Source: Pirellulales bacterium (GTDB lineage: Bacteria > Planctomycetota > Planctomycetia > Pirellulales > JADZDJ01). From it: 45,086 nucleotides of DNA. Under the pieces are notes generated by a model, which was not told the origin of the DNA, did no database searches, and saw only the letters and a program-made list of their open reading frames with translations. Shown piece after piece: positions 1 through 45,086 of the stretch (its first letter is position 1; each line of letters starts with the position of its first letter). The position numbers and the translations under genes are program-made. The stretch spans positions 1-45,086 of the forward strand of contig JADZDJ010000282.1 of NCBI GenBank assembly GCA_020851115.1, written 5' to 3'.

Positions 1-64
1 CACAAACAACCTCCTGCGTTCGCCCGCATGCCCTGTGCGAGGCCGGGAGCCTTGCGGATCGCGA

Positions 65-86
65 CGATGGATGATGAAGGATGAGC
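65..86. repeat. GATGA-type intergenic word repeat
   Basis: The stretch is made of repeated GATG/GATGA words (GATGG, ATGATGAAGG, ATGAGCG). The same word type recurs at 21226-21264, 27591-27610 and 34771-34806, each time between genes. No function is known to me. Confidence 0.5.
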
Positions 87-450
87 GACTGAAGCGGTGT
101 GATTCGTTCTCCCGTGGGTTTCACTCGGGGAATTTGCGTTTGGCGTCCGCGTACGATTTCGGAAAAATATTTTTGTGGTGGAAATGAAGGAGTGGGAGCA
201 GTGCGGTTTTTCCCGAGCGCCGTGCAGATGTTTGCAAAACAAATTTCCGGTTCATTTCCGGGGGGGTGCGTAAAAAAACAGCAGGCGGAAGCGAAATGGA
301 TCGGGAATTTACGAGCGTTTTTGAGGTTTGAGGCGTGGCGAAGGTCGATGGAAAATAAGGAGCTGGTCCGTGGGGAGGGCTCTGGATTCTGGTGAAAGTG
401 TTCGATTGCTGATTGCTTCGTTCGGTAACACACTCGATTCCTTGTCCAAT

Positions 451-476
451 TGTACACTTCATAAGTGAAGTATACA
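451..476. promoter_or_regulatory. Inverted repeat, possible operator
   Basis: Arms TGTACACTTCA (451-461) and TGAAGTATACA (466-476) are complementary except for one position, with a 4-nt spacer. The form fits an operator for a dimeric regulator. No gene starts within 450 nt on the plus strand, so the target is unclear. Confidence 0.3.
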
Positions 477-952
477 GGCGTTCTAGATCGTGTCAAGAGG
501 TTTGAGGGTGAGATATTGGGGCGATCGGCGGCATCGCACTCGGCCAATCTGATCGGTGTGGGGGCGGCGTGGCCCGGCCCATTCCCAACGGATCCGCGAC
601 CTCATCGGTAGTGAGATCCAGGTCTCCCAGCGCAAGCCGGCGCTGGCAAATGTAGTTCTCGAACCGCGCGACAAGACGCGAAGCCGGCGTTGAACTATTG
701 ACGGCCGACATACGCATGAATATAAAGTCGTTTCGGCATTGTCGATCGATTTCGAACCCGATCAGAATTCGCAACTCCCAATGGATCCGCGGATGCGGTA
801 AGCACATGCCGAACACCCAAGCGTGGAATATCGCAGAACGCACGTGGTCGCAAGCTCTGGGCACAACGACTGAATTTCGCTCCAGAACGCCCTCTCACGA
901 ACCCCACGGAATTGGCACCCATTCGCCCGGAACCCGCACAGTTTGAAGAAAT

Positions 953-1852
953 ATGATTCGACTCATCTCCGCGATTTGCACTCCTCTCCGCGACGGTCAA
1001 TCGCTCGACGATGCTTCACTGGAGGCACACCTCGAAGACCAATGGAGTCACGGCATCGGCGGGCTGCTCGTGGCGGGCACGATGGGGTTGATGCAATTGC
1101 AGACAGATCGAGTCTATCGAGATTTGGTCGAGCAGAGCGTGCGGCTGAGTCGGCGTCGCGGCGAGATCATGGTCGGCGTCGGCGACACGTGCTTTTCTCG
1201 CACTCGCGATCGCATTCAAATGGTCGAGCAATTCGACATCGATGGCGTGGTCGTTTTGTCTCCGTATTTGATTAAATTCTCACAGGAAGAGCTGCTCGAT
1301 TATTTTCGTACGCTTGCCGACATCAGTTCTAAACCCCTGTACTTGTACGATTTGCCGGCGTTGACCGGCACGAAGCTGGCGCTTTCGACCGTTGAAGCGC
1401 TGGCCAAGCATCCCAATGTCGGCGGGATCAAATGTTCGGGCCTCTGGGAAGAGACGCGGCAGCTAATCGACGTAGTCGGCGATCGATTTCGAGTTATTCC
1501 CGCGCAGCCCCATTTGGTGGACCAGCTTGCTCGCGTCGGTGTGCGAGAAAATCTCGACGGCATTTTCAGCATCGCCCCTCATTGGTCAATCGGCATCGTG
1601 CGGGCGGCGGAATGCGGCGACTGGGCGCGTGCGGCTGGCCTACAACAGAAGCTCTCGCAACTTCTGCGATTACTTCGTGAGCAGTACACAATCTTCGGTG
1701 GCTGCGAAGTCATTCTTGCCGCGAAGGGTATGCCTTGCCAACTGGCGCCTGCGCCGCTGCGGCGATTGACGGCGCAAGAAAAAGAACGACTGCTGAGCGA
1801 ATCCCTGATTCAAGAGCTGATTCAAGAACCGACACGTGGAACAGCTTGTTGA
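953..1852 (+). CDS. DapA/N-acetylneuraminate lyase family protein
   Basis: A class I (Schiff-base) lyase or synthase of the dihydrodipicolinate synthase family, 299 residues, the usual length. Visible family marks are the GTMG turn at 42-45 (GTTGE in DapA), Tyr132 in YDLPALTG and the Schiff-base lysine Lys160 in GGIKCSG. The family cleaves or forms C-C bonds of 2-oxo acids in the cytoplasm. The GTTGE turn is altered to GTMGL, and the neighbours are catabolic rather than lysine biosynthetic, so I infer an aldolase or lyase in a degradative pathway and not lysine synthesis. It converges with the operon that starts at 6625; only 28 nt separate the stops. No clear Shine-Dalgarno site. The family call is firm; the substrate is unknown. 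Confidence 0.85.
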   Translation: MIRLISAICTPLRDGQSLDDASLEAHLEDQWSHGIGGLLVAGTMGLMQLQTDRVYRDLVEQSVRLSRRRGEIMVGVGDTCFSRTRDRIQMVEQFDIDGVVVLSPYLIKFSQEELLDYFRTLADISSKPLYLYDLPALTGTKLALSTVEALAKHPNVGGIKCSGLWEETRQLIDVVGDRFRVIPAQPHLVDQLARVGVRENLDGIFSIAPHWSIGIVRAAECGDWARAAGLQQKLSQLLRLLREQYTIFGGCEVILAAKGMPCQLAPAPLRRLTAQEKERLLSESLIQELIQEPTRGTAC

Positions 1853-1880
1853 AAGAAATAGTGTTCCGTGGAAAATTTCC

Positions 1881-2966
1881 TCAGCGCGACAACCATTGCG
1901 GAAGGTCAGCTACGCCGATCGTTGGGCAGTCTCGCCGCACGGTCATCCGTGCCATCGAGGCAACATCTTTGAAGCCTGATCCCGTGACGAGACAGACGGT
2001 TGTGGCTTGGCTGGGCAACGATCCACCTTGAGCGGCTCGGCAAGCTCCTGCCAGCGCGGTAGCAGCCGCTGGCTCGCAGAAAATTCCTTCCTCGCGGGCG
2101 AGCCGGGCTTGGATATTCCAAATCTCATCATCGCTGACGATATGGCCCGTGCCGTTTGAGGCGCGGCAAGCCGGAATGACAACGTCGCCGTCGAGGACGT
2201 TCGGCACTTGCAGGCCGCTAATCGCCGAGGTGCATTCGACCGCTTGCGCGCGATTTTTCCCCGAGCGCAACGATCCGGCAATCGTGTCGTTTCCGGCAGG
2301 TTGCACACAATGAACGGCCGGGGATCGAGCCAAGCTGCCGCGCTCAACAAGCAGTGCGAAGCCTCGTGCGACCGCCAACGTCAGTCCGCCACCGCCGGCA
2401 GGGGAGAAAACGTGATCGATGCCGGCGGTAAGCTGCTCGGCCAGTTCGTAGCTAATCGTTTGCACGCCGCTCATCCCTACTGGCGAATAGCGAAAAGCGC
2501 TGATCTGCAAGGCCGCATCGAGGGCGTTGGCTTGATCTTGCAGGCACTGCATGGCTTGATTGGTCGTCGAACTGTCGAGGCCGAATCCTCGGATGCGCGC
2601 CAATTCCGCTCCATAGGCTAGCATCTGGTTCAGTTTTCCGTCGGGCGTCGTTTCCACGATGGCGATCCGGCACGTAAGTTGCGCGGCAGCGCAATATGCC
2701 GCCAAAGCGGAGCCGGTGTTGCCGCTGGATGTCGCCAAGCACTTCGATTGGCCCGCTGCCAACATCCGAGAAATTGCCGCGGCGGCGAAACGGTCCTTGT
2801 ATGATCCGGTGGGATTGGCGGATTCGACCTTGAAATACAGATTTGCAAGGCCCAGCGACGGGCCGATGCTGCGCGATCGGATCAGTGGCGTGGCGCCTTC
2901 GCCAAGAGTGATCTGATGCTGGGCGGGCACGGACTGAATCCAATCGCCAAATCGCCAGATACTCAC
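1881..2966 (-). CDS. ThrC-like PLP-dependent enzyme (fold type II)
   Basis: A pyridoxal-phosphate enzyme of the threonine synthase/threonine dehydratase superfamily, 361 residues. The PLP lysine is Lys57 in NPTGSYKDR, the substrate loop is SSGNTG at 80-85, and the phosphate-binding glycine loop is PAGGGG at 189-194; TGSGFKD near the C-terminus is typical of threonine synthases. It starts at GTG 2966 in the overlap GTGA with the stop of the SDR gene, so the two are translationally coupled. As the last gene of an operon with RidA, M81 and AstE-like proteins it probably does beta-elimination or replacement on an amino acid released by those hydrolases, giving the enamine that RidA would hydrolyse. 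That role is inference; a true threonine synthase is the alternative. Confidence 0.8.
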   Translation of the reverse strand: MSIWRFGDWIQSVPAQHQITLGEGATPLIRSRSIGPSLGLANLYFKVESANPTGSYKDRFAAAAISRMLAAGQSKCLATSSGNTGSALAAYCAAAQLTCRIAIVETTPDGKLNQMLAYGAELARIRGFGLDSSTTNQAMQCLQDQANALDAALQISAFRYSPVGMSGVQTISYELAEQLTAGIDHVFSPAGGGGLTLAVARGFALLVERGSLARSPAVHCVQPAGNDTIAGSLRSGKNRAQAVECTSAISGLQVPNVLDGDVVIPACRASNGTGHIVSDDEIWNIQARLAREEGIFCEPAAATALAGACRAAQGGSLPSQATTVCLVTGSGFKDVASMARMTVRRDCPTIGVADLPQWLSR

Positions 2967-3775
2967 CGAGTAAACTCCTGAGGAAACTGCCGCTGCTTCA
3001 AGGAATGCGAAAAATGCTGGTGCTGCCAGCCGCCGTCAACGACAAGCGTTGTACCGGTGATGTACGAGGCTTCGCTGCTGGCAAGCCACGCGATCACGCG
3101 GGCGATTTCTTCGGGCTGGCCCCAGCGGCGAAGCATAATCATCTCTTCACTGAATTGCCGTAGCGGGTCGTCCGCCGTTCCACCCCCTTGCGGATAATCG
3201 CGACTCAATTCGGTGTCGATCGCGCCGGGATTGACGGCGACGACCCGAATTCCGTGCGGCCCATAGAGCGACGCCAATTCGTAAGTGAGCGAATCGAGCG
3301 CGCCTTTGCAAGCAACGTAGGCCGGGCCAATTCCCGCCGCTTGCTGCGACATCATACTGGATACATTGACGATCACCCCCGAGCCGCGCGGCTGCATCCG
3401 CTCGGCGGCCCAGCGGGCCAGAAACGCCGGGGTCGTCAGGCAGATCCTCAACGTCTTTTCCCACGACGAGACCGCGATCTGACGCATGGTTACGATTTCG
3501 CGCCATGCGGCATTGTTCACCAGCACATCGAGGCGGCCAAAGCACTCGGCGGCGCGACCCACTGCCGCTTCCGCGAATGTCAAATCCACTAAGTCGCCGG
3601 CGATTGCCAATGCATCGCCGCCGAGTTGCCGCACTTGTTCGGAAACCGCGACAAGACCGCTTTCATCGAGATCGACCAGTGCCACACGATAGCCACGACT
3701 GGCAAATTCGACGGCCGTTGCAGCACCGATCCCGCGGGCTGCGCCGGTGATCATCACTGTTGGAGAATCAGACAT
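2963..3775 (-). CDS. SDR family oxidoreductase
   Basis: A classical short-chain dehydrogenase/reductase of 270 residues. It has the nucleotide-binding motif TGAARGIG at 10-17, NNAA at 87-90, the catalytic serine in NVSSM (about 137-141) and the active-site pair Tyr153 and Lys157 in YVACK, followed by NPGAI. The acidic residue after beta-strand 2 (VDLDE, Asp35/Asp37) favours NAD over NADP by family rule. It starts at ATG 3775, 44 nt after the end of the AstE-like gene, and its stop overlaps the start of the ThrC-like gene. Inferred role: oxidising a hydroxyl group of the pathway intermediate. Substrate not readable from sequence. Confidence 0.9.
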   Translation of the reverse strand: MSDSPTVMITGAARGIGAATAVEFASRGYRVALVDLDESGLVAVSEQVRQLGGDALAIAGDLVDLTFAEAAVGRAAECFGRLDVLVNNAAWREIVTMRQIAVSSWEKTLRICLTTPAFLARWAAERMQPRGSGVIVNVSSMMSQQAAGIGPAYVACKGALDSLTYELASLYGPHGIRVVAVNPGAIDTELSRDYPQGGGTADDPLRQFSEEMIMLRRWGQPEEIARVIAWLASSEASYITGTTLVVDGGWQHQHFSHSLKQRQFPQEFTR

Positions 3776-3819
3776 CGTAGTTCAAAATGAATTGCCTCGT
3801 AGAACGTAATATCCGGCCT

Positions 3820-4725
3820 TCAGCGATCGGTTTCCAATACGACCGCCAAGCCGGTCCCTTGCAGCACTCGTGAAAATGTCGCCACGCAGATGACCAGCCC
3901 GCGCTGCTCGGCGTGAATCGGATAAACTTGCTCTCCGAGAATATCGACGATCCGCCCGATCGGTTCGCCGCGTTCGAGGCGTTGTCCCAATTCTACCTCC
4001 CGCTCAAAGAAACCAGTGATCGGGGCTGGATGGCAAATTTGCAGATGTCCGGAATGAGGCCGCGCGTCTTCGATGAAGTGCTCGACGTTCGACGCCGGAC
4101 GCGGGCGATCGATCATGCCAAATTCCGCCATCACCCCCAGACATCCCTCGACGTAATCTCGTACTCCTTGAGGATTGCACAAGCCCGACCCCCTGTATTC
4201 AGCGTATATGGCCGGAACGCTTGCATCGCGCGCCACCGAAATCGAGCGGCCGTCTAAATGGGGTGACGTGCCCCAAATCAACGGCAAATTGAAGGCTCTC
4301 GCCATGCGGCGCTGCTTGGCAAGCACTGCTTCGTTGGAATGAAGCATATAGCCGACCAGCGGCAACAGGCACAGCGCCACTCCGCCGCTGTGCAGGTCGA
4401 GATAGAGATCGGCCGAGCGAATGTAGCCGCTCAGCGCATGGGCGATTTGTTCGGTGGTCGATCCGTCCGCGCGGCCTGGACAGGTTCGCGCCAGGTCGAG
4501 ACCATCCTCCGCCGTGCGCTGGCCGCGAAGGTATGCCGGCTCATTGACGACGGGGATCAACGTCAGCCGGCCGCTCAACTTGCCGGGATCAACGAAGTCC
4601 ACCAGTTGGCGAATTGCGGACATCGCTTCGAATTCATCTCCATGCACGCCGCCGGTGACGAGCAAGTGAGGGCCTGGCCTGGAGCCGACGATTTCGCGGT
4701 GTTTTAGCTCGAGTGTCGATGTCAT
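3820..4725 (-). CDS. AstE/aspartoacylase-family zinc deacylase
   Basis: A succinylglutamate desuccinylase/aspartoacylase family protein (M14-like zinc carboxypeptidase fold), 301 residues from the chosen start. Zinc ligands are visible as His28 and Glu31 in GVHGDE and His112 in DLHSGG; an acidic residue in YAEYRGSG is a candidate general base. The start at ATG 4725 is chosen because it forms ATGA with the stop of the M81 gene; a longer frame from 4761 would overlap that gene by 40 nt. Members remove acyl groups from N-acyl amino acids; DoeB/EutE of ectoine degradation belong here, as do AstE and aspartoacylases. Its place between a metallo-hydrolase and a PLP enzyme suggests deacylation of an N-acyl amino acid. 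Exact substrate unknown. Confidence 0.82.
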   Translation of the reverse strand: MTSTLELKHREIVGSRPGPHLLVTGGVHGDEFEAMSAIRQLVDFVDPGKLSGRLTLIPVVNEPAYLRGQRTAEDGLDLARTCPGRADGSTTEQIAHALSGYIRSADLYLDLHSGGVALCLLPLVGYMLHSNEAVLAKQRRMARAFNLPLIWGTSPHLDGRSISVARDASVPAIYAEYRGSGLCNPQGVRDYVEGCLGVMAEFGMIDRPRPASNVEHFIEDARPHSGHLQICHPAPITGFFEREVELGQRLERGEPIGRIVDILGEQVYPIHAEQRGLVICVATFSRVLQGTGLAVVLETDR

Positions 4726-6230
4726 GGAAACGTCGCTGCCAACTGGTTTGATGCGTTCCACTCGAAATCCGTCTCGAAGGGAAACAACGGCCTTCGCCGC
4801 TGTTGATACTGCACTTGAGAAAGATCGGTCGTCGTCACTCCCGGCGTGGTCACTCGAATGAAATGTCGGCAGACGGGACGGTAGGCGGCCATTGGAGCAA
4901 CGACTCCCTTCGCTACCAAGATTTGAAACTGTGACGGATCAAGTCCACAAGAGGTGATTTGACCCAGGCTGAACGGTGGCACACGCTGCGAGCCGACAAG
5001 CAGCGTCAGCCCGGCATCGGTTCGCAAAATCGCGGTGCGGCCTTGATCGAACTGGGAACATCCTCCGTGCCGGGCCGCAGATTCCTCGAATCGTCCGTCT
5101 CGCAGATCGACGAGCGAAAAATCTGCCGCTAACGGTTGGCCTTGAAGGGGGCCGCTCCCCCCGCCGACCCTAAGGCGGACTTTTTCGCCGGCGCGGTGGG
5201 TCTCGCACTGAGCGACCGTCGCCGCATCGCACAGGCAGACTAGTGCTCGATCAATTTGCCGCCGATGAAGTTCCTGCGCGATCCAAGTACCGTCGCCGGG
5301 CGATCCGCCGCCGATATTATCGCCGGTATCGAGCAGGCAAACGGGGCCGTCAAGTCCTTTCGCTTGCTCGATGGCCGCTGCAACGCTATTGGGTCGTCCG
5401 ACAAAATCGTTTCGCTGGCGCCAAAGTTGCGCGGCCAGCTCGTCGGCCAATTGCTGAGCAAATCGCTGATTGTTATCGGTCACCGCCAGCATTGCCGAGC
5501 CCATCTCGAGCACGTCGGCATAGGCGAAGCCCAGGAGAATGCTGTTGGACAGCACGCCAGCTCGTTGTAACTGTGCATCCGCCGCTGCATACAAATGCCG
5601 GCAAGGAGAAACAGCCGTCTCTTGGCACTCGATATTGATGACCACCGGCGGAAACGCCGCAGCTTGCGTCGGTCGGACTTCGCCGCGCAGGGTGCGCGCC
5701 ATCAAGCTTGCGGCCTTGCGGCCGGATTCCCATTGATCGATATGCGGGTTCGTGCGATAGGCAATCAGCGCATCGGTGGCATGAACCATCCGCGGCGATA
5801 GGTTCGCGTGCGGATCGAGCGTGCCGATGATGGGAATATTCGGGCCAAGGCGGTGGCGTAGTTCGGCAAGCCAGAAGCCATCCGCGTCTGGCTCTGGCTC
5901 ACTCACGGTGGCACCGTGTGGAGCAACCAGCACGCCATCGAGCGGTCCAGCTTGGTCGAGCGCCGCTCGCAACATCGACATCAAAAATTGCCAGGCATCT
6001 GCCGCGATCACCCCGTAGGGCACGGCGCGCGCCGCGAAGATCGGCACGGCCTCAATGCCGGCATCATCCAATCCCGATAAAAACCCAGACACTTCGTGAT
6101 GCGCGCCGGCAAACCGCTTGCGAATTTCGCCGCCTGTGGCCAGCAGATCGCTTTGGAAATGCCCAATTTGCGTTCGCTGTGCGATGAACGTATTCGATTC
6201 TTGCAATAGGGCAATGATGCCGACGCGCAT
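4722..6230 (-). CDS. M81 family (MlrC-like) metallopeptidase
   Basis: A protein of the MlrC/M81 family (502 residues), whose founding member opens or trims linearised microcystin peptides. Conserved marks are QESNTF near the N-terminus, a PHGAT box, the zinc-site signature LDPHANLS, YRTNPHID, and the C-terminal-domain loop DTGDNIGGGSPGDGT. The zinc ligands of the family are the Asp and His of LDPH and the His of NPHID. I prefer ATG 6230 (MRVGII...); a TTG at 6242 would overlap the ridA stop as TTGA and is also possible. The gene is followed without a gap by the AstE-like gene (ATGA overlap). Most M81 proteins are uncharacterised; here I infer amide or small-peptide hydrolysis as an early step of the pathway. 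Confidence 0.85.
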   Translation of the reverse strand: MRVGIIALLQESNTFIAQRTQIGHFQSDLLATGGEIRKRFAGAHHEVSGFLSGLDDAGIEAVPIFAARAVPYGVIAADAWQFLMSMLRAALDQAGPLDGVLVAPHGATVSEPEPDADGFWLAELRHRLGPNIPIIGTLDPHANLSPRMVHATDALIAYRTNPHIDQWESGRKAASLMARTLRGEVRPTQAAAFPPVVINIECQETAVSPCRHLYAAADAQLQRAGVLSNSILLGFAYADVLEMGSAMLAVTDNNQRFAQQLADELAAQLWRQRNDFVGRPNSVAAAIEQAKGLDGPVCLLDTGDNIGGGSPGDGTWIAQELHRRQIDRALVCLCDAATVAQCETHRAGEKVRLRVGGGSGPLQGQPLAADFSLVDLRDGRFEESAARHGGCSQFDQGRTAILRTDAGLTLLVGSQRVPPFSLGQITSCGLDPSQFQILVAKGVVAPMAAYRPVCRHFIRVTTPGVTTTDLSQVQYQQRRRPLFPFETDFEWNASNQLAATFP

Positions 6231-6238
6231 CGCGGACC

Positions 6239-6625
6239 TCAATCGCAGGGTTCGTGGAAGGCGATCACATCGACTTCGAACTTCACGACAGTTCCGAGGC
6301 AGCCGATCAATGTTGTGCGCGCAGGATACGGCGGCGAAAAGATCTCCGCGTACAGCCGGTTGTATTCAGGCAAGTCTTCTTGTTTCGCTACGTAACTGCG
6401 GACTTGCACGACGTTTCGCAAGCTTAATCCGGCCGCTTGAAGAACTGCTTCGACATTGGCGAACGAGCGGCGCATTTCACCGGCGAACGTATCTTCGACG
6501 ATTTTTCCCAGCTCATCGACCGACGCCTGACCCGAAACGAATACAAACCCGCCGGCGCGGATGGCAGGGCTGAGCGGTATTGCTCCACTTGAAACCCCAG
6601 GGACTCGAATCACATCGGTTGGCAT
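6239..6625 (-). CDS. RidA family enamine/imine deaminase
   Basis: A RidA/YjgF/YER057c family protein of 128 residues, the standard size. Arg103 in ARTT and Glu117 in KFEVDV match the substrate-binding arginine and the glutamate of active RidA. It would hydrolyse reactive enamine/imine intermediates from PLP enzymes to 2-oxo acids and ammonia in the cytoplasm. It is the first gene of the minus-strand operon (ATG 6625) and its stop lies at the start of the M81 gene. A perfect inverted repeat at 6649-6668 lies 24-43 nt upstream of its start codon, where an operator would be expected. Its pairing with a ThrC-like enzyme in one operon supports a dehydratase/eliminase pathway. Confidence 0.9.
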   Translation of the reverse strand: MPTDVIRVPGVSSGAIPLSPAIRAGGFVFVSGQASVDELGKIVEDTFAGEMRRSFANVEAVLQAAGLSLRNVVQVRSYVAKQEDLPEYNRLYAEIFSPPYPARTTLIGCLGTVVKFEVDVIAFHEPCD

Positions 6626-6648
6626 GTTGCCTGAACCCTTTTTTCATG

Positions 6649-6668
6649 TTGCGACAATAGGGTCGCAA
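6649..6668. promoter_or_regulatory. Perfect inverted repeat, probable operator of the ridA operon
   Basis: Arms TTGCGAC (6649-6655) and GTCGCAA (6662-6668) are perfectly complementary with a 6-nt spacer. It lies between ridA and the divergent iclR-type gene, close to the ridA start. The IclR protein encoded next door is the natural candidate to bind it; that is inference. Confidence 0.5.
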
Positions 6669-6698
6669 TAGGATCTAAATTACGGGGACTTGTGTTTC

Positions 6699-6713
6699 AT
6701 TATTCAGAATAAT
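6699..6713. promoter_or_regulatory. AT-rich perfect inverted repeat upstream of the IclR gene
   Basis: ATTATT (6699-6704), CAG, AATAAT (6708-6713) form a perfect 15-nt palindrome-like site ending 12 nt before the preferred start of the regulator at 6726. The position suits autoregulation. The short AT-rich leader shows no Shine-Dalgarno sequence. Confidence 0.45.
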
Positions 6714-6725
6714 ATATTTACTATT

Positions 6726-7484
6726 ATGGAATCTTCAATTTTGGTCAAGGCCTTTGCGCTGCTCGAAGCGACCGCTGAGCGGCCTTCGACCAAATCTCTC
6801 GGAGATTTGGCATCAACCGTTGGGCTGACTAAATCGACAGCGCATCGGATCTTAAGAACGCTCAGAGCGTTAGGCTACGTCGAGCGCTTGCGCGGCGGCC
6901 AGTATCGGCAAACCGGACAAGTGCTTCGATTGGTCGCCGGCGCGGATGAACGTCGTCTGATCCAGGCGAGCGATGCGCTGCTGAGTCAACTTCATGCATC
7001 GACCCGAGAGACGGTCAATCTCGGCGTGCTACGTCAAGGGAATGTCGTATATGTGAAGGTCCTGGAAAGCCCGTTGCCGCTACGGCGCGTGGTCGAGCCC
7101 AATTCCACCGATCCGTTCTATTCGACAGCGCTGGGTCGAGCAATCGTGGCTCACTTACCGATCGAACAGCGCGAGCTCCTCTTGAGCAGCGTCCAGCTCG
7201 TGAAGCATACACCGGCGACAGTTACCGATACCGACACGTTACAAGCGATTCTGGATCAAGTTTACCAGCAGGGGTATTCCCTTGAACAAGACCAGACCGA
7301 TTTGGGAGTCACCTGCATCGGTGCGGCGATATTTCAAGCACACCTGCCGATCGCCGCAGTCAGCCTAAGTATTCCGACTGCCCGTTTCAGCCTGGAGTAC
7401 GAGATGCAACTCGTTTCCGCCGTCCGCTCGACGGCAAGCCAAATCACTCGCCAATTGGCGAACCATCCGGAGCCGGCTTCATGA
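6726..7484 (+). CDS. IclR family transcriptional regulator
   Basis: An IclR-type regulator of 252 residues with an N-terminal winged helix-turn-helix (about 8-65; SLGDLASTVGLTKSTAHRI) and a C-terminal effector-binding domain (about 80-245) containing the usual FYSTALGRAIVA and a DQTDLGVTCIGAAIF stretch. I choose ATG 6726; a TTG at 6690 would add twelve residues and run through the palindrome at 6699-6713. The gene is divergent from the ridA operon and overlaps the RraA-like gene by ATGA. The arrangement is that of a local regulator sensing a small acid derived from the pathway and controlling both divergent units. Confidence 0.88.
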   Translation: MESSILVKAFALLEATAERPSTKSLGDLASTVGLTKSTAHRILRTLRALGYVERLRGGQYRQTGQVLRLVAGADERRLIQASDALLSQLHASTRETVNLGVLRQGNVVYVKVLESPLPLRRVVEPNSTDPFYSTALGRAIVAHLPIEQRELLLSSVQLVKHTPATVTDTDTLQAILDQVYQQGYSLEQDQTDLGVTCIGAAIFQAHLPIAAVSLSIPTARFSLEYEMQLVSAVRSTASQITRQLANHPEPAS

Positions 7485-8149
7485 CCGATAACGCTCGCGA
7501 ACCGATTACTTTGGAAATGATGCGGTGCTCGCTGTATTCCGCCGTTGTGTGCGATGCGCTCGATGCCGTCGGCCGACGAAACCAATCGCCGCGCTGCCTG
7601 CTTCACCCGCTGACGGTCGACCGTTTGCTTGTTGGCCGCTGCAAGACGACGCTATGGGCCGATATGTCGCATCCCGATCCAGAACCCTACAAGCTGGAGC
7701 TAGAAGCCGTTGACGCCTGCAAACCCGACGAGGTGCTCATTGCCGCGGCCGGTGGCTCGATGCGATCGGGCATCTGGGGCGAACTGCTGTCGACTGCCGC
7801 ACGCGTTAGTGGCTGCGTCGGAGCGATCGTTGACGGCGCCGTGCGCGATGTTGCCAAAATGCGCGGGATGAGTTTCCCGGTTTTCGCCCGCGGTACGTGC
7901 GTTTACGACAGCCTTCACCGGCAGCGGGTGATCGATCTCGATGTGCCGGTGGAGATCGGCGGCATTTTGTTTTCGCCCGGCGATCTGGTATTTGCCGACC
8001 GCGACGGCATCGTGGTTGTACCGAGGGACGTTGAGGAAGAAGTCGTCCGTCGCGCCTGGCATAAGGTGCATGCTGAAAACGTCAGTCGTGACGCAATTCG
8101 CGCCGGAATGAAAGCCACGGCCGCGTATCAGAAGTTCGGAGTGCTGTAA
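7481..8149 (+). CDS. RraA-like protein / putative 2-oxo acid aldolase
   Basis: A RraA/menG-like family protein of 222 residues. The family core is clear: IWGELLSTAA, the AIVDGAVRDVAKMR segment and GDLVFADRDGIVVVP. Members include HMG/CHA aldolases, which split 4-hydroxy-4-methyl-2-oxoglutarate-type substrates with a divalent metal bound through the Arg-Asp region, and RNase E inhibitors. In aldolases the Arg-Asp pair is followed by x-x-Glu/Asp; here the residue is Lys (RDVAK), so aldolase activity is not certain; decarboxylase-type or other activity is possible. Start ATG 7481 overlaps the IclR stop. Context suggests the final C-C cleavage of a 2-oxo acid in the same pathway. Confidence 0.8.
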   Translation: MTDNAREPITLEMMRCSLYSAVVCDALDAVGRRNQSPRCLLHPLTVDRLLVGRCKTTLWADMSHPDPEPYKLELEAVDACKPDEVLIAAAGGSMRSGIWGELLSTAARVSGCVGAIVDGAVRDVAKMRGMSFPVFARGTCVYDSLHRQRVIDLDVPVEIGGILFSPGDLVFADRDGIVVVPRDVEEEVVRRAWHKVHAENVSRDAIRAGMKATAAYQKFGVL

Positions 8150-8353
8150 GGCCTTTTTGAAACTACTGCGCATCCACGCTCTCTGATCGCTTCTCGATTG
8201 CGGCAGGCGCAGTGTGGCGTCGGCCGCAGTTCATTTTGTTTGACACCCACTCTCAGGACGCCATCGTCAACGAGTGGGCAGGACGGCACCGCAAGCAGGC
8301 GACTTGACGCACGGTGCTGGCGATCGGTGCCAGTCAGGTACTCGGTGCGCGAC

Positions 8354-10297
8354 CTACGCCAACTTTAAGTCGCCCTTCCATCGTACAAAACCTTCGATGG
8401 CTTCGTACTCGGCTAGCCCGAGCTTATCGTAGAGCTTGGCGGTTTCAGCGTTGCGAGCCTCGGCGCGTTGCCAGAATTCACGGAGATCCACGCCGGGGAA
8501 GAGGGCGCGGTCTTTTTGGGATTGATGCTTGAAGATGGCATTACGTTTGCGTCGCGTTTCGTCGGGGCTGAGCGGAACGGCCATTTCGATTTCGTGCGGA
8601 TCCCACTCTTGCCACGCCCCGCGGTACAGCCAGACTTCGCAGCGATTGAACCAGGCCTCGTAGCGGACGCGGTCGCAGGCCATGAGGACGGCGCTGAGGC
8701 AAACGCGGTGAGTGCCGTGCGGGTCGGAGAGATCGCCGGCGACGTAGATTTGGTTCGGCTGAATTTGCTGCAGCAGATCGATCGTGAGCTTCACATCGGC
8801 GTCGCCGAGCGGCTTCTTTTTGACACGTCCAGTTTCGTAGAACGGCATGTCGAGAAAATGGAGTCGCTGCGGAGAGACGCCGCAACCGCGGCCGGCGGCG
8901 CGGGCTTCGCCGCGACGAATCAGGCCTTTGATTTTTTGCACTTCGTCGGTATCGACTTGGCCCGGCTGCTTGTTGCGAAGCGTTTCGAGAATTCCGTGTA
9001 AGATGCTGCGCGTGCGACCAGGCTCGATGCCGAATAGTTCATCGAACTCGCAGGCGAATTCGCTGAATCGAATCGCGTCGTCGTCGAAAACCGCGATATT
9101 GCCCGAGGTTTGGTAGGCGACATGGACTTCGTGTCCTTGGTCGACCAGGCGAATGAGTGTGCCGCCCATCGAGATCACGTCATCGTCGGGATGCGGTGAA
9201 AAGATCAGCACCCGCTTAGGAAAAATATCATCGTGCGGCTGCGGGCGGTCGCCGGGCTGTTTCGCATGCACCGGTTTGCCACCAGGCCAGCCGGTAATCG
9301 TCGATTGCAGTTGGCGGAAGACGTTCAGGTTGATGTCGTATGCGGGGCCGTGTTCGGCGACGAGATCTTGAAGGCCTTCTTCGTTGTAGTCTTCGTCGGT
9401 CAGTTTTAGCAGCGGCTTTTTCACGTGCAATGCGAGCGAAATCGCGGCCTTGCGAATGGCCGACTCGGTCCATTCGACTTGGCCGACGCGCCATGGCGTT
9501 TTACTTCGCGTGAGTTCAGCGGCGGCGGCTTCGTCGAGAAAGAATTCGGCGGCCTGGTGTTCCTGCAGGAACGTGGCGGGAATGGACGGCGAGATTGGAC
9601 CTTCGACGGTCTTGGCGATTACACCGGCCTTGTGCTCGCCGAAGGCAAGCAAGATTAGATGAGAGGCGTCGAGGATCGTGCCGACACCCATCGTGATGGC
9701 GCGGCGGGGAACAAAATCTTCTCCAAAGAAATCGCTCGACGCATCGCCACGGGTGACTTTGTCGAGGGAGATCAGGCGCGTACGGCTGCCACGGCCACTG
9801 CCAGGCTCGTTGAAGCCCACGTGCCCGGTGCGGCCGATGCCGAGGAGTTGAATGTCGATGCCGCCGACGGATGCGATTTTTTCTTCGTAGCGGCGGCAAA
9901 AGTCGTTTACCCGATCGGCTGGCAACGTGCCGTCGGGAATGTGGATATTCGCAGGGTCGATGTCGATCGCATCGAACAGATGCTCTTTCATGAACCGCAC
10001 ATAGCTTTGTAGTTCGTGCGGCTGCATCGGGTAATACTCGTCGAGATTGAAGGTGACGACATTGTGGAACGACAAGCCTTCTTCACGGTGCAATCGCACT
10101 AGCTCCGCATAAACCGCAATCGGCGTGCTACCTGTAGCCAGACCAAGGACCGCGCTGCGGCCATCCTCTTGGCGGCGACGAATCAGATCGGCAATTCGCT
10201 GGGCGGCGGCTTTGCTGGCCTCGCGCGGATGCGAAAAAACACAACACGGGATGTGTTCGATTTCGGAAAGGACAGTCGAAGTGGAGGGGCGGAGCAT
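8354..10297 (-). CDS. NagB-like glucosamine-6-phosphate deaminase fused to PIG-L/LmbE deacetylase
   Basis: A two-domain cytoplasmic protein of 647 residues. Residues about 15-290 are a NagB-type isomerase/deaminase (LATGSTP at 53-59, NLDEYY at 84-89, GIGRTGHVGFNEPGS from 153). Residues about 362-600 are a PIG-L/LmbE zinc deacetylase (SPHPDDD at 367-373; DPHGTH at 525-530). NagB converts glucosamine-6-phosphate to fructose-6-phosphate plus ammonia; LmbE proteins remove N-acetyl groups from N-acetylglucosamine-type substrates. Both in one chain suggest coupled deacetylation and deamination. In E. coli NagB the loop reads NDGH with catalytic Asp141; here it is RTGH with Thr157, which I recall as usual for the long NagB-LmbE form. 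It stands alone, in opposite orientation to both neighbours. Confidence 0.9.
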   Translation of the reverse strand: MLRPSTSTVLSEIEHIPCCVFSHPREASKAAAQRIADLIRRRQEDGRSAVLGLATGSTPIAVYAELVRLHREEGLSFHNVVTFNLDEYYPMQPHELQSYVRFMKEHLFDAIDIDPANIHIPDGTLPADRVNDFCRRYEEKIASVGGIDIQLLGIGRTGHVGFNEPGSGRGSRTRLISLDKVTRGDASSDFFGEDFVPRRAITMGVGTILDASHLILLAFGEHKAGVIAKTVEGPISPSIPATFLQEHQAAEFFLDEAAAAELTRSKTPWRVGQVEWTESAIRKAAISLALHVKKPLLKLTDEDYNEEGLQDLVAEHGPAYDINLNVFRQLQSTITGWPGGKPVHAKQPGDRPQPHDDIFPKRVLIFSPHPDDDVISMGGTLIRLVDQGHEVHVAYQTSGNIAVFDDDAIRFSEFACEFDELFGIEPGRTRSILHGILETLRNKQPGQVDTDEVQKIKGLIRRGEARAAGRGCGVSPQRLHFLDMPFYETGRVKKKPLGDADVKLTIDLLQQIQPNQIYVAGDLSDPHGTHRVCLSAVLMACDRVRYEAWFNRCEVWLYRGAWQEWDPHEIEMAVPLSPDETRRKRNAIFKHQSQKDRALFPGVDLREFWQRAEARNAETAKLYDKLGLAEYEAIEGFVRWKGDLKLA

Positions 10298-10767
10298 TGA
10301 GCAGTGCCGTAGGTGGCGGAATGTTGATCGGGTTTGGCGCCATTCAGCCTATATTCGCCGCGAGTGCCGGTAAATGGGGATTGATATGTGTTTGATGAGC
10401 GTGTGGTAGTCTATTTCGGAACGCTGTTTCGTGGGGATCATTCACTGGCGGATCGCATCGAACACGACGGCGATTTGCTTGTCAAAATTTTCCTCTCGAT
10501 TCTCGCCAGAATCTTTGAGTAAATCCTGGCTCGAGCAAGCGACCTACGATTCCGTTCCAACCGGTTGAGCGTATTCTTGTCGATGCGATCCTACTCAGTC
10601 GGATCTTTCAGACTCACCCCTACGATTAAAACTGGGTCAACGGATCCAGATTTCCAGTTTAGCGACGGTCGTCTGGGCTTGCCATTAGTCGTTGTGACAG
10701 CTTAACTTGGAGCGAATATTGTGGTCTCGGTCTGCCATTTTTTCGCTTCGTTCTCGGTCAGACTCCC
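10298..10767. other. 470-nt intergenic region
   Basis: Divergent spacer between the nagB-type gene and scpB. No frame with recognisable content. It holds one inverted repeat, AAACTGG (10629-10635) and CCAGTTT (10654-10660) with an 18-nt loop, which could be a weak hairpin or regulator site. No confident promoter was found. Confidence 0.5.
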
Positions 10768-11922
10768 ATGTCCCGCATCAATCAGCCTCCGCTGTGGGCT
10801 AAGTCTATTCAAACCGGAGCGTTAACCGCTCGACGTTGTACGGGGCGACCAACGAAGGGCTTTGATCGCATTTGGCAATTCCGAACGTTACTTCAATCTA
10901 CACAACACTTTAGGCTTGGTAGCAGCGAGTTTTGGCGAGCGGCCGAAATTGCTCGAGTCGAAGCCGTGCTTTTTTTGGCGAAAGAGACTCTTTCTAGCCG
11001 AAAAATAGCTCAATTGGCCAGCTTGGCAGACGGTACGCAAGCGCGTACATTGATCCGCCGACTAAACCAGTTTTACGACGAATCTGGCGCTGCATTCCGG
11101 GCAGAGGAGGTTGCCGGCGGTTTCCAATTGGTGACCCGGCCGAAATTTGGCCCGTGGCTGCGAAGGATGTTGCAAAACTCGGCCGAACCGCGACTGTCTG
11201 GGCCGGCGCTGGAAACACTGACGGTGGTGGCATATCGTCAACCGATTTTGCGGGCGGAAGTCGAAGCCGTCCGTGGAGTGCAATGTGGCGAAATGCTGCG
11301 ACAACTGTTGGAGCGAGATTTGATCCGCATTACCGGCCGGGCGGACGACCTCGGCCGGCCTTTGATGTATGGTACTACAAGGCATTTTTTAGAGTTGTTC
11401 GGCCTAAAAAGTCTTGACGAACTGCCCCGCGCGACAGAATTACGTGGAGGCGGGTTGCCAAGTCGCGAGTCGGACGCTAATAACAACGCTACTAGTGAAA
11501 ACAATTCCGGTGTGGGCCGGGTTGAAGGAAACCTATTGAACGATCGCCTTTCGGAGGAAGAATCAGTGACAACACGCATTCGCCCCAGCACTACGCACGA
11601 CGAAGATATTGTCGAGGGTACGGCGACGGCGCTCTTGGAAGCCTCTCGCCGCGCGTCAAGCATCAAAGCAGCGAAAGCTGCCGACGACGAGGATTTGGAC
11701 GAGGAAGATGAGGACTGGGACGATGACGATGACGATGACGACGACGAAGACGATGAGGACGAGGAGGACGATGATTTCGTCGAGGAGGAATGGGAGGAAG
11801 TAGACGACGACGATGATGAGGAGGAGGATGACGACGACGAGGACGACGACGATTGGGAGGACGACGAGGACGACGATTGGGACGACGACGAAGAGGAAGA
11901 CGACTTCGACGAAGAAGGGTAG
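10768..11922 (+). CDS. scpB: SMC-Scp complex subunit ScpB with acidic tail
   Basis: Condensin subunit ScpB: two winged-helix domains that, as a dimer, bind ScpA and regulate the SMC ring in chromosome segregation. The conserved core begins at about residue 64 (VEAVLFLAKETLSSRKIAQL) and runs through LSGPALETLTVVAYRQP and GRPLMYGTTRHFLELFGL to about 219. The first 60 residues are unlike the family and the start at ATG 10768 has no ribosome binding site, so a later start is possible. From about 306 to 384 the chain is almost only Asp and Glu with a few Trp, encoded by GAC/GAT/GAG/GAA repeats. Such a tail roughly doubles the usual size (about 180-250). No scpA or smc gene lies nearby. Confidence 0.88.
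   Translation: MSRINQPPLWAKSIQTGALTARRCTGRPTKGFDRIWQFRTLLQSTQHFRLGSSEFWRAAEIARVEAVLFLAKETLSSRKIAQLASLADGTQARTLIRRLNQFYDESGAAFRAEEVAGGFQLVTRPKFGPWLRRMLQNSAEPRLSGPALETLTVVAYRQPILRAEVEAVRGVQCGEMLRQLLERDLIRITGRADDLGRPLMYGTTRHFLELFGLKSLDELPRATELRGGGLPSRESDANNNATSENNSGVGRVEGNLLNDRLSEEESVTTRIRPSTTHDEDIVEGTATALLEASRRASSIKAAKAADDEDLDEEDEDWDDDDDDDDDEDDEDEEDDDFVEEEWEEVDDDDDEEEDDDDEDDDDWEDDEDDDWDDDEEEDDFDEEG
11683..11919 (+). repeat. GAN-codon low-complexity tract
   Basis: About 240 nt made almost only of GAC, GAT, GAG and GAA codons, encoding the acidic tail of ScpB. The reverse strand reads as a long Ser-rich open frame (11238-12056), which is a by-product of this tract and not a gene. Such tracts can slip, so the tail length may vary between strains. 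Confidence 0.85.
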
Positions 11923-12024
11923 CCGCGCGGTTCGCCCGTGACTGTTCCCAACGCCGAGCGCTTTGAATTTCCGCGCCCAGAATGGCGAGAGGATTCGCCT
12001 CTTGTAAGCGTTTTGTCCGCTGGG

Positions 12025-12831
12025 CTATCCGGTGAGCGGCAGGCGCAAGCCATCATAGGCTAGCGTCATTTCCGGCGGCAGCGACGCATTTGTCGCCTCA
12101 TGTTCGATTTCGTGCCCCATGTGCGTGAAAAGCGTGCGCTTGGGTTGCAACTTCTTTGCGACTTCGATTGCTTCTTGCAGGCTGTAGTGAGACGCGTGCG
12201 GACGCGGGCGCAGGGCGTCGAGAATCAGTACATCAAGCCCTTGCAGTAATTGCCAGCTTTCGGGCGGGATGCCGTTCGTGTCGGTGCAGTATGCGATGTT
12301 GCCAAAGCGAAAGCCCGTAACGCGAAACTTGCCGTGTGCCAAGCGAAACGGAACGAATTTTTGCCGCAGCAGCGTGAACGGCTCGAGCGCGATTCGTTGA
12401 ATATCGAGTTGAGGAACGCCGCCGGCATAGTGCTGATTCTCACTGACAAATGCATAATCAAACGATTTGCGAATACGATCTTCGACGAAGTCTTCGCAAT
12501 AAATCGGCAGAGGGTGGCCAAGGTAGTAAGGGAACAGCCGCACATCGTCCAATCCAAAGACGTGGTCGGCGTGGTCGTGCGTATAGAGGACTGCGTGAAT
12601 GAGGCCGATTTGCTCGCGCAGGAGCTGAGTGCGCAAGTCTGGGGTCGTGTCGATCAGCAAGTTTCCTTCCGGCAGGCCAAGCGCCAACGAGCAGCGGAGC
12701 CGATGGTTCTTCGGATTGGTGCTCGTGCATGTCGCACAGCCACAACCCACGCAGGGCACGCCCACCGACGTTCCGGTGCCGAGAAACACGAGTTGGCCGC
12801 GGAGGTCGGTGGTGAGGGATGGCTGTGGCAT
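12025..12831 (-). CDS. PhnP-like metallo-beta-lactamase-fold hydrolase
   Basis: A metallo-beta-lactamase superfamily phosphodiesterase-like protein, 268 residues. It begins LVFLGTGTSVGVP (about 12-24), has a Cys cluster (CVGCGCATC, then about ten residues later RLRC) like the structural zinc site of PhnP-type proteins, the metal motif THDHADH, and LFTHMGHEIEH near the end. PhnP splits cyclic ribose phosphates; the wider group includes RNase Z-like enzymes. I choose ATG 12831 (MPQPSL); an open frame continues upstream to 13014 but has no family match there. It converges with scpB and is divergent from secA. The family is firm; the substrate is not known. Confidence 0.85.
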   Translation of the reverse strand: MPQPSLTTDLRGQLVFLGTGTSVGVPCVGCGCATCTSTNPKNHRLRCSLALGLPEGNLLIDTTPDLRTQLLREQIGLIHAVLYTHDHADHVFGLDDVRLFPYYLGHPLPIYCEDFVEDRIRKSFDYAFVSENQHYAGGVPQLDIQRIALEPFTLLRQKFVPFRLAHGKFRVTGFRFGNIAYCTDTNGIPPESWQLLQGLDVLILDALRPRPHASHYSLQEAIEVAKKLQPKRTLFTHMGHEIEHEATNASLPPEMTLAYDGLRLPLTG

Positions 12832-13171
12832 CGAGTCGTAGGTGTGGCGTCGGGGTGCCAAATTGCGGCACAAGGCAGGGTTTGGCCTTTGGCGGAAAAA
12901 GAAAACGGATGTTATCGCGGAGTCTTGGTTCGCAATTTGCTGCAAGCGTAATAGGAAGGAGCCTTTTTTGCCTATCTTGGCGGGCCTCGACCGGTCGAAC
13001 CGTTCTTGACCCACTACTATTATCGCAATAAACTTCGTTGTTGGTACAAGTTACGACGATTTGCAGGCATTCCGCTTCGGCAGCTTCGCGCCTGCACTAG
13101 ATGCTTTCTGGCGGCTGCATTCGAACCGGTTATTGGCAGCCATACGATCTATCCCCGCGAGTGCTTTTGCG
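12832..13171. other. Divergent promoter region between the PhnP-like gene and secA
   Basis: About 340 nt without a supported gene; open frames on both strands run in from the neighbours. A plausible secA promoter is TTGACC (13006-13011), a 17-nt spacer and TAAACT (13029-13034). The -10 box matches the consensus at only four of six positions. Confidence 0.4.
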
Positions 13172-16100
13172 ATGGAATTTTTGGAACAACTGTGGGAAAT
13201 CATCTCGAACCTGTTTAGCGCGATTGGGCGTGGTTTCGAGCGCGCGCTGACATCGTTTTTTGGTTCATCGAACGCGCGATTTATTAAGAAGTTACAGCCG
13301 AGAATCGATGCCATCAACGCCCTGGAGACCAAATACCAGGCGATGAGCGATTCGGAGTTGATGCAGCAAACGGCGATTTTCCGGCAGCGTCTGGCCGAGG
13401 GGGCAACACTCGACGACCTCTTGAATGAGGCCTTCGCGGTCTGTCGCGAGGCGGGGCGACGGTTCCTGGGCATGCGGCACTACGATGTGCAACTCATCGG
13501 CGGCATGGTGCTGCACAGCGGCAGCATCGCCGAAATGATCACGGGCGAGGGCAAGACGCTGGTTGCCACCTTGCCGGCGTATCTCAATGCACTCGAAGGC
13601 AAAGGCGTTCACGTTGTCACGGTCAACGATTACCTGGCCCGTCGCGACATGGAATGGATGGCCCCAATTTACATGAACTTGGGGCTGACCGTCGGCGCGA
13701 TTCAATCGGGCATGGATTCCGCCGAGCGGCAAGCGGCTTATGCCTGCGACATCACGTATGGCACGAACAACGAATTTGGCTTCGATTACCTCCGCGACAA
13801 CATGCGGCCTGCCGCGCGCGACGATCGGCATTTCCCCAAACACATGCAGCAGGCGCAAGGAACGCTGAATTTTGCGATCATCGACGAAGTTGACAACATC
13901 CTGTTGGACGAATCCCGAACGCCGTTGATCATCTCCGGCCCTGCGCACGACGACGTAACGAAATACGGCAAAGCCGACAAAGTTGCCCGGCAGCTCATCA
14001 AGGATGCGCACTTTGAAGTCAAGGAAAAGGAGCACACCGTCGCACTGACCGACGATGGCGTACGGGCGGCGGAAAAACTGGCCGGCGTCGAGAGTTTTTA
14101 CACCGCCGGGCATATGGAGTGGCCGCATTTAATCGACAATGCGCTGAAGGCCCATCACCTTTACAAGCGCGACGTCAACTACGTCGTTGAAAACGGCGAG
14201 ATCATCATCGTGGATGAATTCACCGGCCGCAAAATGCCGGGTCGCCAATGGAGCGATGGATTGCATCAGGCGGTCGAAGCCAAAGAAGGCGTTCAAGTCA
14301 AGGAAGAAACGCAAACGCTAGCCACGATCACGCTGCAAAATTTCTTCAAGCTCTACAAGAAGATCTGCGGCATGACCGGCACGGCCATGACCGAAGCGAA
14401 CGAATTCTGGAAGATCTACAAATTGGATGTGATCGCCATTCCGTCCAACCGGCAGATGCAGCGGATCAATTCGCCGGATGTCATTTATTTGACCGAGAAG
14501 GAAAAGTATCACGCGGTGGCCGACGAGATCGAGCGGATTCACAAATGGGACACCGTCGACTTGGGCAGCGAATGGCGCATCGGCCAGATTTTGAGCGAAA
14601 ACGACCAGGAGCTCGAACTCGACGATAAAGAATCGCGACAGCGGGAGAAAATTCCGCGGTCAAAGATTAAATCCATCCAGAAGCACGCCCGCCCGATTTT
14701 GGTCGGCACCGTGTCGATCGAAAAAAGCGAGCGGCTGTCCGCCTTGCTCGAACGCCGCGGGATCAAGCACCAAGTGCTCAACGCCAAGCATCACAAGCGC
14801 GAGGCGGAAATTGTCGCTCAAGCCGGCCGCAAAGGCGCGGTGACGATTGCCACGAACATGGCCGGCCGCGGTACGGACATCATCTTGGGTGGAAACGCCG
14901 AAGCCATGGCGTGGGCCTTGCTCCAAGACAAATACCCGACGCGGCTGGAAGTTCCACCGGAAGAGTGGGATACACTAGTCCGCGAAATTGAAGCGCGCGA
15001 AAAGACGAAAACGGAAGGGGCCGAAGTGAAGGCGCTCGGCGGCCTGCACATCATCGGCACCGAACGGCACGATGCGCGGCGAATCGATAACCAGCTTCGC
15101 GGCCGGTCGGGCCGGCAAGGCGATCCCGGCTCCAGCCGGTTCTATTTGTCGCTCGAAGACGATCTGATGCGCATTTTCGCCGGCGAGTGGGTCAAGAGCG
15201 TGCTCACGCGGCTGGGGATGAAAGAAGGAGAAGCGATTGAAAGCCGCATGGTCAGTCGGCGGATCGAAGGTGCGCAAAAGAAAGTCGAAGAGCGCAATTT
15301 CGACATTCGCAAGAACCTGCTCGAGTACGACGAGGTGATGGACGAGCAACGGAAGCGCGTGTACAGCTATCGCCAAAATATCCTCGACGGCGGCACTTGC
15401 AAACGGTTGATTTTGGAAATGATCGATCGGCAGATCGAACAGAATATCGACGTATTTCTGCAAAAGGATTATGGCGCTGAAACCTTTGCCAAGTGGGCCG
15501 GCAGTTTGCTCTCGGTCGAACTCGACGCGCGCGAGTTTCGCGGGCTCGATTTCGGCGCAGCCGAGCGTGAGGCGAAGGACCAGGCCGAGCGCATGGCCGA
15601 ATCGCAAGTGTTCGAGGCGATTGAAGAGAACCTGCCTGAAGGAGAAGAGGAGGACTGGAACTGGGAGGCCCTTGCCAAGTTTGCCAACGTTCGGTGGAGC
15701 ACGAACTTGCGCGATCGCGATTTGAAGAAAGTCGGCCGCGACGGCGTTTCGGAATTGCTCATCGAACAGGGCAAAGAAGCGATCAACAAGATCGATCTGA
15801 CCGAAGGTCAGCGGTTCTTGGAGCCCGATTTCGGCATGCGCACGGCATGCGCATGGGTGCAATATAAATTTGGCATCCCCCTGGATTTCCAGGCGATCCG
15901 CACGCTGGAGCTGCAAGACTTCAAAGACTCGATTCGCCAGAAAACGAGCGAAGTCTACGATGAAAAGGAAGCCGCGTATCCGGTGATGGCCGGCTTTTAC
16001 CGCTTCACGCATCGCGACCTTGCTGGACAGAAGCACTACGACCGCACTCAGATGGTCACGTGGGCGCGCGAGCGTTTCCATGTCGATCTGTCGTTCGACG

Positions 16101-16903
16101 ACTTCAAGAACAAATCGCAAGACGACATTCGGCCGATCTTGGTGGCTCACAGCCGCGAATCGTTGCGCCGAGCCGCCGGCGTGCGAGCCGAACTGGAGCG
16201 GCTGATTGAAGACGCGTTTGCCAACACTGGCGCCGATCACGCCGCGAACGGCGCGGCGGCAAGAGTCGTCGCGGGCAGCACGACTGCGACAAGCTCGCTA
16301 CAGACGTTGATCGACCAATTGAAATCGCTCGACTCGGAAGTCACCGACGACGAAATCAAGCAGTCGAACCGAGAGCAATTGCAGCGATTGATGTCGCTGG
16401 TGGCGGACGAGCATTTCCGCCCCGAAATGCGCCGCATGGAGCGCGCGCTCGTGTTGCAAATTCTCGACACGGCTTGGAAGGATCACTTGCTGGCGATGGA
16501 TCATTTGCGCTCGAGCGTCAACTTGCGCGGCTATGCTCAGGTCGATCCAAAAGTGGAATACAAGCGCGAAGGCATGAAGCTATTTGAAGCGATGTGGCTC
16601 AGCATCGGCGACCGCGTGACCGACTTATTCTTTAAGATGGAACAGCTCGACGAAAGCTTCGTCGGCTCGACCTGGAAGGAAACCGCCGCGATTCACGAGG
16701 AAGCTCCGTCTCAATCGGACATCGGCCAGCAGCAACAATCGGCCATCGACAATTCGCAGAATCAGGCTCAAAAAATCGAGCCGATCCGCAACCGCGGCGA
16801 AAAAATTGGCCGCAACGATCCTTGCCCTTGCAATAGCGGCAAGAAATATAAGAACTGCTGCATGCGCAAAGGTGGCGGGGGAATCGCTGCGTCGATTATG
16901 TAG
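13172..16903 (+). CDS. secA: Preprotein translocase ATPase SecA
   Basis: The motor ATPase that drives proteins through SecYEG at the inner membrane. Key sites: Walker A TGEGKT at 124-129, DEVD at 238-241, motif VI region [19 protein letters not shown], the helical scaffold, and a C-terminal zinc-binding SEC-C tail ([16 protein letters not shown]) for SecB/lipid contact. At 1,243 residues it is about 340 longer than E. coli SecA. Extra material is visible at about 455-509, inserted before the second nucleotide-binding fold (around [16 protein letters not shown]), and in a long block after about 790 in the scaffold/wing region. ATG 13172 (MEFLEQ) is preferred; the frame is open 37 codons upstream. 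Size and inserts fit planctomycete SecA. Confidence 0.97.
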
Positions 16904-16946
16904 CAAAGATGGGATCGCAACTTGACGGACTCGATGGATTGTTGCG

Positions 16947-17285
16947 ATGAATGTTCCCAATGCCGAACAAGCAATAATTCCGCTGGAGAAACTAACCGAT
17001 TCCCTCCTGAATCTCGATCATATCGACGGGGGCCCAAAGGCACGGTGGCTGCTGAGCGCTGGATTCGCAGCAGCGAATCCAGTAGAACTCGATCGAGCTT
17101 TGCGAGATCAGCATCTGACTCAAGAATGTCATTTTGGAAAACCGTCGTCGTTTAGTGTAAAAAACCAGGTGACCGCGCTGCTGACGGGCAGGACTGGATT
17201 CATGAACGCGACGTCCATCTGGATGGTGCTGCACGGCAAAATGATTCCACGACTTGTCACTGTGGTGCCGGGGAAAAAGTCATGA
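16947..17285 (+). CDS. DUF6883 domain protein
   Basis: A 112-residue protein that matches, by recall, the DUF6883 family: it opens NVPNAEQAIIPLEKLTDSLL, followed by LNLDHIDGGPKARWLLSAGF, and ends in the strand-rich MIPRLVTVVP. The function of the family is unknown; members often sit beside a DUF4926 gene, as here. It lies 43 nt after secA and its stop overlaps the next start (ATGA at 17282-17285), so the pair is translationally coupled. It has no signal peptide or membrane segment. The gene pair interrupts a housekeeping stretch (secA, waaA, metK), which suggests a mobile cassette. A toxin-antitoxin or toxin-immunity role is possible but unproven. Confidence 0.75.
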   Translation: MNVPNAEQAIIPLEKLTDSLLNLDHIDGGPKARWLLSAGFAAANPVELDRALRDQHLTQECHFGKPSSFSVKNQVTALLTGRTGFMNATSIWMVLHGKMIPRLVTVVPGKKS

Positions 17286-17518
17286 ACCTTGAACTTTTTG
17301 GCCGCGCAATTTTGAACCGCGATGTTCCGGATGCAGGATTAAGATACGGAGATGTAGACACGATTGTCGAGGTTTATCGCGATTCATCGGACCGGCCGAT
17401 TGGTTACGAATTGGAGTTGTTTTCGGCGACGGATGAGACGCTGGCCGTGGTTTCAGTGCCCGCCGATGCGTTGCGCGAGCCAACCGCCGCGGATCGCCTA
17501 GCCTCGCGAGTTGCATAG
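17282..17518 (+). CDS. DUF4926 domain protein
   Basis: A 78-residue protein resembling DUF4926: AILNRDVPDAGLRYGDVDTI, then VEVYRDSS, a YELELFSATDETLAVVSVPA strand pair and ALREP. The pattern (two short beta blocks round a GD-[VI]-G/D-T-[IV]-VE motif) looks like a small SH3-like barrel. Its ATG lies inside the stop of the DUF6883 gene. In other genomes DUF4926 genes are found next to DUF6883 genes; the smaller partner of such pairs is the natural candidate for an antidote or cofactor, but no activity is established. Confidence 0.75.
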   Translation: MNLELFGRAILNRDVPDAGLRYGDVDTIVEVYRDSSDRPIGYELELFSATDETLAVVSVPADALREPTAADRLASRVA

Positions 17519-17551
17519 CCGCCACGTATCACTCGGGAATGGAGTCCCGCG

Positions 17552-18892
17552 ATGCCATATTTGCTGAATTTCTTCTATCTGCTGCTGATCGTCGTGGCAA
17601 CGCCGTGGCTTATATTTCAGGCGATCGCGAAAGGCAAGTATCGCGAAGGCTTGGCGGCGAAGTTCCTGGGCAGCGGGCCGCAGCGAACGTCGAATCGGCC
17701 CTGTATTTGGTTGCACGCCGTCAGCGTCGGCGAAGTGAACTTGCTCGGCGTGATGCTCAAGGAAGTAGCCCGCCAGCGGCCCGACACGGAGTGTGTGATC
17801 TCGACTACAACGATGACCGGATTTGCGCTGGCCAAACAAAAATATAGCCAATACACGGTGTTTTATTGTCCGCTCGATTTCACTTGGGCCGCGCGGCGTG
17901 CGATGCGGCGAATTCGCCCTGACCTATTGCTGCTCGCTGAACTCGAATTGTGGCCCAACTTAGTCCGCGCCGCGAAGCGGCAGGGGGCTCGAGTCGCGAT
18001 TTTCAACGGCCGGCTGAGCGAAAATAGTTTCCGCGGCTATCGTCGAATTCGCTGGCTGCTCCAGCGTGTGCTGAAGCAGGTCGATGTCATTGCCGTGCAG
18101 AACGAGGAATATGCCGAGCGATTTATCGCGATCGGCGCAGCGAGAGAAAAGGTCCACACGACGGGTTCGCTGAAATTTGACGGCGCCCAAGTGGATCGTC
18201 TGAACCCGAAAACGCAGCAACTCGCCAAGCTTGCGAGTATCGCATTGGACGACATCGTCTTCCTTGCCGGCAGTACTCAAGAGCCGGAAGAGCGGCTCGC
18301 CCTCGATGCATTCGCCGCGCTGGCCGCCAAACATCCGCGATTGAAACTGATCGTCGTGCCGCGGCATCCCCATCGGTTCGATGAAGTCGCGGCGCTACTA
18401 AACCGCAGCGGTCTGCCCTGGCAACGGCGATCGAGTCTCGACAAGAGTCAGGAATCAGGAACCGGGAAACAAAACCTTCCGCTTTGCCGCATCCTTCTCA
18501 TCGACACCGTCGGCGAACTTGGCGCTTGGTGGGGAGCCGCGACGATTGGCTTCGTCGGCGGCAGTTTGTTCTCCAGCCGCGGAGGGCAGAATATGATCGA
18601 ACCGGCGGCATACGGCGCAGCAGTCAGCTTTGGACCCAACACACAAAACTTCCGCGATGTGGTGGCGATGCTGCTCGGCGCAAATGCCGCGGTGCGCGTC
18701 AAGAGCGGCGACGAACTCACCGGTTTTATCGAGTGTTGTTTGGAGGAACCCGACTATGCCCGCCGACTGGGCGAGCGGGCCAAGGCGATTGTCCAAGCAC
18801 AGCAAGGGGCGACGCATCGCACCTGGAACCTCATCGAACCGTTGCTTGCCACGGATAAAACCGAGCCGCAGGCCCAGCGAAACGCCGCGTAG
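17552..18892 (+). CDS. waaA: 3-deoxy-D-manno-octulosonic acid (Kdo) transferase
   Basis: A GT-B glycosyltransferase (family GT30) of 446 residues that transfers Kdo from CMP-Kdo to lipid A precursor at the cytoplasmic face of the inner membrane. It has the N-terminal hydrophobic anchor (residues 4-25), HAVSVGEVNL with the catalytic-glutamate region, ELELWPNL, TGSLKFD and the C-terminal FVGGSLFSSRGGQNMIEPAA. The loop before LLIDTVGELGAWWG contains an odd run SLDKSQESGTGKQNLP encoded by a TCAGGAA word repeat (18446-18468). Presence of waaA implies lipid A-type outer membrane. A GGAATGGAG stretch precedes ATG 17552. Confidence 0.93.
   Translation: MPYLLNFFYLLLIVVATPWLIFQAIAKGKYREGLAAKFLGSGPQRTSNRPCIWLHAVSVGEVNLLGVMLKEVARQRPDTECVISTTTMTGFALAKQKYSQYTVFYCPLDFTWAARRAMRRIRPDLLLLAELELWPNLVRAAKRQGARVAIFNGRLSENSFRGYRRIRWLLQRVLKQVDVIAVQNEEYAERFIAIGAAREKVHTTGSLKFDGAQVDRLNPKTQQLAKLASIALDDIVFLAGSTQEPEERLALDAFAALAAKHPRLKLIVVPRHPHRFDEVAALLNRSGLPWQRRSSLDKSQESGTGKQNLPLCRILLIDTVGELGAWWGAATIGFVGGSLFSSRGGQNMIEPAAYGAAVSFGPNTQNFRDVVAMLLGANAAVRVKSGDELTGFIECCLEEPDYARRLGERAKAIVQAQQGATHRTWNLIEPLLATDKTEPQAQRNAA
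18446..18468 (+). repeat. TCAGGAA word repeat inside waaA
   Basis: AGTCAGGAATCAGGAACC contains TCAGGAA twice in tandem. It encodes a loop that is longer than usual before the LLIDTVGEL motif of WaaA. It resembles the low-complexity intergenic words seen elsewhere in the window. Confidence 0.4.
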
Positions 18893-18943
18893 TTTATGGG
18901 GTCGAGAGTTCGCAATTGGATAAAATTCGCGGTCGTTCGCCGA

Positions 18944-18973
18944 TTGCAATCTATGCTGGCAGGTTTCTATAAT
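18944..18973 (+). promoter_or_regulatory. Sigma-70-type promoter of metK
   Basis: TTGCAA (18944-18949), an 18-nt spacer and a perfect TATAAT (18968-18973) precede metK. The leader would be about 40 nt, too short for a SAM riboswitch, and no riboswitch-like fold is visible. Confidence 0.6.
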
Positions 18974-19018
18974 GTAGGGCTACATCCAAAGACATTCCTT
19001 AGATTTTAGGAGTCTCCT

Positions 19019-20200
<1,182 letters not shown>

Positions 20201-20256
20201 ACCCAAGCGGCGCGGTGGAGTCGGTCGGCCGAGCAGCAATCGTGAGGATTCCACGC

Positions 20257-21090
20257 ATGGAAGCGGCGACGGTGAACGTGACGGCTGGCCATTCGCTTGG
20301 CGCGGCAATCCCTACTGCGCTGTTCCGCCGCTGGCTTGTCATCGGCCTAACTTCGCTGACGGCGCTGGCAGCGATTGTGCTCGCGACCCGTCGCCTTGAG
20401 GGCGCGCTGATCGAGCCACTTTCCGCCGCGGTTTTTATCGCAACGGGGATTGCGGCGGTCGGCGCGACAATACTTGCTCGGTCGCTGGCTCCAACGGTGG
20501 CACAAACGTGGCTGCTGACCGTCGCACTGGTGCTGTTGGCTTGGTCGCTATCCTTGCCCCATAGTTCGTCGGTTGGGTTGATCGTGCTGTGGCTGGCCAT
20601 TCTCGGTGAAGAAACTTGGGCCTGGAAGCCGCAGCGCATCAAGCCGATCCGTCGCATCGATGTTGCCTGGCGCCATACGCTTGCCGGATCGCCGAGTCGG
20701 CGTGCCGCATCGCCGTCGTTCGTCGAAGACGAAGTTGTCGATCCGGCAGATGTTTCCAGCGACGAATCCGAACCGACCGACTGGGCGGACTTGGGCCTTC
20801 AGCAACGAATGAACTACCGCCGCAGCGCCGACGGAGTGTCGATCGACGGTTGGTTGCGGGCGGAATTTCTTGCCGGTCAACGCACGATCACGCTTCATGC
20901 GGCGTTTTGCCCGGCGTTTTCCCGGCCGCCACAAGTGCAATTCGAACTGCTGGATGGATCCGATTGCGAAATTCGCTCGACTCAAATACTCCCCTGGGGC
21001 ATTCGCTGGGAAGTAAAATTAGATCGAACCGCTCAAGAATCCACCACTGTCGTTCTCGGCTTTTTCGCGTCCGAATCCGCTGACTCCTGA
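20257..21090 (+). CDS. Multi-pass membrane protein, unknown function
   Basis: A 277-residue protein I do not recognise. Four hydrophobic segments fill residues about 20-125 (for example WLVIGLTSLTALAAIVLA and LIVLWLAILGEETWAW), followed by an Arg-rich loop, an acidic linker (EDEVVDPADVSSDESEP) and a C-terminal beta-rich domain with LRAEFLAGQRTITLHAAFCP and FELLDGSDCEIR. I choose ATG 20257 because of GAGGA at 20244-20248; a GTG at 20215 would add 14 residues. It follows metK by 56 nt. The soluble domain resembles no family I can name; the layout suggests a membrane-anchored cytoplasmic domain. Confidence 0.7.
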   Translation: MEAATVNVTAGHSLGAAIPTALFRRWLVIGLTSLTALAAIVLATRRLEGALIEPLSAAVFIATGIAAVGATILARSLAPTVAQTWLLTVALVLLAWSLSLPHSSSVGLIVLWLAILGEETWAWKPQRIKPIRRIDVAWRHTLAGSPSRRAASPSFVEDEVVDPADVSSDESEPTDWADLGLQQRMNYRRSADGVSIDGWLRAEFLAGQRTITLHAAFCPAFSRPPQVQFELLDGSDCEIRSTQILPWGIRWEVKLDRTAQESTTVVLGFFASESADS

Positions 21091-21114
21091 TCCTCAAACC
21101 CTAACACTTGCCCC

Positions 21115-21228
21115 ATGGCTCGCTGGCCTCGCCACGTTTGGACGACTATTTTCACCTACGGCACAATCTTTGTATTGTTCCCGCTCCTTGCACTGCTCGC
21201 GTATGCTTGGGTGCGAGGGTGGTTGTGA
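21115..21228 (+). CDS. Small single-pass membrane protein (37 aa)
   Basis: A short frame between the membrane protein gene and the uridylyltransferase gene. It encodes MARWPRHVWTTIF followed by one strongly hydrophobic segment (about residues 14-32) and a charged end (VRGWL). Basic and aromatic residues at the N-terminus and a single helix are typical of real small membrane proteins. No good ribosome binding site precedes ATG 21115, so the call is tentative. It starts 24 nt after the preceding stop and could be coexpressed. Confidence 0.4.
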   Translation: MARWPRHVWTTIFTYGTIFVLFPLLALLAYAWVRGWL

Positions 21229-21264
21229 TGCGAGCGATGGGCGATGAATGATGAGCGATGAACG
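21226..21264. repeat. GATGA-type word repeat at the start of the uridylyltransferase gene
   Basis: Consecutive TGATG, CGATGG, CGATGA, ATGATGA and CGATGA words. The start codon of the next gene lies inside this run, so the true start is hard to fix and no Shine-Dalgarno site is present. Confidence 0.5.
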
Positions 21265-22654
21265 AGATCGCGCCGACATCGAATCGCTGCTCGCCGCACA
21301 TGGACAGCAGCACCTGTTGGCGTTTTGGGCCGAATTGGACGCCAGCCAGCGCCAGCAATTGATCGGCCAAATTCGCTTGGCCCACGTCGAACAAATTGGC
21401 TTGCGGCATCGCGCAGCGCGTCGATCCAACGATTGGTCGGCGCTGGCTCGCCGCGCCACCCCTCCGGTGGCGTTTCGATTGAACGGTGCGAGCGAAATCT
21501 CCATCGACGCCGCCCGCACCGCAGGCGACGCGGCCTTGCGACGCGGCGAAATCGGCGCGATTCTCGTTGCCGGCGGTCAAGGGACTCGGCTCGGTTTTGC
21601 CCAGCCAAAGGGCAAGTATTCGATCGGACCGGTCTCCGGCGCATCGCTGTTTCAGATTCTGTTCGAGAAGTTGCTCGCCGTGGGACGACGATACGAAATT
21701 CCCGTGCCACTGTATGTGATGACCAGTGACGCTACGCATGCTGCCACCGAGGACTACCTGGAGGCACAGCGGTATTTTGGCCTCGAAACGAACTGCGTAT
21801 GTTTATTTTGTCAGGGTGTGATGCCGGCCGTCGATGCGACCACCGGCAAGATCCTGCTGTCGTCCAAGAGTTCACTCGCCCTCAGTCCCGACGGTCACGG
21901 CGGAATGCTAGCGGCACTGGCCAACGCCGATTGCCTCGCCGATATGCAATGGCGAGGGATCAAATACCTATTTTACTTCCAGGTGGATAACCCGCTCGTC
22001 GAAATGTGCGATCCGGCGCTGATCGGCTATCACATTCTATCTGGCTCGGAAATGTCCACGGCGGCGGTGGCCAAGCGCGATGCGGACGAGCGGCTTGGCA
22101 ATATTGTCACGATCGACGGCCGCACGCGGATCATCGAATACAGCGATTTGCCGGAGGACGTGGCCAAGCAACAAAACCTCGACGGCTCGCTGCGGTTTTG
22201 GGCGGGAAATACGGCCGTGCATGTATTCGACGTGGCGTTTCTCGATCGGTGCAGCCGCAGCGACGACGCCCTGCCGTTTCACACAGCCTGTAAAAAAGTG
22301 TCCTGTATCGACGAACTCGGCAATCGCGTGGAGTCCTCCGAGCCGAACGCCATCAAGTTCGAGCGGTTTATTTTCGATTTGCTACCGGCCGCCGAACGAG
22401 CGATTGTGGTCGAGGCGGACGCCGCCCGCACGTTTGCGCCAGTGAAAAACGCTCCGGGGGAAAAACGCGACTCGCCCGACACTTGTCGAGCCGCAATGAT
22501 CGCTCTGCATCGCGAATGGCTCGAATCCGCCGGGGCGAAAGTGGCCCTCGGAACACCCGTCGAAATCAGCCCACTTTTTGCACTGGACGCAGCCGAGGCG
22601 AGAGCGAAAATCGAGCCTGGTATCGTGTTCGACAAGCCGACCTACCTTCGGTAG
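21251..22654 (+). CDS. UDPGP-family uridylyltransferase (UAP1-like)
   Basis: A eukaryote-type UDP-N-acetylglucosamine/-galactosamine pyrophosphorylase-like protein of 467 residues. It has the nucleotide loop AGGQGTRLGFAQPKGKYSIG, SPDGHGGMLAALA, the base-binding YFQVDNPLVEMCDP, and KFERFIFDLLP near the sugar site. It would join UTP and a hexosamine-1-phosphate to give the UDP-sugar in the cytoplasm. Bacteria normally use GlmU for this step; the UAP1-like type is common in planctomycetes and chlamydiae relatives by my recollection. It sits just before manC and downstream of waaA, in a sugar-nucleotide cluster. Start ATG 21251 or 21248. Confidence 0.88.
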   Translation: MSDERDRADIESLLAAHGQQHLLAFWAELDASQRQQLIGQIRLAHVEQIGLRHRAARRSNDWSALARRATPPVAFRLNGASEISIDAARTAGDAALRRGEIGAILVAGGQGTRLGFAQPKGKYSIGPVSGASLFQILFEKLLAVGRRYEIPVPLYVMTSDATHAATEDYLEAQRYFGLETNCVCLFCQGVMPAVDATTGKILLSSKSSLALSPDGHGGMLAALANADCLADMQWRGIKYLFYFQVDNPLVEMCDPALIGYHILSGSEMSTAAVAKRDADERLGNIVTIDGRTRIIEYSDLPEDVAKQQNLDGSLRFWAGNTAVHVFDVAFLDRCSRSDDALPFHTACKKVSCIDELGNRVESSEPNAIKFERFIFDLLPAAERAIVVEADAARTFAPVKNAPGEKRDSPDTCRAAMIALHREWLESAGAKVALGTPVEISPLFALDAAEARAKIEPGIVFDKPTYLR

Positions 22655-22686
22655 GCCGCTTGGCGAATGCATGTGAGTTCTACCTG

Positions 22687-22712
22687 AACCTAAAACCTAA
22701 AACCCCGAACCC
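22687..22712. repeat. CCTAAAA word repeat upstream of manC
   Basis: AACCTAAAACCTAAAACCCC contains the heptamer CCTAAAA twice in tandem followed by a related CCCCGAACCC. It occupies most of the gap before manC and leaves no room for a clear ribosome binding site. Confidence 0.45.
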
Positions 22713-22718
22713 TTTCAC

Positions 22719-23813
22719 ATGCTTCACATCGTCATCATGGCAGGCGGCGCAGGAACGCGGTTTTGGCCTGAAAGTCGCGTCGCACGGCCGAAGCAACTGT
22801 TGCCGCTGGCCGGCCCGCGCAGCATGCTGCAGATGACCGTCGATCGGCTCGGTGATTTGGCAGGAAAGCAAAATCTCTGGCTGCTCACGGCGGAAAAACT
22901 GGTAAACGCCGCGACCGAGCAATTGCCTGCGATTCCCAAGTCGCAAATCATCGGCGAACCTTGCAAGCGCGACACGGCCCCTGCAATCGGCTTGGCGGCG
23001 CTGCTGCTGAGCCGCGTCGATCCACAAGCGACAATGGTAATGCTCGCGGCCGACCATGTCATTCGCCCGGCAGAGAAGTTTCAGCAAGCGATTCTCGCCG
23101 CCGCTGCGCTGGTTGACGAATCGCCGCAGCGAATCGCCACCTTCGGTATCAAGCCGACCTACGCCGCCACGACATTTGGCTACATCGAGCGCAGGGAGGC
23201 TCTTCCACTTCCCAAGCCAGTTGTCGCCGCAGATTTTCACGCTTACCGCGTCGCTCGCTTCCGCGAAAAGCCGCCCGCCGCAGTCGCCGAAGAGTACGTC
23301 GCCAGCGGGAAATTCTACTGGAACAGTGGCATATTCATCTGGCGGGTCGCCACGATCATCGAGGCCCTCGACAAGCATCAGCCCGAGATGATGACTCATC
23401 TGCGGACAATCGTCGATTCACAAAGTCAGCCTAACGCCGGCGAGGTTTTTCGGCGAGAGTTTGCCGCCATCCGCAGGATTTCGATCGACTATGCCGTCAT
23501 GGAGCACGCCGCTGACGTGGCCGTGATCGAAGCCCCGTTCGCCTGGGACGATGTCGGCACCTGGCAAGCCTCCGCACGGCTCTCCCCCGCCGATGGTGAG
23601 GGCAACACCGTGACCGGCAAGCATCTCGGCATTGATACGCACGGCTCGATTATCCGCACCCGCGGCGACCATTTGATCGCCACTGTCGGCGTGAATGATC
23701 TCATCATCGTCCACACCCCCGATGCGACATTGGTCGCCAATCGCCACGATGAAGAATCCATTCGAAAAATCGTCAAGCTGCTCGAAGAACGAGGTTGGAC
23801 GGAGTATCTGTAA
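22719..23813 (+). CDS. manC: Mannose-1-phosphate guanylyltransferase
   Basis: Makes GDP-mannose from GTP and mannose-1-phosphate for polysaccharide or glycan synthesis. It is the single-domain, about 364-residue form without the C-terminal isomerase cupin. Motifs: IVIMAGGAGTRFWPESR, KQLLPLAG, EPCKRDTAPAIGLAAL, AADHVI, and FREKP with NSGIFIWR and WDDVGTW. It follows the UAP1-like gene by 64 nt on the same strand, consistent with a sugar-nucleotide unit. Confidence 0.93.
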   Translation: MLHIVIMAGGAGTRFWPESRVARPKQLLPLAGPRSMLQMTVDRLGDLAGKQNLWLLTAEKLVNAATEQLPAIPKSQIIGEPCKRDTAPAIGLAALLLSRVDPQATMVMLAADHVIRPAEKFQQAILAAAALVDESPQRIATFGIKPTYAATTFGYIERREALPLPKPVVAADFHAYRVARFREKPPAAVAEEYVASGKFYWNSGIFIWRVATIIEALDKHQPEMMTHLRTIVDSQSQPNAGEVFRREFAAIRRISIDYAVMEHAADVAVIEAPFAWDDVGTWQASARLSPADGEGNTVTGKHLGIDTHGSIIRTRGDHLIATVGVNDLIIVHTPDATLVANRHDEESIRKIVKLLEERGWTEYL

Positions 23814-24058
23814 CCCAACGAGAAATAAGATCACTTGAATTTGGAGCTTGTAAAGAATTTTGTGTCGCTAGCGTCAAAATCTCGTGAAAGCGTTCGTGGT
23901 CAAGAGCAGTTGGCACAAAAACGTTTACAGCCCCCGATTTTTCTGCTCGTTCCAGTGTTGCATCCGTGCTTGATGGATCATGACGCTGTGCAGGAAACTA
24001 CGTTGTCGTTCCTCGAACACGGCTATTTTGCTACTGACCAGCCGCAGCCGATTGAAAA

Positions 24059-24532
24059 GTGACCAGCGAACCTCACAATTCCGTTCCGCCCGGTCGCCTG
24101 GCCGGCATCGATTTCGGCACCGTGCGCATTGGCATCGCGGTAACCGACGCCGATCAAAAGTTTTCCAGCCCGCTCGAAAACTACACCCTCCGAGGCGAAG
24201 CGGCTGATGGCAAGTTTTTCAGAAATCTTGCGACGAACGAACGAATCGTCACCTTTGTCGTCGGCCTCCCGATCCATCTCGACGGGCATGAAAGCCAAAA
24301 GTCCATCGAAGCTCGCAAGTTTGGCGATTGGCTACAGCAGATAACCAACGTCCCGGTTGTGTTCTTCGATGAGCGATTCACATCGGCCGAGGCAGAGCAA
24401 TTGCTCGTTGGCGCCGAATTCACCAAGAAACAGCGTACAGCCCGGCTCGACAAGCTGGCCGCGCAAATTCTCCTTGCTTCGTATCTCGAAGCGGGCAAAC
24501 CGGCGAGCTTTAAGCCGCAAAGCCTCTCTTGA
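24059..24532 (+). CDS. ruvX: Holliday junction resolvase-like / RNase H-fold protein RuvX (YqgF)
   Basis: An RNase H-fold nuclease of 157 residues involved in pre-16S rRNA 5' end processing in many bacteria and named for presumed Holliday junction resolution. Visible: GIDFGTVRIGIAVTD (first catalytic Asp), VVGLPIHLDGHES, FFDERFTSAEAE (catalytic Glu) and KLAAQILLASYLE with the last acidic residue changed relative to the usual D-x-x-A-A pattern only slightly. The start is GTG 24059. The 245 nt before it contain no supported gene. Confidence 0.9.
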   Translation: MTSEPHNSVPPGRLAGIDFGTVRIGIAVTDADQKFSSPLENYTLRGEAADGKFFRNLATNERIVTFVVGLPIHLDGHESQKSIEARKFGDWLQQITNVPVVFFDERFTSAEAEQLLVGAEFTKKQRTARLDKLAAQILLASYLEAGKPASFKPQSLS

Positions 24533-24652
24533 ACACCCTTCTCAACTAGAACGGCGGTCGCTTGTCGTTGCGTCGGCCAGTTTCTACAATCTCTCGGTGT
24601 TCGTATGGTTCTCAGCCGTTTGCTCCGGAACCCCGTCCGAGGTATTTGCAGC

Positions 24653-25438
24653 ATGTTAGTCAGGCGACCGGTATTTCCAGGCGTCATTGAGATGAATCAC
24701 CAAGCCGGCCAGCGGCTGGGGTGCAACGTCTATTTGATTTTCGACCGCAATGAGTGGGCCCTTATCGACGTTGGTTACGAAGAGAGTGCCGACGAGATTA
24801 TCGACTTGATTCGTCAACTCGACTTTCCGCTGTCGAACTGCAAGACGCTGATTGCCACGCACGCCGACGTCGATCATATCCAGGCGCTCGCGAAGATGAA
24901 GCAGGCATTCAAGACGACAGTCACGAGCCATCCGAACGCCGCCGAGCCACTGGCGAAAGGCGACAAAATTAAAACCTTTGCGGAAATCGAAGCGCAGAAC
25001 ATTCACCTCGATATGCCGCCGGTGAAAGTTGATGCGCTGGTCGATGAAGGAGACGTCATCGAAATTGGCGACCTGAAGCTCGAAGTCTGGCACACTCCAG
25101 GACATACCGACAGCCAGCTTTCATTCCGCATGGGCAATCTGCTATTCAGCGGCGACAATATCTACCGCGACGGCTGCGTCGGGGCGATCGACGCACATCA
25201 CGGCAGCGACATTCCGGGATTTATCGAGTCGCTCCAGCGCATCCGTGCTAGCGATGTCGAATGGCTCCTTCCCAGCCACGGCCCAATTTTCCGCAAAGAC
25301 AACGTCCTGCTGGATCGTGCGATTCAGCGCCTCGAAGGCTATCTGCACATGGCCGACTTCGGCACTTGCGCTATCGACTGGCCACTGATGGACGAGTGGG
25401 ATCGAGAGCTTGAAGCAGGGAAGCTGCCTGGGGAATAA
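24653..25438 (+). CDS. Metallo-beta-lactamase-fold hydrolase (glyoxalase II-like)
   Basis: A 261-residue metallo-hydrolase. The first metal motif reads THADVDH, where the usual HxHxDH has its second His replaced by Asp; the rest of the site is normal: [19 protein letters not shown] and LPSHGP. Such HxDxDH variants occur in some glyoxalase II-like proteins and may bind a different metal set. The preferred start is ATG 24653 (MLVRRP); ATG 24605 would add 16 residues. Likely cytoplasmic; no signal peptide. The substrate is unknown, a thioester or lactone being the family default. Confidence 0.82.
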
Positions 25439-25852
25439 GCAGGCGGCTGGCTGTCGTCGGCAGATGATTTTGAAAACGATCATTCGCCCAAACACGCCAA
25501 TCCGCAAATCTTGCCGCCGAATGCCTGCTGCCTGTCGTCTATCCAGTCTGAATGTACCGGTTATGCCGAACATTCCCTCAATACCGCTTCTTCGGCTTGC
25601 CGATGGGGTAACTGACGGGCAATCTGTCCGGCTCGAGCCAACCGCAGGCTCGTGCTAGCAATGTTGGCAGATGGCCGTTTGTTGGACCCATTCAGATTTC
25701 ACCCCAGGGACACAGAGACACCAAATCGACACAACTGCTTCGGGACGAACGGGCAATGCGAACCATTCGTCATTCGTCGTTTCGCCTCCGTGCCGCGGTG
25801 CTTCCGTAATTCTGTGGTGAATGACTTTCGACTTTTCCAGGGGGGATTCTTC
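25439..25852. other. 414-nt intergenic region with word repeats
   Basis: No supported gene. It contains a CATTCGTCATTCGTC duplication (about 25767-25781), and the words CACAGAGACACC and TTCTGTGGTGAA, which recall the low-complexity CACAGAG/CTCTGTG words seen between genes in planctomycete genomes. These lie just upstream of the secreted-protein gene. Confidence 0.45.
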
Positions 25853-26224
25853 ATGATTCGCCGGGTTCTTGCCGCGCTGATCTGCGCGGTCGGTTTGAGC
25901 TTGCTGGTCGATTCCCGTTCGGCGCAGGCCCAAGAGGCCTACGGCCGACAATGGACACACCCGTACAGCAGCCAAGATTGGGATCGATTTTACCACTATC
26001 CCTACGTCTTCTATCCGCAAAACTTTTGGGGGGACGAATACTATCGCAGCGCAGAGAGTTTGTATTACCGCTATCCGCCGGAAATGCGCATTCCGGTGTA
26101 CAACAAGCAGTGGCACAACTATTATCCCAAGGGCGCTTACTGGAACCAATGGGTCCATTACAGCAATGGCCCAGGGCAAGCGCGCTACCACTGGGGGCAC
26201 CACTTTATCTTGGATACGTTCTAA
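25853..26224 (+). CDS. Small secreted Tyr/Trp-rich protein
   Basis: A 123-residue protein with a clear signal peptide (MIRRVLAALICAVGLSLLV, cleavage near AQA-Q at about 26). The mature part is rich in Tyr, Trp, His and Pro (YSSQDWDRFYHYPYVFYPQN, RYPPEMRIPVYNKQWHNYYP, HHFILDTF). I recall near-identical proteins across Pirellulales, sometimes labelled calmodulin-binding protein without evidence; the function is unknown, perhaps envelope structure. ATG 25853 is fixed by a strong AGGGGGG ribosome binding site; the frame is open upstream to 25652 but without sense. A 12-bp-stem hairpin follows the stop. Confidence 0.85.
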   Translation: MIRRVLAALICAVGLSLLVDSRSAQAQEAYGRQWTHPYSSQDWDRFYHYPYVFYPQNFWGDEYYRSAESLYYRYPPEMRIPVYNKQWHNYYPKGAYWNQWVHYSNGPGQARYHWGHHFILDTF

Positions 26225-26525
26225 TTTTCGCGTTCGACGAGGCAACAGTTCTCGAGAAACCCCCGCAGCGATGCCGGGGTTTCTCGAAGCCTTCAAGGCT
26301 TGGCCTCGACGAACCGAAGTTCTTCGAACCTGTTCCGTGGTGCGACAACTACTGGCCGAGGCGACCCGGCGATTGGGCGGCCGTTACGGCACGCGCTGCA
26401 GTTGAGTCAGCCGGTGTCTTACGCGGTCCGACACCGACCAACCGTTTCTCGTTTTCTTGAACGTCTTCGAGGGTGACAGCAGCCGCGCTGCGGGCCTCCG
26501 ACGCAATTCCGATGACATGGCGCAG
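26225..26525. other. 301-nt region with two hairpins
   Basis: Besides the hairpin at 26252-26287 a second inverted repeat, CGGTGTC (26412-26418) and GACACCG (26430-26436), is followed by a T-rich run. No gene is supported. The region separates two convergent units (secreted protein +, sigma-54 activator -), which suits terminators. Confidence 0.5.
26252..26287 (+). terminator. Hairpin after the secreted-protein gene
   Basis: Arms TCGAGAAACCCC (26252-26263) and GGGGTTTCTCGA (26276-26287) are perfectly complementary with a 12-nt loop, 27 nt after the stop codon. There is no U-tract, so it may act as an mRNA 3' stabiliser rather than a classical terminator. Confidence 0.6.
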
Positions 26526-27581
26526 TTATTCGCCCCCCGCCTCCTCCAACCCATACTCCTTGAGCTTCTTATGCAGCGTGTTGCGGTTGATTCCCAGCTT
26601 CGTTGCCGCTTTGGTCTGCACGCTGTCGCAGGAAGTCATGACTTGAGCGATTAATTCGCGCTCCACGCGGTTCACAATCTTCGTATAGAGGCTATCTTCA
26701 TTCGGCCCCGCGGTCGTCAGGCCCTGTTGGACTAATTCGTAAGTCAGCGTCTCCAAGTCCGCGCCGCGAATGCGCGCGCTGCGAGGTTGCCGCTCGCCCA
26801 ATACGCCCGGCGGCAAGAGATCGCACGTCAGCTCATCCCCGGTTGCCATCACGACGGCTCGCTCGATCACGTTTTGCAATTCACGCACATTTCCCGGCCA
26901 ATGATATTCCTGTAATGCTTCGAGCGCCTTCTTCTCAACATGCACGACATAGCGTTCGTTGTCTTCGTTGTAGAGATTGAGAAAGTGCCCGACCAGTTCC
27001 GACACATCCTCGCGCCGCTGTCGCAGCGGCGGCAAATGAATCGGCACGACATTCAGGCGATAGTACAAGTCTTCGCGAAAATCTTCCTTGTCAACGAGTT
27101 CATGCAAATCGCGGTTGCTCGCAGCAATCACCCGCACATCGACCCGAATCGTCTGTGTATCGCCGACGCGCTCGAATTCGCGTTCCTGCAACACGCGCAG
27201 CAGCTTCACTTGCAGCTTCGGCGTCGTCGAATTGATCTCGTCGAGAAATATCGTGCCGGTGTGCGCCGCTTCAAACCGGCCGGTACGGTTCGCGATGGCG
27301 CCGGTAAACGAGCCGCGGACGTGGCCAAAGAGTTCGCTTTCGAGCAAGCTTTCGCTCAGTGCCCCGCAGTTCACGCGCACAAACGGCCCGCTGCCGCGCA
27401 AACTCAACTGATGAATCGCCTTGGCGATGAGTTCTTTCCCCGTTCCCGTCTCACCCAGCAGCAGCACCGAAGCATTGGACCGTGCCACTTGTCGCGTCAG
27501 CCGATAGACTTCTTGCATCGCGCGGCCCGAGCCGATGATGCCCTTAATCGGCGGAGCAGGTTGCAGGTCGGCAGGAGGCAT
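26526..27581 (-). CDS. Sigma-54-dependent transcriptional activator without sensory domain
   Basis: An enhancer-binding protein of 351 residues consisting of the AAA+ domain and a C-terminal Fis-type helix-turn-helix (TKAATKLGINRNTLHKKLKE). Walker A is GETGTGKE (43-50), Walker B IFLDE (111-115), and the sigma-54 contact loop reads GSFTGA (90-95) instead of the usual GAFTGA. There is no receiver, PAS or GAF domain before residue 12, so activity must be controlled by expression, by a partner protein or be constitutive. ATG 27581 is chosen over an upstream frame to 27683 that overlaps the preceding gene. It lies 34 nt downstream of the HEAT-repeat gene and is probably cotranscribed. Confidence 0.9.
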   Translation of the reverse strand: MPPADLQPAPPIKGIIGSGRAMQEVYRLTRQVARSNASVLLLGETGTGKELIAKAIHQLSLRGSGPFVRVNCGALSESLLESELFGHVRGSFTGAIANRTGRFEAAHTGTIFLDEINSTTPKLQVKLLRVLQEREFERVGDTQTIRVDVRVIAASNRDLHELVDKEDFREDLYYRLNVVPIHLPPLRQRREDVSELVGHFLNLYNEDNERYVVHVEKKALEALQEYHWPGNVRELQNVIERAVVMATGDELTCDLLPPGVLGERQPRSARIRGADLETLTYELVQQGLTTAGPNEDSLYTKIVNRVERELIAQVMTSCDSVQTKAATKLGINRNTLHKKLKEYGLEEAGGE

Positions 27582-27590
27582 ACGAAATGT

Positions 27591-27641
27591 TGGATGATGA
27601 ACGATGAACGGGGTGTTACTTCCCGCTTGCCGCTTGCCGCC
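27591..27641. repeat. GATGA and GGCAAGC word repeats
   Basis: GGATGATGAACGATGAACGG (27591-27610) is followed by CCGCTTGCCGCTTGCCGCC (27623-27641; GGCAAGC repeated on the minus strand). The second block encodes the last residues (RRQAASGK) of the HEAT-repeat protein, so the coding end has grown into the repeat. Confidence 0.5.
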
Positions 27642-29865
27642 TACCGCCCTCGCGCTGCAAAGCATGCGGCAGTTCGATCGCATCGAGGATCAGCGCCAAG
27701 AGCTGTTGGCTGTCGGCGTTCTCTCTTTCGCTGGCATTGTAGCGGTCGTACTGCCCAATGATCTCGGCGCTGGTTAGTTGCACGCCGTGCTTTCGCACGC
27801 TGCGGCTGAACGCGGCGGCCGCCGTTTGACGGATCGCCATCGGCTGCGTTCCCAAGTTTGCCAAATCGATGAGCGCGTTTTGCGCGGCGTGAGTCCCGAT
27901 CGACGCCAGCAGATCGGCCGCCGCGGCGCTATGCGCCGGCGAATACAAACTATGAACAACGGCCGCTTCGTATTGACGAACATTAAAATCGCGCGGCGAC
28001 GTCTCATTCAATTGCTTCAACCACTGGAGCGAAGCAAGCGCTTGTGCGCTGCGAACCTCCGCAGGAACAATGCTTTGCTCCGTACGGTCCACCAGTCGTC
28101 CAACATGCAGCTTCATCGCCTCGGGCGTCACCGGCCGCTCGATGACGACGGTCATTGGATCCTTTGACGCCAGCGAGCGGAGCCACTGGGAATCGCCGTC
28201 TTCACCCAGCAGAGCAATTGGTAATTTTGCAGTTCGGGGTTGTCGCCGCAGTTCTTGCAGTAGTACCCACAGCGGCGGATGATCGACGCGCCCGCTGAGC
28301 AACGCCAGTTCATAATCGCCCGACGACAATGCTTGGATGTAAGTTCGATGGCCCCAGGTGACCACATCGACGCTGTAACCCAGCGCGCCGAGCATCGTCG
28401 CCAAGTCACTGCCAATGATGTCTGTTGGAAACACCACAAGCGCCCGCTTTTCCCCCGGCGAGCCGGCAAACCAAGCCAGCGCACCCACCAGGTCGCTCGA
28501 ACCGGCAAAGGGCGAACGGGGATGCCACTGCATGATCGCTGCTGCCGCGGCAAACCGCACACGCCGATCGCCGTGCGAAAGGGCCATCACAATCGGCCGG
28601 AAGTTTTCACCACTCGATTGCAGATACGATGCATCGCCCACGTCCCCTAGAGCCTGCGCCAACGCTTGCGCCGCCGGAAGTTGACCGTAATAGAGAGCGC
28701 TCTTGAGCGCGTCTTCGATGGTCTTTCCTCCAAATTCTTTGGCTCGTATTACTACATCGCTGTTGGGCGGCAATGGTTGATCCAGACCGTTCCGATACGT
28801 TGCGGACTGCAAATGGCTGACCAGGTAGAGACGTTTGGCGGCAGCGTCGTTCGGCACAATCGATAGCAAATCGTCCGCCAGCCGCGACGCCACGATGGCA
28901 TTCCCCTCTTCACACGACACAGTCTCGCGCGCTGGCAATTTCGTGGCGGCATCGAATCGCCACATGGAAACCATGCCGTTCGCATCGGTATTCATTGGCC
29001 GTTTGCCGGTCAAATAGCGCTGGATTTCCTTCGCCAGCAGCATTTCAGCGTCAGAGGCCGTCGCATTGCGAACGCCCAGCAAACTTTCCAACGCCGCCGC
29101 AGCCGCTTGCTTTATCCTGGCCGGGCTTGACTCTGCAACTGCCGGCGCGACGAGGTAAATCGCCGCATCATGCACGCCCAACTGCGCGAGCACGTCGATC
29201 ATCTGCACCTTGAGCGCAACATCGTCCGACTTGAGCGCCGCCGTCAGCGGCCCCACTGTCGGCTCACCGATCTGCACGAGCGTTTGCCGCGCCATTGCAT
29301 GTACGCGAGCACGATTCTGGTCCGCCAGCGCCGCCAGAATCGCCGGGACCGCATCATCGCGGGCGGCGAGCAGTTCGATCAGCGCCTCGCGTTGCACCTG
29401 CCGTGACGGATCTGCCAGGCGATCGACTACGGCTTTGAGCCGCTGCGGATCGCGCGCCCGCTTTGCCCCGGCCGCAAGCACAGTACTTGCCAGCGATTGC
29501 CCTTCGGGTCGCAGATCCTCGTTCGTTGCCAGTCGCATCAACACGTCGGCAGCGACTTTTCCCGCCGCCTCAGCCAGCGCCGCTTCACCGGGCTTCGAAT
29601 CGGCCAATTGTTTCAAATAGGCCTTCGCCAAGTCCGGCCGGCCAAGGTCGGCCAAGATCGCGGCCGCTTTGAGCAGCTCCGCAGGAGAAGTGGGTTTGGA
29701 ATCAATGATCGTTTCGACCGCCACGTTGCGATTGGCCGATTCGATCGTTGGCGTCACCGTCTTTGGCGGTTCGGCCGGCACCATCGGATCCTGCGCATGA
29801 GCGATCTGCCAGAACGACGCGGCAAGCACGATTGCAGTCGCAGCGCAGCGAAAACGTTGTTTCAT
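27616..29865 (-). CDS. Exported HEAT-repeat protein with receiver-like domain
   Basis: A 749-residue protein with a signal peptide (MKQRFRCAATAIVLAASFWQ, cleavage near AHA-Q) and, after a Pro/Thr linker, several HEAT-type repeats (about 60-290, for example DPSRQVQREALIELLAARDD and VALKVQMIDVLAQLGV). A later part contains a Rossmann-like stretch, KRALVVFPTDIIGSDLATML, then ALGYSVDVVTWG, that looks like a receiver domain without a clear phospho-aspartate, then more helical repeats. Start ATG 29865 is set by GAGGGGG upstream. It probably acts in the periplasm as a scaffold; no enzyme motif is seen. It lies between argH and the sigma-54 activator on the same strand. Confidence 0.75.
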   Translation of the reverse strand: MKQRFRCAATAIVLAASFWQIAHAQDPMVPAEPPKTVTPTIESANRNVAVETIIDSKPTSPAELLKAAAILADLGRPDLAKAYLKQLADSKPGEAALAEAAGKVAADVLMRLATNEDLRPEGQSLASTVLAAGAKRARDPQRLKAVVDRLADPSRQVQREALIELLAARDDAVPAILAALADQNRARVHAMARQTLVQIGEPTVGPLTAALKSDDVALKVQMIDVLAQLGVHDAAIYLVAPAVAESSPARIKQAAAAALESLLGVRNATASDAEMLLAKEIQRYLTGKRPMNTDANGMVSMWRFDAATKLPARETVSCEEGNAIVASRLADDLLSIVPNDAAAKRLYLVSHLQSATYRNGLDQPLPPNSDVVIRAKEFGGKTIEDALKSALYYGQLPAAQALAQALGDVGDASYLQSSGENFRPIVMALSHGDRRVRFAAAAAIMQWHPRSPFAGSSDLVGALAWFAGSPGEKRALVVFPTDIIGSDLATMLGALGYSVDVVTWGHRTYIQALSSGDYELALLSGRVDHPPLWVLLQELRRQPRTAKLPIALLGEDGDSQWLRSLASKDPMTVVIERPVTPEAMKLHVGRLVDRTEQSIVPAEVRSAQALASLQWLKQLNETSPRDFNVRQYEAAVVHSLYSPAHSAAAADLLASIGTHAAQNALIDLANLGTQPMAIRQTAAAAFSRSVRKHGVQLTSAEIIGQYDRYNASERENADSQQLLALILDAIELPHALQREGGRRQAASGK

Positions 29866-29977
29866 GGTATGCCCCCTCGAATTCACCTTGAGTTCTGAAT
29901 CGCGCAAATCGTAATATTTACCTGTACTAATCCCTCGCTCATCGATCGTTTGCATCCATGAGCGGAAATGAGCGGTT

Positions 29978-31375
29978 TCAATGTCTTGTTCGTTTCTTCC
30001 ATACCGCGATCTGTTTCTCCACTTCCTGTGGCGCGGTCGAGCCATCACTGACAAATCGCGCTATCGCGTTCTCCACACCAAGTATATTTCGCAAGCTTCC
30101 ATCGAGCCTCGCATCCGCTTCGGTAAACTCCGCCTCGGTTAAGTCCGCCAACCGCACCCCACGGTCGAGCGCCTTGCGAACCAATTTACCGACCACTTCA
30201 TGCGCGGTGCGCTGTGGAATCCCGCGGCGAATCAGTTCTTCCATCAACGTCGTCGCGTCGAGATGTCCGCGGTCGAGCCGCTCGGCGATGACCGCACGAT
30301 TCAACTCCGCCTCGGCCACCAGCGGCGCAGCCACTTCCAAACAGGCCAGCACCGTATCGACCGAATCAAAAATTCGCTGCTTGTCTTCTTGCAAATCGCG
30401 GTTGTACGCCAGCGGCAAGCCCTTCACGAGCACAAGCAGCGCCTGCAAATTACCGATCACTCGCGCCGTCTTGCCGCGCGTCAATTCAAGTACGTCCGGG
30501 TTGATCTTCTGCGGCATGATCGAGCTGCCCGTGCAAAACGCCTGTGGTAGCCTAATAAAATTGAACTCCGCCGTACTCCATAAAATCCACTCTTCGGCCC
30601 AGGTGCTCAAATGCTCGGCGATCATCGCCAGCACGAACGCCAGTTCGATGACAAAGTCGCGGTCGCTCGACACGTCCAAGCTATTGGCCGCCACTTGCGG
30701 TTCGCCTTGCTCGTTCACAAAACCGAGTCGCTTCGCCACGTCGTGCCGGTCAATCGGCAAGCTCGTTCCAGCCAAGGCTGCCGCACCGAGACTCAAGACA
30801 TTCACCCGCCGCCGACAATCCGCCAACCGCTGCCGGTCGCGCTCGAATTTTTCGCAATACGCCAACCAATAATGCGGGGCCAGCACCGGTTGGGCACGCT
30901 GCAAATGCGTGTATCCCGGCAAGATGACATCTCTGTCAGCATCGCACCTTCCGACAAACGCCCGCTGCACGTCGACAAGACCTGCGTTTAATTTGTCGAT
31001 CGACTCGCGGCACCACAGCCGCAAGTCGGTCGAAACCTGGTCGTTCCGGCTCCGCGCCGTATGCAGCTTCCGCCCAACGTCGCCGATCCGTTCAATGAGT
31101 GCCCGCTCGATATGCAGGTGAATGTCTTCCAGTTCCGTGCGAAACTCAAATTTATCCTGCTCAATCTCTTGGCGAACTGCTTCCAGGCCCTGCTCAATCT
31201 GTCGGCATTCTTCGCTAGATAGCAACCCAACTTTGGCTAACATTTGGGCATGCGCGATTGAACCGAATATATCGTGCGCGTACAGCCGTTGGTCGAAGCT
31301 AATGCTTTCGGTGAACTGTTCGACACGGCGATCCGTCGCTTCGCTAAAAACTCCCGACCACGCTTTGCTTGCCAC
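29978..31375 (-). CDS. argH: Argininosuccinate lyase
   Basis: Last step of arginine synthesis: argininosuccinate to arginine and fumarate, cytoplasmic homotetramer. The 465-residue product has the family signature [28 protein letters not shown] and [16 protein letters not shown]. The start is GTG 31375 ([15 protein letters not shown]...), set by CGGAG upstream and matching the usual N-terminus; a longer frame to 31471 adds residues without family match. It is the first gene of a minus-strand run with the HEAT-repeat and sigma-54 activator genes. Confidence 0.97.
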
Positions 31376-31690
31376 AGAATCTCCGAAAGATCCCTCGAAC
31401 GCTCCGCCGTGCGGATGAAATGAGCCACAGTCCCGCGAGTCACGGTCTTCACGGGGAAGCGTGTAGACCACACTAACATATTAAGCCTAAACGGCTTACG
31501 GCGAAGCGTCAACGAGCGACAAGCTGGCAACGTCAAAAACCAGGCAGTCATTGCCGGAATAATCAGCCTTCTCGCTCAAGCAGTAACTCCCATGGGCGTA
31601 TAAGCATATCCGGTAGACAAGAAAGCTTGCCCCGCAGAGTGAACAAATACCTGAAATCAAGCTATAGTAACGGTTTACGCGAACCTCACA
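31376..31690. other. Divergent region between argH and the ygiQ-type gene
   Basis: No gene is supported. It holds an inverted repeat TAAGCC (31482-31487) / GGCTTA (31493-31498) with a 5-nt spacer, and a weak promoter-like pair for the plus-strand gene, TGAACA (31640-31645), 17 nt, TATAGT (31663-31668). Confidence 0.4.
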
Positions 31691-33817
31691 ATGCCGCTTC
31701 AAAACGCAAAATCGCCGAAGTCATTCTCGCTGCCGGTCATCGAGCGTTCCACGCCCGAACTGATCGACCGCGTCGGTTCCCTATCCGTACCGCGCGAAAA
31801 CCACAATCCAAATCATTCTCCATTCCGCACTCCCGTTTCTCCATTCATTCCGCCGTTGCCGACGTCGCGAAAAGAAATGGACGCCCGTGGCTGGCCCGCC
31901 CCCGACATCGTCTTCGTCACCGGCGACGCCTACGTCGATCACCCCAGCTTTGCAATGGCGCTGCTCGGTCGTTTGCTCGAAAGCGAAGGCTTCCGCGTCG
32001 CCATCCTCAGCCAACCCGATTGGCATTCGTGCGAGCCGTGGAAGATTTTCGGCAGGCCGCGACTCTTCTTCGCCATCAGCGCGGGCAATATGGACTCGAT
32101 GATTAATCATTACACCGCCAACCGCAAAGTGCGCAATGACGACGCCTACAGCCCAGGCGGACGGATTGGCTGCCGTCCCGATCGCGCAACGCTCGCCTAC
32201 AGTCAACGCGCCCGCGAAGCCTATCAAGGCGTGCCAATCATTGCCGGAGGGGTCGAAGCGAGCCTGCGCCGGATTGCTCACTACGATTACTGGAGCGACA
32301 AAGTCCGCCGCTCGATCTTGATGGATGCCAAGTGCGACTTGCTGGTCTATGGCATGGGGGAGCGTCCCATCGTCGAAATCGCCCATCAGCTCGCCGCTGG
32401 CAAAACGGTGCGTGATCTACGAAACATCCGTGGCGTCGCCTATCGCCTTGGCGCCAAGGAAGCCGCCGATTTCGCCCTATCACCAAACCATCAGACACCC
32501 GATGCCAAGCGACCAGACACTCTTTCGCTTCCGTCCTACGAACAAGTCTCCGGCGACGATCCTGCCGCCAAGCGCGCCTTCTGCCTCCTCACGAAGACCG
32601 CTCACAGCGAAACCAACCCGCGCAATGCACGTCGGCTCGTTCAATTCCACGGATCAGAAGCCGTCGTCGTAAATCCTGGCGCGCTGCCGCTGACGCAATC
32701 TGAAATGGATCGCGTCTACGGCCTGCCATTTACACGCCGACCACACCCCAGCTACGGCAAAGAAAAAATCCCGGCATTCGAAGTCGTGAGACATTCTGTC
32801 CAAATCATGCGCGGCTGCTTTGGCGGTTGCACCTTCTGCAGCATTACCGCCCATGAAGGTCGGACCATCCAGAGCCGCAGTCAGGAGTCGATCCTCGCCG
32901 AAATCCAGAAAATGTCGCAAGATCCCGACTTTACTGGCGTTGTGAGCGACATTGGCGGCCCAACCGCCAACATGTACGAAATGAAATGCACTCGCCCCGA
33001 AGTCGAAGCCGTCTGCCGCCGCTTGAGCTGCGTCCATCCGTCGATCTGCAAGCTGCTCGGCGCCGACCACGGCCCGCTTGTGCAACTCATGAAAAAATCG
33101 CGCGCGTTGCCGGGCGTCCGCAAGGTTTTAGTCGCCTCCGGAATTCGCATGGACCTTGCGCGTCGCGACTCCAACTACATGCGCGAGCTTGCGCAGCACC
33201 ACGTCGGAGGCTACCTGAAGGTCGCCCCCGAGCACACCGATCCCGAGGTGCTCGACTTCATGAAAAAGCCGTCGAACGACGACTTCGAAAAGTTTGGCCG
33301 CGAATTCGAGCGTCACTCAAGAGCCGCCGGCAAAAAGCAATATCTCGTCCCGTACTACATCGCCAGCCACCCCGGCAGCGATCTGGACGCGATGATCAAT
33401 TTGGCCACATTTCTCAAGAAGAACCATTACCAACCCGACCAGGTCCAAGACTTCATCCCCAGCCCCTTCGATATCGCCGCCTGCATGTACCACACCGGCC
33501 TCGACCCGTTCACGATGAAGCCAGTCCACATCGCCAAACACCTCCGCGACCGCCGCCTCCAGCGCGCCCTGCTGCAGTTCTTCAAGCCCGAAAATTACTT
33601 CGAGGTCAGGCAGGCTCTGGAAAAAGCTGGCCGCCAAGACCTGATCGGCGAAGGCTGCGATTGCTTGATTCCGTCGCGGCCACCGAAAGAAGCCATCCAT
33701 CGGCGTCGCCGCAAAGTGAACGAGGAAATGGGCGAGCGCGAGGGCGATCACATTCGCGGCAAACCCCTCGTCCCTGGTTATCGGCCGGGGCGAAAAACTG
33801 CGAAGAGGCAGTCATAG
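31691..33817 (+). CDS. YgiQ family radical SAM protein
   Basis: A large radical SAM enzyme of the YgiQ/UPF0313 type, 708 residues. It shows the family N-terminus ([20 protein letters not shown] at about 56), [12 protein letters not shown], the radical SAM cluster CFGGCTFC (three cysteines in CxxxCxxC), and the usual C-terminal domain with [20 protein letters not shown] and CMYHTG. The reaction of the family is unknown; RNA or protein modification is assumed. The first about 55 residues ([20 protein letters not shown]) are not conserved and are encoded partly by a TTCTCCATTC-type word repeat, so the real start could lie later; the LPTSRKEM motif argues for at least some upstream sequence. Confidence 0.92.
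31813..31850 (+). repeat. TTCTCCATTC word repeat in the ygiQ-type 5' end
   Basis: The words ATTCTCCATTC, CGCACTCCCG and TTTCTCCATTC follow each other. This is the same type of low-complexity text that is otherwise intergenic in the window, here inside the reading frame. Confidence 0.35.
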
Positions 33818-33921
33818 GTCGCCGAGCGATTTGTTGCCATCGAAGGTTTCCACGGATTGCAAAGAGCGGTTCGCGCTCACCAAAAGTGCGAAATTCGTAA
33901 CGAAGCGGGTTTGGATTTGAA

Positions 33922-34770
33922 TTGACGGGACGACCGAAGCCAGCGCCGTTTTCGCGGCGGAGCGTGAAGAGAAAATTGCCCGTGGAGCCTATCGATCGAT
34001 CGCCGCGCGTTCGCGTTGTCTTGCTTGGCGCCAGCAATCTCACTCGCGGTATCTCGACGGTCGTGGAATCGGCCCAAGACATTTGGGGTTCACCGCTCGA
34101 TATTTGCTGCGCTTTGGGACATGGCCGCTCGTACGGTTGGACGAGCAATTTCCTTGGCCGCTCGCTGCCGGGAATCGTCGATTGCGGCCTGTGGAAATCG
34201 CTTGACGAGCGGCCCAAATTGCCGACAGCGGCCCTCATCACCGATATCGGCAACGATTTAATGTACGGCGCTGCCGTGCCGCAGATCGCCGGATGGATCG
34301 AAACGGCGATCGACCGCCTTCAGTCCGTCGATGCCCAGGTGGCGATGACGCTGTTGCCAATGTCGAGCGCCGTTCGCCTCTCGCCGGCCCGCTTTCGGTT
34401 CTTCGCGAAGCTGTTTTTTCCATTGAAGCATCTCGAGTTGTCCGATTTACTCTCCCGTGGTCGAGAACTCAATGGTCGGCTGGAAACGCTGGGCCGGTCG
34501 CGCGGCGTGACGTTGATCGAGCAACAATCGCAGTGGTATGGCATCGATCCGATTCATATCCGGCTGCGATATTGGCGCACTGTTTGGCCATCGATTCTGG
34601 CAGCCACCCATGGAGAATCGAAGTCGATTCGACCCACGCGAGGTTCGTTTCGACGCTGGATCTATCTGCGCACGCGCACGGCGGAAAGCTGGCGACTGCT
34701 TGGCGTGCCGCAACGACGCCATCAGCCCAGCGGTCATTTGAAGGACGGCTCGAGCGTGTCGTTGTTTTGA
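33922..34770 (+). CDS. SGNH/GDSL-like hydrolase, putative
   Basis: A protein of up to 282 residues with the spaced motifs of SGNH hydrolases: LGASNLTRG (about 35-43, block I with the serine), DIGNDL (block III Gly-Asn-Asp) and DPIHIR (block V Asp-x-x-His). These enzymes are esterases or acyl hydrolases. There is no signal peptide, so it is probably cytoplasmic. The start is unclear: TTG 33922 gives the longest frame, GTG 33964 is an alternative; neither has a good ribosome binding site. The C-terminus is Arg-rich. I infer the family from motifs only. Confidence 0.65.
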   Translation: MTGRPKPAPFSRRSVKRKLPVEPIDRSPRVRVVLLGASNLTRGISTVVESAQDIWGSPLDICCALGHGRSYGWTSNFLGRSLPGIVDCGLWKSLDERPKLPTAALITDIGNDLMYGAAVPQIAGWIETAIDRLQSVDAQVAMTLLPMSSAVRLSPARFRFFAKLFFPLKHLELSDLLSRGRELNGRLETLGRSRGVTLIEQQSQWYGIDPIHIRLRYWRTVWPSILAATHGESKSIRPTRGSFRRWIYLRTRTAESWRLLGVPQRRHQPSGHLKDGSSVSLF

Positions 34771-34806
34771 ATGGATGCATGAGTGATCGATGAATGATGC
34801 ATCCAT
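34771..34806 (+). terminator. Hairpin directly after the SGNH-like gene
   Basis: ATGGATGCAT (34771-34780) and ATGCATCCAT (34797-34806) are perfectly complementary with a 16-nt loop made of GATGA words. It starts on the base after the stop codon. It could be a transcript end structure; there is no U-tract. Confidence 0.5.
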
Positions 34807-34966
34807 GTTCGGCGGCTTCTTCGCTGACCATCATCGCACTTTTTCTTGACGTTCATCAACAGGGTTGCGCATCTCTCGTTCATGTTCGACTCCAAAAAAC
34901 TTTTCCAAATATCAAACTGCTCTTGACAACTTCTGCGCCGGATTGAAAGATTTTGTGAAATAACTG

Positions 34967-34995
34967 TTGCAAAAGTGTTTTGCGGTCGTTACAAA
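34967..34995 (+). promoter_or_regulatory. Putative promoter of the lysine-rich mini-gene
   Basis: TTGCAA and TACAAA boxes with the ideal 17-nt spacing. The surrounding sequence is AT-rich compared with the rest of the window. Confidence 0.45.
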
Positions 34996-35263
34996 TAGCA
35001 AGTGTAGAGTTCACGCACACTCAACGATTAGGAAGGTCGCAAGCGAACATTGGAAATAGAAAAGTTGCTGCGATGAGTCGTGTGAAGCAGTCAGCATCGC
35101 TTCGCAAGTCGTTCGGAAGTAACAAATCGTTTCTCAACATCGCTGCCGAGAGTGTGCATGACGAACCTTGGTTGGTTGTCTTGCGAATGGATCGCCGGTT
35201 GAGCTGCCGTCGAAGACGGCGGATCGGTGCGCTCGTCGCAAGTTCTTTTTAGGAGGACGTACT

Positions 35264-35341
35264 GTGGCCAAGAAGAAGGCTGCCAAGAAGTCGGCCAAGA
35301 AGAAGGGCACGAAGAAGAAAGCTGCGAAGAAGAAGAAGTAG
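35264..35341 (+). CDS. Lysine-rich 25-residue basic protein
   Basis: A mini-protein of 25 residues composed almost only of Lys (16) and Ala (5), with single Ser, Gly and Thr: it begins MAKKKAAKKSAKKK and ends in four lysines. A perfect AGGAGG (35251-35256) lies 7 nt before GTG 35264, the best ribosome binding site in the window, and a strong hairpin follows 79 nt after the stop. The composition is that of the C-terminal tail of histone H1-like nucleoid proteins, so I infer binding to DNA or RNA. A leader peptide is an alternative but there is no gene behind it to control. Confidence 0.65.
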   Translation: MAKKKAAKKSAKKKGTKKKAAKKKK

Positions 35342-35420
35342 CTTTCGGTGCCCTGCGGGAGGACTGAGCTAACAAGATGAAAGCGAAGCCCTCGCGCAAT
35401 CTTCCCTGATACGACGAGAA

Positions 35421-35458
35421 AGAGCCGCAGTGACCGGTTCGCCGGTCCCTGCGGCTCT
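35421..35458 (+). terminator. Strong UUCG-capped terminator hairpin
   Basis: AGAGCCGCAG (35421-35430) pairs with CTGCGGCTCT (35449-35458); inside, after one mismatch, GACCGG (35432-35437) pairs with CCGGTC (35442-35447) over a TTCG tetraloop. That is 16 pairs with the most stable tetraloop known. No long U-tract follows. It ends the lysine-rich mini-gene unit and may work in both directions. Confidence 0.8.
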
Positions 35459-35475
35459 AGTGTTTGAAGCATCCC

Positions 35476-35751
35476 TCATTTGATGGGTTCAAGAGGTGCA
35501 ACTCTGTACTGCGGCAACTCTTTGACTGCTGGCGACTTAGGGCCGGAACTCGACAGGTTTTCCACGACTTGTCCTAGTCTAGAAAATTCCGGAAATAAAT
35601 TGTGCATTTCTGCTGCGCCAATCCTGCCCAGAATGCAAATTGGCCTAGTGATCGCAAGTCGAGTATTTCGTGAGTTTTGGTACTTCTCCACCAAAAAAGC
35701 CATTGCCGATTTCTCCACCAATACTTGCTGGCAAAGCGATTCGTCATTCAC
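35476..35751 (-). CDS. Hypothetical protein, doubtful
   Basis: A 91-residue frame that I do not recognise. Its middle reads MAFLVEKYQNSRNTRLAITR, then PICILGRIGAAEMHNLFPEF, which looks more protein-like than the opposite frame. It could be a remnant of a longer gene. There is no conserved neighbour and no clear ribosome binding site. Confidence 0.25.
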   Translation of the reverse strand: MNDESLCQQVLVEKSAMAFLVEKYQNSRNTRLAITRPICILGRIGAAEMHNLFPEFSRLGQVVENLSSSGPKSPAVKELPQYRVAPLEPIK

Positions 35752-35942
35752 GAACCACCTTTGTATTGCAATTCCGCAAGCCTTGTTTTCCTGACGATAT
35801 TCTTAAGCGGCAGGAAGTGCATGCAGCAAAGAAGAGTCGCCGCTCGAAGACCTCTGCTTTCGCTGTTGCCTGCTGTCGTCTTGATTGCGCCACTGCGGCC
35901 GCGCCGTGCAATCGTTCACGGATCGCTTGCCATTCCATGAAC

Positions 35943-37025
35943 TTACAACGTCGGCAACGATGGCAGCGGCGCTTGGCGGCGAGACTGTTCGGCAAGATTC
36001 TTGGCCAGTCGATAGCAAATCGCTTTTAAGAACGGTGCGCTGAGTGCATCGTCGAAGTTTGCTCCAGTGCGACCTTCGTCGCCGTGAACCCGAATCGAAA
36101 TATTGATCGGTACTTCCCCCAAGAACGGCACGGCGAGTTCTTCGGCCCGGCGCTTCGCGCCGCCGTGGCCGAAGATGTCGTATTGTTTGCCGCAATCGGG
36201 GCAAACGAAATAGCTCATGTTCTCGACCAAGCCGAGCACTGGGATGTTCACTTTGCGAAACATCGCGATCGCTTTCACGGCATCCAGCAGCGCCACATCC
36301 TGCGGTGTGCAGACGACGACTGCGCCAGTCAGCGGCAGTAGTTGCGACAAGGTCAAAGCAATATCGCCTGTGCCCGGCGGCATGTCGATGATGAGATAAT
36401 CGAGTTCGCCCCATGCCGTATCGCGCAGCAACTGCGTGATCGCACCGTGCAGCATAGGTCCGCGCCAGACCACGGCTTCGCCAGCAGGCACAAAGAAGCC
36501 CATCGAAATCACCTTCATACCGCCGTGTTCGAACGCTTTGATCTTGTTTTCACCCTCACGTTCCGGCTGCCCGTGTATTCCCAGCAGATGTGGAATGCTC
36601 GGGCCGTAAATGTCGGCGTCGAGCAAGCCCACTTGGCAGCCAGATTGTGCGAGGCCAAGAGCAACGCTGGCGGCAATGGTACTCTTCCCCACGCCCCCTT
36701 TGCCCGAGCCGACGGCGATCACACTCTTCGCCGGCACGCCGACAGTGCCCAACTTTTGCGGCGGACGTGAATGAACGGCCAAATTGACCGTAAGCTGCTG
36801 AAGCTGAGGAAACTTGTCGCGGAGCCGTTGTTCTAATTCAGCCTTGGTTTCCTGCCAGAGCGGCGCTGAATGTGTTGTCAGGGCAAGGGTTAGCGATACA
36901 TCGTCCCCGGCGGCGGCAATGTCGCGGACCTGGTCTTGCTGGGTCACTGGCCGACCAGTTTCGGGGTCTTTGAAATCGGCCAAAGCTGCCAGGATGGCTG
37001 CACGATCAATGGTACTTTGCGACAT
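35943..37025 (-). CDS. Mrp/NBP35 family iron-sulfur carrier ATPase (ApbC-like)
   Basis: A P-loop ATPase that binds and passes on [4Fe-4S] clusters in the cytoplasm. The 360-residue product has an N-terminal MIP18/DUF59 domain (about 8-85), the deviant Walker A GKGGVGKS (108-115), DADIYGPSIP, YLIIDMPPGTGD and the bridging cluster cysteines Cys275 and Cys278 in CPDCG. ATG 37025 is chosen with AGGAATTGAG upstream; the longer frame to 37124 has no family match. It is the last gene of a minus-strand run from 39110. Confidence 0.95.
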   Translation of the reverse strand: MSQSTIDRAAILAALADFKDPETGRPVTQQDQVRDIAAAGDDVSLTLALTTHSAPLWQETKAELEQRLRDKFPQLQQLTVNLAVHSRPPQKLGTVGVPAKSVIAVGSGKGGVGKSTIAASVALGLAQSGCQVGLLDADIYGPSIPHLLGIHGQPEREGENKIKAFEHGGMKVISMGFFVPAGEAVVWRGPMLHGAITQLLRDTAWGELDYLIIDMPPGTGDIALTLSQLLPLTGAVVVCTPQDVALLDAVKAIAMFRKVNIPVLGLVENMSYFVCPDCGKQYDIFGHGGAKRRAEELAVPFLGEVPINISIRVHGDEGRTGANFDDALSAPFLKAICYRLAKNLAEQSRRQAPLPSLPTL

Positions 37026-37111
37026 GGTCTCAATTCCTATCAATTTGCCCGTCGAATTTTCTGCCGTCCGATTCCGCGGAACATTACAGGGAAACTCGAG
37101 GACATGGAGAT

Positions 37112-37540
37112 TTAAGCACCCCACGGCAAATGCCCGAGGTATTGGTTTGCGAGATTCGACTCTTCGGTATTGAATTCGTTCTGGTCTCTGCCTGCAAGGT
37201 GCTGCTGGGCGACGGCGGCGATTTCGCGAGCGTACCGCGTCGAAAAAACGACGTGCGCCGCTCCGGATTCACGGATGAACCACTCCATACGACTCAGCTT
37301 GCGATCCGTTAACGCTACGACCGCGATGCGAGGAAACCTGCGGGATACTCTGGAAATCGTGGTCATCGAGCTTTCGATGTGGCGATCGGTGATCTCGATC
37401 GCGGCCACGACGGCGACAGACTTCGCAAGTTCGTGGAGCAATTCGTCCACGCTGCGCGTTTCGACGATGGCTTGCGGCGAATTTTCGCGGCGCAGAGCAG
37501 CGGCCCAATCTCCCGTGGCTTCGTAGATGACGATGTTCAT
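37112..37540 (-). CDS. Pseudo-receiver-like protein
   Basis: A 142-residue protein with a receiver-like alternation of strands and helices: MNIVIYEATGDWAAAL, VAVVAAIEITD, PRIAVVALTDRK and AAHVVFSTRYAREIAAVAQ. The position of the phospho-accepting Asp is not conserved (AAIEITD), so it is probably not a phosphorylated response regulator. No output domain. ATG 37540 gives the core fold. It lies 160 nt after the PAS-AAA-Fis gene on the same strand, which suggests that the two work together. Function unknown. Confidence 0.6.
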   Translation of the reverse strand: MNIVIYEATGDWAAALRRENSPQAIVETRSVDELLHELAKSVAVVAAIEITDRHIESSMTTISRVSRRFPRIAVVALTDRKLSRMEWFIRESGAAHVVFSTRYAREIAAVAQQHLAGRDQNEFNTEESNLANQYLGHLPWGA

Positions 37541-37700
37541 CGTTTGACGATGCAAGGTGTAAATTCTTATCGCGCTAACGCGCTGCGCAACAGCTTTATT
37601 TGTGAAATCAAACGGACGTCATCGAGCCGTGATCGGGTATATTCTTTTCGTTTCTTTGTGCGTTGCGAAAATTGCGCGCCATTGCTGAAGTGTCGAACGC

Positions 37701-39110
37701 CTATTTCAAGCTTTCATCTTCCGCGGCATCCGAGGCTTGCGCCAAACCGAGCTGCACCATCCTGCGATAGAGCCGAGGCCGGGTTAGGCCAAGCAGCTTG
37801 GCCGCTTGCGTCTTGTTGCCTTTCGCCTGCTTCATCGCTCGCTCGATGTAATCGGTTTCGATCCGGGCGAGAGACCGCTCCAAATCGATCGGCTCGACCG
37901 GATTGCGTGGGAATCTGGCTGCTTCCGCAGCCAGGCGAAGTATTTTTGGCAAATCGGCCGCGATGATTTCGCAGCCTTCGGCCGCGGCAAATGCCTCGCG
38001 CACGATGCCGGCCAACTCGTCGATTTCACCGGGCCAATCGTAGGCCACTAGTTTGTCCATCGCCTCGGTGGAAAAGCCGCGCAGCTGCTTCGACTCACTA
38101 TCTGCGTTACAGTCTTCCAACAATATTTGTGCCACGAGCGGAATATCGTCGCGCCGCGACGATAGTGGGGCGAGTTCGATCACTACCGTGCTCAAGAGCA
38201 TCGCCAGGTCGCGACGAAGCAATCCTTGATCGACCAACGACGACTGCGGCAGCTTCGAAGTGGCGATGATCCGAATGTTTCTCGGTCCTGCCGCCAACCA
38301 ATGAGCCACTTCCGCTTGCACCTCGGCCGGCATCATTTGCACCTCGGCCAGCAGAAGCGTCGCCGGCGGCCCATCGGTCGCGGTGGCATGCTTTTTCGAG
38401 AGCGCGCTCAAGGTCGAAAGCAGTACCTCGCCCGGTAGTACGGCACATGATATCGGTGCGAGACTTCCAATCGGCGGGGATTGGGCGTAATGGATCGTGC
38501 TGGCGACATGCTGTTTGCCGCTCCCAGCAGGACCGACGACGAGCACGGTCGCATTGCAGCTAGCCGCCAATTCGATTTGCATCCGCACTCGTTGCATCGC
38601 CGGCGTCTTTCCCGCCAGTCGTTCCAGCCGATGTCGCCCGACCATCGCCGCACGAAACTTGCTGACGACCTGATGCAGCCGCGCCGCCTCGTCGGCGTCC
38701 GTTGCCTCCGCGGGCAAGCTATCGCCAGCGTTTTCAGGCAGATCCATGAGATCAACAATCACCAGCGCACCGACAATGTTACCATCGTCGCTCGCCAGTG
38801 GAATGAATTCTGCGTGTCGCCGTTGGTTGGTCCCGGATGCGTCGTGAATTGATAGCTCCGCGAACGTTCGCTTCCCATGAAACACCTCCGGCGGCGGACA
38901 AATTGAGTCGGCTGCGGCTGTCAACGGATCGGCATCTCCCGACCGATAACGGCATATCCGCCCCACGATTTCCTTGGGATCGACGCCAAGCCAATTCGCA
39001 CAGGCCCGATTGACGAACGCGAGTTGCCGGTTTTCGGCGACGAAATAGACCGGCGACTCCACGTGATGCAGCAGACGCAAGAACTCCTGGGCAGATCGCG
39101 GACTGGGCAT
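37701..39110 (-). CDS. PAS-AAA-Fis regulator, degenerate sigma-54 activator type
   Basis: A 469-residue protein with an N-terminal PAS domain (about 8-60; VESPVYFVAENRQLAFVNRA), a second PAS-like or linker part to about 120, an AAA+ domain (about 165-400) and a Fis-type helix-turn-helix (KGNKTQAAKLLGLTRPRLYR). Walker A is present as GPAGSGKQ (193-200), but Walker B reads LLLAEVQ (252-258) without the Asp-Glu pair, and the GAFTGA loop for sigma-54 contact is absent. It therefore cannot be a normal sigma-54 activator; I infer a DNA-binding regulator with a nucleotide-binding but inactive AAA module. It is divergent from the Ser/Thr kinase gene. Confidence 0.8.
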   Translation of the reverse strand: MPSPRSAQEFLRLLHHVESPVYFVAENRQLAFVNRACANWLGVDPKEIVGRICRYRSGDADPLTAAADSICPPPEVFHGKRTFAELSIHDASGTNQRRHAEFIPLASDDGNIVGALVIVDLMDLPENAGDSLPAEATDADEAARLHQVVSKFRAAMVGRHRLERLAGKTPAMQRVRMQIELAASCNATVLVVGPAGSGKQHVASTIHYAQSPPIGSLAPISCAVLPGEVLLSTLSALSKKHATATDGPPATLLLAEVQMMPAEVQAEVAHWLAAGPRNIRIIATSKLPQSSLVDQGLLRRDLAMLLSTVVIELAPLSSRRDDIPLVAQILLEDCNADSESKQLRGFSTEAMDKLVAYDWPGEIDELAGIVREAFAAAEGCEIIAADLPKILRLAAEAARFPRNPVEPIDLERSLARIETDYIERAMKQAKGNKTQAAKLLGLTRPRLYRRMVQLGLAQASDAAEDESLK

Positions 39111-39323
39111 GAACGACTTTCTGAGGGTCTAAAGAACGATGGGGCGGCGGTGAAAATTTGATCGGTGATATGCTTTCAGTGTAACCTTCGCACTCTGCTG
39201 GAAGTATATCTTTCTCGTGGGGCAGGCCTTCTTGATTGCCGAATACGCGATCTTTGGCAGGCTGGAATGTCTGCTCCAGAGCGCTCCGTTGTCAATCTTC
39301 TGCCCGGCGGCGATACTGTATTC

Positions 39324-40979
39324 ATGAGCCATTCCGCCCCCATGTCTACCGGCAACGGGCCTGCCGACGCAACAGGTCTCGACCTTGATCTTTCCGGGCG
39401 GCAACTGGGGGACTATCGGTTGCTGCGTCGGCTTGGCCGCGGCGCGATGGCGGATGTCTATCTGGCCGAGCAAGGTTCGCTTCGTCGACAAGTGGCCTTC
39501 AAAGTCCTGAAACGCGAATTGGCGGCCGACGAACTCTACGTCCGCCGCTTTCATGGTGAAGCGCAAGCGGCGGCCGCGCTGGTGCATGCCAACATCGTGC
39601 AAATTTACGAAGTCGGCAATATCGAGGGGATCCATTACATTGCACAGGAATATGTCGAAGGACAAAACCTGTCGCAACTGATTGCCCGGCACGGCCCGCC
39701 CGACATTCGGCTAGCGCTGGCCGTGATGCGGCAGGTCACTGCGGCACTGTGCAAGGCGGCCGAGCGCGGCATCGTCCACCGCGACATTAAGCCCGAAAAC
39801 ATCATGCTCGGTCGCTCGGGAGAAGTAAAAGTCGCTGACTTCGGACTGGCTCGCATCACTGCGGGAGACGACACGGTGAAGCTGACCCAGGTCGGCATCA
39901 CCATGGGCACCCCGTTGTATATGAGCCCAGAACAAGTCGAGAACCGTCCACTCGATTCGCGCAGCGATCTCTATTCGCTCGGCGTGACATGTTTCCATAT
40001 GCTGGCTGGCCAACCGCCGTTTCGTGGCGACACGGCTCTGAGCGTGGCCTTGCAACATGTGCGCACGCAACCCGAGCGACTTGAAAACCTACGTCCCGAT
40101 CTGCCGCCAGCGCTGAGCCGAATCATTCACCAGTTGCTGGTGAAGGATCCTGCCGAACGGTTTTCCACCCCCCGGGAATTGCTCAAAGAGCTGCGCTCAC
40201 TGCAAATAGACGGCATCGAGCAGTCGTGGCCCGCGGAGATGGACGAAGTCAACGGCACGGAAATCGCCTCGCTGCTGGCCCTGCGCGGCGAAGCCACGCA
40301 GCGGTTGCAAAATTTAATGAAAACTCAATCGCTGGCCACGCGAGGAAAGCGGCGGCGGATGGGGTACGCCGCAGCGCTAGTGATCGGCGCCATGTTGCTC
40401 GGCGCTGGCGCTGCGTGGGCTACGCGCGAACGGTATTTGCTCGATGTGCCTGCCGCGGAATTACCCAAAGTGGCTGTCCAAAAAACGGCCGAAGAGCAGT
40501 ATTATTTGGCCGAGTACAGCAATACATTAGCGGCTTGGAATGCGGTGGTAGAAAATTTTCCAACCGAGACTCGCTGGGTGTGGCGCGCCAAAGAAGAACT
40601 CGTCAAGATTTTTCTACCCACCGACATGAAGCTCGCAAAGCCCTTGCTCGACGAACTCGCCGAGGCGACCGATTCGAGTCGCCAGTGGGAAAATCAGTTT
40701 CGCGCTTTCTCGGCGGCGGGGCTGGCGTTTTACTACGCCTTTTCTCGTGAAAAGAATCCAGAACAAAGCGCCAAACAACTCGATCAACTCCGTTCGCTGG
40801 CCGGAGGCTTGAATCCTTCCAAGGTTCAACGCGTGCTTGAAGACCGACAGATGGAACAACTCGTCTACGCCGTCATTCAATTGAATCGGCAGACGACGGA
40901 CGAGAACAAGAAGGATTGGGATAACTGGCTCAACCAGATGCGCGAAGAAAATGAAACTCCCGTCGGCGAGGCGCGATAA
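39324..40979 (+). CDS. Membrane-anchored Ser/Thr protein kinase (PknB type)
   Basis: A Hanks-type kinase of 551 residues. Kinase domain about 29-300: glycine loop LGRGAMADVY, VAFKVLK with the ATP lysine, HRDIKPEN (152-159), DFG at 172-174, GTPLYMSPEQ and SDLYSLGV. One transmembrane helix follows (about 347-368, VIGAMLLGAGAAWA), then a C-terminal helical, TPR-like part outside the membrane (AEEQYYLAEYSNTLAAWNAV). This is the usual layout of planctomycete kinases. ATG 39324 is preferred; ATG 39267 is possible. It is divergent from the PAS-AAA-Fis gene. Confidence 0.93.
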   Translation: MSHSAPMSTGNGPADATGLDLDLSGRQLGDYRLLRRLGRGAMADVYLAEQGSLRRQVAFKVLKRELAADELYVRRFHGEAQAAAALVHANIVQIYEVGNIEGIHYIAQEYVEGQNLSQLIARHGPPDIRLALAVMRQVTAALCKAAERGIVHRDIKPENIMLGRSGEVKVADFGLARITAGDDTVKLTQVGITMGTPLYMSPEQVENRPLDSRSDLYSLGVTCFHMLAGQPPFRGDTALSVALQHVRTQPERLENLRPDLPPALSRIIHQLLVKDPAERFSTPRELLKELRSLQIDGIEQSWPAEMDEVNGTEIASLLALRGEATQRLQNLMKTQSLATRGKRRRMGYAAALVIGAMLLGAGAAWATRERYLLDVPAAELPKVAVQKTAEEQYYLAEYSNTLAAWNAVVENFPTETRWVWRAKEELVKIFLPTDMKLAKPLLDELAEATDSSRQWENQFRAFSAAGLAFYYAFSREKNPEQSAKQLDQLRSLAGGLNPSKVQRVLEDRQMEQLVYAVIQLNRQTTDENKKDWDNWLNQMREENETPVGEAR

Positions 40980-41119
40980 GCATCGGCCTCGGCACCGTGG
41001 GAGATACCGCGCTCCTCATTGAAGGCCAGCGCTGGCAGCAGTAAAATGCGACATTCGCTTTTTGCGCTGCTACGGGAAACTACCTTCGCCTCCGCCAATT
41101 CCAGTCTCACTCAACTCCA

Positions 41120-42412
41120 ATGCCTCAGCGTCGTAATATGGTCGTGGCCCAAAGTGGCGGGCCTAGTCCGGTCATCAACAACAGCTTGCGCGGCATCATT
41201 GAAACGTCGCGGCAAATGTCGGAAATTGGCATCGTCTACGGCGCGCGACACGGCATCGAAGGTGTGTTGAAGGAGGAACTCCTCAATCTATCGGCGCAAT
41301 CAGCCGAGGAAGTTGCACTGCTGCGGTACACGCCTGCCGCTGGCTCGATTGGCACCTGCCGATATAAGTTAAAGCCGACTCAAACCGAAGACTTCACGCG
41401 GGCGATCGATGTCATGAAAGCACACGACATCGGCTATTTTCTTTACATTGGTGGAAACGATTCGATGGACACCGCCCATAAGATCGCTGCGATGGCGCGC
41501 GAGCGTGGGCTGGACTTGATTGCCGTTGGTGTGCCCAAGACGATCGATAATGACGTGGGAGACAGCGAATTCAAGCTCGTCGATCACACTCCCGGCTACG
41601 GCAGCACCGCGAAGTATTGGCTGCATATGGTTCAATACGCCAATGAAGAGAACGCCGGAAGTTGTCCGGCCGATCCGGTGCTGGTGATGCAGGCGATGGG
41701 GCGCAAAATCGGCTATATTCCTGCTGCGGCACGATTGGCGGATCCTGGCCGCGAGTTGCCGCTGCAGATTTATTTGGCCGAAAGCCCCTGTTCGCTCGAG
41801 CAACTGGCCGACAACGTAAATGCACAATTGAAGAAAGTCGGCCGCTGCCTGGTCGTCATCAGCGAAGGCTTCGACGTGGGCGGAGTCGGGGAAGTGAAGG
41901 ATTCGTTCGGCCACACCATGTTCAGTTCCAGCCAGATGACGGTAGCGCAAGTCGTCGTGAATTACTTAAACAAGGTCGGATTGGCGGCGAAGGGAGCGGC
42001 CCGCGGCAATGTGCCGGGGACCGATCAGCGCCACGCGATGGCCTACGCCTCGACGGTCGATCTGGAAGAAGCTTACCGCAGCGGGCAAATGTCGGCCCTG
42101 CTGGCCGCACGCGGCGAAGGAGGCTACATGTCCACCATCCTCCGCACGCCGGGGCCGATCTACGCGGCGAAGTACGACAAAGTGCCACTGGAAAAAGTCG
42201 CCGCGGCCGACCGGTCGTTCCCGAAACAATGGATTGCCGCCAACGGCTACGACGTGACCGACGATTTCGCCCGCTACGCCAAGCCGCTCGTCGGCGAAGA
42301 CATGGTGACGCTGCCGATGATCGACGGCCGGCAGCGGATGACGCGGTTCGAGCCGATTTATGCGGAACAGAAGTTGCCGAAGTATGTTCCACAAGGCGAC
42401 CGCAAGACGTAA
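41120..42412 (+). CDS. PPi-dependent 6-phosphofructokinase
   Basis: A phosphofructokinase-family protein of 430 residues. Phosphoryl-donor markers favour pyrophosphate: the GGNDS motif (111-115) has Asp114 where ATP-type enzymes have Gly, and PKTIDND (139-145) has Lys140 where they have Gly. MGRKIGYIPAAARL, PLQIYLAESP and ISEGFDVGG are typical of the long PPi type. It interconverts fructose-6-phosphate and fructose-1,6-bisphosphate reversibly in the cytoplasm. It is followed after 35 nt by a HAD phosphatase gene on the same strand. Confidence 0.9.
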   Translation: MPQRRNMVVAQSGGPSPVINNSLRGIIETSRQMSEIGIVYGARHGIEGVLKEELLNLSAQSAEEVALLRYTPAAGSIGTCRYKLKPTQTEDFTRAIDVMKAHDIGYFLYIGGNDSMDTAHKIAAMARERGLDLIAVGVPKTIDNDVGDSEFKLVDHTPGYGSTAKYWLHMVQYANEENAGSCPADPVLVMQAMGRKIGYIPAAARLADPGRELPLQIYLAESPCSLEQLADNVNAQLKKVGRCLVVISEGFDVGGVGEVKDSFGHTMFSSSQMTVAQVVVNYLNKVGLAAKGAARGNVPGTDQRHAMAYASTVDLEEAYRSGQMSALLAARGEGGYMSTILRTPGPIYAAKYDKVPLEKVAAADRSFPKQWIAANGYDVTDDFARYAKPLVGEDMVTLPMIDGRQRMTRFEPIYAEQKLPKYVPQGDRKT

Positions 42413-42447
42413 AGCAACAGCGGACCACGAACCTCTGGTAAATCGAA

Positions 42448-43311
42448 ATGTTCGACTTTGAACCCACACACGCGTTTCTCGTCGGCATCGACAGCGACGG
42501 CTGCGCGTTCGACACGATGGAGCTGAAGCACAAAGAGTGCTTCATTCCGGCGATCATCAATCACTATGGTCTGCAAGGCGTGAGCAAGTATGCCCGCGAG
42601 GCGGCCGAATTTGTGAATTTGTATTCTAAAAGCCGCGGCATCAATCGATTTCCGGCGCTCATCGAAACCCTCGAATGGCTGCAACGGCGGCCGGAAGTAA
42701 CCGCCCGCAGTGTCAAGATTACGATGCCGCAGGGGTTGATCGAGTGGATCAAAGTGGAAACGAAGCTGGCGAATCCGGCACTCGGGAAAGCCGTTGACGC
42801 TGGCGGCCATGCCGATCTGAAGCAAGCGCTGGCCTGGAGCAAAGACGTGAACGAAGCGGTCGAGCGAATCGTACGCTGGGTGCCGCCATTCCCGTTTTTA
42901 CGAGAAAGCCTGGAGAAGCTGAAAACGAAGGCCGACATGCTTGTCGTCTCCGCCACTCCCACCGAGGCGCTTAAGCGAGAATGGGCGGAACATGATTTGG
43001 CAAAGTATGTCGTTGGCATCTGCGGCCAAGAAGTTGGCACCAAGAAGGAGTTGCTCGGGGTTTCGAAAAAGTACAAACCAGGACATTCGTTGATGATCGG
43101 CGATGCCCCTGGCGATTACAAAGCCGCGCAGGCCAATAACACCTTGTTCTATCCGATCAATCCGGGCGCGGAGGAAGCAAGTTGGAAGCGATTCCACGAC
43201 GAAGCCATTGACCGCTTTCTGAGCGGCAAGTTCGCCGGCGATTATCAACAGAAATTGCTCGCCGAATTCGATTCGTATCTGCCAGAGCGCCCGCCGTGGG
43301 AACGGAAGTAA
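42448..43311 (+). CDS. HAD-superfamily phosphatase-like protein
   Basis: A 287-residue HAD-fold protein. Motif I is GIDSDG (Asp15 and Asp17), motif II the Ser of VVSATPTEA, motif III a Lys in EVGTKKE, and motif IV IGDAPGDYKAA. The cap domain between motif I and II is large and helical (about 25-165). Substrate unknown; coexpression with the PPi-phosphofructokinase suggests a sugar phosphate. The end of the protein (PPWERK) is intact. Expected cytoplasmic. Confidence 0.85.
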   Translation: MFDFEPTHAFLVGIDSDGCAFDTMELKHKECFIPAIINHYGLQGVSKYAREAAEFVNLYSKSRGINRFPALIETLEWLQRRPEVTARSVKITMPQGLIEWIKVETKLANPALGKAVDAGGHADLKQALAWSKDVNEAVERIVRWVPPFPFLRESLEKLKTKADMLVVSATPTEALKREWAEHDLAKYVVGICGQEVGTKKELLGVSKKYKPGHSLMIGDAPGDYKAAQANNTLFYPINPGAEEASWKRFHDEAIDRFLSGKFAGDYQQKLLAEFDSYLPERPPWERK

Positions 43312-43346
43312 GTCTTATACTTGTTGTAGTTGAAAGGGGCTAATCA

Positions 43347-44999
43347 ATGGACAACACTACGATTCTCTTTAGCGCGATTCAACGGACATACCGCAATGCT
43401 GTTGTCGAGCTTATCAGAAAGACGTTCACAAATGAATTTGGAGAGAAAGGAATCGAGGAAGTAAGAAAACCGTTCTTAAAGAGAGATGAAGAAACGAAGA
43501 AAACATATTGGGAGGCAATTAAGGAAGCCGCAACCGAACGTAGGTCCGGCGGTACAGAAGAGCTGTCTACGCCGATTCGTGACGAATATGAGCTCCTCGG
43601 CGTAGAGCATTTCTTTTCGGTATTTGAGCCAAGTTTTGATTTGCTTTGTCCCACTCATGCTGCCAAGCCCAAGAAGGAGCGAAATCAGGCTCGGCAAACG
43701 CTGACCACATGGATGAAGCAAATCAAGAATGTGCGAGACCCGGTCTCGCATCCCGTTACGGATGATATCAATTACGACGACTCGGCGAATGTTCTCTATT
43801 GTGCAAGAAAGGTCTTGGATTTCTGTGAGTTGCCAGAGGCATCGGCACAGATACTGCGATTGCAAGCGACGCTGCTCGGCGGCATTACGCAGGATTCTCA
43901 GAGAATACTAGCGGTTTTGCCGCCGCCAGATGAAGTTGTAATGGATTTTGTTGGTCGCCATCGCGAACTAGCACTCTTGAGCGATTGGCTATCTGATAAA
44001 CAAGCGCGACGATGGGCACTATCTGGTGAAGGTGGGAAGGGTAAATCGGCGATTGCGTACGCGTTCGCTCGATCAGTAGCATCGCGTGATGACCATGGTC
44101 TTGAATCCATTATTTGGATGTCAGCAAAGCGTCGCAGGTTTATTGAAGGACAGACAGTTCTGGTGGATAGACCTGATTTCTTTGATAAGGCTACCGCAGT
44201 ATGCGCAATTCTCCGCGCATTTGGAGATGCGATTAGCGAGGACCCATTAGAGAACGAGCATGCTGCATTGTCGCTTCTGTCGGATTTTCCATCGCTGCTT
44301 GTCATCGATGATATGGACACGGTTCAGGATGATGGGGAAGACGCAATTCAGTTTCTTGTGATGGCGATGCCGGAAATTACAAGATCAAGAATCTTGTTGA
44401 CATCGAGGCGCGCAATGTTTGGGATGTCAAATGTGACGACTCAAATTGCCGGGCTATCTGCGGCTGACGGTGAATCGTTTATCAAATCAAGATGCGATCT
44501 TATGGGCATTTCGCCTGTGCCGGTTTTAAAATTGAAGGATAAGTTACTGGACGTCACTGATTCGTCACCGCTTTTTATCGAGGATTTGCTGCGACTTACT
44601 CAGTCCGGGCTTGACATCGAGAACGCAATTGGACTCTGGGCTGAGAAACGGGGAAGTGAGGCAAGGAAATATGCTATGCAGCGAGAGTACGAACAGCTTG
44701 CCGACGAAGGAAAGCAAGTGTTACTAGCACTTAGTTTGCAAGGTCCATGCAAATTTGACGATCTGTGCCGCGGATTGGATTGGCCGAATGAGCGATTGTT
44801 GGACGCGATACAGCAGTTGCGCAAGATGTTCCTGATGCCGCAATTCGACGGGACAAAGAGTCTCTTGGCGCTTAACAATAATATTGGGACTCTAGTTCGA
44901 GAGGTTTTCAAGGATTCGGAAGCTTATAGAAGGACTTATCGCACAATGCGTGCCGCCTCCGGCCCTGTCCGCGATTTTGTGCTCGGGGGTTTTTGCTAG
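43347..44999 (+). CDS. HEPN/NB-ARC STAND NTPase, C-terminus cut by an insertion sequence
   Basis: A 550-residue frame. The N-terminal 190 residues look like an Swt1-type HEPN domain with the R-x4-H pair at Arg130-His135 (IKNVRDPVSHPV), the signature of HEPN ribonucleases. From about 200 follows an NB-ARC type STAND NTPase: Walker A GEGGKGKS (227-234), Walker B LLVIDDMD (317-324), an ILLTSRRAM sensor and a winged-helix part to about 500. The sensor repeats expected after it are missing: the last about 13 codons (from about 44960) belong to the end of an IS256-like element. The gene is visibly richer in A/T than its neighbours. The make-up is that of abortive-infection defence proteins. An AAAGGGG site precedes ATG 43347. 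Confidence 0.85.
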   Translation: MDNTTILFSAIQRTYRNAVVELIRKTFTNEFGEKGIEEVRKPFLKRDEETKKTYWEAIKEAATERRSGGTEELSTPIRDEYELLGVEHFFSVFEPSFDLLCPTHAAKPKKERNQARQTLTTWMKQIKNVRDPVSHPVTDDINYDDSANVLYCARKVLDFCELPEASAQILRLQATLLGGITQDSQRILAVLPPPDEVVMDFVGRHRELALLSDWLSDKQARRWALSGEGGKGKSAIAYAFARSVASRDDHGLESIIWMSAKRRRFIEGQTVLVDRPDFFDKATAVCAILRAFGDAISEDPLENEHAALSLLSDFPSLLVIDDMDTVQDDGEDAIQFLVMAMPEITRSRILLTSRRAMFGMSNVTTQIAGLSAADGESFIKSRCDLMGISPVPVLKLKDKLLDVTDSSPLFIEDLLRLTQSGLDIENAIGLWAEKRGSEARKYAMQREYEQLADEGKQVLLALSLQGPCKFDDLCRGLDWPNERLLDAIQQLRKMFLMPQFDGTKSLLALNNNIGTLVREVFKDSEAYRRTYRTMRAASGPVRDFVLGGFC

Positions 45000-45086
45000 C
45001 GTAGGTTCTTGGGCATTCGTTCCTGGAACATGATGGCGAAGTGGTTCAGGGCTTCCTTCCAGTTGTGGATCGCTTTGGTCCAACGC
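44959..45086 (-). mobile_element. Insertion sequence end (IS256/mutator-like), partial
   Basis: The element enters from the right edge; only its transposase 3' end and terminal repeat lie in the window. The terminus reads from about 44961 as GGCCCTGTCCGCGATTTTGTG, inferred as the inverted repeat. The exact boundary cannot be fixed without the other end. It has interrupted the STAND gene. Confidence 0.6.
44996..45085 (-). CDS. Transposase C-terminal fragment (IS256/mutator family-like)
   Basis: The minus frame reads RWTKAIHNWKEALNHFAIMF, then QERMPKNLR and a stop (TAG at 44996-44998). The W-x-x-A-I-x-x-W-x-x-x-L-x-x-x-A-I-x-F pattern is what I recall for the C-terminus of IS256-type transposases. 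The rest of the gene lies beyond the window. The stop codon lies about 35 nt inside the presumed IS end. Confidence 0.6.
   Translation of the reverse strand, partial: RWTKAIHNWKEALNHFAIMFQERMPKNLR

Follow-up and report, generated by a model that had tools for sequence, protein, structure and literature searches.

The gene that starts at position 43347 of the window is, with a probability of about 0.8, a horizontally acquired predicted defence gene of the STAND (NLR-like) type, whose TPR sensor was cut off by an IS256-family element and which was most likely inactivated as a result. The window is the whole stretch of DNA that was analysed (45,086 nucleotides). It corresponds to an entire contig, C282, of an assembly fragmented into 304 contigs, and the contig end falls 126 bp inside the IS256-family element; there is consequently no assembled sequence to its right.

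Interrupted reading frame and IS256-family element

An ORF at 43347-44999 on the forward strand encodes 550 aa. The features at the break are:

43347..44960, forward strand: 5′ part (538 codons) of the IS-interrupted HEPN-STAND-TPR gene; homologues are 36-40% identical over residues 1-536 (one 29-31%)
44953..44960, no strand: 8-bp target-site duplication CCGCCTCC, left copy; the right copy is at C107:127-134
44961..44999, forward strand: ORF tail encoded by the insertion sequence (IS) (GPVRDFVLGGFC, stop)
44961..45086, no strand: left end of the IS256-family element, first 126 bp, up to the contig end; a genome repeat
44996..45086, reverse strand: 3′ end of the IS transposase gene (Transposase_mut)

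The IS left end begins with GGCCCTGTCC, and the stop codon TAG at 44997-44999 lies 39 nt into the IS. The 550-aa ORF therefore comprises 538 native codons and 12 IS-encoded codons; the uninterrupted gene would give a 762-aa product (538 + 224 codons). A preliminary description of the window had reported an R-x4-H motif at residues 130-135, Walker A at 227-234, Walker B at 317-324, a stop 39 nt past an apparent IS end, and the 3′ end of a mutator-type transposase gene on the opposite strand. The three motifs occur at exactly these positions, the IS left end runs from 44961 with the TAG ending at 44999, and a Transposase_mut (IS256 family) C-terminus can be read from the opposite strand. Homologues of about 540-550 residues ending like this frame, which would have spoken for a natural short form, were not what we found; intact full-length homologues are 758-790 aa long.

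Copies of the window's final 126 bp occur, with 96-100% identity, on contigs C281, C255, C238, C153 and C293 of the same genome, and C170 holds a 42-bp piece of the IS left end. Together with C282, these contigs carry the seven IS left ends of the genome (G000); the seven right ends are on C107, C70, C105, C124, C246, C259 and C276. Many of these ends are located near contig ends, and no full-length IS copy was found assembled in this genome. On C170 (L007:1504-1662), only about 40 bp of the left end are followed by different sequence, as in a truncated or recombined copy. The terminal inverted repeats of the left end (C282) and the right end (C107) are identical at 10/10 terminal bases. The C-terminal part of Transposase_mut, the inverted repeats and the 8-bp duplication place the element, by its sequence features, in the IS256 family.

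Second half of the gene on contig C107

The two gene halves were searched separately and were never joined into one sequence. A profile of homologue C-termini hit, at E 4e-50, the beginning of C107, another contig of the genome that the window comes from. C107 starts with 126 bp of the IS right end, terminating ...GGACAGGGCC, which is the reverse complement of GGCCCTGTCC. The same 8 bp, CCGCCTCC, follow, and then an in-frame continuation of 224 codons of TPR repeats. C107 thus supplied the second IS end, the duplicated target site and the onward repeat frame, and the earlier proposal that the sensor repeats were split off by transposition agrees with the TPR half lying behind the IS right end and the duplication.

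Since each contig breaks off 126 bp into a multi-copy repeat and the genome is fragmented (304 contigs), the split could be an assembly artefact in which two unrelated contigs share one terminal repeat. The right IS end recurs in other contigs, each match stopping at query base 126, a regularity that counts in favour of the insertion. Among the 49 combinations of seven left and seven right ends, the 8-bp duplication matches for the C282/C107 pair only. The reading frame also continues across the junction, the C-terminal profile starts where the N-terminal part stops, and the genes that flank the two halves, HAD on C282 and gnd on C107, adjoin in relatives, which argues that the two contigs flank one locus. 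An artefact is therefore extremely improbable, and we infer that C282 and C107 are joined through the IS as one locus.

The clean 8-bp duplication and the otherwise intact halves would also suit a reversible on/off switch, in which some cells of the population regain the gene by precise loss of the IS, an event known for IS256. The assembly shows one match, ending at the IS, and no uninterrupted copy, although assemblies hide minority variants. We consider such a switch quite unlikely.

Flanking genes and gain of the gene

Two genes to the left of the insertion locus were named by sequence reading:

41120..42412, forward strand: 6-phosphofructokinase-like (pfk-like) gene to the left of the insertion locus; precedes HAD in most relatives
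42448..43311, forward strand: HAD-type phosphatase-like gene; gnd is close behind it in relatives

The HAD-type gene is present in single copies in relatives, with 61-85% identity. In 17 of the 18 loci examined in same-order relatives, gnd (6-phosphogluconate dehydrogenase) is the next gene after HAD, and pfk lies before HAD in most of them. The HAD-gnd distance is small: HAD and gnd nearly touch in G002 and lie about 150 bp apart in G001. In the window's genome, HAD is at the right of C282 and gnd is at the left of C107, right behind the second gene half. The adjacency in relatives places the gain of the gene between HAD and gnd. The gene has a G+C content of 47-50%, vs 55-62% for pfk/HAD, and 146 related genomes yielded no close homologue, only a single weak partial match. 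Low G+C and absence from relatives argue for horizontal gain followed by IS insertion; the insertion is placed after the gain because both halves lack other damage. On sequence evidence, these findings point to horizontal acquisition of the gene and subsequent IS insertion. Comparison thus reveals the sequence of events: first a transfer into a site between housekeeping genes (pfk-HAD and gnd), later the breakage.

The immediate neighbours of the window copy are metabolic genes, with no defence genes among them, which counts against a role in defence. Further to the left, at 37701-40979, is a Sigma-54-activator-like ORF (PAS-like, AAA, Fis-type end), with a Ser/Thr kinase-like ORF next to it on the other strand; both were named from translation only.

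N-terminal HEPN domain

Two features were assigned in the N-terminal part:

43347..43880, forward strand: predicted Swt1-like HEPN domain, about residues 1-178, from hhalign against Pfam HEPN_Swt1 members and VIA structural matches
43734..43751, forward strand: R130-D-P-V-S-H135, predicted HEPN catalytic motif, from conservation in 10 homologues

An R-x4-H pattern occurs by chance in 20% of shuffles of the 198-aa N-terminus and is weak evidence by itself; here it is more than chance, because every one of the 10 homologues keeps it. Its R, D and H and the P behind them are invariant in 10/10, and the spacing is x4 in seven and x5 in three (Chloroflexota). The latter three (L068, L069, L072) have RDPVLGHP or RDPVIGHP (R-x5-H), one residue longer than the RDPxSHP found elsewhere.

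A Pfam search with the window protein alone gave no HEPN match at the N-terminus. Two homologues, L073 (E 9e-5) and L067 (E 1e-3), matched HEPN_Swt1 weakly, below the Pfam cut-off. When the N-termini of the 10 homologues were compared with 5 true PF18731 members by hhalign, the probability was 89.8% (E 1.8e-6, 116 columns), and the alignment put R-D-x-x-x-H of the homologues on R-N-x-x-x-H of the PF18731 members. With a profile of the 10 N-termini, the two PF18731 members nearest to them scored better than any of 500 shuffles (1.5e-5 and 1.4e-4); the remaining three of the five were at shuffle level.

The AlphaFold model of residues 1-198 had pLDDT 83 and pTM 0.79. The top three VIA matches of this model were all HEPN proteins: the C-terminal domain of yeast Swt1 (4pqz, Z 7.7, rmsd 3.2, 126 aligned), AbiF (8vz6, Z 6.8) and Csm6 (6tug, Z 5.9), all with Z <13, which is not firm for helical bundles and may reflect a common arrangement. 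Foldseek alone gave no structural match for the model at E<0.001 (best E 0.5; 4pqz at rank 10). The Swt1-like HEPN proposed in the preliminary description is thus supported by profile-profile comparison and, less firmly, by structure comparison, but not by a Pfam match of the window protein alone; alignments and, to a lesser degree, models support assignment of the N-terminus as a Swt1-like HEPN domain.

NTPase and TPR domains

The P-loop motifs of the central part are:

44025..44048, forward strand: Walker A GEGGKGKS (227-234); G229, G230, G232 and K233 invariant in 58 relatives
44295..44318, forward strand: Walker B LLVIDDMD (317-324); D321 and D324 invariant in 58 relatives

The sensor arginine R354 and P408, the conserved proline of a GxP-like motif, were likewise invariant in the 58 relatives. 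The NB-ARC/NTPase scores of the window protein alone were below Pfam cut-offs; NB-ARC was found at E<=0.01 in 56/58 relatives. The full-length model of homologue L064, from Corallococcus exercitus (pLDDT 82, pTM 0.42), matched the STAND-TPR protein 6mfv (E 9e-10), Apaf-1 and CED-4. TPR_14 was found in homologues, and TPR folds cover residues 538-758 of L064. By these motifs and models, the central part is a STAND NTPase of AP-ATPase/NB-ARC type with a winged helix, and the C-terminus a TPR array.

Homologues and broken copies

A scan of genome contigs with the window protein as single query gave zero relatives, and tblastn of plasmids with the N-terminus alone gave no match, nor did phages. 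When an alignment of plasmid homologues was used, 57 loci were found. Nine of them match the window protein from residue 1-3 past residue 520, and L070, the tenth, carries a frameshift. The hosts of the homologues are Myxococcota, Acidobacteriota, Chloroflexota, Dormibacterota and Actinomycetota. Clustering of N-termini on the homologous chassis gave 46 AlbA_2-like, 10 HEPN, 1 CHAT (L071) and 1 PIN (L074) proteins; these counts, obtained from a single seeded scan, should not be read as frequencies. The NTPase tree groups the HEPN, CHAT and PIN proteins in one clade of 12 (support 100/99) spanning several phyla. The CHAT protease-like (L071:177-2543) and PIN RNase-like (L074:4353-6746) N-termini are placed on a shared NTPase-TPR chassis, as in effector exchange within one clade.

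Some HEPN homologues have defence genes nearby. In L065 a type IIG restriction-methylation gene ends 5-17 bp upstream of the homologue, in L075 the neighbour is a type I restriction subunit, and in L067 a CBASS cyclase. The remaining HEPN homologues have ordinary neighbours.

Other copies are also damaged. In L069 (Dehalococcoidia), an IS5-type element (DDE_Tnp_1 + DUF772, 6712-7909) with inverted ends and a CTAG duplication sits behind the NTPase and divides the homologue, whose TPR half resumes at about 7904-8547. An AlbA_2-STAND homologue of Rhizobium sp. N621 (L043:3236-8490) is split by annotated IS66 genes, with the C-terminal half beyond. L039 and L070 are frameshifted. Broken copies are therefore not rare. 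The one homologue annotated as 548 aa that turned up, on an R. ruizarguesonis plasmid, is frameshifted, and its C-terminal half follows in another frame.

Repeats were detached, and the effector-NTPase frame left, by independent insertions in the window's genome (IS256-type), in a Dehalococcoidia homologue (IS5-type) and in the Rhizobium AlbA_2 homologue (IS66). That IS insertion between NTPase and repeats is a recurrent route to sensor loss or exchange in STAND defence proteins is an unlikely generalisation. An insertion "hot spot" at the NTPase-TPR border was rejected: there are three cases only, over about 100 residues, and homologues whose P-loop is intact are more readily picked up by the scan.

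Proposed function and fate

Avs, bNACHT and Apaf-1-type proteins respond when their repeats recognise a ligand; the NTPase then forms oligomers, and the N-terminal effector becomes active (PMC10907252). The present gene would combine in one frame an N-terminal HEPN RNase effector, a central AP-ATPase/NB-ARC switch with winged helix, and a C-terminal TPR sensor. Intact homologues most likely act in a similar way to Avs and bNACHT: a phage or stress ligand would be bound by the TPR sensor; the ATP-bound NTPases would then oligomerise and bring the HEPN domains together as dimers, leading to RNA cleavage and a growth stop. In the window copy, the IS256-family insertion after codon 538, with its 8-bp duplication, separates the TPR sensor (224 codons, C107) from the HEPN-NTPase (538 + 12 IS codons). 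RNase activity, phage sensing and loss of function are thus predicted properties; in the literature we found no experiment on any family member.

Because its ligand sensor is removed, the gene is most likely inactivated. The truncated HEPN-NTPase might instead be a sensorless, constitutively active or deregulated toxin, tolerated for example through low expression. The whole of HEPN, NTPase and winged helix is present, in frame, before the break, and in Apaf-1 and some other STAND proteins loss of the repeats relieves inhibition. However, a constitutive RNase switch should be lethal or be mutated fast, yet neither a stop nor a frameshift disrupts what is left of the frame. The insertions in L069 and L043 also leave an effector-NTPase without repeats, which suggests that such products are harmless. 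We therefore regard an active toxin as unlikely. An RNase acting without restraint should not be tolerated, which is why inactivation is rated most likely; the locus is probably an inactivated copy.

Comparison with known systems

The family is compact: a homologous NTPase-repeat chassis carries HEPN, AlbA_2, CHAT or PIN, which makes it a useful set for examining how effectors are swapped among bacterial NLR-like proteins. Its closest counterparts by organisation have been described. The SLFN_AlbA_2 - NB-ARC proteins of Pseudomonadota (46/58 relatives) have a homologous NTPase, with about 20-25% identity overall; some have a TPR-like C-terminus, and one is beside restriction genes. They have AlbA_2 where the present family has HEPN, and the two form separate clades in the NTPase tree.

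Antiviral STAND proteins with the order effector-NTPase-sensor are established (PMC10907252; PMC13092281). Avs and bNACHT share with the present family the order effector, STAND NTPase and repeat sensor, with N-terminal effectors swapped on a common chassis; unlike bNACHT, the present NTPase is nearer to AP-ATPase/NB-ARC than to NACHT by Pfam score. Neither the window protein nor any of six homologues matched an Avs model of PADLOC (2023 copy). The hits that PADLOC gave for the window protein, Cas13b (E 0.013) and SspC (E 0.05), were rejected as chance-level. Inactivation by IS insertion is documented for cas genes (PMC10359306); in those cases a defence gene was likewise inactivated by an IS, but the genes are CRISPR genes and the IS families are others.

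The 2013 HEPN survey (Anantharaman et al., PMC3710099) mentions bacterial HEPN-STAND proteins in general and describes Swt1-like HEPN domains, mostly with an active motif, fused to STAND-ATPase, TPR and S1 (Npun_F6454, MED222_16016, Desac_1927). Like the present family, these proteins combine Swt1-like HEPN, STAND NTPase and TPR in one protein. Unlike them, the present 758-790-aa homologues showed no S1/cold-shock domain, and the window copy is split by an IS; the likeness described here is one of architecture. Because this architecture, the antiviral STAND order and IS-inactivated defence genes were all described before, the protein belongs to a known kind: the HEPN-STAND-TPR architecture has been on record since 2013, and the window copy is a further example of it, split by an IS.
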